The notes beneath the pieces were generated by a model. It did not search any database, was not told the DNA's origin, and saw only the letters and a list, made by a program, of their open reading frames with translations. Made by a program: the position numbers and the translations under genes. From Terrimicrobiaceae bacterium (lineage in GTDB: Bacteria; Verrucomicrobiota; Verrucomicrobiia; Chthoniobacterales; Terrimicrobiaceae), in NCBI GenBank assembly GCA_018402345.1, contig JAGYIV010000008.1, positions 248,001 through 312,000 of the forward strand: DNA of 64,000 nt, in the 5' to 3' direction. Below, one piece after another: positions 1 through 64,000 of the stretch (the stretch's first letter is position 1; every line of letters starts with the position of its first letter).

Positions 1-1052
1 AACGCCACAACGCCGGCAACCACGTAGAGTGGGATCGGCGAGGTCAGGAATCGGGTCGGGATCAGCGAGAAGATCGGGTGGTTGCTTGTGCTCGCGTTCG
101 ATTGCAGGAACCACTTGAGCGCGATATAGCCGCTGTCCAGCGTGCTCAGCACGCACACTCCGATGAAGACGGCATAGGCTCCAAACGTCCACGGCGACGC
201 GGCGGAGAAAATTTTTGTCAGCACCTCCTGGCCGTAATTGTGGCCTGTGATTCCCGGGCGAATGAACTCCGCCGCCCCCCAGTTCAGCGCCCACAGGGTC
301 GTGAGCCCGTGGAACAGGATCAGGCCAAGAAACAAGCTTGAGCCGATGATATATCCTGCGGCGATCGACACGCGCTCACGGTGCATCTGGATCGCGCGCT
401 GCCATTGCTGCAAATCCAGCCACGGCCCGACAAGAAACCCGATGATGATCGGCACCGCATAGCCCCAGTAATTCCAGTCGTTCGTCGGCAGCTTAGGAAA
501 CGCCAAGGGTCCCGTGCCCTTGCCGATCGAGTGCGCGATCAGGATCGCCACCGCCGGCACGAGGAGCAGGAAAAACACACCGTGGCTGTATTTGATTCGT
601 TTGATGTCGAACTCCTCGCCGAAAAGAATCGCCGCGGAGAGAAGCACCATGAGCGTGAGCGGGAGGTAAAGAAGCTCGGGTTGGAATCCCAGCGGCATCC
701 ATGCATACCGGATGAACGCGAAGATCGTGAGCGTGATGGCCAGAATCTGGTAGAGGAAAAACACCAGCCGGAAAGGCCTCGACCAAGTGCTGAAAAACCG
801 TGCCAGCGACTCGGCCCCAGAATCACGACGGGCCAGATGGTGGGTCACCAACCCGAAGACCAGCAGGCCGAGAAAATTCGGAATCGCAAAGGTCAGCAGA
901 CCGAACAAACCGAACTGAGTGGTGAACTGAACCGAGAAAAACAGGCCGAGACCCCACATCCAAGATAGCGCCACAGAGATGCCCCAGAGCACAGCGCCGA
1001 TTGATCGGGGGAGAGTGAAAGGTGAGGACGTAGCCATTGCCGCGGTATCCAT
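1..1052 (-). CDS. Multi-pass membrane transporter, sodium:solute symporter-like (partial)
   Basis: The frame is open from the left edge to an ATG at 1052 (another in-frame ATG at 1037), about 350 residues; the C-terminus lies outside the window. It is strongly hydrophobic, with around eight membrane segments (for example residues 20-40, 48-70, 95-115, 132-145, 157-173, 198-212, 232-250, 290-305). The stretches GPWLDLQQWQRA (about 209-220) and STLDSGYIALKW (about 303-314) recall the unwound-helix and substrate-site regions of the SSS/APC-fold symporters. I infer a cation-coupled solute transporter in the inner membrane; the substrate cannot be read. No clear ribosome site decides between the two ATGs. 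It is divergent from kdsB. Confidence 0.65.
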   Translation of the reverse strand, partial: MDTAAMATSSPFTLPRSIGAVLWGISVALSWMWGLGLFFSVQFTTQFGLFGLLTFAIPNFLGLLVFGLVTHHLARRDSGAESLARFFSTWSRPFRLVFFLYQILAITLTIFAFIRYAWMPLGFQPELLYLPLTLMVLLSAAILFGEEFDIKRIKYSHGVFFLLLVPAVAILIAHSIGKGTGPLAFPKLPTNDWNYWGYAVPIIIGFLVGPWLDLQQWQRAIQMHRERVSIAAGYIIGSSLFLGLILFHGLTTLWALNWGAAEFIRPGITGHNYGQEVLTKIFSAASPWTFGAYAVFIGVCVLSTLDSGYIALKWFLQSNASTSNHPIFSLIPTRFLTSPIPLYVVAGVVA

Positions 1053-1165
1053 ACAACGCGTGCCCGCACCCCGCAACCACTTCCAGAAGCACCTCTCCCG
1101 GGAGCGGGGGGGCGGGCGTTTTTGGAACTCGCCCGGCGGGAATTCCGAAGGTATGGAATCCCCCC

Positions 1166-1897
1166 ATGCCGAAATCCGCGATCGTCATTCCCGCCCGCTG
1201 GGCCTCCAGCCGCCTCCCTGGCAAGCCACTCCTCGAACTCGCCGGCAAACCCCTCTTGCGCCATGTGTGGGAACGATGCCTCAAGGTAAAGGGCGTCGAT
1301 ACCGTGATCGTGGCGACAGACGACATGAGGATCGCTGAAGCGGCCTTCGCATTCGGCGCGGAGGTGGCCCTCACCTCGCCGCGACACCCTAGCGGCACCG
1401 ACCGCATCGCCGAGGTGGCAAGCTGCTTGGCGGGCTTCGACATCGTGCTCAATGTGCAGGGCGACGAACCGTTCATCCCCCCCGCCCTTCCTTCAAAATT
1501 GCTCGAGGCCCTACAAATGGACCGCTCGCTCTCCATGTCCACCGCCGCCTGCCCGCTGGCGGTGGACGAACTCGAGAACCCGAACTGCGTGAAGGTCGTG
1601 ACGGCGCTGGACGGCACCGCGCTTTATTTTTCCAGGGCGCCGATCCCCTGCGACCGCGACGGCGACACCTCCCCCGCCCGCCTGCGGCATTTGGGCATCT
1701 ATGGATACCGGCGCCGGTTTCTCCTCGAGTTCGTCCGCTGGAAACAAACGCCCCTCGAAAAGTCCGAAAAACTCGAGCAACTCCGCGCGCTCGAGCACGG
1801 AGCGAAAATCCACGTCGTCAAGACGCGCCCCACGGGTCCCGGCATCGATACGCCAGCGGACCTCGTGGCTGCAGAGGCGTTTCTCAGGAAACGCTGA
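1166..1897 (+). CDS. kdsB: 3-deoxy-manno-octulosonate cytidylyltransferase
   Basis: The enzyme activates KDO with CTP to CMP-KDO for the inner core of lipopolysaccharide, in the cytoplasm. The 243-residue product has the family length and opens with IPARWASSRLPGKPL, the nucleotide-binding loop of KdsB. It also shows the conserved VATDD, SGTDRIAE and NVQGDEPF blocks, the last holding the metal-binding Asp, and ends with the GIDTPADL signature. The start was placed at the ATG directly before this loop because the frame upstream lacks family similarity. It supports a didermic, LPS-bearing cell together with the LpxH-like and LpxL-like proteins elsewhere in the window. Confidence 0.95.
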   Translation: MPKSAIVIPARWASSRLPGKPLLELAGKPLLRHVWERCLKVKGVDTVIVATDDMRIAEAAFAFGAEVALTSPRHPSGTDRIAEVASCLAGFDIVLNVQGDEPFIPPALPSKLLEALQMDRSLSMSTAACPLAVDELENPNCVKVVTALDGTALYFSRAPIPCDRDGDTSPARLRHLGIYGYRRRFLLEFVRWKQTPLEKSEKLEQLRALEHGAKIHVVKTRPTGPGIDTPADLVAAEAFLRKR

Positions 1898-1902
1898 CCC
1901 CC

Positions 1903-2235
1903 CTACGCCGCCGGTTGCCTGTGCAGGACCACCGTGTGGCCGACCTGCTGAACCAGCGCCGCCCCGGTGGAAGCCGCCAACTCGCGCGAGACCTCCTTGC
2001 GCTGCTCCTTGAAGCCCTCTAAGCGCACTTTCACCAGCCCGTGCTTGTCGAGGAGCATCGTCAACTCGGAGAGAAATGTCGGCGTGGCCCCGGCCTTTCC
2101 GAGCTTGATCGATGGCTTCAGGAGTTGGGCGCGGCTTTTCAGTTCGCGCATGGTCGGCGTGTCGGCGGGCATGCGCGGATTCTCTCCGGAACCCCGCAAA
2201 AAGACCATCCGATTCCGCTCCCGCAACGATGCCAT
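1903..2235 (-). CDS. yhbY: YhbY/CRS1-CRM family RNA-binding protein
   Basis: This small CRM-domain protein binds the large ribosomal subunit precursor in other bacteria and is thought to help assembly. The CRM core is plain: LKSRAQLLKPSIKLGKAG, then LTMLLDKHGLVKVRL, and the terminal VQQVGHTVVLHR. At 110 residues it is slightly longer than the usual 95-100. The true start may be the Met at residue 22 or 29, just before the core. It converges on kdsB with a five-base gap and is divergent from the LpxH-like gene. Confidence 0.9.
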   Translation of the reverse strand: MASLRERNRMVFLRGSGENPRMPADTPTMRELKSRAQLLKPSIKLGKAGATPTFLSELTMLLDKHGLVKVRLEGFKEQRKEVSRELAASTGAALVQQVGHTVVLHRQPAA

Positions 2236-2301
2236 GTGACGGAATTTTCACATTTCCGCCATTCATGGCTGACTGGTGCTCGGGTGTCGTGATGCTTCGA
2301 T

Positions 2302-3105
2302 ATGCCCACCCATTACCGGACCGGATGGATTTCGGATGTGCACCTCGGAACCCGCGGCTGCAAGGCTGGAGCTTTGCTGGAATTCCTCCGCGAGACGGAA
2401 TTCGACACCCTGTATCTGGTGGGCGACCTCATCGACATCTGGTCGCTCCGGCGCGGCATCTACTGGCCGCAGCCCCACAACGACATCATCCAAAAGCTTC
2501 TCCGCAAAGGCCGCAAGGGCACCGAGATCATCTACATCCCGGGCAACCACGATGAATTCGTCTCGGGCTTCCTCGGCCACTACGCCAGCGTGACCCTCCG
2601 CAAAAACGCCATTCACACCACGGCGGACGGCCGACGCCTCCTGATCATGCACGGCCACGAACTCGACAACGTGGTGCAAAACCTCGGCTGGCTCGCCCAC
2701 CTCGGCGACATCGGCTACGTGGTATTGATGAGGTGCAATTGGATCGTCAATTTCGCCCGCCGCCTCATGGGACTCGACCACTGGTCGTTGAGTGCGTATG
2801 TCAAAGCCGAGGTCAAGAACGTCGTGAATTTCATCGGCAAGTTCGAAGAGTCGATCGTGCGCTACGCGAAGGATTACAGTGTCGACGGCGTCCTCTGCGG
2901 CCACATCCACACCGCGGCCATGCGAACCATCGGCAGCACTTCCTACTACAATTGCGGCGACTGGGTCGAAAGCTGCACGGCGATGGTCGAGCACTCCGAT
3001 GGCAGGATGGAACTGCTCTCTTTCGACCCCTCCCTGCCTGTCACGACTCCTTTAGCCGACGAGGAGGAGGCACCACTTCCCGACCGCCAACCGGCACTAC
3101 TCTGA
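2302..3105 (+). CDS. UDP-2,3-diacylglucosamine hydrolase-like metallophosphoesterase
   Basis: This is a calcineurin-type metallophosphoesterase with every metal motif in place: DVHLG (12-16), GDLID (about 41), GNHDEF (about 80), HGHE (about 118) and GHIH (about 200). The closest named relatives are LpxH/LpxH2-type hydrolases, which cleave UDP-diacylglucosamine to lipid X in lipid A synthesis. Length (267) suits LpxH2-like proteins, but the class also includes unrelated phosphatases, so lipid A is an inference supported by kdsB 400 bases upstream. The acidic, Pro-rich tail is not conserved. Its last codons overlap the end of nadA, which runs the other way. Confidence 0.8.
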   Translation: MPTHYRTGWISDVHLGTRGCKAGALLEFLRETEFDTLYLVGDLIDIWSLRRGIYWPQPHNDIIQKLLRKGRKGTEIIYIPGNHDEFVSGFLGHYASVTLRKNAIHTTADGRRLLIMHGHELDNVVQNLGWLAHLGDIGYVVLMRCNWIVNFARRLMGLDHWSLSAYVKAEVKNVVNFIGKFEESIVRYAKDYSVDGVLCGHIHTAAMRTIGSTSYYNCGDWVESCTAMVEHSDGRMELLSFDPSLPVTTPLADEEEAPLPDRQPALL

Positions 3106-4035
3106 CAGCTCGAGCATCCGCCGCACCGACCGCTCGGCGCGGGCGCGGAGTTCCTCGGGCATCTCGATGCGGGGCTCGAGGTTCGCGAGGCAATCCCGCA
3201 ACTTCTCCAGCGTGTTCATTTTCATGTAGCGACAATCCGCGCAGGCGCATTGATCGGTCGGACCGGGAATAAAGTTCTTGCCCGTCACCTCCCGGCGCAA
3301 CCTGTGGAGCATCCCGCTCTCGGTGACGATGATGAAATCCCGCGCTGGATTCTCCCGGCAATACGAGACCATCTTTTCCGTCGAGCAAACCTCGTCAGCC
3401 AGCAACCTCACCGCATGGGTGCACTCGGGATGCGCCACCACCACCGCGCCTGGGTGCTCGGCCTTGATGCGATGAATGCTGTCGCGGGTGAATTCGACAT
3501 GCACGTAGCAACTTCCCCTCCAAAGATCCATCGTTCGCCCTGTCCTCTCCATGACCCAAGCCCCGAGGTTCTGATCGGGCACGAAGAGAATGTTGCGGTC
3601 TGCCGGGGCGGCCTCGACGATGCGCACAGCGTTCCCGCTCGTCACGATCACATCCGCCAGCGCCTTCACCCCGGCACTGCAATTGATGTAGGCAATCACG
3701 TAATAATTTTTCTCCGCGTGTTCCTCGAGAAAAGCCGCAAGCTTCTCCGGCGGGCAGGAATCCGAGAGAGAACACCCGGCATCCATGTCGGGAATCACGA
3801 CCGTCTTCGAGGGGTTCAGGATTTTCGCCGTCTCTCCCATGAAATGAACGCCGCAGAAGGCAATCACATCGGCGCCCGTCTCCGCCGCCTTGCGGCTCAA
3901 GCCAAGAGAATCCCCGACATAATCAGCAACCTCCTGTATAGGAGAAATTTGGTAATTGTGAGCCAGAATTACCGCATTGCGCTGGCGCTTGAGGTCGAGA
4001 ATCTCTGAGATGAGATCGGTAGAGACGATAGTCAT
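3097..4035 (-). CDS. nadA: Quinolinate synthase
   Basis: NadA condenses iminoaspartate with dihydroxyacetone phosphate to quinolinate in de novo NAD synthesis, using an oxygen-sensitive [4Fe-4S] cluster. The 312-residue product has ILAHNYQ near the N-terminus, the MDAGCSLSD block (Cys 88), GSCYVHVEF, HPECTHAV and TDQCACADCRYMKMN. The Cys in the first, second and last of these are the likely cluster ligands. The start at 4035 was preferred to an upstream Met at 4104 because family similarity begins at the QRNAVILAHNY region and the extension is not conserved. NadB and NadC are not in the window. A terminator-like hairpin lies about 110 bases upstream in the leader. Confidence 0.93.
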   Translation of the reverse strand: MTIVSTDLISEILDLKRQRNAVILAHNYQISPIQEVADYVGDSLGLSRKAAETGADVIAFCGVHFMGETAKILNPSKTVVIPDMDAGCSLSDSCPPEKLAAFLEEHAEKNYYVIAYINCSAGVKALADVIVTSGNAVRIVEAAPADRNILFVPDQNLGAWVMERTGRTMDLWRGSCYVHVEFTRDSIHRIKAEHPGAVVVAHPECTHAVRLLADEVCSTEKMVSYCRENPARDFIIVTESGMLHRLRREVTGKNFIPGPTDQCACADCRYMKMNTLEKLRDCLANLEPRIEMPEELRARAERSVRRMLELSE

Positions 4036-4135
4036 GCGGGCAACCTTGGACGATTCCCGTGTGCCAATCAAGACCACACCGACTGGAACGCCCGAGCGGA
4101 TCAACCAGCCAAGCGGCTAAATTTTTGATTCGTTA

Positions 4136-4321
4136 TTAACACGGAAAAAAACTTGGCATTCCCTCCAAGTTCGTTGAGTAATTCGCACCCCAACCCGTTG
4201 GTTTAACCAAAGTATAATAGACCGATCCGCTTCTTTCACCAAGCATCGCACCAAAGACAACCCCTTGCCGAACCTCGAATCCCTTGAAAGATTCATGCTT
4301 CTCAACCATCCATTCAACCAT
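4136..4321 (-). other. Candidate small ORF (61 codons) in the nadA leader
   Basis: A 61-codon frame with a distinctly lower GC content than its neighbours runs towards nadA. It has no recognised domain. Its last codons form the terminator-like hairpin described separately, which argues against an ordinary coding gene and for either a leader RNA or a chance frame. I cannot decide between these. Nothing else is recognised between nadA (start 4035) and the beta-barrel gene (start 4366) apart from a TATAAT hexamer at 4213-4218 on the + strand. Confidence 0.25.
4142..4170 (-). terminator. Intrinsic terminator-like hairpin in the nadA leader
   Basis: On the minus strand ACTTGG pairs with CCAAGT around an 8-base loop and is followed directly by seven T residues. 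The hairpin precedes the nadA start by about 110 bases, so it either ends a short upstream transcript or acts as an attenuator of nadA. Confidence 0.6.
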
Positions 4322-4365
4322 GCGACCAGGCGAACATCGACCAGCCTCCCTATTGCCTTAGGCGC

Positions 4366-5904
4366 GTGGATTCAACACTCGTGACCCCCACACGCCTCTC
4401 CTTTCCGATAGTGGTTCCCCTGCTCGCCGCGGTGGTGATGGCCCTATCCGTCAATCAAGCGTTCACCCAAACTGTCCTCACGGTCAAAGAGGCGGAGTTC
4501 CGCAGTCGCTGGGCCGGTCCGCAGGAGGATCGCGAGGTGACGCCACAGTATTTCCTGCCCGACGGCGGCCTCTTCGAGGACGATGCTGGAGAAATGATCG
4601 GCGAGGAGCCCGACTCGACCAACGACTTCGTGGGAAATGTCGACCGCATGGCGGAAAACCTGCAGCGCGGCCTGCGCTTCGGTCCCCTCGACTTTCAACT
4701 CGGGTTCGCCTCCGGTTGGGAATACTCCTCCCAGAACTCCCAAGGCACGGACACCGACTTCGCCGACAACAACAGCTTTTTCGCAGCCCCCTCGATCGGG
4801 ATCATCTACGACCGCCAAGTCGGAGTCTGGAAAGTCGCCGCCCGCTTCGGAGCGGGATACCGCTACTACTTCAACCAAGATTACACGGCTGCGGGCACAG
4901 GCAACCAGCGCAACCCGTTCTCACTCACCGGCGGCATCGATGTCGGTTACAATACCAGCCGCCTCTCGGTGGCGTTGACTGCCGCCGCTTCGTCCGGCAC
5001 CGGTTACGACATCGTCTCGGGCAACAACATCTGGCAAACTTCCGCCTCCACCGCCCTCACGATCCGCTATATCCTCACCGAACAGGCCAGCATCGGCGCG
5101 GCAGGCTCGGTTTCCTACTCGAATAATGCCGATGCCCAAGCTGCCATCGGTGAGGCGGGCCAATCCGACTCGAACAGCCTGAATACCGCCGTCAGCCTCT
5201 TCGCCGACTACCTTGTCACTCCAAAAACAAACGTGCGCTTCATCCTCAGCGCCGGACAAGACCTCCAGACCTTCGAAGAGGGACTCACCACCGAAGGGCG
5301 CCGCTACCTCGACGCGATGCTGCAACTTACCTACCAACTCGCCCCCAAATTCTCGATCGATGCCGGCGGTGGCATTGGCTACGTGTCCGATCAAAACATC
5401 CCCGATCCCGAGTTTGTCGGCTGGCGCCCGGTTTACACCGCAGGCATCAACTACACCCCGACCGAAAAAACCTACCTCAAGGCGAACTTCGGCATGCAAG
5501 GTGCCGACATCCGCCCGAACTTCAGCCTCATCGCCGGCTGGAACGCCCGCGAAAAAACCCGCCTCTCGCTCTCCATCTACCAGAACCAAGGCTTCTCCAC
5601 TCTTTCGCCCGACCAATACAACATCACCCGAGGCATCATGGGCACCATCTCCCAAAGCCTCTTCACCGGCATCGACCTCTCGCTCTCGGGCGGCTACGAG
5701 CAATCAGAATACGTCTCCCTCACCAGTGAGCGGCTCGACGGTGCGGTGGACGGCCCGCCCGAATACTTCCTCACCAGCGCGACCCTCTACTGGCGCATCC
5801 GCGAGTGGCTCGCCTGGCAGAACACCTTCATGCTCTCCACCGGCCAAGGAAACAGCGACGAACTCCAGACCCGCTTCTCCACGAGCTTGAATCTCAATTT
5901 CTGA
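4366..5904 (+). CDS. Outer-membrane beta-barrel protein
   Basis: The GTG-started product (512 residues; an alternative GTG lies at 4381) begins with a basic stretch and a hydrophobic core ending in AFTQ, a signal peptide. The rest alternates short polar and aromatic strands rich in Tyr, Asn, Gly and Ser, for example the GAGYRYYF and YTAGINYTP regions, and closes on a terminal Phe (LNLNF), the recognition signal for the barrel assembly machinery. This is a large outer-membrane barrel; a channel or structural role is likely but no substrate can be named. No neighbour explains it. The gene converges on tlyA with a 12-base gap. Confidence 0.8.
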   Translation: MDSTLVTPTRLSFPIVVPLLAAVVMALSVNQAFTQTVLTVKEAEFRSRWAGPQEDREVTPQYFLPDGGLFEDDAGEMIGEEPDSTNDFVGNVDRMAENLQRGLRFGPLDFQLGFASGWEYSSQNSQGTDTDFADNNSFFAAPSIGIIYDRQVGVWKVAARFGAGYRYYFNQDYTAAGTGNQRNPFSLTGGIDVGYNTSRLSVALTAAASSGTGYDIVSGNNIWQTSASTALTIRYILTEQASIGAAGSVSYSNNADAQAAIGEAGQSDSNSLNTAVSLFADYLVTPKTNVRFILSAGQDLQTFEEGLTTEGRRYLDAMLQLTYQLAPKFSIDAGGGIGYVSDQNIPDPEFVGWRPVYTAGINYTPTEKTYLKANFGMQGADIRPNFSLIAGWNAREKTRLSLSIYQNQGFSTLSPDQYNITRGIMGTISQSLFTGIDLSLSGGYEQSEYVSLTSERLDGAVDGPPEYFLTSATLYWRIREWLAWQNTFMLSTGQGNSDELQTRFSTSLNLNF

Positions 5905-5916
5905 CGCATACCGGCG

Positions 5917-6654
5917 TCACACCTTGCGCAGGTGGATGAGATACTCGACATTGCCGTCCCGACCGGTGATCGGCGAACGCATGCTCCCGAGCCACTCCTG
6001 GCCTGCCACCAGCACAAACTCCCGCACCTTCGCCACACAGCGCTCGCGCACCCCCTCATCCCGCACCACCCCGCCCACACCCACATCCCTTCGCGCCGCC
6101 TCGAACTGGGGCTTGAGCAAAAACACCACATCGGCTCCCGCTGGCAGGATACCGAACACCGCAGGTAAAATCAGCGTGAGCGAAATAAAACTCACGTCGC
6201 CCACCGCCATCCGCGGCCGGGGGTCGAAGTCCGCAGCTTGAAGAAACCGCGCATTCGTTTTTTCCCTCGATTCGACCCGCAAATCCCCGCGCAGCCTCCA
6301 GTCCAGCTGCCCGTGCCCGGCATCGATCGCATAAACACGCGCCGCCCCCCGCTGAAGCAGGCAATCGGTGAATCCACCCGTCGACGCCCCGACATCCACA
6401 CAGACCAACCCGCTGGGATCGACACGGAAGGAATCCAGTGCCGCCTCTAACTTCAGCCCCCCGCGACCGACATATTTTTCCCGCTCCACCAGCGAGAGCA
6501 CATCGTCACCCGACACCGGCGTGCCGGGCTTCGTGACCTTTTGGCCGTTCACACACACCAGCGCCGCCATGACAGCACGCCTGGCCTCGTCCACACTTCC
6601 AAAAAAACCCTCCTCCGCCAGCGCGGCATCCAATCGCCTCTTCGGGGCGGCCAT
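5917..6654 (-). CDS. tlyA: TlyA-family rRNA (cytidine-2'-O)-methyltransferase
   Basis: The family combines an N-terminal S4 RNA-binding domain with a FtsJ-like Rossmann methyltransferase and 2'-O-methylates rRNA cytidines; older names call it hemolysin A. Here RRLDAALAEEG opens the S4 part (about 1-65), the SAM loop reads DVGASTGGFTDCLL (about 90), and the KDKE-type residues follow around VYAIDAGHGQLDWRL, VGDVSFISL and FLLKPQFE. The 245-residue length is standard. I placed the start at the Met of MAAPKRRLD because earlier in-frame Met codons add no conserved sequence. It lies 17 bases after a lipoprotein gene and is probably cotranscribed with it. Confidence 0.92.
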   Translation of the reverse strand: MAAPKRRLDAALAEEGFFGSVDEARRAVMAALVCVNGQKVTKPGTPVSGDDVLSLVEREKYVGRGGLKLEAALDSFRVDPSGLVCVDVGASTGGFTDCLLQRGAARVYAIDAGHGQLDWRLRGDLRVESREKTNARFLQAADFDPRPRMAVGDVSFISLTLILPAVFGILPAGADVVFLLKPQFEAARRDVGVGGVVRDEGVRERCVAKVREFVLVAGQEWLGSMRSPITGRDGNVEYLIHLRKV

Positions 6655-6671
6655 GGTCGGGGTGCCGCCGG

Positions 6672-7208
6672 TTACCAGGCGGAAGGCGCCTTGGGGAAGG
6701 CATCGTTCGAGATCACCGTGCCATCGGTCGCGAGAAGTTGCATCTCGCCGAAATAATTCTCCGAAGGCCCGTAGCACCAGACCGACCAGATCGGCACAGC
6801 GGAACTCCCCTTCTGATTCAACACGAAACTCACCGACGCGATCGTCTTGCCATTCGCGTTCGCATACCGCTGGGCAATGTCAAACGCGTCCCTCGAATCG
6901 ATCCCGACCTTGGAAAGATCGATCGGCTTGTCGGAGGAAAAAATCTGCCTCAATCCCAGCGCTGGCGCGTCGGATGTCACCTCGCCAGAGGCCGCCGTCA
7001 GATTCCGGATTCCAGCGTCTTTCCCCGCCCCCTGCGCGACCACATACCACGTCGCTGGATTCGGATTCGCGTTGTCCGCCGAAAGCTTCAACACTCCATT
7101 GCGGTATTTTTCAGGCAGCGCCTTCAAGCACGCGAGCGCCCCCTTGGAATCCCCAGCGTGCACTTGACAAGCGCTTAGTAAAAGAAGAACGGCAATCAGC
7201 GTTTTCAT
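6672..7208 (-). CDS. Predicted lipoprotein of unknown function
   Basis: The 178-residue product starts with MKTLIAVLLLLSAC, a signal sequence with an LSAC lipobox, so Cys 14 would be lipidated. The mature part has no domain I recognise; it is a small alpha/beta-looking protein with one further Cys pair and Trp-rich ends (WSVWCYG). Membrane anchoring is seen; any function would be guesswork. It sits directly upstream of tlyA on the same strand and is divergent from the riboswitch-controlled operon, whose leader begins about 100 bases away. Confidence 0.75.
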   Translation of the reverse strand: MKTLIAVLLLLSACQVHAGDSKGALACLKALPEKYRNGVLKLSADNANPNPATWYVVAQGAGKDAGIRNLTAASGEVTSDAPALGLRQIFSSDKPIDLSKVGIDSRDAFDIAQRYANANGKTIASVSFVLNQKGSSAVPIWSVWCYGPSENYFGEMQLLATDGTVISNDAFPKAPSAW

Positions 7209-7311
7209 CCCCGCGACGTTATTCAACACACCTCCCAGAATCCATGAAAAAGCCGCCCGGGATTGACACCCGCCAGCCACATCACCTATGGTTGCGGATC
7301 CAAAGGGCACC

Positions 7312-7496
7312 CGCCCGATCAGTTCTTTATCTCAGCAAAAAACCAATCCGTCGGCCTAGGAAAGCAAGGGTGGAAGTCCCTCACTGTCGCGCAAAGGTCA
7401 AAGTCCGGGTTCGAACCGGCGGAGAAAACCGCACAGCGCCTGCAATGGCGCAACGGCAGCGCACGACTGTCCGTGCCGGGGGTGGTCCTTTCGCAT
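7312..7496 (+). promoter_or_regulatory. Cobalamin-type riboswitch aptamer (putative)
   Basis: The leader of the PEP-CTERM gene contains the hallmark segments of the cobalamin aptamer in order: GGAAAG at about 7359, GGGTGGAAGTCCC (7368-7380), ACTGTCGCGCAA (7383-7394), then AAAGTCCGG (7400-7408) and ACCGGC (7415-7420). These match the usual GGGAA / GTG-GAA-TCC / CTGTCCCGCAA / AAGTC-GG-ACC order of RF00174. Two further hairpins follow (for example GCGCC with GGCGC, 7436-7451). The expression platform is the terminator at 7497-7535. Corrinoid binding is inferred from motif order, not shown; a covariance-model search would settle it. Confidence 0.75.
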
Positions 7497-7535
7497 ACGG
7501 GGGAAGGGATTGTCCTTTGACATCCCCGTGTTTTT
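7497..7535 (+). terminator. Riboswitch expression-platform terminator
   Basis: ACGGGG (7497-7502) pairs with CCCCGT (7524-7529), with an inner AAGG/CCTT stem, followed by GTTTTT. The AGGA ribosome site of the next gene (about 7540) follows at once. Transcription would stop here when the upstream aptamer is in the ligand-bound fold, which is the typical off-switch layout. Confidence 0.7.
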
Positions 7536-7549
7536 GAAAAAGGACACCT

Positions 7550-8302
7550 ATGAAAAAAATCATCCGATTGCTCACTGCAATCCTCCTCGCCTCGGGCATT
7601 CCCCATGCCGCCGCGGCAATCATCAATCCAGGCATCACCACATGGGTCGGAGCCGGTTCCAACGAGTCCATTCTCGCCATCCAATGGCGCGATGCAAAAT
7701 CCCCCTCGGCCATCGCCTTCGGCTATCGCTGGACCTCCGGAACCACCACGCTCAACGACATGATCACAGCTGTCCTCGCGGCAAATGTCGGTCTCTACGC
7801 CAGAGGTGATCTGATTTCCGGTGGGTTCGGAAATGCCTACTTCGGATTCGGCTACGATACCGGCCTGGACTCGAGCTTCAGCATCACCGGAGCCGAGGAC
7901 GATCTTGGCGACCCGGCCACCCCAAATTTTATCAACGGCTTTTGGGACATGGGCAGCGGATACGCAGGCCCATGGTCTTCATTAAACGCTGCCCCAGCAA
8001 ACTCCTCCGACCGCTACCAGGAGGGCTGGATGGACAACGGCTTCTGGGAACTCTTCACCGCCACCTCCACTTTCACACCCACCACTTGGACCGCCAGCAA
8101 CGACGGCGGCACCCAACTCCTCGGAAGCGACTCGTGGTATGCCTACAGCCTCACAAACGCCGACTACACTTCCGTTACTCCAAATCTGACCTCGCTAAGC
8201 GCCTCCGTGCCGGAACCCTCCCAAATCGCCTCCTCCCTCTTGTTGATGCTCGGTGCCGCCTTTTTCCTGTGGAAGCGGCAAAAAGCAAAGCACCAAGCGT
8301 GA
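7550..8302 (+). CDS. PEP-CTERM surface protein under riboswitch control
   Basis: The 250-residue product has a signal peptide (MKKIIRLLTAILLASG, cleaved near AAAA), a compact domain of about 190 residues, and the C-terminal PEP-CTERM tripartite tail: VPEPSQ, a hydrophobic helix and the basic KRQK. Such tails are cut and the protein handed to the cell surface or matrix by exosortase. The N-terminal half carries ILAIQWRDAK and AFGYRW blocks, then Trp- and Gly-rich repeats. I recall this type of domain near cobalamin loci in other phyla but cannot verify that here. The upstream B12-type riboswitch makes a corrinoid-linked role, such as binding or scavenging at the surface, a reasonable hypothesis. 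The stop overlaps a GTG start of the pseudopilin gene (GTGA). Confidence 0.85.
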   Translation: MKKIIRLLTAILLASGIPHAAAAIINPGITTWVGAGSNESILAIQWRDAKSPSAIAFGYRWTSGTTTLNDMITAVLAANVGLYARGDLISGGFGNAYFGFGYDTGLDSSFSITGAEDDLGDPATPNFINGFWDMGSGYAGPWSSLNAAPANSSDRYQEGWMDNGFWELFTATSTFTPTTWTASNDGGTQLLGSDSWYAYSLTNADYTSVTPNLTSLSASVPEPSQIASSLLLMLGAAFFLWKRQKAKHQA

Positions 8303-9174
8303 CACCAAAAACTGGTTCCTTTTGGATTTTAGCAGGGGGGCACAGGCGTCTCGCCTGTGAGAGTCGCTGCGTTCCTTGGTTCCAATCGGGGGGGGGCGAC
8401 TCGCTGGCCAAATTAAAGCTCAGCACTCATGCATTCACGCTGGTGGAACTCCTCGCCGTGCTGGCCATCCTGCTCATTCTTGGAACCATCTCCTACGGCA
8501 CCATCTCAACAATCAGGAAAAGCTCATCCCTGGCAGTCTCCGCAAACAACATTCGCCAACTGTCCGCTGGCGGCATCGCCTACCTGGCCGACAACAACAA
8601 TGTTTTCTGGAAATACTACGACAACAGGCACCCGACCAATGGACGCGGCATCACCTGGTGGTTCGGCTTCGAAGAAAATTCCAGCAGGAGCAGGCCGGAA
8701 GGAGAGCGGGAATTCGACGCCTCAAAGAGCCCCCTCGCCAACTATCTCCCAAAAAACATGGTGCCGGACCCCAGCCTCGCCATCGCCGGAAATGCCTTCA
8801 AACCCAAATACAAACGAGGCTACATCGGAGCGGGCTACAACACTCTTCTTGGAGGGGGTTGGGTCGGGCGGGACCCCTTGCGCAACCGCTTCCAACTCTC
8901 GGATCCATCCAAAGTCGTCGTCTTTTTCACTTCCGCCCAAGTGAATATCTTCCAACGCCCAGCCTCCCCCTCCAATCCCATGCTGGAGGAATTTTACGGC
9001 ATCGACGCTCGCGAGGTCACCGTCCACTTCCGACACGGCGGCAAAGCCATGGTCGCTTTCGCCACGGGAAATGTCGGGTTTCTCGAAATGGAAGAGTCCA
9101 CAAGGGATTCACGCTACCCGGACGCGAATGTCGGCCGCTTTGCTCCCGCAGGCAGCACCGCCTACCTCGAGTAG
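8299..9174 (+). CDS. Type II secretion/type IV pilus-like pseudopilin
   Basis: The product carries the prepilin N-terminal signature HAFTLVELLAVLAILLILG (with the Glu at position 5 after the cleavage site) followed by a globular part ending in a GGKAMVAFATGNVGFLE region, which is the H-X9-DG-like tail common to Verrucomicrobia/Planctomycete pseudopilins. No ATG lies near the signature. The best start is the GTG at 8299 that overlaps the stop of the PEP-CTERM gene, giving an unusually long leader of about 42 residues that includes a palindrome and a run of nine G. A CTG at 8404, or a frame change in the G run, are alternatives. It converges on gspF with a five-base gap, so peptidase-processed export is plausible. 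Confidence 0.75.
   Translation: MTPKTGSFWILAGGHRRLACESRCVPWFQSGGGDSLAKLKLSTHAFTLVELLAVLAILLILGTISYGTISTIRKSSSLAVSANNIRQLSAGGIAYLADNNNVFWKYYDNRHPTNGRGITWWFGFEENSSRSRPEGEREFDASKSPLANYLPKNMVPDPSLAIAGNAFKPKYKRGYIGAGYNTLLGGGWVGRDPLRNRFQLSDPSKVVVFFTSAQVNIFQRPASPSNPMLEEFYGIDAREVTVHFRHGGKAMVAFATGNVGFLEMEESTRDSRYPDANVGRFAPAGSTAYLE
8341..8359. repeat. Short perfect palindrome CACAGGCG-TCT-CGCCTGTG
   Basis: Eight-base arms surround a three-base spacer, inside the long pseudopilin leader. The shape (GGCG, spacer, CGCC) is like the GCGGGCG/CGCCCGC hairpin after gyrB at 19246-19262. Such palindromes are normally intergenic, which weakens the GTG 8299 start. Confidence 0.6.
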
Positions 9175-9179
9175 CAGCC

Positions 9180-10457
9180 CTACTGCTGCATCCCGGTGAT
9201 AATGCTGATCAACGGCAGGAACAACGCGATCACGATCGTTCCGACAATCACCGCGAGGAACACAATCATGATCGGCTCGAGCAGCGATGTCAGACCCGAC
9301 ACGGCATTGTCCACCTCATCGTCGTAGACCTCGGCGACCTTCAGCAACATGTCGGGCAACTGGCCGGTCTCCTCGCCGACATCGATCATGCTGATCACCA
9401 TCGGCGGGAACACACCGCTCGACTCGAGCGGCTGCACGATCGACTCGCCCTCGCGCACGGCATCGTGAACCTTCGAGATCGCATCCGCTACCATGGCATT
9501 CCCTGCCGTGTCACGCGTGATATTCAGCGCCTGCAAAATCGGCACACCACTCGTCACCAGCGTTCCCAGCGTTCGGGAAAACCGCGAAATCGCGCTTTTG
9601 CGGGTCAGGTCGCCGAACACCGGGGCCTTCAACAGAAAGTTGTCGATCAACACACCGCCCTTCGGCGTCTTGGCCAGAAACTTGAACCCGAACGCCAGCG
9701 CCACGATCCCGCCGATCAGCACAAGAAGGTTGTTCTTCACCAGGTTGCTCGTGCCGATCACAAACTGCGTCAACGCCGGCAGCGGCTTCCCGCCAAGCAT
9801 GTCCGCGAAGATCGCTTCGAACTTCGGCACGATAAACACCAGCAAAAACGCCATGATCACAATCGCGATCACCAGCACGATCACCGGATAGAACATCGCC
9901 GACACCACCTTGTTCTTGATCTTTTGCGCCTTCTCCTGGAACTCCGCCAACCGCAACAACACCGTCTCGAGCACGCCGCCCAACTCGCCGGCCTTCACCA
10001 TGTTCACATACAGCTTGTTGAAAATGCGCGGATGCGACGACAGGCTCTCAGAAAATGTCCCGCCGCTCTGCACCGACTCGGCGATGCTCGTGATCACCTT
10101 CTTCAACACCGGATCCGGCTCCTGCTTGGACAGCACCGTCAATCCCCTCAGCAACGGCAACCCCGCGTCAATCAATGTCGCAAGCTGACGCGTGAAGATC
10201 ATCAGCGTTTTCGGTTTGATCGTCTTCCGCTCCAAAAACGGAATATTGATGTTGATCTTGATATCCTTCTTCGCCAGCGAGGCCCCTCCGCCGCCGGCGG
10301 CTTTTTTCTTCGGCCCCTTCCCCTCCTCCGCGATCGTTTTGGGAAAATACCCGGCCTGCCTGAGTTGGGCCACGGCGTCGTTTTGGGATTCTGCCTCGAG
10401 GATACCGGAGGTTTCCTGACCGCGGGCGTCCAAGGCAATATAAGTGTATCGAGGCAT
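9180..10457 (-). CDS. gspF: Type II secretion system inner-membrane platform protein GspF/PilC
   Basis: This is the polytopic platform protein that couples the cytoplasmic ATPase to pilin or pseudopilin assembly. The 425-residue product starts MPRYTYIALDARGQETSG and has two T2SSF domains (about 85-205 and 290-410). Each holds a conserved block: TRQLATLIDAGLPLLRGL and GELGG in the first, SRTLGTLVTSGVPILQAL and GEETGQLP in the second. The hydrophobic helices are near 190-215, 245-265 and 385-415. A Gly/Lys-rich linker at 48-65 separates the N-terminal segment. No GspE, GspD or PilB gene is in the window; the facing pseudopilin gene suggests they work together. Confidence 0.93.
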   Translation of the reverse strand: MPRYTYIALDARGQETSGILEAESQNDAVAQLRQAGYFPKTIAEEGKGPKKKAAGGGGASLAKKDIKININIPFLERKTIKPKTLMIFTRQLATLIDAGLPLLRGLTVLSKQEPDPVLKKVITSIAESVQSGGTFSESLSSHPRIFNKLYVNMVKAGELGGVLETVLLRLAEFQEKAQKIKNKVVSAMFYPVIVLVIAIVIMAFLLVFIVPKFEAIFADMLGGKPLPALTQFVIGTSNLVKNNLLVLIGGIVALAFGFKFLAKTPKGGVLIDNFLLKAPVFGDLTRKSAISRFSRTLGTLVTSGVPILQALNITRDTAGNAMVADAISKVHDAVREGESIVQPLESSGVFPPMVISMIDVGEETGQLPDMLLKVAEVYDDEVDNAVSGLTSLLEPIMIVFLAVIVGTIVIALFLPLISIITGMQQ

Positions 10458-10746
10458 AAGCTGGGAAGGATTGAAGGGCTGCTATGGGGCGTAACCAACC
10501 GACCGCGCTTTGTCGAGATTCGTTTTAGTTCGAAATAGGATTTTAAACAGGACGACAGGATGAAAAGAATCGGAGGCTACCAGCGGAGAAAGACTGCCAA
10601 CGGCAGCCCGCAGGGCGAGCAAAGCGAGTCAATTCACAGGAATTCCTTGGGAGGTTGGTGGAGATTGCACAAAATCCGGGATTCCAAAGAAAATCATAAC
10701 CTACTAATTCTCTGTGCCCTCTGTGGTTAATTCTGATAATTCGATC
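10458..10746. other. Intergenic region without a recognised gene
   Basis: About 290 bases between the gspF start and the end of the MBL-fold gene. No convincing ORF. It contains one half of the palindromic element also found at 34057-34139 (see repeat at 10707-10730). Otherwise nothing is recognised; a promoter for gspF should lie here but no clear -35/-10 pair is visible. Confidence 0.5.
10707..10730. repeat. Half-copy of the CTCTGTG palindromic repeat
   Basis: The sequence TTCTCTGTGCCCTCTGTGG plus TTAA matches one arm of the inverted repeat at 34118-34139 with few changes. It is an intergenic repeat of unknown function; only one arm is present here. Confidence 0.55.
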
Positions 10747-11364
10747 TCAGTCCACAGGCGAGACATACGGATTGTGTTCCCGCTCATACCCGATCGTCGT
10801 CTCCGGCCCGTGCCCAGGCAACACTCGCGTCGCGGGGTCCAGTGGATACAACTTCTCGCGAATTCCCTCGAAGAGCAGCTCTCCGTCGCCTCCAGGCAGG
10901 TCCCACCGCCCGACTCCCTCGCGGAACAACACATCACCACCGATCAACACCCCCTCCCCAGGCAGCAAAAAACACAAGCTCCCAGGACAATGCCCCGGCA
11001 CATGCAGCACCCGCAGATTCACACCAGCCACCTCGCTGGTCTCCCCCTCGCCGAGAAGCAGATCGGGAGACACCGGCTCGAACTCGATATCGAACCCGTG
11101 CTTTTTGAAAAATGACCCGTCGGCCACCATCGGCACTGAGTCGACATGGCAAGCGACCTTGCATCCGTGCCGCCGCCGGATCGCCGCTGCATCCATCACA
11201 TGGTCGAAATGCCCGTGCGTCAGCAACAACCAGTCGACCCGCTCGCCGGCGAACGCAGCATCCGCACCCTGCGGCGCGTCGAACAGCAGGTTTCCCTGCG
11301 GGGTTTTCAGCAAAATCGCATTGGTCGCCAGTGGACCACCGGTAAAAAATTTGAACTCATTCAT
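10747..11364 (-). CDS. MBL-fold metallo-hydrolase (glyoxalase II-like)
   Basis: The 205-residue product has the full zinc-binding set: THGHFDHVMD (H-x-H-x-D-H, about 56-65), the His of VPGHCPGSLCF, the Asp of LIGGDVLF, and PGHGPETTIGYE with the last His. Length and the absence of a C-terminal substrate domain match short hydroxyacylglutathione-hydrolase-like MBL proteins, which hydrolyse thioesters or related small molecules in the cytoplasm; the true substrate is unknown. The start was set at MNEFKFF, where homology begins, discarding a 52-codon extension. It is divergent from the protease gene with a 73-base gap. Confidence 0.88.
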   Translation of the reverse strand: MNEFKFFTGGPLATNAILLKTPQGNLLFDAPQGADAAFAGERVDWLLLTHGHFDHVMDAAAIRRRHGCKVACHVDSVPMVADGSFFKKHGFDIEFEPVSPDLLLGEGETSEVAGVNLRVLHVPGHCPGSLCFLLPGEGVLIGGDVLFREGVGRWDLPGGDGELLFEGIREKLYPLDPATRVLPGHGPETTIGYEREHNPYVSPVD

Positions 11365-11437
11365 GGATGTGATGTCGAATAATGGTCGGCAAAATTTGAT
11401 TTTAGCCACCCGCTCTGCAAAGTATTCCATAATATTC

Positions 11438-13651
11438 ATGAGGCACATTTTAAAATCCTCCACGGCCGCCGCGATCGCCCTCTCCCTCGTTCTCGCCGGT
11501 GCCACCCGCGCCAATACCACCCAAGCCCCCGCTGATCAGGCACAGATCGCCCTCGCGGTCGCCAACTGGCTCCAGCAAGCACACTACAGCCGCGCGAAGC
11601 TGGATGACGCCATGTCCGCCAAGTTGCTCACGAACTACCTCGAGCTTCTGGACTACAACAAACTCTACTTCACCGGCGAGGATGTCGCCGAGTTCACCGA
11701 AAAATACGCTACCTCCCTCGACGACCGCATCCTCCGCGGCGACCTCGCCCCGGCCCACGATATCTTCGCCCGCTACAAACAACGTGTCGAAGACCGCGTC
11801 GCCAAGAACAAGGAACTCGCAAAAAAAACCTACGACTTCAAAGGCAACAGCACCGTGGAACTCAACCGCCAGAAATCCCCCTGGCCGGCCACCTCCGCCG
11901 AGGCCGACAAACTCTGGCAAGACCGCGTCGAGGCCGAACTCCTCCAAGAGCACCTCAGCGAATTCAACCTCCGCACCCCGGAGGAAACCGTCACCCGCCG
12001 CTACGACCAGGCCCTCCGCAACGTCAACGAAATGGACTCGTCGGATGTCGGAAACACCTTCCTCCGCGCCCTCGCCCGCACCTACGACCCCCACTCGGAA
12101 TACCTCAGCCCGAGCGAAATGGAGAATTTCCAAATCTCCATGAAACTCTCCCTCGTGGGCATCGGTGCCGTTCTCCGCTCGGAGGACGGCTACACGAAGA
12201 TCGTGGAACTCGTCCCCGGAGGCCCCGCCGACAAGGACGGCCGCCTCAAGGTCGGCGACCGCATCGTGGCCGTGGCCCAAGGCGATGTCGAATTCGAGGA
12301 CATCGTAGACATGCGTCTCGACAAGGTCGTCGAAAAAATCCGCGGCAAGGAAGGCACCATCGTCCGCCTCCAAGTCATCCCGACAGATGCCGATGACCCC
12401 TCGAAGCGCACCCTCGTCGAGATCAACCGCGACAAGGTCCAACTCAAGGACCAGGAGGCGAAGGCCGAACTCATCGATGTCACCGAGCCGGACGGCAAGG
12501 TCACCCGACTCGGCTGGATCACCCTTCCCTCGTTCTACTCCAACATGAGCGGCAACGGCGAACCCAAGAGCACCACCGAGGATGTCTCGCTCCTCCTCTC
12601 CCGCCTCAAAGAGGAGGGCATGGAAGGCCTTGTCGTCGACCTCCGGCGCGATGGTGGCGGTTCCCTCGAGGAGGCGATCAACCTCACAGGCCTCTTCATT
12701 CCAAAAGGCCCCGTCGTTCAATCCAAGGACCCCAGCGGCAAAATCACCGTCAACAGCGACCGCAACCCTGACATTGCCTACTCGGGCCCCATGGTCGTCG
12801 TCATGAACCGCCTCAGCGCCTCGGCCAGCGAGATCTTCGCCGCCGCCCTCCAAGACTACGGCCGTGCGATTATCGTGGGCGACGAGCGCAGCTTCGGCAA
12901 AGGCACCGTCCAAACCGTGGTCGATCTGGACAAATCCCTCTCGCTCCCGTTCTTCAATATCAAACGCCAAAATGCCGGTGCCCTCAAACTCACCATCCAA
13001 AAATTCTACCGCATCCGCGGCGGCTCGACACAACTCAAGGGCGTGGAATCCGACATCGTTCTCCCCTCCCGCACCGACAACCCCGAAATCGGCGAAAACT
13101 CCCTCAAAGACCCTCTCGAATACGACGAGATCGCCCCGGTCGTTTTCACTGAAAAAAACCCGAGGGACCTCGCCTTCCTCGAGGAACTCCGCAAACGCTC
13201 GTCCCAGCGCATCACCACCGACCCCGAATTCCTCTACGTCAGCGAGGACATGAAGCGCCTCCGCGAGCGCATCGAACAAAACAGCATCAGCACCAACGAG
13301 GAACTCCGCCGCAAGGAACTCGACGACGACAAGGCCCGCAAGGAGGCCCGCGACAAGGAACGCGCCGAACGCGGCCCCCTCATCAATGCCAAAGTCTGGG
13401 AACTCACCCTCGACGACGTCAAATCAAACCGCAAGGACCTCAAGGTCGTCGACTTTGAACGCGAACGCTCCAAGAATTACGACCTCGACGAGGAACTCGA
13501 AGCCGATTCAGAGGACAGCGAAGACAAGGAGGATAAAGACAAAGCCCCCAAACCCGACCCCATCCGCAACGAAACCGTTCGCATCATATCGGACCTCCTC
13601 AACTTCCTGAACGTCGGCAACACCGCCGCCGCAAAAAACAAAACCCCCTGA
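11438..13651 (+). CDS. Carboxy-terminal processing protease, Prc/Tsp type (S41A)
   Basis: Prc-type proteases degrade or trim periplasmic proteins from the C-terminus. The 737-residue product has a signal peptide (to about residue 25), an N-terminal Prc-like helical domain (30-220), a PDZ domain around VPGGPADKDGRLKVGDRI (about 250-340), the S41 core and a C-terminal DUF3340-like tail. The catalytic Ser lies in SASASEIFAAAL and the general-base Lys in ERSFGKGTVQT, so it should be active. The last 100 residues are very acidic (DEELEADSEDSEDKEDKD). E. coli Prc is 682 residues. It is monocistronic, with a mobile-element region downstream. Confidence 0.93.
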   Translation: MRHILKSSTAAAIALSLVLAGATRANTTQAPADQAQIALAVANWLQQAHYSRAKLDDAMSAKLLTNYLELLDYNKLYFTGEDVAEFTEKYATSLDDRILRGDLAPAHDIFARYKQRVEDRVAKNKELAKKTYDFKGNSTVELNRQKSPWPATSAEADKLWQDRVEAELLQEHLSEFNLRTPEETVTRRYDQALRNVNEMDSSDVGNTFLRALARTYDPHSEYLSPSEMENFQISMKLSLVGIGAVLRSEDGYTKIVELVPGGPADKDGRLKVGDRIVAVAQGDVEFEDIVDMRLDKVVEKIRGKEGTIVRLQVIPTDADDPSKRTLVEINRDKVQLKDQEAKAELIDVTEPDGKVTRLGWITLPSFYSNMSGNGEPKSTTEDVSLLLSRLKEEGMEGLVVDLRRDGGGSLEEAINLTGLFIPKGPVVQSKDPSGKITVNSDRNPDIAYSGPMVVVMNRLSASASEIFAAALQDYGRAIIVGDERSFGKGTVQTVVDLDKSLSLPFFNIKRQNAGALKLTIQKFYRIRGGSTQLKGVESDIVLPSRTDNPEIGENSLKDPLEYDEIAPVVFTEKNPRDLAFLEELRKRSSQRITTDPEFLYVSEDMKRLRERIEQNSISTNEELRRKELDDDKARKEARDKERAERGPLINAKVWELTLDDVKSNRKDLKVVDFERERSKNYDLDEELEADSEDSEDKEDKDKAPKPDPIRNETVRIISDLLNFLNVGNTAAAKNKTP

Positions 13652-13671
13652 TCCTCGCAAAAGCGCTTACG

Positions 13672-14053
13672 ATCGGATGGGCCTAGGGGGATTGCGCCCC
13701 GTATGCCTTCTACACAACCGGACATGCGGTTTGCCACATCCGTCGGTTGAACCCGGCAGTGGTCAGCATGACTCAGGTGCTGCCTCCGCGAAAGTCCATG
13801 GCAGGATGAACCCATATTGATGAAGACGCTTGTTGGATAGGGCCTGATTCATTAGCCAGAGCCGCGCTATGCGCCATACCCCCAACCCACTGTAGGCCAG
13901 GCCACAAGCTCGCGCTCCTACGCCGAGGCGCCGTAACCCAAGTTTTGCATGACATCGGGAAAATCCGCTCGAAATCGCCGATTTTAGCCATTCTTATTTA
14001 CGCAACCAACTGAAATACAACGTAGTAATTTTTTGCAGGCGTTTTGTAGTGCT
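13672..14053 (-). mobile_element. Group II intron remnant (maturase C-terminus plus domains V-VI)
   Basis: On the minus strand about 75 codons remain open up to a stop at 13765-13763, with a maturase-like ending (LRRLGVGARA, then WRIARL and NQALSN). Next comes a domain V-like hairpin (ATGTGG-CAAA-CCGCAT with a GT bulge and CCGGTT, about 13745-13712) and a GGC-GGGG/CCCC-GCC hairpin as domain VI, ending near 13676. The order stop, NRRM-coding stretch, ACCGCATGTCCGGT and G-rich hairpin is that of bacterial group II introns. The 5' part is missing, being cut by the IS1380-type element at 14054. No active reverse transcriptase remains. Confidence 0.5.
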
Positions 14054-15721
14054 TAATCCTAAAAACGGCAGTTGAGTCGCTGTGATAGGCGCGGAAGTTG
14101 CTTGCGGGTTTGGTGATGGATTCGATTTCCCTATCCGAAAAGACTCACCTTGCGGGTGAGGCAAAAAACACACTTCCGCCTCCGGAAAAAGATGCCGCCA
14201 TAGGCCCCTCGATGCCCGTTGATACCGAGGGTGGGCGCTACCATGTGCAATGGGACGACTCGGCTCCGATGACGCCGCTGGGCCAGTTGGTTTTCTTTGC
14301 CCAGTTCCTTCATGCCGGTGGGCGCTGGGAGGACTTTTGCCGTGAGGCACCCTTCGACTTCACCAGCCCCAACGCCCCAAGCAACGAGGATGTGCTCGGA
14401 TCGATGCTTCTCTCCATTTTGTGCGGGCACACGCGCTACGCCCATGTCAACGCCCTGCGCTTCGACACGGTCACCCCACCGATGCTCGGCATGCGCAAGG
14501 TCGTCAGTGAGGACAGCGCCCGGCGCAACCTCAAGAAGCTCGATCAAATCGGAGCGCGGCGCTGGCAGGGCAAGCATCTGCGCGCCACATGGGAGCGCTT
14601 GCTGCGGCATCCCTGGATGCTGGACATCGACACCACGGTCAAGACGGTCTTCGGTTCCCAAGAAGGCGCGCAGGTCGGCTACAACCCGTACAAGCCCGGA
14701 CGCCCCAGCCATGCCTACCACACCTATTGGATCGCGCGCCTGCGCTTGTGTTTGGATGTCGAAGTGCGCCCCGGCAACCAAAGTTCCGCGTGCCATGGCA
14801 TGCCCGGGCTTTGGGAACTCATCGACTCGCTGCCTGCCGAATCACGCCCCCACGCCATCCGTGGGGACTGCAACTACGGTAGTGAAGGCGCCATGGCCGA
14901 ATGCGAAGCCCGCGGCATTCCGTATTTGTTCAAGCTGCGCCAAACGCCAAAGGTCAAGACCCTCATCAACGCGTTGGAACACGTCGGCGGCTGGATCGAT
15001 TGCGGTCAGGGATTCGAAGGCATCGAAGGCGAACTCCAGTTGAACGGATGGAGTCGCAAACGCCGGGTGATCGTGGCCCGTCGGCGCATCAAGCCCGAAG
15101 AGGGCGAGACCGAAAAAAACACCCTCCCCCTGCTCAGTCGGTGCGGCGAGTTGCCCATGGAGGTCATCTCCTACGAATACATCGTGCTGGCGAGCACTCT
15201 TCCCTACAAAGCGCCCGCGCTCGTCGCCCTTTACCGGGAGCGCGGCGATGCCGAAAACCCCTTTGACGAACTCAAAAACCAGTGGGGTTGGGCCGGGTTC
15301 ACCACACAAGACCTCAACCGCTGCCAGATCACCGCCCGACTCATCGCCCAAATCTACAACTGGTGGAGCCTCTACGCCCGCCTTGTCGACCGCGAGAGGC
15401 ACCGCGAGGCAGTAACCACCCGCCCCGAACTCCTTGGCGGAGTCGCCCGCCAAACACGCCACGCCGGGCAAACGCGAATCAGCGTCAATCTCAGCCACGC
15501 CAAGGGCAACAAAATCAAAACCCAACTCGCCGAGGCCAGCGCGTTTTTACAAGGGCTACTGGCAAGTGCGGAGCAGTTGAGCAACGCCCAGCGCTGGGAG
15601 CGCATCCTGATTCGGATATTCGAGAAATTCATGCCTCAAAAACTGCTCGACACCGGCACGCCGATTCCCGCCACGGGTTGAAAGAGTCATTTTCAACACT
15701 CGACTGCCGAATTTAGGATTA
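14054..15721 (+). mobile_element. IS1380-family insertion sequence
   Basis: The element is bounded by imperfect inverted repeats: TAATCCTAAAAACGGCAGTT from 14054 and its counterpart TAATCCTAAATTCGGCAGTC read inwards from 15721 on the other strand (20 of 23 bases match through GAG). It holds one transposase gene and nothing else. The outer two or three bases of the repeats may belong to the target. I see no clear target duplication, so the insertion is not recent or one flank was lost. Confidence 0.8.
14116..15681 (+). CDS. IS1380-family transposase
   Basis: The 521-residue DDE transposase has the IS1380 signature: the first Asp in LDIDTTVKTVFG followed by QEGAQVGYNPYKPGRPSHAY, the second Asp in RGDCNYGSEG, and the Glu in RERGDAENPFDELK with the YREK-like spacing. 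The frame is intact from ATG 14116 (a TTG at 14098 is an alternative) to the stop just inside the right inverted repeat, so the protein may be functional. Length is normal for the family (about 440-530). It carries no passenger gene. Confidence 0.92.
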   Translation: MDSISLSEKTHLAGEAKNTLPPPEKDAAIGPSMPVDTEGGRYHVQWDDSAPMTPLGQLVFFAQFLHAGGRWEDFCREAPFDFTSPNAPSNEDVLGSMLLSILCGHTRYAHVNALRFDTVTPPMLGMRKVVSEDSARRNLKKLDQIGARRWQGKHLRATWERLLRHPWMLDIDTTVKTVFGSQEGAQVGYNPYKPGRPSHAYHTYWIARLRLCLDVEVRPGNQSSACHGMPGLWELIDSLPAESRPHAIRGDCNYGSEGAMAECEARGIPYLFKLRQTPKVKTLINALEHVGGWIDCGQGFEGIEGELQLNGWSRKRRVIVARRRIKPEEGETEKNTLPLLSRCGELPMEVISYEYIVLASTLPYKAPALVALYRERGDAENPFDELKNQWGWAGFTTQDLNRCQITARLIAQIYNWWSLYARLVDRERHREAVTTRPELLGGVARQTRHAGQTRISVNLSHAKGNKIKTQLAEASAFLQGLLASAEQLSNAQRWERILIRIFEKFMPQKLLDTGTPIPATG

Positions 15722-15851
15722 GTAGAGAGGCTCTGCGCCGATGGCGTGCGACTTTTGCGGCGCACCCGCTATTTTCATGCTAGGAGACGGTGCGGCACCC
15801 CAACAGTTGGAATGAAGACGTAGCGCCCAGTTTGCGATGGGCGCGGAGGCC

Positions 15852-18413
15852 TCAGACCGCGGGTGTCTCCTCTTCCTCCTCCTCGTCGCTGATGACGGGG
15901 GCGATGCCTTGGAGGACTTCGCCGGGGCGGAGGTCAATGAGTTTCACGCCTTGGGCGTTGCGACCGGTTTCGCGGATTTCTTTGATGCGGGTGCGGACCA
16001 TTTTGCCTTTGTTTGTGATCAACATCAGCTCGTCGTCGTCGCGGACGGTGAGGGCTCCGGCGACGCCACCGGTTTTGTCGGTGGTTTTCATGGTGATGAT
16101 GCCTTTGCCGCCACGGCCTTGGAGGCGGTATTCCTCGAAGCTGGTGCGCTTGCCGAAGCCGTTCTCGCCAGCGACGAGGAGCAGGCAGTCTTTGTTCACG
16201 AGAGCGGTGCCGACGATGTAGTCGCCTTTACCGGGGCGGATGCCCCAGACGCCGACAGTGTTGCGGCCCTGGTCGCGAAGCTCCTCTTCGGTGAAGCGGA
16301 TGCTCATGCCTTCATGCGTGATGAGAACGATCTCGTCGTGGCCAGTGGTGAGTTTGCAATCGATGAGGCGGTCGCCTTCCTCGATCTGGATGGCGATGAT
16401 GCCGCCTTTGCGGATGTTTTTAAAATCCGAGAGGTTGGATTTTTTGACGATGCCGCTGCGGGTGGCGAAGAGGATGTGGAGGTTTTCGTTCCAGGTTTCC
16501 TCGGGGGTTTTCTGGCCTTGGACGCGGATCGTGGAGGCAATTTTTTCGTCCTGTTTCAGCTCGAGAAGGTTCGCGATGGAGCGGCCTTTGCTGGCGCGGG
16601 AGCCTTCGGGGATTTCGAACACGCGCTCGACATAGCAGCGGCCCATGGTCGTGAAGAACATGAGGTAGTCGTGCGTGGTGGCGGTGAAGAGATATTCAAC
16701 GAAGTCGCTGTCTTCCTCTTTCTCTGACTCGCGGGCGGTCATGCCGATGACGCCTTTGCCGCCGCGTTTCTGGGCGCGGAAGGAGCTAACGAGCGTGCGC
16801 TTGATGAAGCCGTTGTGGGTGAGGGTAACGATGACGCCTTCGTTGGCGATGAGGTCTTCGATGGCCATCTCGCCTTCGTCGGGAACGATCTGGGTGCGGC
16901 GCGGGGTGGCGTATTTCTTTTGGATCTCGCGGAGCTCGTTTTTGATGATGGTGAGGACGCGTTTTTCCTTCGCGAGGATGTCCATGAGGTCCTTGATTTT
17001 TTCGATCAAGGCGTCGTATTCGGCTTTGATGCTGTCGCGCTCGAGGCCGGTCAACTGATAGAGGCGGAGGTCGAGGATGTGGCCGACTTGTTTCTCGGTG
17101 AACTTGTAGTTGCCATCGACGATGCGGGCCTCGCTGCGGATGAGGATACCGATTTTTTCCACGGCTTTCTGGGTCCACGAAAGCGCCATGAGTTTAGCCT
17201 TGGCTTCGTCGCGGTCTTTGGAGTCACGGATGATTTTGATGAAGTCGTCGAGGTTCGCGAGGGCGATGAGGTAGCCTTCGAGCTTCTCGCAATCGACTTC
17301 GGCCTCGTCGAGGAGGTAGCGGGTGCGGCGGAGGATGACTTCGCGGCGGTGCTCGATGTAGCAGGTGATGGCATCTTTGAGCGAAAGGAGCTTCGGCTTG
17401 CCGCGGTCGATGGCGAGCATGTTCGTGCTGAAGGAGGACTCCAGCGCGGTGTGCTTGTAGAGATTGTTGATGATGACCTTCGGGTTGCCGTCGCGCTTGA
17501 GTTCGATGACGATGCGGGTGTCCTCGGCGGACTCGTCGCGGACATCACTGATGCCGGTGAGGATTTTTTCCGTCACGAGACCGGCGATGCGTTTGACCAA
17601 CTCGGCACGGTTCACATTGAAGGGAATTTCGGTGACGACGATGGATTCGCGTCCGCCTTTTCCTTCCTCGACGCCGATGCGGCCACGGACGCGCACGGAG
17701 CCACGGCCGGTTTCGAAATAGGAACGGATGCCGGCGGCGCCTTGGATGAGGCAACCGGTGGGGAAGTCGGGGCCTTTCATGAAGGCCATGAGGCCTTCGA
17801 CGGTGATGTCGGGGTCATCAATCTGCGCGCAGATGGCGTCGATGCATTCGCCGAGATTGTGGGGCGGCATGTTCGTGGCCATGCCGACAGCGATGCCTGT
17901 GCCGCCGTTGACGAGGAGGTTCGGGAAGGCGGCGGGAAAGACGATGGGTTCCTCACTTTTTTCGTCGTAGGTGGCGACGAAATCGACGGTGCCGAGGTTC
18001 ATGTCGGTCATGAGCGAAGCACCGAGGTGGTCGAGCCGGGCCTCGGTGTAACGCATGGACGCGGGCGGGTCGCCGTCCACGGAGCCGAAATTTCCCTGGC
18101 TTTGGACGAGCGTGTCGCGCATCGCCCAGGGCTGGGCCATGTGGACGAGGGTCGGGTAGATTGCCTGGTCGCCATGCGGGTGGTAGTTGCCCATCGTCTC
18201 GCCGACGATCTTGGCGCACTTGACGAAGGATCGGGTGGGAAGGACGCCGAGTGTCTGCATCGCGTAGAGGATGCGGCGCTGCGAGGGCTTGAGGCCGTCA
18301 CGGGCGTCCGGCAAAGCGCGGGAGACGATGACGGACATCGAGTAGTCGAGGAACGACTTCGACATCTCGGTGGCGACATTTACGAGTTCGACTTTTTCGT
18401 TTTGGGTATACAT
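15852..18413 (-). CDS. gyrA: DNA gyrase subunit A
   Basis: GyrA is the breakage-reunion subunit of the A2B2 gyrase that introduces negative supercoils. The 853-residue product has the catalytic Tyr in MRYTEARL (about 122), the winged-helix/tower region, and the C-terminal beta-pinwheel with its GyrA box QKRGGKG (about 560), which separates gyrase from topoisomerase IV. It ends in an acidic tail (DEEEEEE). The quinolone-determining segment reads HPHGDQAIYPTLV: Gln and Pro replace the usual Ser 83 and Asp 87 of E. coli. gyrB lies upstream on the same strand, with a toxin-antitoxin pair between. Confidence 0.97.
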   Translation of the reverse strand: MYTQNEKVELVNVATEMSKSFLDYSMSVIVSRALPDARDGLKPSQRRILYAMQTLGVLPTRSFVKCAKIVGETMGNYHPHGDQAIYPTLVHMAQPWAMRDTLVQSQGNFGSVDGDPPASMRYTEARLDHLGASLMTDMNLGTVDFVATYDEKSEEPIVFPAAFPNLLVNGGTGIAVGMATNMPPHNLGECIDAICAQIDDPDITVEGLMAFMKGPDFPTGCLIQGAAGIRSYFETGRGSVRVRGRIGVEEGKGGRESIVVTEIPFNVNRAELVKRIAGLVTEKILTGISDVRDESAEDTRIVIELKRDGNPKVIINNLYKHTALESSFSTNMLAIDRGKPKLLSLKDAITCYIEHRREVILRRTRYLLDEAEVDCEKLEGYLIALANLDDFIKIIRDSKDRDEAKAKLMALSWTQKAVEKIGILIRSEARIVDGNYKFTEKQVGHILDLRLYQLTGLERDSIKAEYDALIEKIKDLMDILAKEKRVLTIIKNELREIQKKYATPRRTQIVPDEGEMAIEDLIANEGVIVTLTHNGFIKRTLVSSFRAQKRGGKGVIGMTARESEKEEDSDFVEYLFTATTHDYLMFFTTMGRCYVERVFEIPEGSRASKGRSIANLLELKQDEKIASTIRVQGQKTPEETWNENLHILFATRSGIVKKSNLSDFKNIRKGGIIAIQIEEGDRLIDCKLTTGHDEIVLITHEGMSIRFTEEELRDQGRNTVGVWGIRPGKGDYIVGTALVNKDCLLLVAGENGFGKRTSFEEYRLQGRGGKGIITMKTTDKTGGVAGALTVRDDDELMLITNKGKMVRTRIKEIRETGRNAQGVKLIDLRPGEVLQGIAPVISDEEEEEETPAV

Positions 18414-18431
18414 GGGTGCGGAGAGATATGG

Positions 18432-18866
18432 TTAGACGGGGAGGGTTTCAGGAAAGAGCGGGATGCGGAGTTTTTCGGCGGCGGCGCGCATGCGGGAGTC
18501 GGTGGCACAGAGGGGGAAAACTTGAGAAATGTCGCAAGCTGCCAATTGGATTGCATCAAGAGTGCGCAGGGCAGTTGACAAGTTGCAGCCTTCCATGACT
18601 TCCGCTGCCTTGGTGAAAACAGGTTCGTTCAGAGGGAATATTTTAATTTCTCCACACATGATTTTCTCCTGAAAGGCCTGCCAAGCAGACAATCGTTGTG
18701 TTTCGGAAATAATCTTTCCCCTGCGCTTTGAATAAAGGGCTGCCCGGACTTCCAATAGCGAAAGTGCGGATGTGGCCACACGCAGATTTTTCAGAGATGC
18801 CTCAAAGAAGTCACTGAGCTCCTCTTTGACCAACAACTTCACAATTATAGCGCTGTCGAGATACAT
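18432..18866 (-). CDS. PIN-domain toxin (VapC-like)
   Basis: PIN proteins are Mg-dependent ribonucleases, commonly the toxin of VapBC modules. The 144-residue product has the acidic set: Asp in MYLDSAIIVKL, Glu in LLEVRAAL, Asp in TLDAIQLA and Asp in CATDSRM. The ATG overlaps the antitoxin stop by one base (TGATG), so translation is coupled; this fixes the start at 18866 rather than upstream Met codons. The last codons end 18 bases before gyrA starts. An rRNA or tRNA target is usual for the family but cannot be read here. Confidence 0.88.
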   Translation of the reverse strand: MYLDSAIIVKLLVKEELSDFFEASLKNLRVATSALSLLEVRAALYSKRRGKIISETQRLSAWQAFQEKIMCGEIKIFPLNEPVFTKAAEVMEGCNLSTALRTLDAIQLAACDISQVFPLCATDSRMRAAAEKLRIPLFPETLPV

Positions 18867-19195
18867 CACCAACCTCGTGAATCGCGATCTTCGCGGATGA
18901 TTTCCTCGGCGGTTGGCCCACCGCGCCAAGGAGGCATTTTTGCCAAATGCTCGCGTGTGCCAGTGAATGGAACCCAGCGTTGCTTATCTGCCGAGACAAT
19001 CACTGCCTTGGGTTTCCCACCGCTGGTGATTGTGATGTCCTCACCTTGTTGGGCTATATCGAGGAGTGCGGAGAGATGCGCTTTCGCGGCGCGGACACCA
19101 ATGGTTTTACCGATGCCCGGGACGAGCGCAATTTCCTGAAGCACGGGCGATGACTCGTCCTTAAGATCGTTGAAGTAGTTGATAGATTTCTTCAT
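18866..19195 (-). CDS. Phd/YefM-family antitoxin
   Basis: The 109-residue product contains the Phd/YefM fold: IGVRAAKAHLSALLDIAQQGEDITITSGGKPKAVIVSA, a DNA-binding N-terminal half, followed by a polar tail rich in Arg and Trp that would wrap the toxin. It precedes and overlaps the PIN gene, the usual antitoxin-first order, and probably represses its own promoter. The first 30 residues are not conserved, so a later start is possible. It lies between gyrB (ends 19269) and gyrA. Confidence 0.88.
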   Translation of the reverse strand: MKKSINYFNDLKDESSPVLQEIALVPGIGKTIGVRAAKAHLSALLDIAQQGEDITITSGGKPKAVIVSADKQRWVPFTGTREHLAKMPPWRGGPTAEEIIREDRDSRGW

Positions 19196-19245
19196 GACTC
19201 AATGTAGTCACGCGTAGTCACGGTGTCAAATTTTGGTTTTCTGTC

Positions 19246-19262
19246 GCGGGCGGGACGCCCGC
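19246..19262. repeat. GC-rich palindrome after gyrB
   Basis: GCGGGCG and CGCCCGC pair around GGA just downstream of the gyrB stop. No T run follows on the minus strand, so it may be a rho-assisted 3' end hairpin or an intergenic repeat; the palindrome at 8341 has the same architecture. Confidence 0.5.
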
Positions 19263-19268
19263 GCTACA

Positions 19269-21935
<2,667 letters not shown>

Positions 21936-21956
21936 CTATGGCCACAGGATGTTGGG

Positions 21957-23576
21957 ATGAAGCAATCGGCATCCCACAACATATTGGGTCGATTCATGCT
22001 TTCCAAAAATCTCCGATTCCGGGTTTTTGAAACCTGCTGGCTTCTCTTGATGCTCACAATGGCCTGGGCGGCATTTACATGGAATGCAGATCACGTCTTT
22101 TACGAAGGGAATGTATATTTTGCCGATGGCGATTGCTACGCACGAATGACACGTGTGCGCGATCTTGAAAACACTGGATTTCATACTATTAGATATCATT
22201 TATTTGAAAATTATCCCGACGGCACGGTTCCCCATACCACGTTGCCGCTGGATGCGTTGATCCTCGCGCTTTCGCAGGGGCTCCGGTTGTTTTCGGAGCG
22301 GGGATTGGCTCTTGCAGGCGCCTGGATATCGCCGATTCTCGGGATGACCCTTGTCGCGTTGCTCACGGTGTGGGGAGCGGCGATAAAACTGCCATATCGG
22401 CATGCCATGGCTCTGATGCTCGTCGTCTCGCCGATTCTCGCCCATGGATTTCAAGTCGGCCGGCCGGACCACCAGTCCCTGCTTGCGCTTTTGATCGGCA
22501 TTTCTCTGGCCGCTGAGGCAAGCCTTTGGCAACGACGTGGCAACGCTTGGGCCTATGTCGCCGCTGTCGCTTGGGCGCTGGCACTATGGGTGTCCCTGTT
22601 CGAGCCGTTGGTCCTTCTCGGAGCGGTGCTCACCGCCAAGGCAGTTCGCCGGTTCGCCAGCCCAAACATCGAACAAGCACCCTTTGCATCGATTGCGGGT
22701 CCCCTTGGAATTTTTTGCGGCATTCTAGCGGTCGCGTTTTTCACCGATGGCCGCACGCCCGGACCGCTTGATCCCGCCTTCGGGCGATGGACACAAAACA
22801 TCGGTGAACTGCGCAGTCCGGGTTGGGGCGGGTTATTTTCCTGGTGCGGGTGGGTGCTCCCCGCAATCCCATTGCTTCTGGCGTGGAGGGCATTTCACGG
22901 CGGGGGGCCGATTTGTGGATTCTGGTCTTGGCTGGTCGCCCTCTTGATTGGCCTCTCCGCAATCCATGCCCGGTGGGGGTATTTTTTGGCGCTGGCCATG
23001 GCGATGTCCATACCCTTTGCCTTGCCTGCTTTTCGCATTCCTTTTCTCGCGTGGAGTGTATTGGTTCTTTCACTTTGGCCAGTCGCGGCCTTCTGGGAGG
23101 AAACACTCTTCCCCTCCCCTGAAACGCAATCTTTGAGATTGGAACGCATGGTTGACGCTGTGGCGCTGCGCGATGCCTCACTCTCGCTAAGCAGAGAACC
23201 GGATGGCGGCGTCGTGGCTCCCTGGTGGTTTTCTCCCGCCATCGTCTGGTGGAGCGGCAAACCCTGCGTCGCGGGGTCCTCCCATCAAAGTCTCCCGGGC
23301 ACACTCGACACCTGCCGGGTGTATTTGGCGGAAACGCCGGATGCCGCCCTCGAGATTCTGGCCGCTCGGAGAGCGCCGTATGTCATCACCTACGACCCAG
23401 ACCGCGTGATCTCAAATGCCTCCCAAATCATGGATGCGCCCCCCGCAGAACGGCCTCTGGCGTCAATCCTCTACAGATCACCGCACGCCCTCACCAGCGA
23501 TTTCACCCCGATCCATGGGAACCGTTTTTTCAAGATTCACCGCGCCTGCCTACATGACCTTGCACAGCCGGAGTGA
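21957..23576 (+). CDS. STT3-like GT-C fold membrane glycosyltransferase
   Basis: The 539-residue product has roughly eleven hydrophobic helices and a C-terminal soluble part (about 400-539). After the first helix it shows ADGDCYARMTRV (DxD-like, about 55), then ENYPDGTVPHTTLPLDAL, and GRPDHQSLLALL, in the order found in oligosaccharyltransferases of the STT3/PglB/AglB group, where these loops bind the metal and lipid-linked sugar. The C-terminal WWDYG-like motif is not obvious; APWWFSPAIVWW may stand in its place. Glycan transfer to protein or to a surface polymer is an inference. An alternative start is the Met at residue 14. AGGA precedes the ATG by about 7 bases. Confidence 0.65.
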   Translation: MKQSASHNILGRFMLSKNLRFRVFETCWLLLMLTMAWAAFTWNADHVFYEGNVYFADGDCYARMTRVRDLENTGFHTIRYHLFENYPDGTVPHTTLPLDALILALSQGLRLFSERGLALAGAWISPILGMTLVALLTVWGAAIKLPYRHAMALMLVVSPILAHGFQVGRPDHQSLLALLIGISLAAEASLWQRRGNAWAYVAAVAWALALWVSLFEPLVLLGAVLTAKAVRRFASPNIEQAPFASIAGPLGIFCGILAVAFFTDGRTPGPLDPAFGRWTQNIGELRSPGWGGLFSWCGWVLPAIPLLLAWRAFHGGGPICGFWSWLVALLIGLSAIHARWGYFLALAMAMSIPFALPAFRIPFLAWSVLVLSLWPVAAFWEETLFPSPETQSLRLERMVDAVALRDASLSLSREPDGGVVAPWWFSPAIVWWSGKPCVAGSSHQSLPGTLDTCRVYLAETPDAALEILAARRAPYVITYDPDRVISNASQIMDAPPAERPLASILYRSPHALTSDFTPIHGNRFFKIHRACLHDLAQPE

Positions 23577-23583
23577 AGAGCGC

Positions 23584-24111
23584 ATGGTTTCCGGCATGAG
23601 GATCATGGGATACTTCATTGTTGCCGCAGGCATCGCGGCGATTCTCGCAAGCGCGCCGCTTCGCGCGGATGAAACCGTGCGTCAGGTGCAACGCCATCTC
23701 TCCGCACTGGGCTACTACAACGGGGCGACCGATGGAGATGCGGGCAGCATGACAAATGCCGCGATCAGGCGTTACCAGATCGCCATGAACCTCAAGGTCA
23801 CCGGCGAACTCAACAAGCAAACCCTCGAAAAAATGGGATTGGACGCGTCGGCCACTGCTCCCGGCTACAACGCCATCCAAGCCCTGTTCCGCGGCGGCCC
23901 ACTCGCCCGCGCGGATGCCGCTAGGCAGGTCGAGACACTCCGCGCGGCCAAATTGAAACTCGCCGAACTCGGCTACTATGCCGGAGCCCACAATGGGTTA
24001 CCCGGCCCCGCCATGACCGCCGCCATCAAGGAATGGCAAACAGCCAACGGTCTCCGCTCCAACGGATTGCTCGACACAGAAACCATGCACAGCCTAGCCC
24101 TGGCGCCATGA
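23584..24111 (+). CDS. Secreted protein with two peptidoglycan-binding (PG_binding_1) domains
   Basis: After a signal peptide (about 1-28, ending PLRA-D) the 175-residue product consists of two PG_binding_1 repeats: VQRHLSALGYYNGATDGDAG to about 80, and LKLAELGYYAGAHNGLPGP to the end. Both hold the LGYY-G-DG core that grips the sugar-peptide strand. It has no catalytic domain, so it is probably an envelope-binding adaptor. A ribosome site (GGAGTGAAG) precedes ATG 23584, favouring it over ATG 23596. Its stop overlaps the next start (ATGA), so it is coupled to the DUF309 gene. Confidence 0.85.
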   Translation: MVSGMRIMGYFIVAAGIAAILASAPLRADETVRQVQRHLSALGYYNGATDGDAGSMTNAAIRRYQIAMNLKVTGELNKQTLEKMGLDASATAPGYNAIQALFRGGPLARADAARQVETLRAAKLKLAELGYYAGAHNGLPGPAMTAAIKEWQTANGLRSNGLLDTETMHSLALAP

Positions 24112-24572
24112 GCGGCAAGCACCACCGCGTCGCCGCCTTTGTCGACTCGCTTTCCAAAACATCGGAAAGCTCCCACCACCCCTGCTACTCAGGGTATTTC
24201 ACTTGCTTCAACGCCGGCGACTATTACGAAGCGCACGATGTCCTCGAGCACCTCTGGCTCGAATGCTCGGATGACAATCACAACTTTTACAAGGGGCTCA
24301 TCCAAATCGCTGGTGCCTTTGTGCATCTGAAAAAACAACACGCACGCCCTGACCACCCCGTTGATGGTCGACGCCTGCATCCAGCCGCACGCCTTCTCTC
24401 GCTCGGCAGCCGAAACATCGCCACATACGGACCCGTCCACATGGATTTGGATATCCAACGCCTCTGCGCGGTGTGCTGCGAATGGAAATACGGCATCGAA
24501 CGGCACGCGTTTTCCAAAAATCCCTGGAACCCGGATTCGAAACCCGCGATCACCCTCCTCAACACGGATTGA
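24108..24572 (+). CDS. DUF309-family protein
   Basis: The 154-residue product carries the DUF309 core: FNAGDYYEAHDVLEHLW, with the HD/E pair that is conserved in the family, followed by KGLIQIAGAFVHLKK. The family is helical and of unknown biochemical role; it is often near chromosome- or cell-wall-related genes. The ATG overlaps the preceding stop by four bases. It converges on gluQ, the two frames overlapping by 14 bases at their ends. No membrane segment or signal peptide. Confidence 0.85.
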   Translation: MSGKHHRVAAFVDSLSKTSESSHHPCYSGYFTCFNAGDYYEAHDVLEHLWLECSDDNHNFYKGLIQIAGAFVHLKKQHARPDHPVDGRRLHPAARLLSLGSRNIATYGPVHMDLDIQRLCAVCCEWKYGIERHAFSKNPWNPDSKPAITLLNTD

Positions 24573-25398
24573 CGACACCCGCCGCGGCGAGCTCCAGCAC
24601 CTCCGCCGGACTCATGCCCCGCCGCCTCAGTTCCCGCAACGCGAGCCCGCCGCTCCGCTTCGCAAGCCGCCGCCCTTCGGCATCGCACACCAACTGACAG
24701 TGACACCAAACCGGCGCGCAACCGCCCAGCGCCTCGTAAAGGAGGAGTTGCCTCGCTGTGGATGTCAACAAATCAGCCCCCCGCACCACCTCGGTGATCC
24801 CCATGGCCAGATCGTCGACCACCACCGCCAGTTCATAGGAGGGGATGCCATCCCTGTTCCACACGAGAAAATCCCCGAAATCCTTCTGCGCCATTTTTTC
24901 GATCGGCCCGAACGTTTGATCGTCAAAAACAACACGCCGCCCATCGGGAACACGGAACCGCCAGTTCCATCCCGACGGCGTCTCGTGGCACCTCGCCTCC
25001 TCAACAGACCCTCGCCACTCGACTGGAAAAACCGGTTCCTCCACATGCGGAGCGAGGGTGGACATCTCCTTCCGCGAACGCCCGCAGCGATAAACAAACC
25101 CGCCATCCCGCAACCGCCGCCAAGCGTCCAGATACAACTCCTCCCGGCGACTTTGAAACTCCGGCGCGCCATCCCAATCCAACCCAAGCCACCGGAAATC
25201 CTCCAGCGCTCCCTCGACAAACTCCTCCTTGCACCGCTGGAGATCCAAATCCTCGATCCGCAACAACAACCTCCCCCCGCACTCCCGCACCCGCCGGTGC
25301 GCCATGGAAAACGTCCACGCATGCCCGAGGTGCAAGAATCCCGTCGGTGTCGGAGCCAACCGCCCGACAACCGGCACGCCCGATTCCGCCCCGCTCAT
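24559..25398 (-). CDS. gluQ: Glutamyl-Q tRNA(Asp) synthetase
   Basis: GluQ attaches glutamate to queuosine-modified tRNA-Asp; it is a class I synthetase lacking an anticodon-binding domain. The product (about 279 residues, against 300 in E. coli) shows GRLAPTPTGFLHLGHAW (HIGH-type motif), RIEDLD, and LAKRSGGLALREL in place of KMSKS. Four Cys that might form the zinc site are visible near the middle (YRCGRS onwards) and WCHCQLV. The start is set at MSGAESG; an ATG seven codons earlier (25419) is equally possible. Confidence 0.9.
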   Translation of the reverse strand: MSGAESGVPVVGRLAPTPTGFLHLGHAWTFSMAHRRVRECGGRLLLRIEDLDLQRCKEEFVEGALEDFRWLGLDWDGAPEFQSRREELYLDAWRRLRDGGFVYRCGRSRKEMSTLAPHVEEPVFPVEWRGSVEEARCHETPSGWNWRFRVPDGRRVVFDDQTFGPIEKMAQKDFGDFLVWNRDGIPSYELAVVVDDLAMGITEVVRGADLLTSTARQLLLYEALGGCAPVWCHCQLVCDAEGRRLAKRSGGLALRELRRRGMSPAEVLELAAAGVVNPC

Positions 25399-25529
25399 CG
25401 ACGGAAAAAAACTTTGCAAAACAATATCATGACAGTGGATGGCATTTCCATATCCTACGACACCCCCGCTTGGCGCAAGACTCGATCACCAGCGGTAGAA
25501 ATCTGGACAGCCCGCCGACCCCACCATCC

Positions 25530-26678
25530 ATGCCCGACCTGACCACAGAGATTCTCAGGAGCCGCAAAGAGGTTTTCGAGTTGGAATCCGAATACAGGGA
25601 ACTCTACGACTCCCTGTCCTGTCCGAATGTCTACATGTCTCCGGAGTGGGTCTACACATGGCTCCTGAGCCTTGGGCGTTCCTACGAAGCATGGTTCCTC
25701 GTTTGCCGCGACGGCGGACGACTTGCTGGCGTGTGGCCGTTTTTCGAATACCGCCAACCCGTTTTCGGCACCGGCCTCCTGCCTATCGGAGCCCAGGTGG
25801 CCGACGCCTTCGATCCTGTCGCCCGGGCGGACTGCATGGAGACGATGAGTGCCGCGCTCATCCACGCAGCCGCTGACCATACATTCATCTGGTTGCCACT
25901 CGTGACCCTCGACTTCACCCAGCGCGTCCTCAAACCCGCCCTCGCCGACCTCTCCCCCCGCCACCTTCTCAGGAAAAGAACCCCACGTTTCCTCATCGGC
26001 CTCGACCGCTTTGCGAACGCACAGGATTTTCAGGAACGTGTCTTTGGCCCCAAAACCCGCCAGAGCCTCCGCCGCAAGGAACGCAAACTCCACGATGCCG
26101 GCGAAGTCTCGATCTCGTTCCTGGAGGACCCTTCCCTGATCACCCCTTGGCTCCGAAAAATCATGGAGGTAGAACTCGCAAGCTGGAAGGGCGAAAGAGG
26201 CGTGGGCATCTTCCGCAGCGCATCCCTGCGCTCCTTCTACCATCTGCTCCTCGAGAACCTTGCCGCAAACAACCGCTTCCGTCTCGCGATCATGACCCTC
26301 GGCGACCGGCTCGCGGCCTATGAAATCGGCCTCCTCGGCCCCGACACCTACTGCATGCACTCGACCTCGTTCGATCCCGAGTTTGCTCCATTCTCCCCGG
26401 GCCGCCTCCTCATGCTGCGCTCGATCGAACGTTGCATGGAGGAAAAGCGCCACGTCTACGACTTCATGCAGAACGACCAGGAGTTCAAACGCCAGATGTC
26501 CACCCACGAATCCAGCCTCTGGGATTGCATTCTTTTTCCAAAATCGACCAAGGGCGCTCTGGTCTCCCTCCTCGTGCGCTCCATCCACGGGTGGAACGAA
26601 TGGAAAAAACGCCGCGCAAAACCCTCCCCCGGCTCCCCTTCACGAACCCCAGCGGATTCAAACACAACATCCGACTGA
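25530..26678 (+). CDS. CelD/FemAB-like GNAT acetyltransferase
   Basis: The 382-residue cytoplasmic protein has the tandem GNAT layout of PF13480 (CelD/BcsL): YMSPEWVYTWLLSLG near the N-terminus, SLRRKERKLHDAG in the middle (about 180), and the second GNAT fold with LGDRLAAYEIGLLGPDTYCMHST and SPGRLLMLRSIERCMEEKRHVYDFMQNDQEFK. Relatives acetylate or otherwise modify exopolysaccharides, including cellulose. No polysaccharide operon surrounds it. The start at 25530 (MPDLTTE) avoids a long, non-conserved extension. Confidence 0.8.
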   Translation: MPDLTTEILRSRKEVFELESEYRELYDSLSCPNVYMSPEWVYTWLLSLGRSYEAWFLVCRDGGRLAGVWPFFEYRQPVFGTGLLPIGAQVADAFDPVARADCMETMSAALIHAAADHTFIWLPLVTLDFTQRVLKPALADLSPRHLLRKRTPRFLIGLDRFANAQDFQERVFGPKTRQSLRRKERKLHDAGEVSISFLEDPSLITPWLRKIMEVELASWKGERGVGIFRSASLRSFYHLLLENLAANNRFRLAIMTLGDRLAAYEIGLLGPDTYCMHSTSFDPEFAPFSPGRLLMLRSIERCMEEKRHVYDFMQNDQEFKRQMSTHESSLWDCILFPKSTKGALVSLLVRSIHGWNEWKKRRAKPSPGSPSRTPADSNTTSD

Positions 26679-26710
26679 CTTCCTTGGCACCCATCTCAAC
26701 CGGTCGACAT

Positions 26711-26746
26711 AAAAAAACGGGACCGCCGCAGGGCGATCCCGTTTTG
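26711..26746. terminator. Bidirectional terminator between the acetyltransferase gene and rpsI
   Basis: ACGGGA pairs with TCCCGT with an inner CGCC/GGCG stem. Seven A precede it on the + strand (a T run for rpsI on the minus strand) and GTTTTG follows, so both converging transcripts could end here. Confidence 0.8.
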
Positions 26747-26765
26747 TCGGGAAGGGAAAGCGGTC

Positions 26766-27161
26766 TTAGCGCTTGGAGAACTGGAAACGCTTGCGCGCTC
26801 CGGGTTGACCGGGCTTTTTGCGCTCCTTCATGCGAGGATCGCGGGTCAAGAGGCCTTCCTCTTTCAGGGAACCGCGAATCTCGCTGTTCAGCTCGACCAG
26901 CGCGCGGCTCAACGCCAAACGAAGGGCGCCGGCTTGGCCATTGATGCCACCGCCGCAGGTCTTCGCAGTGATGTCGTAGCTGTGCACGGAGTTCGCGATC
27001 TCCAACGGACGCAGAATCTGGTTTTGCAACGAGAGGCTGGTGAAGTAATCGGAAAAATCACGGCCGTTGACCTTGATCTTGCCACTGCCCGAGAGCAGTC
27101 GAATGCTGGCGACCGAGGTTTTGCGGCGGCCTGTTGTTTGAACGGGTGTTGTGTTGCTCAT
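26766..27161 (-). CDS. rpsI: 30S ribosomal protein S9
   Basis: A component of the small subunit head whose C-terminal tail reaches the P-site tRNA. The 131-residue product shows TTGRRKTSVASIRL at the start, KIKVNGRDFSDYF, GGGINGQAGALRLALSRAL, and the family-typical basic end PGARKRFQFSKR with the terminal Lys-Arg. It follows rplM by 14 bases, the conserved L13-S9 pair, and ends at a strong terminator. Confidence 0.98.
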   Translation of the reverse strand: MSNTTPVQTTGRRKTSVASIRLLSGSGKIKVNGRDFSDYFTSLSLQNQILRPLEIANSVHSYDITAKTCGGGINGQAGALRLALSRALVELNSEIRGSLKEEGLLTRDPRMKERKKPGQPGARKRFQFSKR

Positions 27162-27175
27162 GGTCTTGGTGTGGT

Positions 27176-27598
27176 TCAGGCCGGTTGGGGATTCTGTGCG
27201 GCATGGGGATGTTCCCCGCCGGCGTAAACCTTGAGTTTCGTGTAAACCGAGCGGCCGAGACGGTTGTGCGGGATCATTCCACGCACGGCGCGCTCTATCA
27301 GAAGCTCAGGGCGGCGCTCGCGGCGGGCGCGGAAGGTCTCGGTCTTGTGGCCACCGACGAATCCGGAGAAGCTCATATAAGTTTTGGCAGTCTCCTTCTT
27401 GCCGCCGACCTCGACCTTCGAGGCGTTGAGGACAACGACAAAGTCACCGGTGTCCACATGCGGTGTGAAGATCGCCTTGTTCTTCCCGCGAAGAAGATTC
27501 GCGGCCTTCACGGCGACACGGCCGAGAGGTTGCCCGGCGGCGTCGATGACCCACCAGTTGCGCTTCACCTCTTCGGATTTTGCTGAGTAAGTTTTCAT
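27176..27598 (-). CDS. rplM: 50S ribosomal protein L13
   Basis: An early-assembling large-subunit protein. The 140-residue product has [25 protein letters not shown], the [11 protein letters not shown] block and [26 protein letters not shown], all diagnostic of L13. The start was taken at [16 protein letters not shown] (27598), the usual N-terminus. First gene of the rplM-rpsI pair; divergent from the tonB-like gene. Confidence 0.98.
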
Positions 27599-27741
27599 CT
27601 TTGAAATATTCGGAGGGGGCGGAATCTGGCGAACCCGCGCTCCCATGTCAAACACTCATCGCCAACATTTTTGTCCGCCACTGCCCGGTCGGGGGAAATC
27701 CAATGAATCGCGCTCGATCGGTTTGCCCACCCCCACCGCCT

Positions 27742-28718
27742 ATGACTATGGTCCCGCCCATGCAATCGGAGGCAATCGAAAAACACCAGTCGCGCGCTGA
27801 AACCGCAGCGGCACTGGCCGCATCGATCCTTCTCCATGTCCTTCTGATTCTCGCCATCGGCTTTTTCCTCTACGGCGTGGCGCAGGTCGCCGTTCCCGTC
27901 GCGCCCGAGATGCCCGAGGAACCACTCCAACTCACCATCCTGCCGCCCCCGCCGCTGGAAAAACCCCGCCCCGCCTTCGTAGAAACCCCGGCCACGCAAT
28001 CGCCGGCCCGCAAACCAAAAAAAGACACTGCCTTCGAATCCAATAACGACTCGATCGCCGCCAGTGAAGCGCCCCCGGAAGGAGCGGCCCCACTACCCTC
28101 CCTCGCGGGTCGCGAGGAACCCGGCATCACATTGCGCAACCAGGATCACACCGCCGGAAAGACCCCGCAAGCTGCCGCTCCAGCGGAAGCCTCCCGACCT
28201 GCAACCCCAGCTGAAAGCGTGGAACCGGTCCCCAAGCCGAAGTCCGATCTCGCCTTGATCGAAGCCCCAGCACCCACGCCCGCCCCTCGCGAAAAGCCCG
28301 TCGAAAAACCACGCGCCGCGACCGCCTCGCCGGGCGGCTACCAACCCCAAACCCGCGTCACCCGCCTCAAGGGCAACGTCTCGGACCGCGGCCGCGCCTC
28401 GATCGAAGCGGAGGCCACCCCCCTCGGACGCTATAAAAACAGGTCTCCGACGCCATCGGCTCGCGGTGGTATTACTATGTGAATTCCCAACTCGGCCTCC
28501 TGAACATCGGCCGCGTGGAGATTCGCTTCACCGTGACACCCGAGGGAAAAGTCAAATCCCCGCAGGTCCTCTCGAACTCGTCGAACGAAAGTTTCGCCTC
28601 CGTCAGCCTCGCAGCCATCATGGCGGCGGAAATACCCCCGATCCCCCCGGATGTTGCGAAAATCCTCGAAAACGGTCGCCTCGAAATCGACTACTCGTTT
28701 AGCATCCTCGGCCACTAA
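27742..28718 (+). pseudogene. tonB: TonB-like energy transducer, frameshifted
   Basis: The N-terminal frame has one membrane helix (ILLHVLLILAIGFFLYG) then a long Pro/Ala/Glu linker typical of TonB. The conserved C-terminal domain (NIGRVEIRFTVTPEGKVKSP to IDYSFSILGH) continues in another frame. The change occurs at a run of five A (28435-28439); adding one A restores YKK-QVSDAIGSRWYYYV and one product of about 325 residues. The gene may be intact in the cell if the run is a sequence error or is read by slippage. The start is uncertain (27703, 27742 or 27760). Its end overlaps exbB (TAATG), giving tonB-exbB-exbD, which would drive outer-membrane transport. Confidence 0.8.
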
Positions 28719-29347
28719 TGACTCCAGACTCCGTTGTTTCCAGCATCGCCCGGTTTTTCATCCTCGGCGGCCCGTTTATGGGCGTTCTTCTCATCCTCTC
28801 CGTGCTTTCGCTCGCGGCCATCATCCTTCGCGCCCGCCGCCTTCGCGAGAAGGCCATCATCCCGCGTGCTGTAGTGGATTGCGTGGGCGGCCTCCAACCC
28901 GGCGACACGCTCGACCGCCTGCTCAAGATCATCGACAAGCACCCCTCCGCCATTTCCCGCATTCTCTCGACCCTCCTCTCGCACCTCAACTGGTCGAAAT
29001 CCGAAAACCTCGAAGCCGTGCAAACCTGTGCCCGACACGAAATGGCACGCATGGAAAAGGGCATGATCATCCTCGAGATCGCCACCGGCGCGGGCCCGCT
29101 CATCGGCCTCCTCGGCACCCTCTCGGGACTCGTGGGCATCTTCTCCACCCTCGGAGGATCGGGAGATCCTGTTGTCATCGCCAAGGGCATCTCCGAGGCC
29201 CTTAACACCACCATTATCGGCCTCGCCGTAGCAGTGCCGAGCCTCATCGCCCACAGCTATTTCCAACGCCGGATCGAGATGATGGCCGTGGAGATGGAGT
29301 CCGTGGCAGCCGATCTCCTCGCCAAGCTCTACCAGCCCTCCGCCTGA
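28718..29347 (+). CDS. exbB: MotA/TolQ/ExbB proton channel protein
   Basis: ExbB proteins form the inner-membrane pentamer that, with ExbD, converts proton flow to force on TonB. The 209-residue product has three membrane helices (about 12-35, 120-145 and 160-185), with the conserved GAGPLIGLLGTLSGLVGIFSTLG and ISEALNTTIIGLAVAVPSLIAH blocks of the family. It starts within the stop of the tonB-like gene (TAATG) and is followed 11 bases later by exbD. TolQ function cannot be excluded, but no Tol genes are near. Confidence 0.92.
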   Translation: MTPDSVVSSIARFFILGGPFMGVLLILSVLSLAAIILRARRLREKAIIPRAVVDCVGGLQPGDTLDRLLKIIDKHPSAISRILSTLLSHLNWSKSENLEAVQTCARHEMARMEKGMIILEIATGAGPLIGLLGTLSGLVGIFSTLGGSGDPVVIAKGISEALNTTIIGLAVAVPSLIAHSYFQRRIEMMAVEMESVAADLLAKLYQPSA

Positions 29348-29358
29348 CCGCCCACCCC

Positions 29359-29778
29359 ATGCAGTTCTACACCCGCAAGCGGCGCAGCCTCGTCATCAAT
29401 GTCGTCTCACTCATTGATATCCTCGCGATCCTCCTCATTTTTTTCATCGTCACCACAAACTTCCGGAAACCCCAACCCCGCCTTCAAATCAACCTGCCCG
29501 ACTCGAAGGCCGCCGAAACCGCTCCGGCTGAAAGCTCCCAACCCCTCGTCCTCCGAGTGAAAACCAGCGATGAAATCACCCTCGACGACAAACCCGCCAC
29601 CCTCGACTCCCTTGCGGAAAAACTCCGCACCGCCCGCGAGGCCCAGCCTGGCCGCCCCATCGCACTCCAAGCCGACCGCGACGCCCCCTTCGGCGTGGTC
29701 GTCAAGGTCCTCGACGCCCTCAAAGCAGCGGGACTGAAGGACGTCCCGGCATTCACCCAACCCGAGAAGACACCATGA
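29359..29778 (+). CDS. exbD: ExbD/TolR biopolymer transport protein
   Basis: The 139-residue product has one N-terminal helix holding the essential Asp (VSLIDILAILLIFFIVT) and a periplasmic ExbD/TolR domain ending in VLDALKAAGLKDVPAFT. It fits the stator partner of ExbB. Its stop overlaps the def start (ATGA). Confidence 0.93.
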   Translation: MQFYTRKRRSLVINVVSLIDILAILLIFFIVTTNFRKPQPRLQINLPDSKAAETAPAESSQPLVLRVKTSDEITLDDKPATLDSLAEKLRTAREAQPGRPIALQADRDAPFGVVVKVLDALKAAGLKDVPAFTQPEKTP

Positions 29779-30326
29779 TCCTTGAAATCACCACATTCGA
29801 CCACCCCGCCCTCCGCACTCCGGGATCCCGCATTCCTGCCATCACCGACCGCATCCGCTCGATCGCCGCGGACATGATCGAAACCATGCGCGACGCCGAG
29901 GGCCTCGGCCTCGCCGCCCAGCAAGTCGGCCTACCGCTCCAGATGTTCGTCCTCGACGTCCCGCAAATGAAAAAACGCCCGAGCGCGATGTGGATCGACG
30001 GCCATCCCGCCGATTTCGAGGCCCTCATGCCGCTTGTGCTGATCAACACGGAGGTCGAACCCTTCGGCGACACACTCCTGGAAGGTGAGGGCTGCCTCAG
30101 CTTTCCGGAACTCTCCGCCGACATCCCCCGCGCGTTCTCCGTGCGCGTGAAGGCACTCACCCTCGAGGGCTCGCCCATCGAGTTCGAGGCGGACGGCCTC
30201 TTCGCCCGCGCCATCCAACACGAACTCGACCACACCCGCGGCATCCTCTTCATCGACCGAGCAGTGGAGGAGTCCCGCGAGGCATTCCCGCCGGACATCC
30301 GCCGCCTCGTTCTCCCAACCACTTGA
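29775..30326 (+). CDS. def: Peptide deformylase
   Basis: The metalloenzyme removes the N-formyl group from new proteins. The three motifs are present: GLGLAAQQVG, EGCLSFPE (Cys ligand) and QHELDHTRGILF (both His ligands and the catalytic Glu). Length 183 is normal. The 30-residue insert after the first motif (KRPSAMWIDGHPADFEALM) is longer than in E. coli. It overlaps exbD by four bases, an unusual neighbour; methionyl-tRNA formyltransferase is not adjacent. Confidence 0.95.
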   Translation: MILEITTFDHPALRTPGSRIPAITDRIRSIAADMIETMRDAEGLGLAAQQVGLPLQMFVLDVPQMKKRPSAMWIDGHPADFEALMPLVLINTEVEPFGDTLLEGEGCLSFPELSADIPRAFSVRVKALTLEGSPIEFEADGLFARAIQHELDHTRGILFIDRAVEESREAFPPDIRRLVLPTT

Positions 30327-30359
30327 TTCCACCCCGGAAAAATTCCATACATTAATTCC

Positions 30360-30935
30360 ATGAAACGTCTCCTCGCCACATTGCTTCTCGGTTTGACATC
30401 CCAGCTCGTCTCGGCCACAGACACTGGCTCCATGCAAGACATCCGCATCATCCTCACCACAAACAAGGGCGTCATCGAAGGCACCCTCCACCCCTCCAAG
30501 GCCCCGGTCACCGTCGCGAATTTCCTCAACCTCGCCAAGCGCGGCTACTACGACAACCTCACCTTTCACCGAGTCATTCCTGACTTCATGATCCAAGGTG
30601 GCGATCCCACCGGCACCGGCCGCGGGGGCCCCGGCTACCGCTTCGAGGATGAAGTCCGCTCGGGCCTCAAACACGACAAGCCGGGTATCTTCTCGATGGC
30701 AAACGCCGGCTCGGGCACCAACGGCAGCCAATTCTTCATCACCCACGTTCCGACCCCTTGGCTTGACGGCAAACACACCGTTTTCGGCCATGTCACCAAA
30801 GGTCAGGATGTCGTGAACTCCATCGCGGGCGATGACAAAATCCAGAAAATCGAAATCCTCGATCCCGTGGACGACCTCTTTGCGGCGCAAAAATCGCGCA
30901 TCGACGAGTGGAACACCATCCTCGACAAAAACTGA
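30360..30935 (+). CDS. Periplasmic cyclophilin-type peptidyl-prolyl isomerase
   Basis: The product (191 residues) has a signal peptide ([19 protein letters not shown]) and a complete cyclophilin domain: [43 protein letters not shown] and [12 protein letters not shown], with catalytic Arg, Phe and His present. It would speed prolyl isomerisation of envelope proteins. It follows def by 33 bases and ends at a strong terminator. Confidence 0.95.
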
Positions 30936-30951
30936 TCATCCAAACGTCAAG

Positions 30952-30980
30952 GGGCGGATCCTCGGGTCCGCCCTTTTTTT
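30952..30980 (+). terminator. Intrinsic terminator after the cyclophilin gene
   Basis: GGGCGGA pairs with TCCGCCC around an eight-base loop and is followed by seven T. It closes the tonB-exbB-exbD-def-cyclophilin unit; the next gene starts eight bases beyond. Confidence 0.92.
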
Positions 30981-30987
30981 CGCACTC

Positions 30988-31548
30988 ATGAAACCCTTCC
31001 TCGCCACCCTGCTGCTGCTTGCCGCGCTTCCCGCCGCTCGCGCCGTCACGATCGAAGGCGTCGCCGTTCCTCCCGATCTCACTGTCTCCGGCCAACAACT
31101 CCCCCTCAACGGAACGGGCCTCCGCACCTTCACCCTCCTCATGGTGCCGATCAAAATCTACGTGGCCGCATTCTACTCGCCGACCCCGTTGCGCTCGGAG
31201 ACCGCGGTCCTCTCCGCCCCCGGACCACTGGCTTTCACATTCACCTTCCTCCGTGCGGTGGGACAACAGGATGTCGCAAAAGCTTGGCGCAGCCAGTTCC
31301 AGACAAGCAACTCGCATGATTACCGCGGTCTTCAAAAAGACCTCGACACCTTTGTCTCGATGTTCGGCCCGCTCGGATCCGGCGGCGTGCAAATGGTCCA
31401 ACTCACCGGCACCGACACGCAAATCTTCGATCAGGGCACCTTCAAGGGAAGCATCCCTGGACGCGATTTCCAACGCGCCTTTCTCAGCCTCTGGTTTGGT
31501 CAAAACGCCGTCTCGCCGGACTTGAAAAACGCCCTCTTGGGCCACTGA
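30988..31548 (+). CDS. Periplasmic chalcone isomerase-like protein
   Basis: The 186-residue product has a signal peptide (MKPFLATLLLLAALPAARA) and the chalcone_isomerase-like fold (PF16036): VEGV..VPP start, LNGTGLRTFTLLMVPIKIYVAAFY, and the terminal FQRAFLSLWFG. Proteins of this group in bacteria are not true chalcone isomerases; some bind fatty acids or small hydrophobic ligands. The role is unknown. The gene begins right after the terminator, so it needs its own promoter or read-through. Confidence 0.8.
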   Translation: MKPFLATLLLLAALPAARAVTIEGVAVPPDLTVSGQQLPLNGTGLRTFTLLMVPIKIYVAAFYSPTPLRSETAVLSAPGPLAFTFTFLRAVGQQDVAKAWRSQFQTSNSHDYRGLQKDLDTFVSMFGPLGSGGVQMVQLTGTDTQIFDQGTFKGSIPGRDFQRAFLSLWFGQNAVSPDLKNALLGH

Positions 31549-31607
31549 CGCCGCCACCAGCCTGCATTCGTTGCATTTTCCTGCTTGGCAAGGCGCAGGG
31601 ACTTTCC

Positions 31608-32555
31608 ATGATTCCCAGCATGCCCCGAATCCAGCGCTCTGGCTTGCAATCTCTCTTGCGGGAGGTCGGTCCCGTGGACCGCATCGGCCTCGAGGAACGC
31701 GTGGCGAAATACACCACCCGCAGCATCAAGAAATCCTCGAAACGGTTCGCTCTCAACCTCGCCGTGTCGATGGTCGACCTCACCACGCTCGAAGGCAAGG
31801 ACACACCTGGCAAGATCGCTTCGCTCTGCCTCAAGGCCCTCCGCCCCCACCCGGACCCCTCGATTCCTTCAACCGCCGCCGTGTGTGTCTACCCCTCGCT
31901 CGTCCGCCACGCGAAGAAACACCTCGCCGGAACCAGCGTTAAAATCGCCTCGGTCGCCACGGCGTTTCCTTCGGGCCAAGCGCCGCTCCGGACCCGCCTC
32001 GAAGAAGTTCGCGCAGCCGTCGCCGACGGAGCCGACGAGATTGACATGGTCATCAACCGGGGCGCGTTTCTCGCCGGCGAAGTGGATCTGGTGCGCGACG
32101 AGATCGCCGCCGTGCGGGAAGCCTGCAGCTCCGCCACCCTCAAGGTCATCCTGGAAACAAGCGAACTCGAGACCTGCGACAACATCCGCGCCGCTTCGTT
32201 CCTCGCCATGAGCGTCCTCCGCGAGGGCGATTTCATCAAAACAAGCACCGGCAAAACCTCTGAAAACGCCACTCTCGCCAACAACCAGATCATGCTGGAT
32301 GCCATCCGCGACTTCTATCTGGACACCGGCACCGCCATCTCCATGAAACCAGCAGGCGGCATCCGCACCTCCAAGCAAGCCATTCAATTCCTCATCGCCG
32401 TCAAGGAAACCCTCGGCGACGCCTGGCTGAACAACTCCCGCTACCGCTTCGGCGCCTCGGCACTTCTCAACGACCTCCTCCGCCAAATCCTCAAGGAAAC
32501 CACCGGCCGCTATCAGGCGCCCCACACATTCAGCGAAGCCTCCGGATCCTACTGA
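31608..32555 (+). CDS. deoC: Deoxyribose-phosphate aldolase
   Basis: DeoC splits 2-deoxyribose 5-phosphate into glyceraldehyde 3-phosphate and acetaldehyde. The 315-residue product has CVYPSLV, GADEIDMVINRGAF, LKVILETSEL and GDFIKTSTGK, the last holding the Schiff-base Lys, and SMKPAGGIRT. Extra residues at both ends (about 60 N-terminal and 20 C-terminal) match the longer actinobacterial and verrucomicrobial forms. It lies five bases before an aldehyde dehydrogenase, which would oxidise the acetaldehyde. An alternative start is the Met at residue 5. Confidence 0.95.
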   Translation: MIPSMPRIQRSGLQSLLREVGPVDRIGLEERVAKYTTRSIKKSSKRFALNLAVSMVDLTTLEGKDTPGKIASLCLKALRPHPDPSIPSTAAVCVYPSLVRHAKKHLAGTSVKIASVATAFPSGQAPLRTRLEEVRAAVADGADEIDMVINRGAFLAGEVDLVRDEIAAVREACSSATLKVILETSELETCDNIRAASFLAMSVLREGDFIKTSTGKTSENATLANNQIMLDAIRDFYLDTGTAISMKPAGGIRTSKQAIQFLIAVKETLGDAWLNNSRYRFGASALLNDLLRQILKETTGRYQAPHTFSEASGSY

Positions 32556-32560
32556 CCACC

Positions 32561-34039
32561 ATGCCCGCGAAACGCCCGAAAAACCCCGCCCGCGAACTCC
32601 TCTTCGGCGACCTCTGGGAGTTCGACCCCGCCCCCGAGACAGCCCCGGCCCACATCGCTCCCCGCTACGACCTTTTTATCAACGGCAAATCCACCCCGCC
32701 GAAGTCGAAAAAGTGGTTCGACTCGATCTCGCCGGGCGATGGAAAAAAAATCTCCGAAATCGCCCTCGCCAACGAGGCGGATGTCGATGCCGCCTACGCC
32801 GCAGCTGCCGCCGCGTTCCCAAAGTGGAGCGCTACGCCGGGGGCCGAACGCGGCAAATTCCTCTATCGCATCGCCCGCCTCCTCCAGGACCGCTCGCGCG
32901 AATTCGCCGTGGCCGAGACCATCGACGGCGGCAAACCGATCCGCGAGTCCCGCGATTTCGACCTCCCTGTGGCCGCCGCCCATTTCTTTTACCATGCGGG
33001 CTGGGCGGACAAACTCGCCTTCGCCGCCCCGGGCCGCACCCTCGCGCCGCTCGGCGTCGTCGGCCAGATCATCCCCTGGAATTTCCCGCTCCTCATGCTG
33101 GCGTGGAAAATCGCCCCCGCACTCGCCTGTGGAAACACCGTCGTCCTCAAGCCCGCCGAGACCACATCCGTCACGGCGATGAAATTCTGCTCGATCCTCC
33201 AGGACGCAGGCCTCCCGCCGGGCGTCGTCAACATCGTCACCGGCGCGGGCGATACCGGCGCGGCCGTGGTCAAGCATCCAGCCGCCGCCAAGATCGCCTT
33301 CACCGGCTCGACACCCGTGGGCAAGTGGATTCAGCACACCCTCGCGGGCACCGACAAACGCCTCACCCTCGAACTCGGAGGAAAAGCCGCGAACATCGTC
33401 TTCGAAGACGCCACGATCGACCAAGCCGTCGAGGGCATCGTGAACGGCATCTTCTTCAACCAAGGCCACGTCTGCTGCGCGGGCTCCAGACTCCTCGTCC
33501 AGGAAAGCGTGGCGGCCGAGGTGCTCAAAAAACTCAAACTCCGCATGCGCCACCTCCGCGTGGGCGACCCGCTGGATAAAAACACCGACATCGGTGCCAT
33601 CAACTCCCGCAAGCAACTCGAAAAAATCCGCGACCTCGTCGGTAGCGGCCTCCAGGAGGGCGCCGAGATATTCCAACCCGACTGCCGCCTGCCGAGCCGC
33701 GGGTTCTATTTCCCGCCCACCCTCTTCTCCGGTGTCTCCCTAAGCCACCGCATCGCCCGCGAGGAAATCTTCGGCCCCGTTCTCTCGATCCTCACCTTCC
33801 GCACCCCAGAGGAGGCGGTCGAGAAAGCCAACAACACCCCCTACGGCCTCAGCGCGGGCATCTGGACGGACAAGGGCTCGCGCATCCTCGACATGGCCGC
33901 CAAGCTCAAGGCGGGCGTCATCTGGGCGAACACCTACAACAAATTCGACCCCGCCTCGCCCTTCGGAGGATTCAAGGAATCCGGATTCGGCCGCGAGGGC
34001 GGAAAACAAGGCCTCCTCGACTACGCGAAAATCGTCTGA
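32561..34039 (+). CDS. Aldehyde dehydrogenase (NAD-dependent, full length)
   Basis: The 492-residue product has all ALDH features: PWNFPLLMLAWKIAPALACGNTVVLKPAE, the NAD-binding FTGSTPVGKW, the Glu of LELGGKAANIV, the catalytic Cys in NQGHVCCAGSRL, and EIFGPVLSILTF. The first 50 residues are an extension seen in ALDH16-type proteins. With deoC five bases upstream it probably handles acetaldehyde from deoxyribose. A half-length ALDH relative follows after a 126-base gap that holds an inverted repeat. Confidence 0.95.
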   Translation: MPAKRPKNPARELLFGDLWEFDPAPETAPAHIAPRYDLFINGKSTPPKSKKWFDSISPGDGKKISEIALANEADVDAAYAAAAAAFPKWSATPGAERGKFLYRIARLLQDRSREFAVAETIDGGKPIRESRDFDLPVAAAHFFYHAGWADKLAFAAPGRTLAPLGVVGQIIPWNFPLLMLAWKIAPALACGNTVVLKPAETTSVTAMKFCSILQDAGLPPGVVNIVTGAGDTGAAVVKHPAAAKIAFTGSTPVGKWIQHTLAGTDKRLTLELGGKAANIVFEDATIDQAVEGIVNGIFFNQGHVCCAGSRLLVQESVAAEVLKKLKLRMRHLRVGDPLDKNTDIGAINSRKQLEKIRDLVGSGLQEGAEIFQPDCRLPSRGFYFPPTLFSGVSLSHRIAREEIFGPVLSILTFRTPEEAVEKANNTPYGLSAGIWTDKGSRILDMAAKLKAGVIWANTYNKFDPASPFGGFKESGFGREGGKQGLLDYAKIV

Positions 34040-34056
34040 CTACCCAACCGATGGAA

Positions 34057-34139
34057 TTGACCACAGAGAACACAGAAGACACGGAGAGGGATTTTAAGTC
34101 CCTTCTTCCTGCCTATGCCTCTGTGCTCTCTGTGGTCAA
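34057..34139. repeat. Inverted-repeat element between the two aldehyde dehydrogenase genes
   Basis: TTGACCACAGAGAACACAGA at 34057 is mirrored by an arm ending at 34139 (22-base arms, two mismatches, about 40-base spacer). One arm of the same sequence occurs at 10707-10730. The unit is an intergenic palindromic repeat able to form a long hairpin; it interrupts the deoC-ALDH operon. Confidence 0.7.
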
Positions 34140-34165
34140 CCCTCTCCCTCAGCCCCTCTAACACC

Positions 34166-35032
34166 ATGTCCCGACTACCCGTCTCCAAAACCCCGAAATG
34201 CCTCGTCGGCGGCTCATTCATTCGCTCCGAAAGCGGCCGCGTTTATCCGATCGCCTCCCCATCCGGCGAGTTCCTCTGCAACATCCCCCTCTGCACCCGC
34301 AAGGATGTGCGCAACGCCGTCGAAGCCGCCGCAAAGGCAGGCCCCGCTTGGATCAAACGCAGCGCCTACAACCGCGGGCAAATCCTCTACCGCCTTGCCG
34401 AGATGCTTGAGTCGCGCTCGGAGGAATTGGCCGGCTCCATCTCCACCACCACCGGCGACCACCCCGCTGCCCGCCGCGAAATCGATGCCGCCATCGACCG
34501 CGCCGTCCACTATGCGGGCTGGACCGACAAATTCGAGGCGCTCCTCGGCAGCGTGAATCCCGTGGCCTCGCCGCATTTCAATTTCACCGTCACCGAACCC
34601 ATGGGCATCGTGGGCATCCTCGCACCGGAGGAGGCTCCGCTGCTGGGCCTCCTCTCGATGGTCCTCCCAGCAATCACCGCAGGGAACACCGTCGTCGCTC
34701 TCGCTTCGAAAGCCCACCCGCTCCCGGCCATCCTCCTGGGAGAAATCATCACTGTCAGCGACCTGCCCGCCGGCGTCGTGAACCTCCTCACCGGCTCGCG
34801 CGCGGACATGGTCGAGACATTCGCGACCCACGAGCACATCCGCGCCCTCCACGCCACAGCCACCCGCACCGAACGCACCTCGATCGACCAAGGCGCCTCG
34901 ACCAACCTAAAGCGCACCGCCCTCCTCCCCGGCGAATCCCCACGCGACTGGTTCAACAACGGCGCCGCCGGTCTGGACGAAATCCGCCAATTCCTCGAAT
35001 TCAAAACCGTCTGGCACCCGATAGCTTCCTGA
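34166..35032 (+). CDS. Half-length aldehyde dehydrogenase-like protein lacking the catalytic cysteine
   Basis: The 288-residue product matches the N-terminal, NAD-binding half of an ALDH (CLVGGSFIRSESGRVYPI, GRGQ-like NRGQILYRLAEML, MGIVGILAPEEAPLLGL, VLPAITAGNTVVALAS, LPAGVVNLLTG). It stops before the region that carries the catalytic Cys, so it cannot be a dehydrogenase alone. In ALDH16 a second, Cys-free ALDH domain follows the first in the same chain; 492 plus 288 residues equals the size of such a protein. It is likely a structural partner of the upstream enzyme, though a truncated relic is possible. Confidence 0.8.
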   Translation: MSRLPVSKTPKCLVGGSFIRSESGRVYPIASPSGEFLCNIPLCTRKDVRNAVEAAAKAGPAWIKRSAYNRGQILYRLAEMLESRSEELAGSISTTTGDHPAARREIDAAIDRAVHYAGWTDKFEALLGSVNPVASPHFNFTVTEPMGIVGILAPEEAPLLGLLSMVLPAITAGNTVVALASKAHPLPAILLGEIITVSDLPAGVVNLLTGSRADMVETFATHEHIRALHATATRTERTSIDQGASTNLKRTALLPGESPRDWFNNGAAGLDEIRQFLEFKTVWHPIAS

Positions 35033-35135
35033 CGATCCGCCACACAGCCAAAAAAATCCCCCTATCCCGATTTTTGGTCTTGCTTATCCCGGGAATTCCC
35101 CCATGTTTACCGACCCTATTCAACAAAGTTTTTCT

Positions 35136-35453
35136 ATGGCATACGCAGTCATCCAAACAGGCGGCAAACAATACCGCGTCGAATCCGGCAGTGAAATCGA
35201 TGTGGAAAAGCTCGATGCCGAAGTCGGCTCCGAAATCAATCTTGCCGAGGTTCTCCTCGTCTCCGAGGGCGGCGATGTAAAAGTCGGTTCTCCTTTTGTG
35301 GACGGCGCCAAAGTCGGCGCGAAAGTTGTCGATCAGTTCAAGGACGACAAGGTCATCGCCTTCAAATTCCGCCGCCGCAAGGGATACCACCGCACCGTCG
35401 GCCACCGCCGCCAACTCACCAAGCTCAAGATCGAATCCATCTCAACCAAGTAA
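35136..35453 (+). CDS. rplU: 50S ribosomal protein L21
   Basis: The 105-residue product starts [26 protein letters not shown] and ends in [20 protein letters not shown], both diagnostic of L21. The start at 35136 was chosen over an in-frame ATG at 35103 because the family N-terminus fits. It lies six bases upstream of rpmA, the conserved L21-L27 pair. Confidence 0.97.
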
Positions 35454-35459
35454 CATTTT

Positions 35460-35717
35460 ATGGCCCATAAAAAAGGACAAGGAAGCGTCAAAAACGGACG
35501 CGACAGCGTCAGCAAGCGCCTCGGAGTCAAAAAATTCGGCGGTGAATCCGTAATCGCCGGCAACATTATCCTCCGCCAGCGCGGAACCAAGTTCGTCCCC
35601 GGTCGCAACGTCGGCCTCGGCCGCGACTACACCATCTGGGCGCTCGTGGACGGCCATGTCAAATTCGACAAAAACGGCCGCCGCGTGAATGTCGATCCGG
35701 TTGTCGCAGCGAACTGA
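35460..35717 (+). CDS. rpmA: 50S ribosomal protein L27
   Basis: The 85-residue product begins [16 protein letters not shown], without the cleaved leader found in Firmicutes, and has [25 protein letters not shown]. Its N-terminal tail reaches the peptidyl-transferase centre. It is followed by a strong terminator. Confidence 0.97.
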
Positions 35718-35739
35718 TTTCTCTTTCCCGCCAAAAATC

Positions 35740-35769
35740 CGCGCGGACTCCGGTCCGCGCGTTTTTTTT
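35740..35769 (+). terminator. Intrinsic terminator after rpmA
   Basis: CGCGCGGAC pairs perfectly with GTCCGCGCG around a four-base loop (TCCG) and is followed by eight T. Confidence 0.95.
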
Positions 35770-35823
35770 GCCCTTTTCCAAGTGCCACCGCCCCCCGCTT
35801 ATGCTTGGCTTCCGACACAAACC

Positions 35824-38178
35824 ATGAGCAACAAGGCCACCAACGCACTGGATAAAGCCACCCGATCGATTGCACGTCACAGGGGCGTGGTCGAGGCCCA
35901 TCCCGTCCAAGGTAAGACCGCCATCGAGATCGCTTACGACCCCACCACCCTCGGCGAGGAAGACCTCCGTCGCATCGCTGAATCCCACGCCCCGGGCGCC
36001 TCGCTCAAAAAAAGAACCCTCCGCCTCGTGGGCGATGCCTGCGAAGCCTGCGCGATCCGCCTCGAGAAAAAGGTGGCAAAAATCCCGGGCGTCAGAAAAG
36101 CCACCGCCACCTACATCGGGAAAATCCTCTGCCTCACGTTCGACGAAAACACGGCGGATGAACAAACCCTCATGCAGGGCCTCAAAGCGGCGGGAGCAAA
36201 TGTCTCGGAATACAAGCCCGAGCTCGCGGAGGAAACCGAAACGCTCTGGCAACGTGTCAAATCCGGCTCGCTGAACGACGAGATTTCCTGCGCTACCGGC
36301 TTCCTGTTTCTGGTCATGTCCTTCGCCGCGGAGCACCTCATCGGCCCAGCGGCCATCGGCACGTGGTTCCTCTACGCGGGAGCGTATTTCTTCTGTGGCC
36401 AGCAGGGCGTTCGCTCGGCCATCGCCTCGCTTCGCCAGCGCGTGCTGGATGTCGATGTCCTCATGGTTCTCGCGGCCATCGGCGCCGGACTCGTCGGCCA
36501 GCCTTTCGAGGGCGCCCTCCTGCTGTTCCTCTTCGCCCTATCGAACGTGCTTCAAAGCTACGCCCTGCAACGCACGCGCAAGGCAATCCACTCCCTTCTC
36601 AAGCTCCGCCCCGAAAAGGCGCTCCTCAAGCGCGACGGCACCACGTTCGCCGTGCGGGTGGAGGACTTGCTGGTGGGCGATGTCGTTGTGCTTCGCCCTG
36701 GCGAGCACGTTCCCGTGGACGGCACCGTGCTCGAAGGACGCAGCCATGTGGACGAATCCAGCCTCACCGGCGAGTCGATCCCCGTCCAGAAGGAGACTGG
36801 CAGTAAACTCTTCGCAGGCACCCTCAACCAGAGCGGCGGACTCGAACTCAGGGTGGACACCCGCGCGGAGGACTCGACCCTCGCCCGCATGGTCAAACTC
36901 GTCGAGGAGGCCCAGGCGGAAAAATCCAAAACCCAGCGGTTCCTCGAGGAGGCCGAGCAATACTACGCGACGGGCGTCATTGCATTCACGGCGCTCGTTT
37001 TTGTTGTCCCGTTTTTCCTCATGGGCGAGGCGTTCACCGAGGCCTTCTACCGAGCCATGACCGTCATGGTCGTGGCATCCCCCTGCGCGCTGGTCATCAG
37101 CACCCCTGCCACCGTCCTCTCGGCCATCGGCGGTGCTGCACGGCGCGGCATTCTCATCAAGGGCGGCTCACACCTGGAACAAGCCTCCCGCATCGATATC
37201 GTGGCCTTTGACAAAACCGGCACACTTACCGCAGGCAAGCCGGTGGTCACGGCGATCGTCGATCCCACAGGCGCCTACAAACCGGAGTCGGGCATCCCCG
37301 ATTCCCTGCACCCGCTCGTCGCCGCCACCGCAGCGCTAGAGCAAAAATCCGAACACCCACTCGCCCGCGCGATTCTTCATTGCACCGCATCCCTTGACCT
37401 GAAACTCCCGCCTGCCACCGACTTCCAAGCCATCGCGGGCAAGGGTGCCGAGGCGACAATCAATGGCGAACGCCTCGTCGTGGGAAGCGAACGCTTTTTC
37501 AACGAACTCGGCGCGGCGGGCATGGACCCCATCTCCTCCCATGCCTCTCCCCTCGCCTCGCGCGGCCACACCTGCGTCTGGGTGGGCACCCGCTCGGGAG
37601 ACCGCGTGACCGCCCGCGCTGTCCTTACCCTCGCGGACACCCTTCGCCCAGAATCCATCGCGATGGTCCGCCGCCTCCACGAACTGGGAGTGAAAAAAGT
37701 CGTCATGCTCACCGGTGACCAGAAGGCCGTCGCCCATGCCATCGCCGCCGAGGCGGGCGTGGACGATGTGCGCGCGGAACTTCTCCCCGAGGACAAGGTC
37801 GCCGCCATCCGCGAACTCAAGAAAGAGGGCAAGGTCATGATGGTTGGCGATGGCGTCAACGATGCCCCTGCGCTTGCCTCGTCGGATATCGGCGTGGCCA
37901 TGGGGGCCGCAGGCACCGACATCGCCATGGAAACGGCGGATATCGTTCTCATGGGAGACAAACTCGAGAACATCCCCCTCCTCCTCGGCATGGCCCGCCA
38001 TGCCCGCCGCGTTCTGTGGCAGAACCTCGTCTTCGCCTCGACAGTGATCGTCCTCCTCCTCGCGGCAACATTCGGCATCAACCTCGCCCTGCCCATGGGC
38101 GTCGTGGGTCACGAGGGCAGCACCGTCTTGGTATGCCTGAACGGCCTGCGCCTCCTCGTTTACAAACCCAAAGCTTGA
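35824..38178 (+). CDS. P1B-type heavy-metal-transporting ATPase (P1B-4-like)
   Basis: The 784-residue pump has an N-terminal HMA-like domain with a GDACEACA metal site (CxxC, about 73), an A-domain (VDESSLTGESIPVQK), the membrane motif ASPCALVIST, the phosphorylation site FDKTGTLTAG, KSEHPLA in the N-domain and GDGVNDAPALA. SPC in helix 4 and HEGSTVLVCLN in the last helix are the P1B-4 signatures, a class that exports Co, Zn or Fe(II). The first 40 residues form a further degenerate ferredoxin-like domain. Which metal is moved is not readable. It begins just after the rpmA terminator and converges on the oxygenase gene. Confidence 0.92.
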   Translation: MSNKATNALDKATRSIARHRGVVEAHPVQGKTAIEIAYDPTTLGEEDLRRIAESHAPGASLKKRTLRLVGDACEACAIRLEKKVAKIPGVRKATATYIGKILCLTFDENTADEQTLMQGLKAAGANVSEYKPELAEETETLWQRVKSGSLNDEISCATGFLFLVMSFAAEHLIGPAAIGTWFLYAGAYFFCGQQGVRSAIASLRQRVLDVDVLMVLAAIGAGLVGQPFEGALLLFLFALSNVLQSYALQRTRKAIHSLLKLRPEKALLKRDGTTFAVRVEDLLVGDVVVLRPGEHVPVDGTVLEGRSHVDESSLTGESIPVQKETGSKLFAGTLNQSGGLELRVDTRAEDSTLARMVKLVEEAQAEKSKTQRFLEEAEQYYATGVIAFTALVFVVPFFLMGEAFTEAFYRAMTVMVVASPCALVISTPATVLSAIGGAARRGILIKGGSHLEQASRIDIVAFDKTGTLTAGKPVVTAIVDPTGAYKPESGIPDSLHPLVAATAALEQKSEHPLARAILHCTASLDLKLPPATDFQAIAGKGAEATINGERLVVGSERFFNELGAAGMDPISSHASPLASRGHTCVWVGTRSGDRVTARAVLTLADTLRPESIAMVRRLHELGVKKVVMLTGDQKAVAHAIAAEAGVDDVRAELLPEDKVAAIRELKKEGKVMMVGDGVNDAPALASSDIGVAMGAAGTDIAMETADIVLMGDKLENIPLLLGMARHARRVLWQNLVFASTVIVLLLAATFGINLALPMGVVGHEGSTVLVCLNGLRLLVYKPKA

Positions 38179-38179
38179 G

Positions 38180-40516
38180 TCAAAGCCCCGCACCAGATTC
38201 CGCACAGGCGGCGTAGACCCTTGCCGCCGTCTCCGCGAGGTCGGCATGCGCGGCGGGCGGCAGGACGATCATCCGGCGCATATCAGCCACGTCTCTCCGG
38301 TATTGATCGCAGGCACGTTCGTAGGTGGCCCGCGTTTTCGTGCAAACGAGTGTGTAAGGGCTGCCCTTGCGCTCGGTGACATGGGTCATATCGAGCCCCA
38401 GACGCTCAATAAAGTTGTGGATCTGCTCCCTGGTTTCCTTCTTTGACCGGAAGGAACACACCTGCCTCACAGGATCCCGGGCGAATCGCACGAGTTCACG
38501 AAGCTCGGGCATGTTGAAATTCGCTTCGGCCACGTCCTGCCCCCAGTCCACCGGAGCAGGCGGCGGCGTCTCGCTCCGCTTCAAATAAAACACCACTGCA
38601 TGGAGCCAGAGCGGATTCGCAAGTGGAGCAGGCAGCTTTTCAGGACGGGAGAAACACGCTTCCAGCGCAGGAACAATGGTGGATGACACATCAAGGCGCA
38701 GAGGATTTTCCCTGGGAAGATTTGCCACGCGGGCTTCGAAGGATGCGAACCGTGGCTCCGCGACAAGCAGGAGAAAGCTCGAGAGCGTCTGCGCCCCGAT
38801 CCTATTCGCTTGGGGTTTCGCATATCCGCCGGGCGTCGATGCCGATACAGACCCATTTTTCTCGATGGCTGTCAGCAGAACCCCGAGCAGGGGGGCGGCG
38901 AACGCCTCCGATCCCGTTGCAACAGCAAGCCGGTTCCATAAATCCATACATGCGGCGGCGAGAAACGGCCCGAACATTGCGATGTGGTCCCCGAGAATCC
39001 GTTGCACTTCGGCGGGTGGCAGAATCCTCGCCGCTTCCACAAGCGCCTCGTTCTGCGAGCCATCATAGGATTCCTCCACCAACTCCGGGAGCAACCCCTC
39101 CATCAACTCCGGATCGCCGTGCGCCGCAAGCGCCCTGAGAACACGGTCAAGACGCCCTGAATCATGCGTGGACCACTTTTCACCCAGTCGCACAGCAATC
39201 CTCTCGACGGATTCTTTCGCCCCCGAGCGGACAAGGTCCTCAAGGCGCACGAGTCCGGCATCCATGCCGACCGAAAGGCAAATCTCGTCATACGATGCCT
39301 TGTGCCACAGCACAATGGCGGCGCGCAGGTAGGACCTTTCGAAATCCACCCCGGCATTTCCCGTGGCCTCGGAAAATTGAATGTCGTCGGGATCCTCGCC
39401 CTCGAGCGCATCCGGCGGCAGCACCTCCTTGTCTTCAAGGGGAACCCTCCCAAAATCGACCCTGCGGTCCAGGGCATCGCACCACTCGTCGATGTAAGCG
39501 TGGGAATCGCACACCTCGCCGGGCTCATATTCGTCTTCGTCATCGCCCCAGCGACTGTCTCCATAGCCGCTGTATTCTGCCCACCCGGACTCCTCGATGT
39601 GCACAATTCCAAGATGGAACGCACACTCACTCGCCTTCGAGGCTTCCAGCAAGACGCCGGCAATCGCGGCATCGCGCCCCTTCAATCCCGAAAATGAAAG
39701 GCCTGAGGGCGTGTATTTGTGCTCGAGCAAATAAGCGACCTTCTTCGGCGCGTCATCACTGCGCGCGGTCCATTGGCGCAGCGCCTCCGCTGCCTTCCGG
39801 ATATGCGCCCTGTCATCGGGAGGTCGCGGGGCCCCATCCCGCTTCCGCGAGTCGAGGATCAGATTGTATATGAGACACACGCGGTTTCCCGAAACCACTG
39901 GCCGGACCTCATGCTCGCAGTCGGCGTAAAACGCCGCAAAACCAACTTCTCCTGGATCGGTCCCACGCAAATCAACCGACACCTCGCGCCCAGCATGGCG
40001 GACAAGCAACTCGCCACCCTCGTGGGCAGACGGCAGGCTGACCACCAGCGTGCCAAACATCCCGCCAGCTTTTTCCGAATCGCGGTGGGCGAGAAAAAAC
40101 CCTCCCTCGTCGTATACAAGCAGTTTGTAAAACTCGGCCCGCACCTCCTCCGGAACCAAACCCAACCCCTCCGCCACGCGCGCGACCAACCCCTCAAAGC
40201 GCTTGCTCCACCCCTTGCCTTCGATCGAAACTTTCGCAGGTGCGATTTGCCAGACCTTGCGCACCTCCTCGTCCACCAGCGTCTGGTCCCCTTTCCCATA
40301 TGGCGCGCGCTCGGCGGCAGCGGCGATCAACTCTCTGGCCTGGGCGGGCGGCACTGGGAAAGACAACTGCCCGACCCCCTCAACCGTCAAACATGGCATC
40401 AGCGTTTCATATTTTCCCGAAACCTCGAAATCCCCCGGGCGCTCAAGCGTTTCAAGCGCCTCCACCAAATCGCCGAATCCCTCGGCATACGTCACATGGA
40501 TCTGTTCGTCGGACAT
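38180..40516 (-). CDS. Large 2OG-Fe(II) oxygenase-domain protein
   Basis: An N-terminal prolyl-hydroxylase-like dioxygenase domain (about 85-230) has FYKLLVYDEGGFFLAHRDSEK (His-x-Asp), the second His in FYADCEHEV and the 2OG-binding Arg in VSGNRVCLIYNL. The remaining 500 residues are mostly helical, with no domain I recognise and an acidic patch (WGDDEDEYEPG). No signal peptide or membrane helix is seen, so it is probably cytoplasmic. Such fusions are rare in bacteria and commoner in fungi, so transfer is possible. The start is at MSDEQIH; earlier in-frame sequence lacks similarity. Substrate unknown. Confidence 0.8.
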   Translation of the reverse strand: MSDEQIHVTYAEGFGDLVEALETLERPGDFEVSGKYETLMPCLTVEGVGQLSFPVPPAQARELIAAAAERAPYGKGDQTLVDEEVRKVWQIAPAKVSIEGKGWSKRFEGLVARVAEGLGLVPEEVRAEFYKLLVYDEGGFFLAHRDSEKAGGMFGTLVVSLPSAHEGGELLVRHAGREVSVDLRGTDPGEVGFAAFYADCEHEVRPVVSGNRVCLIYNLILDSRKRDGAPRPPDDRAHIRKAAEALRQWTARSDDAPKKVAYLLEHKYTPSGLSFSGLKGRDAAIAGVLLEASKASECAFHLGIVHIEESGWAEYSGYGDSRWGDDEDEYEPGEVCDSHAYIDEWCDALDRRVDFGRVPLEDKEVLPPDALEGEDPDDIQFSEATGNAGVDFERSYLRAAIVLWHKASYDEICLSVGMDAGLVRLEDLVRSGAKESVERIAVRLGEKWSTHDSGRLDRVLRALAAHGDPELMEGLLPELVEESYDGSQNEALVEAARILPPAEVQRILGDHIAMFGPFLAAACMDLWNRLAVATGSEAFAAPLLGVLLTAIEKNGSVSASTPGGYAKPQANRIGAQTLSSFLLLVAEPRFASFEARVANLPRENPLRLDVSSTIVPALEACFSRPEKLPAPLANPLWLHAVVFYLKRSETPPPAPVDWGQDVAEANFNMPELRELVRFARDPVRQVCSFRSKKETREQIHNFIERLGLDMTHVTERKGSPYTLVCTKTRATYERACDQYRRDVADMRRMIVLPPAAHADLAETAARVYAACAESGAGL

Positions 40517-40592
40517 GCGCGGATTGTTCCAAACCGGCGGATCGACTGGCAAGAACGGTCCGCTTTTCCAGCACAGCAGCGGCGCTGCCGGC

Positions 40593-41957
40593 TTAAAACG
40601 ATTTCCTGAGGTGACTGGGAAGGATGCCGAGTTGCTCGCGGTATTTGGCAACGGTGCGACGGGCGACGGCGAGGCCACGGTCTGAGAGGAGCTTGACGAT
40701 GTCCTGGTCGCTGTAGGGTGCCCGTCCGGATTCCTCCTTCACAATCTGGGCGATTGCCTGCCTGACACTTTCGTTGCTGACGGTCTCGCCATCGCTGTTC
40801 GTGTATCCGTGTGTGAAGAAGTATTTCATCTCGAAGATGCCTTGGGGGGTTGAGATGAATTTTCCGGCGGCAGCCCTGCTGACGGTGGTCTCATGGACTC
40901 CAACCGCCTCCGCAACCTGGCTCATGGTCATGGGCTTGAGGTGGGCGGGACCATTGATGAGGAACTCGCGCTGTCGCACGGCGATTTCGCGAGCAATATT
41001 GAGGATCGTTTGCTGGCGCTGCTGGATGCTTTTGATGAAAAAATTCCCCCCGCGAATTTTATCGCGGAGATAATCGCGAACCTCCTTGGTATTGCCTCCA
41101 AGCATGTCCTTGCAGGAGTCAGCGATCCGGAGCTGCGGAATTTCATCGTTGTTCAACCCCACCGAGAAATCCTCACCGTCGAACTCGATAGAGACCTCGG
41201 GAACGACGACCTGGTTCGTGTCGGCGGCGAAGAGGCGACCGGGCGCCGGGTTGAGGGATGCGATTGTTTCGGCGGCGTGCTGGACCTCGGGCAACTCCAG
41301 ATCGAGCGCCTTGGCGATCTCATGGAGCTTCTTGCGGCCCAACTCGTCGAGGTAATGGCGCACGATGCGCGACTCGGTGGAGTATTTTTTGCCACGGCGC
41401 TCGAGTTGCAGAAGGAGGCACTCGGAGAGCGTGCGGGCGGCCACTCCGGGCGGGTCGAACTCCTGGACTTTCGGCAGGACACGCTCCACGTCGTCCACGG
41501 GCGTATCGAGAGTGGAGGCAATCTCCTCAACACTGGATCGGAAATAGCCGCCCTCGTCGAGGTTGCCGATGATCTCGACTGCGATCGCGGCATCATCCTT
41601 TGGCCAGGAGGCGGTAAGAAGCTGCTCGAGCAGGTGCTCGGAAAGAGTGGGCGGCCGGACCTGGGAGTCGAGAAAGTGCTGGCGGCGCTCAAGCGCCTCC
41701 CGGGTCCAGGGCTCGGAAGCCTGGCGCTGGATGTAGTATTCGTTCCACTGCTCGTCCATCGACGAGATTTCCTGTTTTTTCTCAAGCTCGGGCTTGTCGG
41801 GAACAACCTCCTCAAGTGCCGGGTTCGAGCGGAGCTCGGTTTCGATCAGGGAGCGGAGTTCGGTCAGAGGGGCCTGGAGAACATGCAGGCTTTGCTGCAT
41901 CTGGGGCGACAGCGTTTGCTGCAGCGCCATTTTCGCCACTTGTTGCATCCCTGCCAT
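40593..41957 (-). CDS. rpoN: RNA polymerase sigma-54 factor
   Basis: Sigma-54 directs polymerase to -24/-12 promoters that need an ATP-driven activator. The product (about 454 residues) has the Gln-rich region I (LQQTLSPQMQQSLHVLQAPL), the core-binding domain, an HTH (SQVAEAVGVHETTVSRAAAGKFI) and the RpoN box ARRTVAKYREQLGI at the end. The start at 41957 (MAGMQQ) is preferred; a TTG at 41993 is a weaker option. No enhancer-binding protein is in the window. It follows the nusG terminator on the same strand. Confidence 0.95.
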   Translation of the reverse strand: MAGMQQVAKMALQQTLSPQMQQSLHVLQAPLTELRSLIETELRSNPALEEVVPDKPELEKKQEISSMDEQWNEYYIQRQASEPWTREALERRQHFLDSQVRPPTLSEHLLEQLLTASWPKDDAAIAVEIIGNLDEGGYFRSSVEEIASTLDTPVDDVERVLPKVQEFDPPGVAARTLSECLLLQLERRGKKYSTESRIVRHYLDELGRKKLHEIAKALDLELPEVQHAAETIASLNPAPGRLFAADTNQVVVPEVSIEFDGEDFSVGLNNDEIPQLRIADSCKDMLGGNTKEVRDYLRDKIRGGNFFIKSIQQRQQTILNIAREIAVRQREFLINGPAHLKPMTMSQVAEAVGVHETTVSRAAAGKFISTPQGIFEMKYFFTHGYTNSDGETVSNESVRQAIAQIVKEESGRAPYSDQDIVKLLSDRGLAVARRTVAKYREQLGILPSHLRKSF

Positions 41958-41995
41958 AAGCGGTGAGGGTAGGCATGGATACTGCTCAGACAAGC

Positions 41996-42034
41996 AAAAA
42001 CCGCGCCATCTTTGCGGGTGGCGCGGCTTTTGCG
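41996..42034 (-). terminator. Terminator downstream of nusG
   Basis: Read on the minus strand, CCGCGCCA and TGGCGCGG form a hairpin after nusG, flanked by A and T runs (TTTTG on one side, AAAAA on the other), so it is bidirectional in form. It closes the tRNA-Thr-tuf-tRNA-Trp-secE-nusG unit. Confidence 0.85.
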
Positions 42035-42058
42035 TTATCCCCTCTGCAGGGAAAGAAA

Positions 42059-42622
42059 TCAGGCCTTTTCGACCTGCCAGTATTCAAGATCCACGAGCGT
42101 GTCGCGACCGAAAATGCTGACCGACACACGGAGCTTCCCGCGCTCGGGATCGATCTCCTCGACAAGTCCGTTCTGGTTCTGGAACGGACCGTCAGCAACC
42201 TTGACCTTGTCTCCCACTTCGAAATTGATCTTGGGTTTCACCGTATCCTCGCGGTCGCGGACTTGGGCGAGGAGGGCTTCCACTTCCTTCGGTCGCATCG
42301 GAGTGGGGCGGTCCTTGGTGCCAGCGAACCCGAGCACACCATTTGTCTCCTTGATGAAATACCATGCACGCTCGACGAGATCATTCTTGTCGTCAAGGAG
42401 ATGCATATTGACAATGATGTAACCGGGAAAAAACTTGCGGGTGGTTTCCGTCTTTTTGCCGCGCTTGATTTCTTGAACCCGCTCGGTGGGGATCAGGACT
42501 TCATAGATGAGGTCGGACATTTCCTCGGTGGCGATGCGGCGGGTGATGTTTTCCTGCACTTTTTGTTCCTGTCCGGAAAGGACATGAACAACATACCACT
42601 GATCTTTCGGGGCTGGCGGCAT
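42059..42622 (-). CDS. nusG: Transcription termination/antitermination protein NusG
   Basis: NusG bridges RNA polymerase to rho or the ribosome. The 187-residue product has the NGN domain (WYVVHVLSGQEQKVQENI, FFPGYIIVNM, VKETNGVLGFAG-type segment) and a C-terminal KOW (FEVGDKVKVADGPFQNQNGLVEEID). It is directly downstream of secE. In most genomes rplK-rplA-rplJ-rplL follow; here a terminator and rpoN follow instead. Confidence 0.97.
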   Translation of the reverse strand: MPPAPKDQWYVVHVLSGQEQKVQENITRRIATEEMSDLIYEVLIPTERVQEIKRGKKTETTRKFFPGYIIVNMHLLDDKNDLVERAWYFIKETNGVLGFAGTKDRPTPMRPKEVEALLAQVRDREDTVKPKINFEVGDKVKVADGPFQNQNGLVEEIDPERGKLRVSVSIFGRDTLVDLEYWQVEKA

Positions 42623-42651
42623 TGTTTATTGTGTTCGGGGTGGAGGTGGGA

Positions 42652-42867
42652 TTAGGGGCGGGTTAGGAACCCGACCACGTTGATCAAAATGAAATCAAAA
42701 AAAGCAATATATCCACCGAGGAGGATCATGGCGATCATGACTACGACGGTCGAATCCGTGAGTTCCTTGTAGCGGCGGAACCCTTTTTCATTCGGATCCC
42801 ATGGCCAGTTGGCCTTGCCGAGTTCGACACGGACTTCGGAGATGAATTTGCGGCTCTTTGAAAACAT
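42652..42867 (-). CDS. secE: Preprotein translocase subunit SecE
   Basis: The 71-residue single-helix SecE clamps SecY. It shows the basic, amphipathic start FISEVRVELGKANWPW, then the TDSTVVVMIAMILLGGYIAFFDFI helix. This is the short form, as is common outside the gamma-proteobacteria. It lies between the tRNA-Trp gene and nusG. Confidence 0.95.
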   Translation of the reverse strand: MFSKSRKFISEVRVELGKANWPWDPNEKGFRRYKELTDSTVVVMIAMILLGGYIAFFDFILINVVGFLTRP

Positions 42868-42889
42868 TTTTAAAGGGAGTGGGGCGGCA

Positions 42890-42962
42890 CAGGTCAGGAG
42901 GGACTCGAACCCCCAACCAGCGGTTTTGGAGACCGCTGCTCTACCAATTGAGCTACTGACCT
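42890..42962 (-). tRNA. tRNA-Trp (CCA)
   Basis: A 73-base cloverleaf reads from 42962: acceptor AGGTCAG/CTGACCT, anticodon loop CTCCAAA (CCA), T loop GTTCGAG. The CCA tail is not encoded. It sits between tuf and secE, the order known from many bacteria. Confidence 0.95.
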
Positions 42963-42992
42963 TCGGAGTTTATCCGGCCTGTGGCGCGTTCC

Positions 42993-44177
42993 TTACTTGA
43001 TGATTTCGGCAACGCGTCCGGCACCCACGGTGCGGCCACCCTCGCGGATCGCGAAGCGGATGGTTTTTTCCATCGCAATCGGAGTGATGAGTTCGACCTC
43101 CACGGAGACGTTGTCGCCGGGCATAACCATCTCGACTCCCTCAGGGAGCTTGACGGTGCCGGTTACGTCCGTGGTGCGGAAGTAGAATTGCGGACGATAG
43201 TTCGTGAAGAACGGCGTGTGGCGTCCACCCTCGTCCTTGGAGAGGACATAGACCTCTGCCTTGAACTGGGTGTGAGGCTTGATCGAGCCTGGTTTGGCGA
43301 TCACTTGGCCGCGCTCGATGTCGTCCTTCTTGATGCCGCGCATAAGCACACCGACGTTGTCGCCGGCTTCGGCGGTGTCGAGGAGCTTGCGGAACATTTC
43401 GATGTCCGTGATGGTTGTTTTGGCTGTGGGCTTGAGACCGACGATCTCGACCTCTTCCATCTTCTTGAGGATGCCGCGCTCGACACGACCAGTGGCGACG
43501 GTGCCGCGACCTTCGATATTGAACACGTCTTCAACGGGCATTAGGAAGGGCAGATCCTTCGGACGCTCTGGCTCGGGAATGAACTCGTCCACGGCATTCA
43601 TCAGATTAATGATTTCCTGCTCGTAGGTGGCGTCTCCTTCAAGGGCCTTGAGGGCGCTGCCTTTGACAATCGGAATGGTGTCGCCTGGGAACTCGTATTT
43701 GCTGAGGAGTTCGCGGATTTCCATTTCGACAAGTTCAAGGAGATCCTTGTCGTCGACCATGTCGACCTTGTTCATGAACACAACGATCGCGGGCACGCCG
43801 ACCTGGCGGGCGAGAAGGATGTGCTCGCGGGTTTGGGGCATGGGGCCGTCGGCGGCGCTGCAAACAAGAATCGCACCGTCCATCTGGGCGGCACCGGTGA
43901 TCATGTTTTTAACATAATCGGCGTGGCCGGGGCAGTCGACGTGGGCGTAGTGGCGTTTGTCGGTCTCGTATTCGACGTGGGCGGTGTTGATCGTGATACC
44001 GCGCTCTTTCTCCTCGGGAGCCGCGTCGATGTCCGCGTAGCCCTTCGCCTGGGCCTTGCCGGACTTCGAGAGGACGGTCGTGATCGCGGCGGTGAGTGTG
44101 GTTTTGCCGTGGTCAACGTGGCCAATCGTGCCGATGTTGACGTGCGGTTTGTTTCTCTGGAACTGTTCTTTAGCCAT
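42993..44177 (-). CDS. tuf: Elongation factor Tu
   Basis: EF-Tu brings aminoacyl-tRNA to the ribosome. The 394-residue GTPase has [15 protein letters not shown], the effector region [41 protein letters not shown], the hinge [19 protein letters not shown] and the C-terminal [20 protein letters not shown]. It is flanked by tRNA-Thr and tRNA-Trp. No other copy is in the window. Confidence 0.99.
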
Positions 44178-44220
44178 CTGTGGTTGGTGTTTTTGTTGAT
44201 TTTTTGCAGGGCGATGGTGG

Positions 44221-44296
<76 letters not shown>

Positions 44297-44429
44297 ATCT
44301 GGCGGCTATCGCCGCGGGTTTGCGCATCGACCAGCGTGGGTTCCGATCGGAGTCGAGGTGATGACGCCTACCGCCACAGCCTTGCAGGACGGCGGCGAGC
44401 GTCGTCTCCCCACGACGATCGGAGGGCAC

Positions 44430-44457
44430 AAGCTATCCGTTGCCGCATGCGTGTCAA
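44430..44457 (-). promoter_or_regulatory. Sigma-70-like promoter for the tRNA-Thr/tuf operon
   Basis: TTGACA (RC of 44452-44457) and TAGCTT (RC of 44430-44435) are separated by 16 bases, with a GC-rich discriminator (GTGCCCTCC) that is typical of stringently controlled stable-RNA promoters. The 250 bases up to the transporter gene at 44554 hold nothing else that I recognise. Confidence 0.55.
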
Positions 44458-44553
44458 AACAAAATCCACACCAAAAAAATTGCCGCAAATGAACTCGTGC
44501 AAGATAGGGGAAAGGGGTTGCCTGCGAAATCGGTGCCACCTAACGTCGCCGCC

Positions 44554-46263
44554 ATGTCGTGCGAGAGGTGGTCATCGCGTCTGGGGGTGATTCTGGCCGT
44601 GGCAGGAAGCGCGGTCGGGTTGGGGAACTTCCTTCGCTTTCCGGGCCAGGCCGCCCAGTATGGTGGCGGGGCGTTCATGATCGCGTATTTCGTCTCGCTC
44701 TTGATTCTCGGCCTTCCGATTTGCTGGGCCGAGTGGACGATGGGACGCATGGCCGGCCGTCACGGGTTCCACTCTTCGCCAGGGGTCTTTCATTTCTTCC
44801 TCCGGAACCGGTGGGGGAAATATGTCGGGGTGATAGGAGTCGTCGTGCCCGTGGTGATCTACATGTATTATGTGGTCATCGAGTCGTGGTGTCTGGGATA
44901 CGCGGTGAACTTCCTGACCGGCGGCATCCGATTTGATTCGGTGGATGGAGCAAGCAAGTTCTTCGGGAGATTCATCGGGATCGAGGAAAACGGGCTCTCG
45001 CTCGGCTTCGGGTTCGATCAGGTCGGGAGCTACCTTTTATTCGTGTTCGTGTTGAATTTCGTGTTGATCTACCGCGGGGTTTCGAAGGGGATCGAGTGGT
45101 TCTGCAAATGGGCGATGCCTGCCCTGCTTGTGCTGGCACTGGTGATTCTCGCCCGCGTCCTCACGCTCGGCGCACCGGACCCCTCGCTGCCGGAGCGCAA
45201 TGTGATCAACGGACTCGGCTATATGTGGAATCCCGGAAAGGTGTTTCTGGAAAAAAACGGAGAAGCTGGTTGGACGAGGGAGCGCGAGTTGATCGGGGAC
45301 ACCGAAATCGAGCAGGCCCGCGCGGAGGCGGCCGCCGATCCCTCGCTCCGGGTGGAAACGGTTGGAATCGCCGGGCAACTGAGGAAGCCCCAGTTGTGGC
45401 TCGCGGCCGCCGGCCAGATTTTCTTTTCTCTCAGCGTCGGCTTCGGCGTGATCCTCACCTATGCCAGCTACCTTTCGAAACGTGATGACGTCGTGCTGAG
45501 CGGACTCTCGGCGACCAGCGCCAACGAATTCTGCGAGGTCGGACTGGGCGGTTTGATCACGCTTCCGGCGGGCTTTGCCTTTCTTGGCGTGGCCGGTGTT
45601 GCGGGCATGGGCACATTTGCCCTCGGGTTCAATGTCCTGCCGCTGGTGTTCGCCAAGATGCCCATGGGCGAACTCTTCGGTTTTGTGTTTTTCCTTCTCC
45701 TGTTCCTCGCGGCGGTCACCAGTTCCCTGTCGATGCTGCAGCCGGGCATCGCTTTTCTCGAGGAGGCACTGAACATCGGCCGCAAGGAATCCGTGGCCAT
45801 CATGGGATTCATCACGGCAATGGGCTCGGCGTTCGTTGTGTATTTCAGCAAGGACTTGAAGGCGCTCGACACGCTGGATTTTTGGGTGGGCACGTTTCTG
45901 ATCTTCATCCTCGCGACATCGCAGATCATCGTTTTCTCGTGGAGGTTCGGTGTCGAGAAGGGCCTCGCCGAAGCCGCCCAAGGCTCGGTGTTTGGTATTC
46001 CACGGGTGTTTGTGCCTGTCATGAAATTCATCTCGCCATTGTTTCTGCTCACGGTCTTCGCCCTCTGGATGCTTACCAATGTCTTCGGGATTTCCTTCTC
46101 CGGCGGCGAACCGGAGTTCAGCGGATATGTGAGGGATTTGTTCATCGATCCGGAACCCGTCGCGATCCTTGCCGTGGGCCTCGTCGGGTTGTTCGCCCTC
46201 TTCGTCGCCCTGTTGGCATCGCGGGCGCGCGCTTTCAGGCATCAAAAAGGAGGCAACCCATGA
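44554..46263 (+). CDS. Neurotransmitter:sodium symporter family transporter (MetP-like)
   Basis: The 569-residue NSS/SNF protein begins [32 protein letters not shown], the Na+- and substrate-binding helix 1 motif, and has about twelve helices. A long extra loop (about 230-305, with [15 protein letters not shown]) separates helices 5 and 6. It is overlapped by a small single-helix subunit (ATGA), as in the corynebacterial MetPS methionine/alanine uptake system; amino-acid import driven by Na+ is the best inference. Start at ATG 44554 (MSCERW), just before the motif. Confidence 0.92.
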
Positions 46264-46463
46264 CCACCGGCGGCTGGATTGTCATGACCATGTCCGTCGG
46301 CGGCGTGGTGACGCTGTTTCTTTGGTGCCTGTGGAAAGTCATCACCTCTCCCAGGGAAACCGACCACCTCCATGGCGCCGCAGGCTTGGAAACGCCGGAC
46401 ACGAAAGAGGCATCCCCCGAGCACCCCCCCAACTCCTCGATCCGGGGAGTCCATCAATCGTGA
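46260..46463 (+). CDS. MetS-like small subunit of the NSS transporter
   Basis: The 67-residue product has a single N-terminal helix ([26 protein letters not shown]) and a polar tail. Its ATG overlaps the stop of the NSS transporter. Such tiny partners are required by MetP-type transporters, and the N-terminal pattern fits the MetS family. Function is inferred from position and size. Confidence 0.72.
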
Positions 46464-46503
46464 AAGTATTCCCGGTATTCAGCACTCCCGCAGAGTGCAT
46501 GAA

Positions 46504-49284
46504 TCAACCCTCCGCCACCGGCGGGCAGGAGCAGAAGACGTGGCGGTCGCCGTGGACGTTGTCGACGCGGGCGACGCTGGGCCAGAACTTGTGCTGCCGA
46601 AGCCACGGGGCGGGCCAGGCGGCTTGGGAGCGCGGATAGGGACGCGTCCACTCGTCGCTCGTCACACACGCAGCGGTGTGCGGGGCGTTTTTAAGTGGGT
46701 TGTTGATTTTATCCAACGCCCCGGACTCGATCGCGAGCAACTCGCCGTGGATCGAGATCATGGCGTCGCAAAAGCGGTTGATCTCTGCGAGGGATTCGCT
46801 CTCGGTAGGCTCGACCATGAGCGTTCCGGCGACAGGCCAACTCATCGTGGGGGCATGGAATCCAAAGTCCATGAGTCGCTTGGCGACATCCTCGACCTCG
46901 ATGCCGGCACGCTGCTTCCACTCGCGGAGGTCGAGGATGCACTCGTGGGCGACGCGACCGGATACTCCCCGGTAAAGAATCGGGAAATGGTTTTCGAGAC
47001 GGGCGGCGATATAGTTGGCATTGAGAATCGAAACGGCAGTGGCATCGCGAAGCGCACTGGGACCCATCATGGCGATATACATCCACGAAATGACCAGGAT
47101 ACTGGCGCTGCCGAGGTTTGATTGCGACACGGGACCGACGGCATGGTTTTTTTCAAGCGGATCGCCGGGCAGGAAGGGGGCGAGGTGCCGGGCAACTCCG
47201 ATCGGACCCACGCCGGGCCCGCCTCCACCATGGGGGATGCAGAAGGTTTTGTGGAGATTCAGATGGCAGACATCGGCCCCGAAATCACCGGGGCGGCAGA
47301 GACCGACCTGGGCGTTCATATTCGCGCCGTCCATGTAAACCTGCCCGCCGGCGACATGGACGATCTCGCAAATCTCGCGGATGCCCTCCTCGAAGACACC
47401 GTGCGTGGAGGGATAGGTGACCATCACGCAAGCGATGGTGTCGCGGTGGGCCTCCGCCTTGGCGCGGAGGTCGGCGAGATCGATGTTGCCGGATGTGTCG
47501 CAAGCGACGGGAACCACGTTCATTCCAGCCATGACGGCGCTGGCGGGGTTCGTGCCGTGTGCTGAAACCGGAATCAAGCAATCTGTGCGCCGGATGTCGC
47601 CGCGCGAGCGGTGGTAGGCGCGAATGGCCAGAAGACCTGCGTATTCACCCTGCGAACCGGCATTCGGCTGGAGCGACACGGCAGCGAACCCGGTGATTTC
47701 GGCGAGCCACTCTTCGAGCTCACGTGCCATTTTTTGATAGCCGAGGGATTGGTCGGCGGGCGCGGCGGGGTGCAGCGCAGAGACGCTGTCCCACGTGACC
47801 GGGAGCATCTCGGAAGTCGCGTTGAGTTTCATCGTGCACGACCCGAGCGGAATCATCGAGGTCGTGAGCGAGAGATCCTTTGCCTGCAATCTCCTGATAT
47901 AGCGGAGCATCTCGGTCTCAGTGTGGTGGGAGTTGAAGACCAGATGGGTCAGGAAGGGAGAGGTGCGGCGGGGAGTTTCCGTGGAAGGTTCAACAAGAGT
48001 GGCCCCGAACAATTCAAGAAGGTGTCCGAGATTCTCGGTTGTTTCGTCGAGGGAGATGGTAACAGTGGAGTCGTCAAGCAACCGGAGATTGATGCCGGAC
48101 AGGGCGGCGCGGGCAACCAGGGCGGGGGCTGATTCATTTTTCGGGGTGACGCAGATCGTATCGAAGAACGCGGTATGATGGATAGCGTGGCCGGCATTTT
48201 TCAGCGACTCGGCGAGATTGAGCGCATGCCGATGGATACGTGCTGCGATGGCATGCAGGCCCTCGGCACCATGGTAAACGGCATACATTGAGGCCATCAC
48301 GGCGAGCAGGACTTGGGCGGTGCAGATGTTGCTGGTGGCTTTATCACGACGAATATGCTGCTCGCGGGTCTGAAGCGTGAGGCGCAGGGCGGGGTTTCCG
48401 GCGGCGTCCTTGGACACCCCGACAAGGCGCCCAGGCAGACGACGCTTGTGTTCATCGCGCGTGGCGAGGAAGGCCGCATGGGGCCCGCCGTAGCCGGGCG
48501 GAACACCAAAGCGCTGACTGGAACCGATGACGACATCCGCCCCGCACTCGCCCGGCGGCTTGAGAAGCGTCAATGCCAGGAGATCAGCGGAGACAATGGC
48601 CAGGGCGCCGGAGGCATGGACGCGGGTGATGAGTTTTTCAAGGTCGCAGAGCGACCCGTCGGTGGCCGGGTATTGGAAGAGCGCTGCAAAGAAGGGCTCT
48701 GCGGGAGGATGGTCGGCCGGCCCGGTGAGCACCTTGATTCCGAGGGGTTCCGCGCGGGTCTGGAGGACGGCAAGCGTCTGCGGATGGACATGGTCGGCCA
48801 CAAAGACGGCGTCACCGCCCTTGATATCATGGCAAAGAGTCATCGCCTCGGCGGCGGCAGTAGCCTCGTCGAGCAACGAGGCGTTCGAGATTTGCATTCC
48901 GGTGAGGTCGCAAACCATCGTCTGGAAATTCAACAACGCCTCGAGGCGGCCCTGCGCGATCTCGGCCTGGTATGGGGTGTAGGCGGTATACCAACCGGGA
49001 TTCTCCAGAATATTTCGGCGGATCACGGCCGGGGTGTGCGTGCCGTGGATACCCATCCCGAGATGGTTCGCCGCGATTTTGTTCTCCGACATGATCGCGC
49101 GGAGATCTGCCAGAGCCTTTTCCTCGGACCGGGCGGCGGGGAGGCTAAGTTCGCGTTTCAGGCGGATCGAGGAGGGAACCGTCTCGTCGATGAGAGCGTC
49201 GAGCGACGGCACGCCGATGGCGGCGCACATGGTTTCGATTTCCTTGGAGTCGGGGCCGATATGGCGGTGGGCAAAGGCGGTCAT
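46504..49284 (-). CDS. gcvP: Glycine dehydrogenase (decarboxylating), P protein
   Basis: The PLP enzyme of the glycine cleavage system moves the aminomethyl group to lipoyl-GcvH. The 926-residue single-chain form has FAHRHIGP at the start, the N-half core around [10 protein letters not shown], and the C-half PLP site [18 protein letters not shown] (Lys near 700). It also has [13 protein letters not shown] and [11 protein letters not shown]. The last 40 residues ([18 protein letters not shown]... [11 protein letters not shown]) match bacterial GcvP. It is last in the gcv operon, after a 60-base gap to the nucleotidyltransferase relic. Confidence 0.97.
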
Positions 49285-49343
49285 GTCGAGACGTGGGAGT
49301 ATGCGAAAGCCACCAAAAATGGCGAAGAGAAATCGCGAAAAAC

Positions 49344-49819
49344 TCAGCCCTGCTTTTGGCGAAGGGCTTGCAACTCGCGAACCCCTTGCGGATCGCGCAG
49401 CCTCCCCATGGCACGCTTTGCTTTAATCAAGGCATCGAGGGTGAGTGTTCGGATCTCCAGCCCGGAAATCCGGATCACTTGACTGAGGGGCAAGCATTCT
49501 TGAAAGCCGCCCAATCCCTTGATTTCTCTGAGGCAATCGAGTTGTCCCCAGTCGGTGCCGAGATAAAGGTTTTGAGCTCTCCCTTTTGGGCCTACTCGAG
49601 GGTGAAGGGAAGCCTATGTGGAGTCATTCGATGGCAAGGTTTCAATCCGTCGAGGGCTGCGAAGATCCGACACAAGTTCACCGAATTCATGGGGCAGACA
49701 ACATCGACATCCCTGATCAAAAGAGTCCCTCCATGCAAAAGCGCCGAAAGTCCCCTGCAACCGATGAATTCGGCATTCGATCGGGCCAACCTCTCGGTAA
49801 TCCTTTCAAGACTGTTCAT
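49344..49819 (-). pseudogene. Nucleotidyltransferase (AbiEii-like), frameshifted
   Basis: One frame gives MNSLERITERLARSNAEFIGCRGLSALLHGG, RDVDVVC (metal-binding Asp pair) and HRMTPHRLPFTLE, then a stop; another continues with [35 protein letters not shown] and LQALRQKQG. Joined at about 49592-49606, with one base added, they make a complete small nucleotidyltransferase of the minimal type that partners a short upstream protein. The family usually has GGVAAVLHG; the CRG here is altered. It may be a decayed gene or a sequence error. It overlaps the end of the partner gene by 14 bases. Confidence 0.72.
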
Positions 49820-50018
49820 TCGATTGAGCGAGGGCGGCCCGCAATGCTTCAGCCTTGTTAAGCAGCAGGTCGTTTTGGCGGTGCCGCTGTTCCGGGGTGA
49901 GCCGAAGATTTTCGTCAAGGAGAGAGAGATCGATTCCGAAAAGCTCAGCGCGCTGGATGACTGTGAGTCCGTCGCCGGTGCCCCAGAAGCGCTCGAGTTC
50001 GGGCGGGAGCGTCCCCAT
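49806..50018 (-). CDS. Small partner protein of the nucleotidyltransferase (70 aa)
   Basis: The 70-residue product reads LPPELERFWGTGDGLTVIQRAELFGIDLSLLDENLRLTPEQRHRQNDLL, a pattern I know as the short protein encoded before AbiEii-like nucleotidyltransferases. A toxin-antitoxin or phage-defence role is suggested by that partnership only. It starts 12 bases after gcvH and ends inside the nucleotidyltransferase start, so the pair looks inserted into the gcv operon. Confidence 0.65.
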   Translation of the reverse strand: MGTLPPELERFWGTGDGLTVIQRAELFGIDLSLLDENLRLTPEQRHRQNDLLLNKAEALRAALAQSNEQS

Positions 50019-50030
50019 GGGGGCTCGAGA

Positions 50031-50411
50031 TCAGCCTCCGATCTGCTCTCGGTAGCCGGTGGCGTCCTTGAGGGATTCCACCTCGGCCGGATTGGCGAGC
50101 CGGATTTTGAAAATCCAGCCTGCCCCGAAGGGATCGGTGTTCAGCATCGAGGGGTCGGCTTCGATGGCCTCGTTGCGCTCGACGACCTCCCCACTGACCG
50201 GCGAATAGATGTCGCTCGCGGCTTTCACGGATTCGACAACGGCGGCGACGTCGCCCGTCCGGACCGTTTTCCCGACGGCGGGGGGTTCGGCGAAGACGAT
50301 GTCGGTGAGTTCGGCCTGGGCATGGTCGGTGATGCCGACCGTGCCTGTGTCACCCTCGACAAGAATCCATTCATGACTGGCTGAGTAGCGGAGGTTTTCG
50401 GGAACGTTCAT
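50031..50411 (-). CDS. gcvH: Glycine cleavage system H protein
   Basis: The lipoyl carrier shuttles the methylamine intermediate between P, T and L proteins. The 126-residue product has WILVEGDTGTVGITDHAQAELTDIVFAE and the lipoylation Lys in VESVKAASDIYSPVSGEVVE, then GWIFKIRL. Its ATG overlaps the gcvT stop by four bases. The next gene begins 12 bases after its stop. Confidence 0.97.
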   Translation of the reverse strand: MNVPENLRYSASHEWILVEGDTGTVGITDHAQAELTDIVFAEPPAVGKTVRTGDVAAVVESVKAASDIYSPVSGEVVERNEAIEADPSMLNTDPFGAGWIFKIRLANPAEVESLKDATGYREQIGG

Positions 50412-51468
50412 GGTTTTTTCAGGAAAGGTTTTTTGACTATTTCGGCGCGGAAGCGGCGATCGCGCACTTCGATTTGTGCCTCTTGGCCCGGATCGCAATA
50501 CGCGGGCGGCAGGTAGGCGAGAGCGATGCCGTAGCCAAGGCTGGGCGCGAGGGCGCCGCTGGTGGTCTCGGTGACGGGTTCGCCATTCACAAAAACGCGG
50601 TAGTGCGAGCGGATCGGCGGGACTTTTCTGTGACGTGCAGGGCGCAGAGTTTGTGGGGGAGGACGCCATGTTGCTTTTGCGAGATGAGGGCGTCGCGACC
50701 GGTGAATACGGGCTTTTTGAGGTCGCAGAAAAATCCGAGTCCGGCCTCCAGCGGTGTGCGGTCGGGCGAAAGGTCGGAGCCGTTGAGCGGGTAGCACATC
50801 TCAAGACGGAGCGTGTCGCGCGCGCCAAGGCCGCAGGGAGCAGCACCGGCGGTAAGAGCAGCTTGCCAGGAGGCGACAGCTTCCGTGGCAGGAATGACCC
50901 ATTCAAAGCCAGCTTCGCCCGTGTAACCGGTGGTGGCAATGAACGCGCCGGGCTGGATTTCCAGCACGCGATTGCGCTCGGCGGGCATCGACTGGTGGAA
51001 AAGTTTTTTGAAAATAGAGGCGGCGTTAGGTCCTTGAATCGCAAGGGCGGCAAATTCGTTACTACGGTCCGCGAATTCCACACCGGGAACTCTGTGCAGG
51101 CGCAACCAGGCGGCATCCTCATCGATCTTCGCGGCGTTCACTATGAGAAGGTATTTTTCCTCCGCAAGCCGGTAAGCGATGAGGTCATCGATCACCCCGC
51201 CTCTCTCGTTGAGGAGCAGCGTATATTGGGCTTGCCCGACGGGAAGCGATGCGAGGTTGTTGGTCAGGAGCGTGTCGAGCCATGCGGTGGCACCGGGGCC
51301 TTCAACGAAAAACTCGCCCATGTGCGAGATATCGAACACGCCGCAGGATTCACGCACGACTTTGTGCTCCTGCAGGATTCCCGTATATTGGACAGGCATC
51401 TCCCATCCGGCGAATTCCACCAATCGCCCTCCGGCGGCGAGGTGCTGGTCGTATAATGGCGTGCGCAT
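50408..51468 (-). pseudogene. gcvT: Aminomethyltransferase (T protein), frameshifted
   Basis: The T protein transfers the methylene group to tetrahydrofolate. One frame (MRTPLYDQHLAAGGRLVEFAGWEMPVQY onward, with GYTGEAGFEW, LGARDTLRLEMCYPLNG and FFCDLKKP) stops at 50587; the C-terminal part (FVNGEPVTETTSGALAPSLGYGIALAYL) continues in a second frame to 50408. The break is at a run of four A on the coding strand (50624-50627); a fifth A restores VTEKKVPPIRSHYRVFV. Since the rest is perfectly conserved and the operon is intact, I suspect a sequence error or a very recent mutation. The start may instead be 51489. Confidence 0.88.
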
Positions 51469-51528
51469 CGAGTGCAGCACTATGGGCATGCCCGCCCGCC
51501 CTGCGAAGGAATTTTTTGGATCATGTGG

Positions 51529-51945
51529 CTACGCCTCCCCAGCGAGCCTCCGGCTCAACATGATCCGCCCCCTCGCCACCGGCCGTCCTTCCGTAGAAAT
51601 CCCGACTTCGAACTGCGCCAAGGGCCCCAGCGACTTGACACACTCGACCCCCGCCGCCAGCGGTGTTCGGGGTGGCACACTGGCCATGACACGGAACGCA
51701 TCCACTGATGCCACAAACACCTCGCCCCCGCCCTGCGGCTCGGTGCTCATCCAGTGAACCCCAGCGGCCTGCGCCGCGAACTCGAGAAGAATCACTGCGG
51801 GAACCAGCGGTTTCCCCGGGAAGTGGTCTTTAAAAAACCAGCAGTCCTCCGAGGGAGTCCAGCGACCCACCCCCTTGCCTTCCACCAATTCAAAACTGTC
51901 CAGAAAACGAAACCCCGGGCCGTGGGGTGTGAGTGCGGCGTTCAT
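51529..51945 (-). CDS. FabZ/FabA-like hotdog dehydratase
   Basis: The 138-residue product has the hotdog dehydratase pattern FFKDHFPGKPLVPAVILLEFAAQAAG, with the active-site His (about 53) and the central-helix residues. The family dehydrates 3-hydroxyacyl-ACP; ApeI/ApeP-type enzymes of aryl-polyene and xanthomonadin pathways have similar length. The ATG overlaps the stop of the LpxL-like gene by four bases. It is the last gene of the minus-strand ACP cluster. Confidence 0.82.
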   Translation of the reverse strand: MNAALTPHGPGFRFLDSFELVEGKGVGRWTPSEDCWFFKDHFPGKPLVPAVILLEFAAQAAGVHWMSTEPQGGGEVFVASVDAFRVMASVPPRTPLAAGVECVKSLGPLAQFEVGISTEGRPVARGRIMLSRRLAGEA

Positions 51946-52925
51946 TGGGAAAGACGATGGTAGTGGTGCCATTGATCGGGGACATTGCAAAACATGGGAA
52001 CAAGCCCGTTCACGGCAAGCTCTCGAGTAAATTTCTCGAATGTCGCGGCTCGTCCCGCCGGGAGCCACTCAGGCCACACGGGCGGCGCGGCCTCGACACG
52101 GAACCGCCCGTCGGCCTCCCGCGTGATTCCGACAGGAACAATCGGCGCTCCAGAGAGCAGTGACAGCAGGACCGGCGAGGTCGAAAACGGAATCTCCCCG
52201 TGCGGGAGCGCCACGGGAACCGTGTTGCCGTCAAAGGGCCGGTCGGCAAGCAACGCCACAAGAGCGCCCTCCCCCAACGCACGCGTGATCTCGACTGCCG
52301 AAAAAGCATCCGCACCGACCACCACCGTTTCGACTCCCCATGTTTTCCGGAAATCCGAGCGCCAATTTGTCAACGCGGCGCTCGGTTCGGGCAGGGTGAG
52401 CGTGACCACGCGGTATCCCAGCTGCGACATGATCAGCCCTCCCAACTCGAAAAACCCGAGATGTCCGGTCACCAGAAGGCATCCCTTCCCTTTCGCGCAA
52501 GCCGCCTCGATATGCTCCAACCCGCTGTGCGGCCCCATTCTCCCGGTCACCGCGTCCGGCGTGTCCTTCTCCATCCAGAGATCGGCGTATTCGCAGAAGT
52601 TCAACGCCTGCTGGATGCAGAGCCGAACGGCGTTGGCCCTGGTCGCCTTCACGGGATCAAGCAGGGCGATATTTTTCCGGATCGCGGCAAGGACTCCCGG
52701 ATGAGACACCGCGTATCCTGCTCCGATCATCCATGCCACGGCCTTGCTGAGGGTTCGCCCGAGCAACCGGCGCAACAGGATCGCCAATTCAAATCCCTTC
52801 GAGGTGTAGAGCACCTTGTAGAACGCCGCACTGCGGTAGCCCGCCTCATCCCTCCTCCCGCGGATCGCTAAAAAAAACACCAAGGCACCGGCCCCGATGG
52901 CAAAAATGGAGAGCGCACGGATCAA
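51942..52925 (-). CDS. LpxL/HtrB-like lysophospholipid acyltransferase
   Basis: The 327-residue product has an N-terminal membrane helix and the HtrB fold: LLVTGHLGFFELGG (the catalytic His-x5-Glu), LLADRPFDGN and VPVGITREADG. Classical members add secondary acyl chains to lipid A; others act on pathway-specific acyl-ACPs. Its overlap with the dehydratase and the flavoprotein gene (ATGA on both sides) suggests it acylates the product of this cluster rather than lipid A. Confidence 0.85.
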   Translation of the reverse strand: MIRALSIFAIGAGALVFFLAIRGRRDEAGYRSAAFYKVLYTSKGFELAILLRRLLGRTLSKAVAWMIGAGYAVSHPGVLAAIRKNIALLDPVKATRANAVRLCIQQALNFCEYADLWMEKDTPDAVTGRMGPHSGLEHIEAACAKGKGCLLVTGHLGFFELGGLIMSQLGYRVVTLTLPEPSAALTNWRSDFRKTWGVETVVVGADAFSAVEITRALGEGALVALLADRPFDGNTVPVALPHGEIPFSTSPVLLSLLSGAPIVPVGITREADGRFRVEAAPPVWPEWLPAGRAATFEKFTRELAVNGLVPMFCNVPDQWHHYHRLSQ

Positions 52926-54217
52926 AATCGTTCTACCTGCCTCACCGACGGAATGCGCGGCGCGATGCGCAGAATCCGCTGCAAATTACAGACCAATCGG
53001 AACGCGGCGATGCGAACATGGTCGGCAAACGAAAGGTCCATCATGCCACCAACCAGATACCCGATGCTACGCGGAATTTGGAACACAGGCATCGGATGCA
53101 TGAAAATCTCGAAACCCGACCGTTCGTAAAACGCCTGGATCACCCGCCCGTAGAGCTTCATCCACGAAGCCACCCGTCGAGTATAACGGCGGCAGGCTGC
53201 GGGCGACAGCACGCGACCGGACTCATCCGCCGCAACGATCTCCTCGGCGGCCAGTTTCCCCGATTTCATGGCGAGCATGACCCCAGAGGAAAAGATGGGA
53301 TCAACAAACCCAGCGGCATCTCCAGCCATCAAGACCCGCCCGGAGGCGAAGGCGCGAAACCTCCAACTGTAGTCGGTGGTGGCCCGCAGCGGCATGGTTT
53401 TCACCGCCCCGTCCATGCGTGTCCGCAGCTCGACATTTGCCTCGACACAGCTTCCGAAAGCGGCCTCGGGGTCGCCTCCGGCGGCGCGCAATCCCTCTGG
53501 CGGGATCACCGCGCCGACCGACGTCACCCCGTCCGCCAACGGGATCAGCCAAAACCATCCTTCTTTGATCCGAACGATCACCGTATGCCCGGCAGCCTCG
53601 CCACTATTCCGCTGCACATTTCTGAAATGCCCGTAGAGCGCCACCATGCGGCGCTTGCGTGTGGGAATCTTTGGGATCCCAAGCGACATCCCCGCTACCC
53701 CGCGGCGCCCTCCGGCATCGACCACCCACTTGGCACGAAATGTCCTCCCCCCATCCAGTGTGGCGCAATCAACCTCGACCCCACTCCGCCCGATCTCGCG
53801 GATCCCCGACACCGACACTCCCTCGCGCGTCCAGCACCCGTGCCGACGGGCGGCATCGAGCAAAAGACTGTCGAAACTCGCGCGATCGACCTGATAGGTG
53901 TGCGCATAGCGTTCCCCGAGCGCTTGCCGGAACCAATACCTGTTGAAGCGCTCGCTTTGACCGGTGCAAAAATCCGCGCCGAATTTTTTTACAAACCCGC
54001 GGCGCTCCATCTCCGGCCACACGCCGAGGTCGCGGAGGATGTCATTGCCGTAGGGCAACAACGACTCGCCGATCGCGAAACGGGGAAAGCGCTCCCTCTC
54101 GAGAATCAACGTGGACAGCCCGGCCTTGGCCAGATACGCGCCGGCGACACACCCAGCCGGACCGGCCCCGATCACAATCGCATCGGGACATTCCTCGGCG
54201 GGATTCTTCGTCGTCAT
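52922..54217 (-). CDS. FAD-dependent halogenase-like oxidoreductase
   Basis: The 431-residue flavoprotein has the FAD-binding VIGAGPAGCVAGAYLAKAG, GESLLPYG, the GWFWLIPL element that corresponds to the GWxWxIP signature of flavin halogenases, and MAGDAAGFVDPIFSSGV. Members with this layout include tryptophan-type halogenases and the non-halogenating monooxygenase/desaturase proteins in polyene and xanthomonadin clusters. It sits between the LpxL-like gene and an ACP gene, so its likely substrate is carrier-bound. The lysine that halogenases use was not located with certainty. Confidence 0.82.
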   Translation of the reverse strand: MTTKNPAEECPDAIVIGAGPAGCVAGAYLAKAGLSTLILERERFPRFAIGESLLPYGNDILRDLGVWPEMERRGFVKKFGADFCTGQSERFNRYWFRQALGERYAHTYQVDRASFDSLLLDAARRHGCWTREGVSVSGIREIGRSGVEVDCATLDGGRTFRAKWVVDAGGRRGVAGMSLGIPKIPTRKRRMVALYGHFRNVQRNSGEAAGHTVIVRIKEGWFWLIPLADGVTSVGAVIPPEGLRAAGGDPEAAFGSCVEANVELRTRMDGAVKTMPLRATTDYSWRFRAFASGRVLMAGDAAGFVDPIFSSGVMLAMKSGKLAAEEIVAADESGRVLSPAACRRYTRRVASWMKLYGRVIQAFYERSGFEIFMHPMPVFQIPRSIGYLVGGMMDLSFADHVRIAAFRLVCNLQRILRIAPRIPSVRQVERF

Positions 54218-54499
54218 TTACGCGGAGGCTCCGAGTCGTCTGTTGATCCAATCCCGAAGCACCCCGAGACTTTGAAGGGCGTCCTTAGCCGCGGAGGCGT
54301 CCCCGATGGCCACCCCAAACTTCTTCTCGACAGCGATGATGATTTGAAGGGCATCAATCGAGTCCAAGCCCAGTCCCTCAGGACCGAACAACGGAGTATC
54401 CTCCATGATGACGGACGCATCGGTCTTGAGCATCGCATTTTCTGCCAACAATTCCCGAAGCTGATCGATCGTGACGGATTTTGCAGCGTCCATACTCAA
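54218..54499 (-). CDS. Acyl carrier protein
   Basis: The 93-residue product is a carrier domain with the phosphopantetheine Ser in GLDSIDALQIIIAVEKKFG (about residue 47). It differs from the housekeeping AcpP (which reads GADSLD) and so belongs to a dedicated pathway. It directly precedes the flavoprotein gene. The start may be the second Met (54493). Confidence 0.9.
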   Translation of the reverse strand: MSMDAAKSVTIDQLRELLAENAMLKTDASVIMEDTPLFGPEGLGLDSIDALQIIIAVEKKFGVAIGDASAAKDALQSLGVLRDWINRRLGASA

Positions 54500-54559
54500 G
54501 GGCGCAGGAAGCTTTGCGTCCGGCGACCCGTGGTTGTTTTTTGAACCACCCGAGGGTGG

Positions 54560-55243
54560 TCACAAATCGTTGCAGAATGAATATCCATCTGCCGCGAGCG
54601 TATTCAATAGCTTCAAAAGTGTGCAAGCCCGCTCTCCCCCGGACATTCCTTGCAGGTGGCTCTCGTGGAGAAGAACAATCCCCCCGGGCCGCACCGCCCG
54701 CCGGATTTTTTCAATCACCCGTGCCGGATCGTGCGCGATTCCGTCATGACCGCTCGCGGACCACCCGATCAACGGCAACCCCGCCTCGGCAGCTGCCAAG
54801 TGCACGAACGGGTTCGCCATGCCCACGGGAGCGCGAAATTGGCGCGGATGGCTTCCCGTCGCTTCGAACACCGCCTCGGAACAGCCTTGGATTTCCCGCC
54901 CCGCGCGTGAGGGCATCGCTGCCCAAAACGTCCCCGCGGCATGCGACTCCGTGTGGTTCTGCACCGAGTGCCCCTCATTCACCATGCGCCTGCACAGTCC
55001 CGGGTGCACCCGCGCATTCCGGCCAATCACGAAAAAAGTCGCCCGCACACCGCACTTCCGGAGCACGTCAAGAACAGCGGGCGTCTGGCGCGGATCGGGC
55101 CCGTCGTCGATAGTGAGCCAGAGTTCCCTCCCGCTCGTGGCAAACCCGCGCCGGACCGGACCGAACCAACGGCAGTTCCTCCACACGCAGGGCACAACCG
55201 CCATCCAACCCAGCCATGCCCAAAAAAGCCGACGGGAAATCAT
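54560..55243 (-). CDS. Polysaccharide deacetylase family (NodB-like) protein
   Basis: The 227-residue product begins with a membrane anchor or signal (LFWAWLGWMAVVPCVW) and has the NodB catalytic set: LTIDDGPD (both metal-binding Asp), HTESHA (the two His), and IVLLHESHLQ. It would act outside the inner membrane on an N-acetylated sugar. Its ATG overlaps the stop of the acyltransferase upstream. A deacetylase in an ACP cluster is unusual and suggests a glycolipid-type product. The start is the Met of MISRRLFW. Confidence 0.88.
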   Translation of the reverse strand: MISRRLFWAWLGWMAVVPCVWRNCRWFGPVRRGFATSGRELWLTIDDGPDPRQTPAVLDVLRKCGVRATFFVIGRNARVHPGLCRRMVNEGHSVQNHTESHAAGTFWAAMPSRAGREIQGCSEAVFEATGSHPRQFRAPVGMANPFVHLAAAEAGLPLIGWSASGHDGIAHDPARVIEKIRRAVRPGGIVLLHESHLQGMSGGERACTLLKLLNTLAADGYSFCNDL

Positions 55244-56052
55244 GGGGCAGGAACCCTCGAAATCCGGTTCCCGTCTCGGCGCAGGTTGGCACGGAAATAC
55301 CCTTCGATCTCCCTCGAAAAATCCCGCGCCCGCCGCCCGCGGGAGGCTTTGAAGACCTCGCCGGTGGAAATACGGAAACGCAACGGCAGATGCGCCTTCT
55401 TGAAAAACGAAAACCCCTTGCCCAGCGCCATGGAATCGCACTCGATGAACACCGTGCGGACACTCCCGCCGGACTGGATCGCGGGCAGCGCGAATCCGCC
55501 CTGAAAGCCGTTCAAAGCACCCACCGCCGTGCGCGTCCCCTCGGGAAAGATCACGATGTTCGCCCCGTCAGCCAACCGCCTCCGGCACTCGCGGAGCATA
55601 ACTCCCGCAGGCTCGCTCGGCACATAACCGGCCCGCCGTGCGGGCACCGCCAGCAAGGGATCGCGCCTAGGATTCCGCCCGATCACGCAGTCGACATCTG
55701 GAATTTTTGAAAAAAGAAACAACGCATCCAGCAGGGACGGATGGTTCGGACACACCACTGATCCCCTCCAATCGGCGGCATCCTCGAACCCCAGGAATTC
55801 CACATGCAGTCGGCCCATCTCTCCCAAACGGCGCAGGAACGCAGCGCAATGCCTCTGCACTATCCCCCTCGCATTCGCTGACCCAGGCGCAGCCAACAGC
55901 GTCAGCGACAGCCACACACTCCGAGCAAAAAAGGCCCCGTGTGCCCGCGTCTGCGAAACCCACCCCGCCGGTGACGCCCCCGGGTGAAACGCGGCAAATC
56001 CCGCCCCGCGTGCCGGGGGACCAAAGTTCGTCTGCAGGCGGTTTGTTGCCAT
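55240..56052 (-). CDS. PlsC-type 1-acyl-glycerol-3-phosphate acyltransferase-like protein
   Basis: The 270-residue product has the PlsC motifs: CPNHPSLLDAL (NHx4D), FPEGTRT and ALPAIQSGGSVRTV. Near residue 45 is a hydrophobic, probably membrane-associated segment. It is the first gene of the minus-strand cluster, with a 46-base gap to the divergent flavoprotein gene that should hold the promoters. Acyl transfer is likely; the acceptor is unknown. Confidence 0.87.
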   Translation of the reverse strand: MATNRLQTNFGPPARGAGFAAFHPGASPAGWVSQTRAHGAFFARSVWLSLTLLAAPGSANARGIVQRHCAAFLRRLGEMGRLHVEFLGFEDAADWRGSVVCPNHPSLLDALFLFSKIPDVDCVIGRNPRRDPLLAVPARRAGYVPSEPAGVMLRECRRRLADGANIVIFPEGTRTAVGALNGFQGGFALPAIQSGGSVRTVFIECDSMALGKGFSFFKKAHLPLRFRISTGEVFKASRGRRARDFSREIEGYFRANLRRDGNRISRVPAP

Positions 56053-56098
56053 CTACCAGATTATTTGATCAACATCCCGGCCTTCCACCAGAAGAACC

Positions 56099-57418
56099 TT
56101 GTCCACCACACCCGAGCATCCCAATCCCTGCCCGCCCGCCGCGGCGTTCGATGTCTTTGTCGCGGGCGCGGGATCCGCCGGTGTTGCCGCCGCGATCTGC
56201 GCCGCCCGCGCTGGCATGCGCACCCTGCTGGTCGAGCGCAGTCCGGCCCCCGGCGGCAATGTCGCAAACGCCCTCGTCCACAGCATCTGCGGACTTTACA
56301 TCATCAGTCCGGACATGATCCCGAGACAGGCGAACGGCGGATTCGCCGAGGAGTTCGCCCTCGCGCTGATCGATGACGGGGCCGCCACCGGTCCGGTGCG
56401 CATGGACCGCTTGGATGTCCTCCTGCAGGAACCAATCCTCTTCTCCCGCTTTTGCTCGAGAATCCTGGCAAAGGAAAAAAACCTCACCTTTCTCCCGAAC
56501 ACAGCCATTCAGGACGTGGAGATCGACGACTCACGCATCCTCTCGGTCCGGGTCGACTCGCTGCCGGATCCAGTCCGTGCCACCGCCTTCATCGACACCA
56601 CCGGCGAGGCGGACCTCGCGCACTACGCAGGAGCCGAGTGCGAATCCGCTCCTCCCGGTCAACTCCAGCGGCCGGCTTATATTTTTTCGATCGGGAATGT
56701 GAAAATGGACGCTGTGGATGAGCAAGGCCGCCTGGAGTTCTCCCGGAAGATCGTCGCGGGTATCCGCAGCGGCATCCTCGATCCGCGTCTCGCTGCCGCC
56801 GTGATGCGTCCAGCCTGCGTTCCCGACCAGGTGCAAGTCACCATCGATCTCGATGCCGAGGGCGACCACTACAGCCCGCTCAATCCGGAATTTCTCACCA
56901 AGCTCCAGATTCTCGGACAAAACCTCGCCACCCAACTCCAGATCCACCTCCGCTCGCAGGTGACTGGATTTGAAAACTGCGAGATCACCACCTTCCCGGC
57001 CCGTGTTGGCGTCCGTGAAAGCCGACGCATCGCCGGCCGCCACCGCCTGACCGCCACTGAAATTCTCGAGGGCGCGGAGTTCGAGGACACCGTCTGCCGG
57101 TCTGCATGGCCGATCGAGTTGAGGGAATCCGCCTCGGGCCCGAAAATGAAATACCCCCGCGACGGCAAACCCTGCGGAGTCCCCCTCCGCGCGCTTCTCT
57201 CGAAGGACTTCGACAACCTCCTCATGGCCGGCCGCTGCATCTCCTCGACCCACGAGGCGCAGGGCGCGCTGAGGGTCATCGGCACCTGCCTCGCCATGGG
57301 ACAGGCGGCCGGACTCGCCGCCGCGCACCTCGTCCGCTCAGCGTCTCAACGGATCGACCCGGGCACCGAGGCGGCCGTCTCCAAACCGATCCGCGAAGCT
57401 GTTCTCAAGGGCATCTGA
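56099..57418 (+). CDS. FAD-dependent oxidoreductase (PF12831-like)
   Basis: The 439-residue flavoprotein starts with TTG (MSTTPEH; no better codon is available) and has DVFVAGAGSAGVAAAICAARAGMRTLLVERSPAPGGN, an ADP-binding Rossmann loop, TTGEADLAHYAG, RESRRIAGRHRL, and the end LLMAGRCISSTHEAQGALRVIGTCLAMGQAAG. These match the glucose-inhibited/FAD_oxidored group. Its substrate is unknown. It is divergent from the acyltransferase gene and is followed nine bases later by a methyltransferase. Confidence 0.85.
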   Translation: MSTTPEHPNPCPPAAAFDVFVAGAGSAGVAAAICAARAGMRTLLVERSPAPGGNVANALVHSICGLYIISPDMIPRQANGGFAEEFALALIDDGAATGPVRMDRLDVLLQEPILFSRFCSRILAKEKNLTFLPNTAIQDVEIDDSRILSVRVDSLPDPVRATAFIDTTGEADLAHYAGAECESAPPGQLQRPAYIFSIGNVKMDAVDEQGRLEFSRKIVAGIRSGILDPRLAAAVMRPACVPDQVQVTIDLDAEGDHYSPLNPEFLTKLQILGQNLATQLQIHLRSQVTGFENCEITTFPARVGVRESRRIAGRHRLTATEILEGAEFEDTVCRSAWPIELRESASGPKMKYPRDGKPCGVPLRALLSKDFDNLLMAGRCISSTHEAQGALRVIGTCLAMGQAAGLAAAHLVRSASQRIDPGTEAAVSKPIREAVLKGI

Positions 57419-57426
57419 CACCCGCC

Positions 57427-58107
57427 ATGGAAGACGTATTTTCCAGAAAACAAATCGCCCGCTCGTATGGATCCTCCCGCTGGGTGCGGGGATACGTCGG
57501 CGGCAAACTCGCTCTCGACCCGGTGTTCCGGGTCGCCCGCCGCATCATCGCCAGACGCAACCGCGCGGTCGTCGATCTCGGCTGCGGACTCGGCATCCTC
57601 GGCATCTGCCTCCGCACGTCGGGCATCACCCTCAAATACAAGGGCACCGATCCCGAACCATGGAAGATCAATTCAGCGAAGCAGGCCATGCGATACTTCG
57701 GGTTCGAGGAGGTTGGATATGAGGTTGCGGACGCCCTCAGCACTGAAATCCCTCAAGGGGCGACAGTCTGCCTGTTCGATGTCCTCCACTACCTCGACAA
57801 GGCCGATCAGGAGCGAATGACCACCCGCCTGGCCGATGCCGCGCGATCGGGGTCGCTCATCCTCATCCGCACTGCCCTGCGCAGCGCTGGGTGGCGCTAT
57901 TGGATGACCCTGCTGGAGGAAAAATGGACACGTTTGTCGGGATGGATCCGCGGCGGGAAGATCAACTTCCCCTCCCGCGAGGAAATCACCGCGTCCTTCT
58001 CAAGGCATGGCCTGAATCCCCAAATCATCCCCCTCTGGGGAAAAACCCCGTTCGCGAGCCACCTCATCGTCATCTCTCCGCCGGGCGAACCGGTTTTGCG
58101 CCTTTGA
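57427..58107 (+). CDS. Class I SAM-dependent methyltransferase
   Basis: The 226-residue product has the SAM loop VVDLGCGLGILGICLR, an acidic motif around YKGTDPEPW, and CLFDVLHYLDKADQERM, then IRTALRSAGWRYWM. It fits a small-molecule methyltransferase. With the flavoprotein before it, this makes a short + strand unit facing the ACP cluster, but the methyl acceptor is not readable. Confidence 0.88.
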   Translation: MEDVFSRKQIARSYGSSRWVRGYVGGKLALDPVFRVARRIIARRNRAVVDLGCGLGILGICLRTSGITLKYKGTDPEPWKINSAKQAMRYFGFEEVGYEVADALSTEIPQGATVCLFDVLHYLDKADQERMTTRLADAARSGSLILIRTALRSAGWRYWMTLLEEKWTRLSGWIRGGKINFPSREEITASFSRHGLNPQIIPLWGKTPFASHLIVISPPGEPVLRL

Positions 58108-58139
58108 AACGCTCCCGCAGCAGGCTTATGGTCCACGGC

Positions 58140-58949
58140 ATGTCGTATCGTCCTCTCATGGTGACCCTGTGCCTGCTGGGCATGGCGTTTTCAGCCGTCG
58201 CGAACGACACCCCCCTCTCCTTGGAGGAAATGCAGTCCACTCTTTTTGTGGAGACGATCGCCATCCCGTCACCGGGCGAATTCTTTCTCGCCCTGGACAA
58301 GGAATGCCAACCGAACTGGACGCAATTCGCTTCCCCGCCCGCTGCCGCCGCCACGGCGGACCGCGAGTTCATCGCGATCCAACTCGGAATCCTCATGACG
58401 GATGGCTACATCGCCGTTCAGGCAAGGGACGCCCAGGCCCTACGGAACACCGGCATCGACATCCTCATGCTGGCCAAAAAACTCAACGCCAGCCAAAATC
58501 TCCTCTCCCGCAGTCAGAGCATCGGCGACTTTGCTGAGAAAGGCGACTGGAACACCCTCCGCGAGGAACTCGACGCCTCCCAAAACGATGTCCGCCTCGC
58601 GCTCATCGAGCAGATGGATTACAATCTCGTGACTCTCGCAGCCACAGGGGCCTGGGTGCGCCAAATGGGCGTCGCCGCGAGCGTCCTCTCCGCGAACTAC
58701 AAACCCGCCCCCTCGGCGCTCCTCGTGCAACCTGCCCTCGCCGGCCACTTCCTCGCCCGTCTCCGCTCGCTCCCGGAACGCAACCGCAACAGCCCGGTCG
58801 TCCGGCAATTCATCGCCGGCATCGAATCCACCCTCGGCCAGATGGAGCTCGCCTCCGCCTCCTTCATGGCTAAACCCTCTGTGGAAAAAATCGCCGAGAC
58901 CATGTCGGGCCTCTCCGCCCTCGCTTTCGCACCCCCCGCCAAGCCATGA
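58140..58949 (+). CDS. Predicted secreted protein of unknown function (269 aa)
   Basis: A signal peptide (PLMVTLCLLGMAFSAVA) precedes a helical, Ala-rich domain without a family I recognise. Alternative start at 58128. It is probably periplasmic. The downstream gene overlaps it by four bases (ATGA), so the two are cotranscribed and may interact. No Cys pair, lipobox or membrane helix is seen beyond the signal. Confidence 0.75.
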   Translation: MSYRPLMVTLCLLGMAFSAVANDTPLSLEEMQSTLFVETIAIPSPGEFFLALDKECQPNWTQFASPPAAAATADREFIAIQLGILMTDGYIAVQARDAQALRNTGIDILMLAKKLNASQNLLSRSQSIGDFAEKGDWNTLREELDASQNDVRLALIEQMDYNLVTLAATGAWVRQMGVAASVLSANYKPAPSALLVQPALAGHFLARLRSLPERNRNSPVVRQFIAGIESTLGQMELASASFMAKPSVEKIAETMSGLSALAFAPPAKP

Positions 58950-59398
58950 GACTCACCCTCCCCGCCGCACTGCTCCTGATTGGCGCCACCCCCCTCGCCG
59001 CCAACGACTCAAAGCCATCCCCGGTCAACTGGAACGAAACCCCACAGTGCTCTCGAAGCCGGGCGCTGGAAAGCATCCGCCCCTTCCGCGGCGAGGGCTA
59101 CCAACTCCGCGATGGTTACTGGACAGGAGTTCTCAAGCGCAGCCAACCCGTCATCCTCGACCTCCACCTTTTTTCAGGAAACAATTACTGGTTCTCAGCC
59201 GCGAACTGCGACGCATCCACTCGCTTGAAACTCTCCCTGTTCGACGCCAAAGGCCAACCCGCCGGATCCGTGCCGCTCGCGGAACCCTCCCGCGCCACCG
59301 CCGCCATCTCGGTCGCCCGCAGCGGCAGGTATTTTCTGCGCTTGGAAATGACCGAAGGTGACAAAGCGGAAACCAGCATGGTATATTCATACAAATAG
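58946..59398 (+). CDS. Predicted secreted protein of unknown function (150 aa)
   Basis: The product has a signal peptide (LPAALLLIGATPLA) and a small beta-rich domain: RDGYWTGVLKRSQPVILDLHLFSGNNYWF, then ATAAISVARSGRYFLRLEM, ending in MVYSYK. The pattern resembles a prepilin-peptidase-independent, pre-peptidase C-terminal-like beta-sandwich, but I would not name a family. It is coupled to the preceding secreted-protein gene by ATGA. Confidence 0.75.
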   Translation: MRLTLPAALLLIGATPLAANDSKPSPVNWNETPQCSRSRALESIRPFRGEGYQLRDGYWTGVLKRSQPVILDLHLFSGNNYWFSAANCDASTRLKLSLFDAKGQPAGSVPLAEPSRATAAISVARSGRYFLRLEMTEGDKAETSMVYSYK

Positions 59399-59408
59399 GA
59401 ATCATCTC

Positions 59409-59870
59409 ATGAGCGCGATCACCTCGGAAAAAATGAAAACCCCTCAGGTCCGCCAGTTTTCGGTGTTTCTCAAAAACAAAGTCGGCGCACTGCTCGAACT
59501 CGTCCGCCTCCTCGATGAAAAAAACATCGTCGTCCTCGCACTGAGCATTGCCGAGTCATCGGAGACAGCCATCAGCCGCATGATCGTCAGCGACCCGGAC
59601 CGCACCGCGGAACTCTTCCGCGAGCACGACATCGCCCATAGCGAGTGCGAACTCATGGTGGTCGAACTCCCCGGCGGCCCGGGCGACCTCTCGGGTGTCC
59701 TCGCCGCCCTCCTCATGGCCGAGGTGAATGTCTATTTCATCTACCCACTCCTCGTTCGCCCGCGGGGACATCCCGTGCTCGCCCTGCACATGGACGACAT
59801 CGAGTGCGCGACCTCGGTGCTCCTCGGCGAGGGGTTCAAGCTTCTCAATCAAGGCGATCTCTCGCGCTGA
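59409..59870 (+). CDS. ACT-domain protein (tandem)
   Basis: The 153-residue product holds two ACT domains: QFSVFLKNKVGALLELVRLLDEKNIVV, then ELPGGPGDLSGVLAALLMAEVNVYFIYPLLV. Tandem ACT proteins bind amino acids or similar ligands and regulate enzymes. No enzyme is fused here. The start at 59409 (MSAITS) is followed 59 bases later by a second possible Met. Its stop overlaps a TGATG that could start the coaX frame early. Confidence 0.85.
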   Translation: MSAITSEKMKTPQVRQFSVFLKNKVGALLELVRLLDEKNIVVLALSIAESSETAISRMIVSDPDRTAELFREHDIAHSECELMVVELPGGPGDLSGVLAALLMAEVNVYFIYPLLVRPRGHPVLALHMDDIECATSVLLGEGFKLLNQGDLSR

Positions 59871-59923
59871 TGCCCCCCACTCGGACGGCTCCGATCGCGT
59901 CGAACTCAGAAGCCCATCCCGAC

Positions 59924-60655
59924 ATGTCGCGCGTCCTGCTCATCGACATCAGCAACAGCTTCACCAAGGCTGCCATGGCCTCAGGCAACCGCATCGGCAA
60001 GGTCCACCGGTTTCCGACATCTACACTGACTGAGGCCATGCTCAAAAAGTCATTCCCCCGCCGGCAACTCGACGGCGTCGTGCTGTCCTCTGTCGTCCCG
60101 TCGCGGACGCCCATCGTGGAGTCCGCATTCAGCAATGTGTGCGTGGTCGGACCCGACACCGCACTCGGCGTGGGCATCGACTATCCGAATCCGGCCACCA
60201 TCGGCGCGGACCGCCTCGCAAATGCCGCAGGCTGCGCCGCCCACCATGGGTTCCCGGCGATCGTTGTGGATTTCGGAACGGCGGTCACCTTCGATGTCAT
60301 CTCGGAAAAGGGATACTACATCGGCGGTGTCATCGCGCCTGGACTGGAGGCCATGACCAACTACCTCCACACCCGCACCGCCCTGCTCCCGAACATCCGC
60401 CTTGCCGAGCCCGCCAAGGCCGTCGGACGCACCACCCGCGAGGCGATGCTCTCCGGGGCCGTGCACGGATACCGCGGCCTTGTGCGGGAAATCCTCCAAC
60501 AAATCCGCGCCGAGACCTTCCCGCGCAAACACCCCCGGATCATCGCGACTGGCGGCGACGCCGCGCTCATCGGATCCCGCGTCGATTTCTTCGACGACAT
60601 CGACCCCCTCCTCACCCTCAAAGGCCTCCTCGCCATCGCCCACCTCAACCCATGA
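59924..60655 (+). CDS. coaX: Type III pantothenate kinase
   Basis: CoaX makes 4'-phosphopantothenate in coenzyme A synthesis and needs a monovalent cation. The 243-residue product has LLIDISNSFTKAAM at the N-terminus, GADRLANAAG, DFGTAVTFDVIS and GYYIGGVIAPGLEAM. The first motif is normally DxGNT; here it is DISNS, an atypical but coherent change. A translationally coupled ATG at 59870 would add 18 residues. The stop overlaps the aldose epimerase start. Confidence 0.88.
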   Translation: MSRVLLIDISNSFTKAAMASGNRIGKVHRFPTSTLTEAMLKKSFPRRQLDGVVLSSVVPSRTPIVESAFSNVCVVGPDTALGVGIDYPNPATIGADRLANAAGCAAHHGFPAIVVDFGTAVTFDVISEKGYYIGGVIAPGLEAMTNYLHTRTALLPNIRLAEPAKAVGRTTREAMLSGAVHGYRGLVREILQQIRAETFPRKHPRIIATGGDAALIGSRVDFFDDIDPLLTLKGLLAIAHLNP

Positions 60656-61557
60656 CCATCGAAGCATTCCAAAACCAACCCGTCGTAAAACTCGCGAGCG
60701 GCCACGCCACCGCCCTCGTCTCCCCCTCCCACGGTGGAAAACTCCTGAAATGGCAACGCGCCGACTGGACAGTCATCGACTGGCCGGCAAACGCCGATTG
60801 GGACCTTGTTCAGAAGGTCCGCGGCGGCGACCCTCTCCTGTTCCCGTTCATCGCCCGCACATTCTGCGACGGCCGGATCGGCCGCTGGCGCGACGCCCAC
60901 GGCATCGAACGCCCCGCCCCCATGCACGGCTTCGCGAAGGATTTTCCATTCCACATCGTGGATGGCGCGGAAGACTTCACCACCCTCCGCCTCGAGGCGA
61001 ACGAACTCACCCTTGCCGTCTACCCGTTCGCCTTCCGCCTTGATATCACCCACCGCCTCACCGGCGAATCGCTCGAAACCTCCTTCACCGTCACCAATAC
61101 CGGCCCCGACCCCATGCCATGGACCGTGGGACACCACTACTACTTTCATGTCCCCGCGGCCGAGCGCCCGGACTGGACACTCACCCTCCCCTGCGAGGAG
61201 TGGGGACACCAGGATTTCTCCACCGGGGACATCTCCCTGCACCCCGCCGGACCCGCCACCGCCCCCGTTTCAGACCGCGCATGGTTCGACCGTTTCCAAT
61301 CCCGCCCCGACCTGCGTGCCATCCGCCTCACCCACCAAAAATCCGGTCGCTCCATTTCCTTCGACGCCCCGGATTCCCACCTCGCCCAGTGGATTTGCGC
61401 CACAACCTGGACCGAGAAGCCGGACTCCGATTTTTTCTGCATCGAACCCTGGAGCGCCTTTCCAAACGCCATCCACTCCGGCCTCGGCCTGCAAACCCTC
61501 CCACCCGGCGAAACCACGGAACTCTCCAGTTCGGTCAGAACCGATATTCGTTCTTGA
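60652..61557 (+). CDS. Aldose 1-epimerase family protein
   Basis: The 301-residue product has the galactose-mutarotase fold: SPSHGGKLLKW, DPLLFPFIARTFCDGRIGRW, MHGFAKDFPF (catalytic His), VGHHYYFHV (second His) and the C-terminal FCIEPWSAFPNAI (Glu). It would interconvert the anomers of a hexose or related sugar. It overlaps coaX by four bases, an unexpected partner, and ends 36 bases before tRNA-Pro. Confidence 0.87.
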   Translation: MTIEAFQNQPVVKLASGHATALVSPSHGGKLLKWQRADWTVIDWPANADWDLVQKVRGGDPLLFPFIARTFCDGRIGRWRDAHGIERPAPMHGFAKDFPFHIVDGAEDFTTLRLEANELTLAVYPFAFRLDITHRLTGESLETSFTVTNTGPDPMPWTVGHHYYFHVPAAERPDWTLTLPCEEWGHQDFSTGDISLHPAGPATAPVSDRAWFDRFQSRPDLRAIRLTHQKSGRSISFDAPDSHLAQWICATTWTEKPDSDFFCIEPWSAFPNAIHSGLGLQTLPPGETTELSSSVRTDIRS

Positions 61558-61593
61558 ATCCGGCACGCCCACGGCGCAGATTACGCTCGCAAA

Positions 61594-61667
61594 CGGGCCG
61601 TGGCTCAGCTTGGTAGAGCGCTTGAATGGGGTTCAAGAGGTCGAGAGTTCGAATCTCTCCGGCCCGA
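61594..61667 (+). tRNA. tRNA-Pro (GGG)
   Basis: Acceptor CGGGCCG pairs with CGGCCCG; the anticodon stem CTTGA/TCAAG encloses loop ATGGGGT (GGG), and the T arm is GAGAG-TTCGAAT-CTCTC. A 74-base gene without an encoded CCA. Confidence 0.95.
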
Positions 61668-61748
61668 TATTTCAACCACTCGGTTGAAATCCGATCGGAT
61701 CATCACCGGTTTGCATGCCTTGCGGCAAACGGATTGAATCATCCCCCA

Positions 61749-63680
61749 ATGAAATGCACACAGGAGTTGGAAGGCGCCTTGAAAACCCACTTCGGGCACG
61801 TGGGGTTTCGCGAGGGCCAGCAGCGCGTGATCGAGATTCTCCTCGAAGGTCGCCATGCGTTGGCAATCTTTCCCACCGGGGCAGGGAAGTCGCTCTGCTA
61901 CCAACTCCCTGCGGTGCTTCTCGATGGGTTGACCATCGTGGTTTCGCCGCTGATCGCTCTCATGAAGGACCAAGTCGACGCCCTGCAAAAACGCGGCATC
62001 GCCGCCGCCCGCCTCGACTCGACGCTCACGGCGGACGGCACCGCGGAGGTTCTTGACTCGATCGTTTCGGGTTCGCTCAAGTTGCTCTACGTCGCCCCCG
62101 AGCGCTTCGGCAGCGAGGCGTTCCTCGCCCGCCTCCGCAAGAACCCGCCTGCCCTCCTCGCCATCGACGAGGCGCACTGCATCTCGGAGTGGGGACACAA
62201 CTTCCGGCCGGACTACCTCCGCCTCGCCGCCCTCGCCAAAAAACTCCGCATCCCCCGCGTGCTGGCACTCACCGCCACCGCGACTCCCGCTGTGGCGGAG
62301 GAAATCCGGAAGGGTTTCGGCATCCTAAAGAAGGACTGCACCATCACCTCGTTCCACCGCAGGAACCTCTCGATCCACGTCACCCCAGTCTCCTCGATCA
62401 AACGACTCGACCTTCTGGTTGAACTCCTCGCAGACACAACCCGGCATCCGTCCATCGTTTATGTCACACTCCAACACACCGCTGAGCAAGTCGCCGCCCG
62501 CCTGAAATCTTCCGGACTCTCCGCGAGGGCCTACCACGCTGGTATGGCCGACGAGGTCCGCGCATCGGCCCAGGACGACTTCATGCACGGCCGCTGCGAC
62601 ACCATCGTTGCGACAATCGCCTTCGGCATGGGCATCGACAAGGCGGACATCCGCTCTGTCATCCACTACAACCTCCCGAAGACGCTGGAGAACTATCAGC
62701 AGGAAATCGGGCGCGCGGGCCGCGATGGGAAACCCTCCCGGTGCGAGATGCTCGCCTGCGCGGATGACCTCACCGTGCTCCGCAACTTCATTCTGGGCGA
62801 TACTCCCGACGAACCGTCACTCCGTCGATTGATCGACCACCTGCTCCGCCAAGGGGAGGAATTCGACATCAGTCGCTACGATCTCTCGCGCACGACGGAC
62901 ATTCGCCAACTCGTATTGGAAACCGTGATCGCCCACCTTGAAAAGGAACGCCTCCTCGAACCGGCGGGCATGTTCCACTCGCGCTTCCAAATCGCATTCA
63001 GACATCCGGAGGAACGCGTCATCGCGGGCCACACGCCGGCCCGCCAGCGGCTTCTCAAATCCCTTTTCGACTCGGCCAAACGCGGCACCCGCCTCCTCAC
63101 GCTGGATGTCGATCAATCCGCCACCACCCTCGGCGAATCACGGGACCGGATCGTCAAGGCCCTCCGGTATCTCGAGGAATCCGGTGATATCGAATTGAAG
63201 CCCGCCGGGCTGCGCCACCGGTTCCGCCTCCTGCCAGCCGCGAAGGACCGCACCCCGCACCAGGTCGCCACCTGGCTGTTTGGGATTTTCACCAACCGCG
63301 AGGCGCGCGACCTGGGGAGGCTTGACGGCATCGTCTCCTTCGCCACCGGCTCAGGCTGCCTGACCACCCGCCTTCTGGCCTACTTCGGCGAGTCGATGGA
63401 CGCCCCGTGCGCCCATTGCGGCGGCTGCGATGGCGCGTCCGCCGACTCCCTACCGGCGTCTCCCGTTACTGAAATCACCACCGAACACATCGCCGCGATT
63501 CATTCCCTCAGGGAGGAGGGACACGCCGCATTGCGAAGCAAGAGGGCGCTGGCCCGCTTCCTCTGCGGCATCACCAGCCCGGCCACCACCCGTGACCGCC
63601 TGACCCGCCACGATGCCTTCGGCATGCTCGAATCCGTTCCCTTCGCCAAGGTGTTGGACCATCTCGAAGCCTCGCTTTGA
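61749..63680 (+). CDS. recQ: ATP-dependent DNA helicase RecQ
   Basis: RecQ unwinds DNA 3'-5' in recombination repair. The 643-residue product has motif 0 and I (FGHVGFREGQQRVIEILL, FPTGAGKSLCYQLP), DEAH as DEAHCISEWGHNFRPDYLRL, LTATATPAV, FGMGIDKADIRSVIHYNLPKTLE and QEIGRAGRDGKPSRC. A RecQ zinc-binding region with CAHCGGC sits near the end, followed by a winged-helix/HRDC-like tail. The start (MKCTQELE) is chosen because the DEAD-box N-terminus fits. It lies about 80 bases after tRNA-Pro. Confidence 0.95.
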   Translation: MKCTQELEGALKTHFGHVGFREGQQRVIEILLEGRHALAIFPTGAGKSLCYQLPAVLLDGLTIVVSPLIALMKDQVDALQKRGIAAARLDSTLTADGTAEVLDSIVSGSLKLLYVAPERFGSEAFLARLRKNPPALLAIDEAHCISEWGHNFRPDYLRLAALAKKLRIPRVLALTATATPAVAEEIRKGFGILKKDCTITSFHRRNLSIHVTPVSSIKRLDLLVELLADTTRHPSIVYVTLQHTAEQVAARLKSSGLSARAYHAGMADEVRASAQDDFMHGRCDTIVATIAFGMGIDKADIRSVIHYNLPKTLENYQQEIGRAGRDGKPSRCEMLACADDLTVLRNFILGDTPDEPSLRRLIDHLLRQGEEFDISRYDLSRTTDIRQLVLETVIAHLEKERLLEPAGMFHSRFQIAFRHPEERVIAGHTPARQRLLKSLFDSAKRGTRLLTLDVDQSATTLGESRDRIVKALRYLEESGDIELKPAGLRHRFRLLPAAKDRTPHQVATWLFGIFTNREARDLGRLDGIVSFATGSGCLTTRLLAYFGESMDAPCAHCGGCDGASADSLPASPVTEITTEHIAAIHSLREEGHAALRSKRALARFLCGITSPATTRDRLTRHDAFGMLESVPFAKVLDHLEASL

Positions 63681-63737
63681 ATCCCGCTTTGCCGGATTGC
63701 GCAATCCGGCGAAGTCGGCCAGTCTCGAAATCAAGCG

Positions 63738-64000
63738 ATGACCACCGAACGCTTCACATTCCTCATGCGGCTCTCGAGCACACTCGTGCTCTGGGCGCTG
63801 ATGCTGACCACTGTGTTCGCTGGATGGGAAATCGGATTTTTTGCCCTCCTCGGATTCATGGCCCTGCGGGCGCTATGGGAATACTACCGGATGCTTGAGG
63901 TGGACGGCATTGCCGTGTTCACGCTCACCGGCCTGATTTGCGCCGCGGTGCTTCTGTTCGGCGGATTTTGGTTCATTAGCAGAGAGGGCCCCGAGAACAG
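63738..64000 (+). CDS. cdsA: Phosphatidate cytidylyltransferase, N-terminal part
   Basis: The first 87 residues visible before the right edge have the hydrophobic start RLSSTLVLWALMLTTVFAGWE, then FALLGFMALRALWEYYRMLE, and a third helix FTLTGLICAAVLLFGGFWF. This is the pattern of CdsA, which makes CDP-diacylglycerol. The signature CDP-binding C-terminal motif is outside the window, so the call rests on the N-terminus only. It starts 57 bases after recQ. Confidence 0.75.
   Translation, partial: MTTERFTFLMRLSSTLVLWALMLTTVFAGWEIGFFALLGFMALRALWEYYRMLEVDGIAVFTLTGLICAAVLLFGGFWFISREGPEN

Follow-up and report, generated by a model that had tools for sequence, protein, structure and literature searches.

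Vitamin B12 is too large to pass through ordinary porins and, to our knowledge, its uptake by Gram-negative bacteria runs through the TonB-dependent receptor BtuB. In Bacteroides, B12 is captured by the surface proteins BtuG, BtuH and BtuJ/DUF4465 (PMC6143338, PMC8941943, PMC13398666), lipoproteins that work with BtuB and whose folds are a propeller, a novel domain and a jelly roll. A transcobalamin-like clade of the SLBB beta-grasp superfamily, which includes intrinsic factor, transcobalamin and haptocorrin, was defined by Burroughs et al. 2007 (PMC1796856), and its bacterial members were predicted to scavenge B12. Among exoproteins with a PEP-CTERM tail, one precedent for nutrient scavenging is ZepA, which serves zinc uptake (PMC10957091). 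A further paper mentions both a cobalamin riboswitch and PEP-CTERM proteins (PMC12530212); the riboswitches that precede its PEP-CTERM genes are of the c-di-GMP type. In the open-licence literature searched, no report was found of a riboswitch-controlled B12-capture cassette coupled to a pseudopilin.

The locus considered here lies in a stretch of 64,000 nucleotides from a Terrimicrobiaceae bacterium (contig JAGYIV010000008.1, positions 248,001 to 312,000), hereafter called the window; the genome (G000) measures 3.1 Mb. The features of the locus are collected in Table 1. We conclude that it is probably a cassette for scavenging B12, with an exported transcobalamin-like protein working alongside a dedicated pseudopilin instead of BtuB; no binding, expression or uptake data support this. 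What is established computationally is the RNA with its covariation, the conserved cassette, the fold match, the B12-related context, the replacements by BtuB and DUF4465 and the lack of CbiC. An earlier, sequence-only reading had noted aptamer-like segments, a hairpin with a T run, a ribosome site, a PEP-CTERM protein and a pseudopilin whose GTG overlaps the preceding stop codon. All of these were confirmed to be present, and the hairpin with its T run, which had been placed at 7497-7535, held within the limits given in Table 1.

Table 1. Features of the cassette in the window and, in the last row, of a surface protein family found in related loci.
Feature	Position	Strand	Evidence or remark
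Conserved cobalamin-riboswitch RNA, AdoCbl-II type, aptamer and expression platform	7340..7563	+	RF01689 E 0.0012, covariation, model R1 252 bits
Aptamer core: closing stem 7348-7354/7416-7422; hairpin 7367-7370/7378-7381 with loop L5 UGGAAGU 7371-7377	7348..7422	+	
Two more conserved hairpins 3' of the aptamer: 7436-7440/7447-7451 and 7453-7459/7467-7474	7436..7474	+	Compensatory changes, helices 3 and 4
Anti-SD strand GUCCUUUC	7485..7492	+	Complementary to SD 7539-7545; helix 5 in covariation analysis
Terminator-like hairpin (about 7496-7531), then T5 (7531-7535)	7496..7535	+	-15.9 kcal/mol
Shine-Dalgarno (SD) AAAGGAC	7539..7545	+	Sequence; 4 nt upstream of ATG 7550
Exported PEP-CTERM protein, 250 aa	7550..8302	+	AF2 pLDDT 83.5; family alignment A1
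Predicted transcobalamin-like beta-grasp domain, aa 33-204	about 7646-8161	+	VIA-align Z 10.9 to 2pmv
VPEP tail: VPEP, hydrophobic helix, basic residues, about aa 220-247	about 8207-8290	+	
Dedicated pseudopilin, ORF from GTG 8299	8299..9174	+	PF07963, TIGR02532; alignment A2; conservation begins at 8428 (HAFTLVELL)
Interspersed palindromic repeat GGCACAGGCGTCTCGCCTGTG (8339-8359) and G9 tract (8388-8396), between conserved coding regions	8339..8396	+	
FAVFENSF-type surface protein	L065:4358-5932, L072:4452-5468, L080:9451-11175, L087:7540-8874		

When the window was scanned with Rfam at gathering thresholds, no riboswitch match was obtained. In E-value mode (4227 families), the best match in 7200-7600 was AdoCbl-II (RF01689), located at 7348-7422 on the + strand with 25.1 bits, below the gathering score of 36.5 bits of this family. 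The sequence-only reading had proposed a check with RF00174; no match to this family was found at the window RNA, where AdoCbl-II is the best Rfam match instead, and over the whole of G000 it gave only a 10-bit match elsewhere. The P3 stem of the aptamer is poorly formed by comparison with the Rfam model. Moreover, the minimum free energy of 7312-7560 was not below that of shuffled sequences (z -0.4), and folding energy alone is therefore no evidence for a riboswitch. Taken on its own, the window sequence makes the riboswitch identity no more than probable, and its acceptance rests on the relatives.

In order to place the RNA among its relatives, loci were collected solely by similarity to the PEP-CTERM protein, so that riboswitches found nearby constitute an independent test. 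A cobalamin-riboswitch match was present upstream in all 18 of the best loci: eight of these matches were to RF00174 and exceeded the gathering score (best 77.9 bits, E 1.6e-17), three were to AdoCbl-II and did so too, and seven, AdoCbl-II matches of the window type, stayed below it. Of 388 genomes covered by a phylum-wide profile search, 35 contained the protein domain, and from these 31 further loci (L059-L089) were fetched, giving 49 in total. Among these 31, 24 reached the gathering score and another two narrowly missed it (30.4 and 30.6 bits, E about 6e-4), while no riboswitch match was detected in L062, L080, L087, L084 and L086, the contig ending close upstream in the last two. Altogether, a cobalamin riboswitch was matched upstream in 44 of these 49 loci, which had been selected by the protein only, and likewise in 10 of 11 additional loci gathered by pseudopilin similarity. 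The earlier claim of a cobalamin-type switch is thus supported, ligand binding and the direction of control remaining inferred; among the 49 loci, homologues without a detected riboswitch, which would speak against it, are the five just listed.

Thirteen RNAs of the window type were then aligned. Five helices were recovered with 93% of the cells paired, and 12 pairs were changed on both sides; none of 500 shuffles came up to this result, and pairing dropped to 43-56% when the partner strand was slid by 1-3 columns. Several of the aligned RNAs themselves exceed the gathering score of AdoCbl-II (L007 40.6, L018 40.4, L005 38.8, L120 41.2 and L113 37.3 bits). Because of this covariation and of these members, the match of the window RNA is not attributed to chance. 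A covariance model of the window-type RNA, which is conserved over about 223 nt, found exactly one copy in each of 14 of the 26 family genomes, the window RNA being the single copy in its own genome. By comparison with AdoCbl-II and Cobalamin (RF00174), both of clan CL00101, the order of segments and the core sequence are alike and close copies pass the cut-off, whereas the window copy remains below the gathering score and is extended by about 140 nt of further conserved RNA carrying the anti-SD strand.

In all 13 RNAs, the anti-SD strand is complementary (5-9 nt) to the region directly upstream of the start codon. Both partners have changed together in two of them, L113 (TCCTTTTT/AAAAAGGA) and L120 (CTTTTCAA/TTGAAAAG). 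In the window, alternative partners of GUCCUUUC are GAAGGGA at 7503-7509 (helix 5) and, partly, loop L5. An L5-L13 kissing interaction is only partially supported: UGNAA of L5 is able to pair with CUUUC at 7488-7492, clear covariation being absent. The T run after the hairpin is kept in only 6 of the 13 RNAs, which makes control of translation the more conserved feature. Judged by sequence alone, the RNA resembles a two-state switch in which the ribosome site would be hidden or freed. That the OFF state corresponds to the presence of B12 is an assumption made by analogy with other B12-uptake genes, in the absence of expression data.

The protein encoded downstream of the RNA defines a Verrucomicrobiota family, in which the window protein is 26-46% identical to those of the other loci. 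It does not itself reach the curated PEP-CTERM cut-offs (TIGR02595, 13.9 bits against 16; PF07589, 11.2 bits against 20.7), and its PEP-CTERM tail is therefore accepted, as likely, through its relatives. PF07589 was matched at E<=0.1 by 12 of 19 family members (best 7e-6), P221 and P223 are invariant in the alignment of these 19 sequences, and VPEP, a transmembrane helix and a basic end are common to the homologues. Apart from the PEP-CTERM tail, no Pfam family covers the window family at E<=0.1, DUF4430 included, and a search of the PDB by sequence gave nothing real for it. In distant members, the domain is found within proteins of 600-850 aa, sometimes twice, usually with a pseudopilin coming after it here too.

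An AlphaFold2 (AF2) model was built from the 19-sequence alignment. Foldseek alone returned no significant match for this model; the fold match reported here was obtained by running VIA-align on the Foldseek candidates. The top hit was intrinsic factor (2pmv, Z 10.9, 108 residues, 2.6 A), followed by transcobalamin (2bb6, 10.6) and haptocorrin (4kki, 10.5). The best 13 rows were all cobalamin carriers (Z 9.8-10.9); next came RUMGNA_00854 (3u7z, 9.3), and unrelated beta-grasp proteins did not exceed 6.1. In the model, strands 82-87 and 96-102 follow helix 68-78, to be compared with the beta-hairpin insert of the clade; the pairing of these strands was not checked. Thus, the fold is predicted by the model to be of the type of the cobalamin-binding beta-domain of intrinsic factor, transcobalamin and haptocorrin, and cobalamin binding is inferred.

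The window family and the transcobalamin-like SLBB clade are therefore alike in predicted fold (about 100 residues), in export and in B12 context. The likeness is by fold only, without a sequence-level match, and the window family lacks the alpha-toroid domain, whereas it adds a PEP-CTERM tail, the coupling to a pseudopilin and a cobalamin riboswitch, in Verrucomicrobiota. With BtuG, BtuH and BtuJ it shares the character of an exported B12-binding accessory protein, as inferred here, of a riboswitch-controlled uptake locus and, in one genome (G018), a slot occupied by DUF4465; the cassette differs in consisting of a predicted beta-grasp PEP-CTERM protein and a pseudopilin, without BtuB. The likeness to ZepA is that of an exported PEP-CTERM scavenger of a nutrient in short supply, with TonB receptors and a Fur-family gene nearby in certain genomes, but ZepA handles zinc under Zur control and neither riboswitch nor pseudopilin has been reported for it.

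The second gene of the cassette carries the prepilin cleavage/methylation motif above cut-off (PF07963, 22.8 bits against 21.2; TIGR02532, 23.4 bits against 16.3), and its product is 49-65% identical to those of the other loci. Its GTG (8299-8301) does overlap the stop codon of the PEP-CTERM gene (8300-8302), which implies a leader of about 43 aa. This leader crosses the interspersed repeat and the G9 tract, most leaders in relatives being short, so that the true start is uncertain. Past GTG 8299, the frame contains no ATG, GTG or TTG before the pilin motif is reached; CTG 8404 could serve as start instead. Five partial copies of the repeat GGCACAGGCGTCTCGCCTGTG occur elsewhere in the genome, and a change in length of the G9 tract would shift the reading frame from GTG 8299.

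A same-strand pseudopilin was identified in the cassette by profile in 42 of the 49 loci, and clustering added L067, bringing the count to 43. Chance adjacency of the two genes was rejected on this ground, and the earlier proposal that the pseudopilin works with the PEP-CTERM protein is supported by it. In L065, L072 and L080, a TonB receptor and another surface protein take the place of the pseudopilin. When the search was started from the pseudopilin, 27 of the 28 loci in Verrucomicrobiota had the PEP-CTERM domain directly upstream, in a few cases as a weak match; for the exception, L132, only 373 bases were available upstream of the pseudopilin match. According to the contig titles, these loci span Spartobacteria, Chthoniobacterales, Terrimicrobiaceae, Kiritimatiellae and others. 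The model of the pseudopilin is only pilin-like (Z 4.9) and does not indicate a function. The pseudopilin resembles the Verru_Chthon cassette pseudopilins in its prepilin N-terminus; assignment to cassette protein D (TIGR02596) was rejected, the score being 21.6 bits against a cut-off of 70 and confined to the N-terminus. A type II secretion gene, GspF/PilC-like, lies at 9180-10457 on the - strand, convergent to the pseudopilin gene. It was rejected as a member of the cassette, the relatives having different neighbours there.

Two natural REPLACEMENTS are observed, namely a DUF4465 protein in G018 and a BtuB-like receptor in G003, G009 and G015. G018 belongs to a neighbouring genus; there, the gene after the same RNA encodes a PEP-CTERM protein carrying a DUF4465 domain (3.7e-50), and the pseudopilin comes next. 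DUF4465 proteins bind B12 (PMC13398666), and several of their structures have been solved; a published B12-binding family therefore fills the slot of the window protein. Together with the fold match, this supports the earlier proposal of a surface corrinoid-binding or scavenging protein, although binding is still an inference. In G003, G009 and G015, from the genus of the window, the gene behind the same RNA encodes a TonB receptor, for which the B12 receptor TIGR01779 is the closest model (6e-43 for G003, below the cut-off of the model). In G005, only the first 30 residues of the receptor are available before the contig end. Over the 26 family genomes, the pseudopilin was found in 14, the BtuB-like receptor in 4, both in none and neither in 8 (Fisher p 0.03, uncorrected for kinship). 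The RNAs of three of the four receptor genomes are 96-99% alike, and the receptor swap may therefore represent one or two events.

The genomes are mostly draft assemblies, so that absences, both those above and those which follow, are soft. CbiC, a marker of B12 synthesis, was absent from all 26 family genomes and present in 7 of 14 control genomes; on the basis of this absence, the window bacterium is probably unable to make B12. In some relatives, the neighbours of the cassette include a BtuCD-like fusion (FecCD 1.4e-73 with an ABC ATPase), a BtuF-like protein, DUF6580, MetH and a BtuB-like receptor. No convincing BtuC was found in the window genome, which gave a single weak FecCD match (1.4e-6). 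DUF6580, a membrane protein, is present in the window genome (G000:C4:209363-209890) and in 20 of the 26 family genomes, and lies directly 3' of the pseudopilin in G019 and G022 (e.g. L106:4428-5030); by inference, it may be the inner-membrane importer of B12. A TonB plug domain was undetected in 8 of the 14 family genomes with the pseudopilin, and the window genome shows two plug matches elsewhere.

In the mechanism that we propose, a cobalamin riboswitch of AdoCbl-II type would control a two-gene corrinoid-scavenging cassette in a probable B12 auxotroph. When cellular cobalamin is scarce, the RNA would permit expression of both genes. The first product, exported, PEP-CTERM-tailed and with a predicted beta-grasp fold, would capture corrinoid on the cell surface or beyond it. 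The second product, the dedicated pseudopilin, would become part of a pilus-like machine of the type II/type IV kind; it may either carry the capture protein across the outer membrane or assist the inward passage of the loaded protein or of its ligand. The cassette would occupy the place of the BtuB-like receptor found in close relatives. Corrinoid binding, the OFF direction, surface location, the action of the pseudopilin and passage through the outer membrane are all inferred. The inward-transport role merits attention because BtuB is replaced and TonB receptors are missing in some carriers; pseudopilus-driven DNA uptake in competence is an analogue. A bolder reading, advanced here only as a possibility, is that of a TonB-independent B12 route over the outer membrane, replacing BtuB in auxotrophic Verrucomicrobiota. 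A pseudopilus with a B12-regulated pseudopilin might then retrieve or expose the transcobalamin-like capture protein, and the reading extends to carriers that show no TonB-dependent receptor at all.

Other explanations can be opposed to the scavenging cassette. The strongest is export only, in which a type II secretion pseudopilus carries the PEP-CTERM B12-binder out and B12 enters via an unlinked receptor or channel. Pseudopilins are parts of type II secretion systems, gspF adjoins the cassette, and the two plug matches in the window genome could correspond to such a receptor. However, no plug domain was detected in 8 of the 14 pseudopilin genomes, where the ordinary receptor would be missing, and the cassettes of relatives adjoin genes other than gspF; in balance, we lean slightly against this explanation. 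It is less credible that the domain binds another ligand, such as a B12 precursor, cobalt or another cofactor, the riboswitch merely reporting B12 status. Several ligands have indeed been proposed for the transcobalamin-like beta-grasp clade (PMC1796856), L080 and L087 lie beside a Fur-family gene without a detected riboswitch, and ZepA shows that a PEP-CTERM exoprotein can handle zinc (PMC10957091). Against this stand the B12-uptake and B12-use genes in the loci, DUF4465 in the same slot and the BtuB-like receptor behind the same RNA.

Finally, the RNA could be some other conserved leader that resembles a cobalamin switch. The score of the window copy below cut-off, the poorly formed P3 and the partly supported L5-L13 kissing speak in favour of this view, which we nevertheless consider most improbable, since some of the aligned RNAs score above the AdoCbl-II gathering threshold and the same RNA precedes the BtuB-like receptor in G003, G009 and G015. 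The B12-scavenging cassette thus remains the preferred reading. On this reading, a phylum-wide, B12-controlled cassette would take the place of BtuB behind the same riboswitch, including in genomes without a detected TonB receptor, and the presence of the same RNA before a BtuB-like receptor in close relatives hints at a different B12 entry route in the carriers of the cassette. It would offer a testable candidate for B12 acquisition by these freshwater and soil auxotrophs. Verrucomicrobiota have numerous PEP-CTERM proteins and pseudopilins that are uncharacterised, and one family of them would gain a likely function; a pilus-like machine would also be linked to a nutrient.

Some minor observations concern the borders of the family. 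L177 (MT835658.1), deposited as an unverified phage from human faeces, encodes a fragment similar to the PEP-CTERM domain (48% over 56 aa); this phage-collection record is an unannotated faecal scaffold in which a riboswitch match is absent, and it may be bacterial DNA. In L080:6695-11538 and L087:6360-9717, family members stand beside a gene for a Fur-family regulator, with a TonB receptor or a pseudopilin; these loci, in which no riboswitch was detected, could belong to a branch serving another nutrient, e.g. zinc. In addition, an uncharacterised surface protein family (FAVFENSF...AYVEVSSDG..FVRFP) accompanies the domain, mostly together with a TonB receptor, its only match being a weak one to LIC_13355 family lipoproteins.
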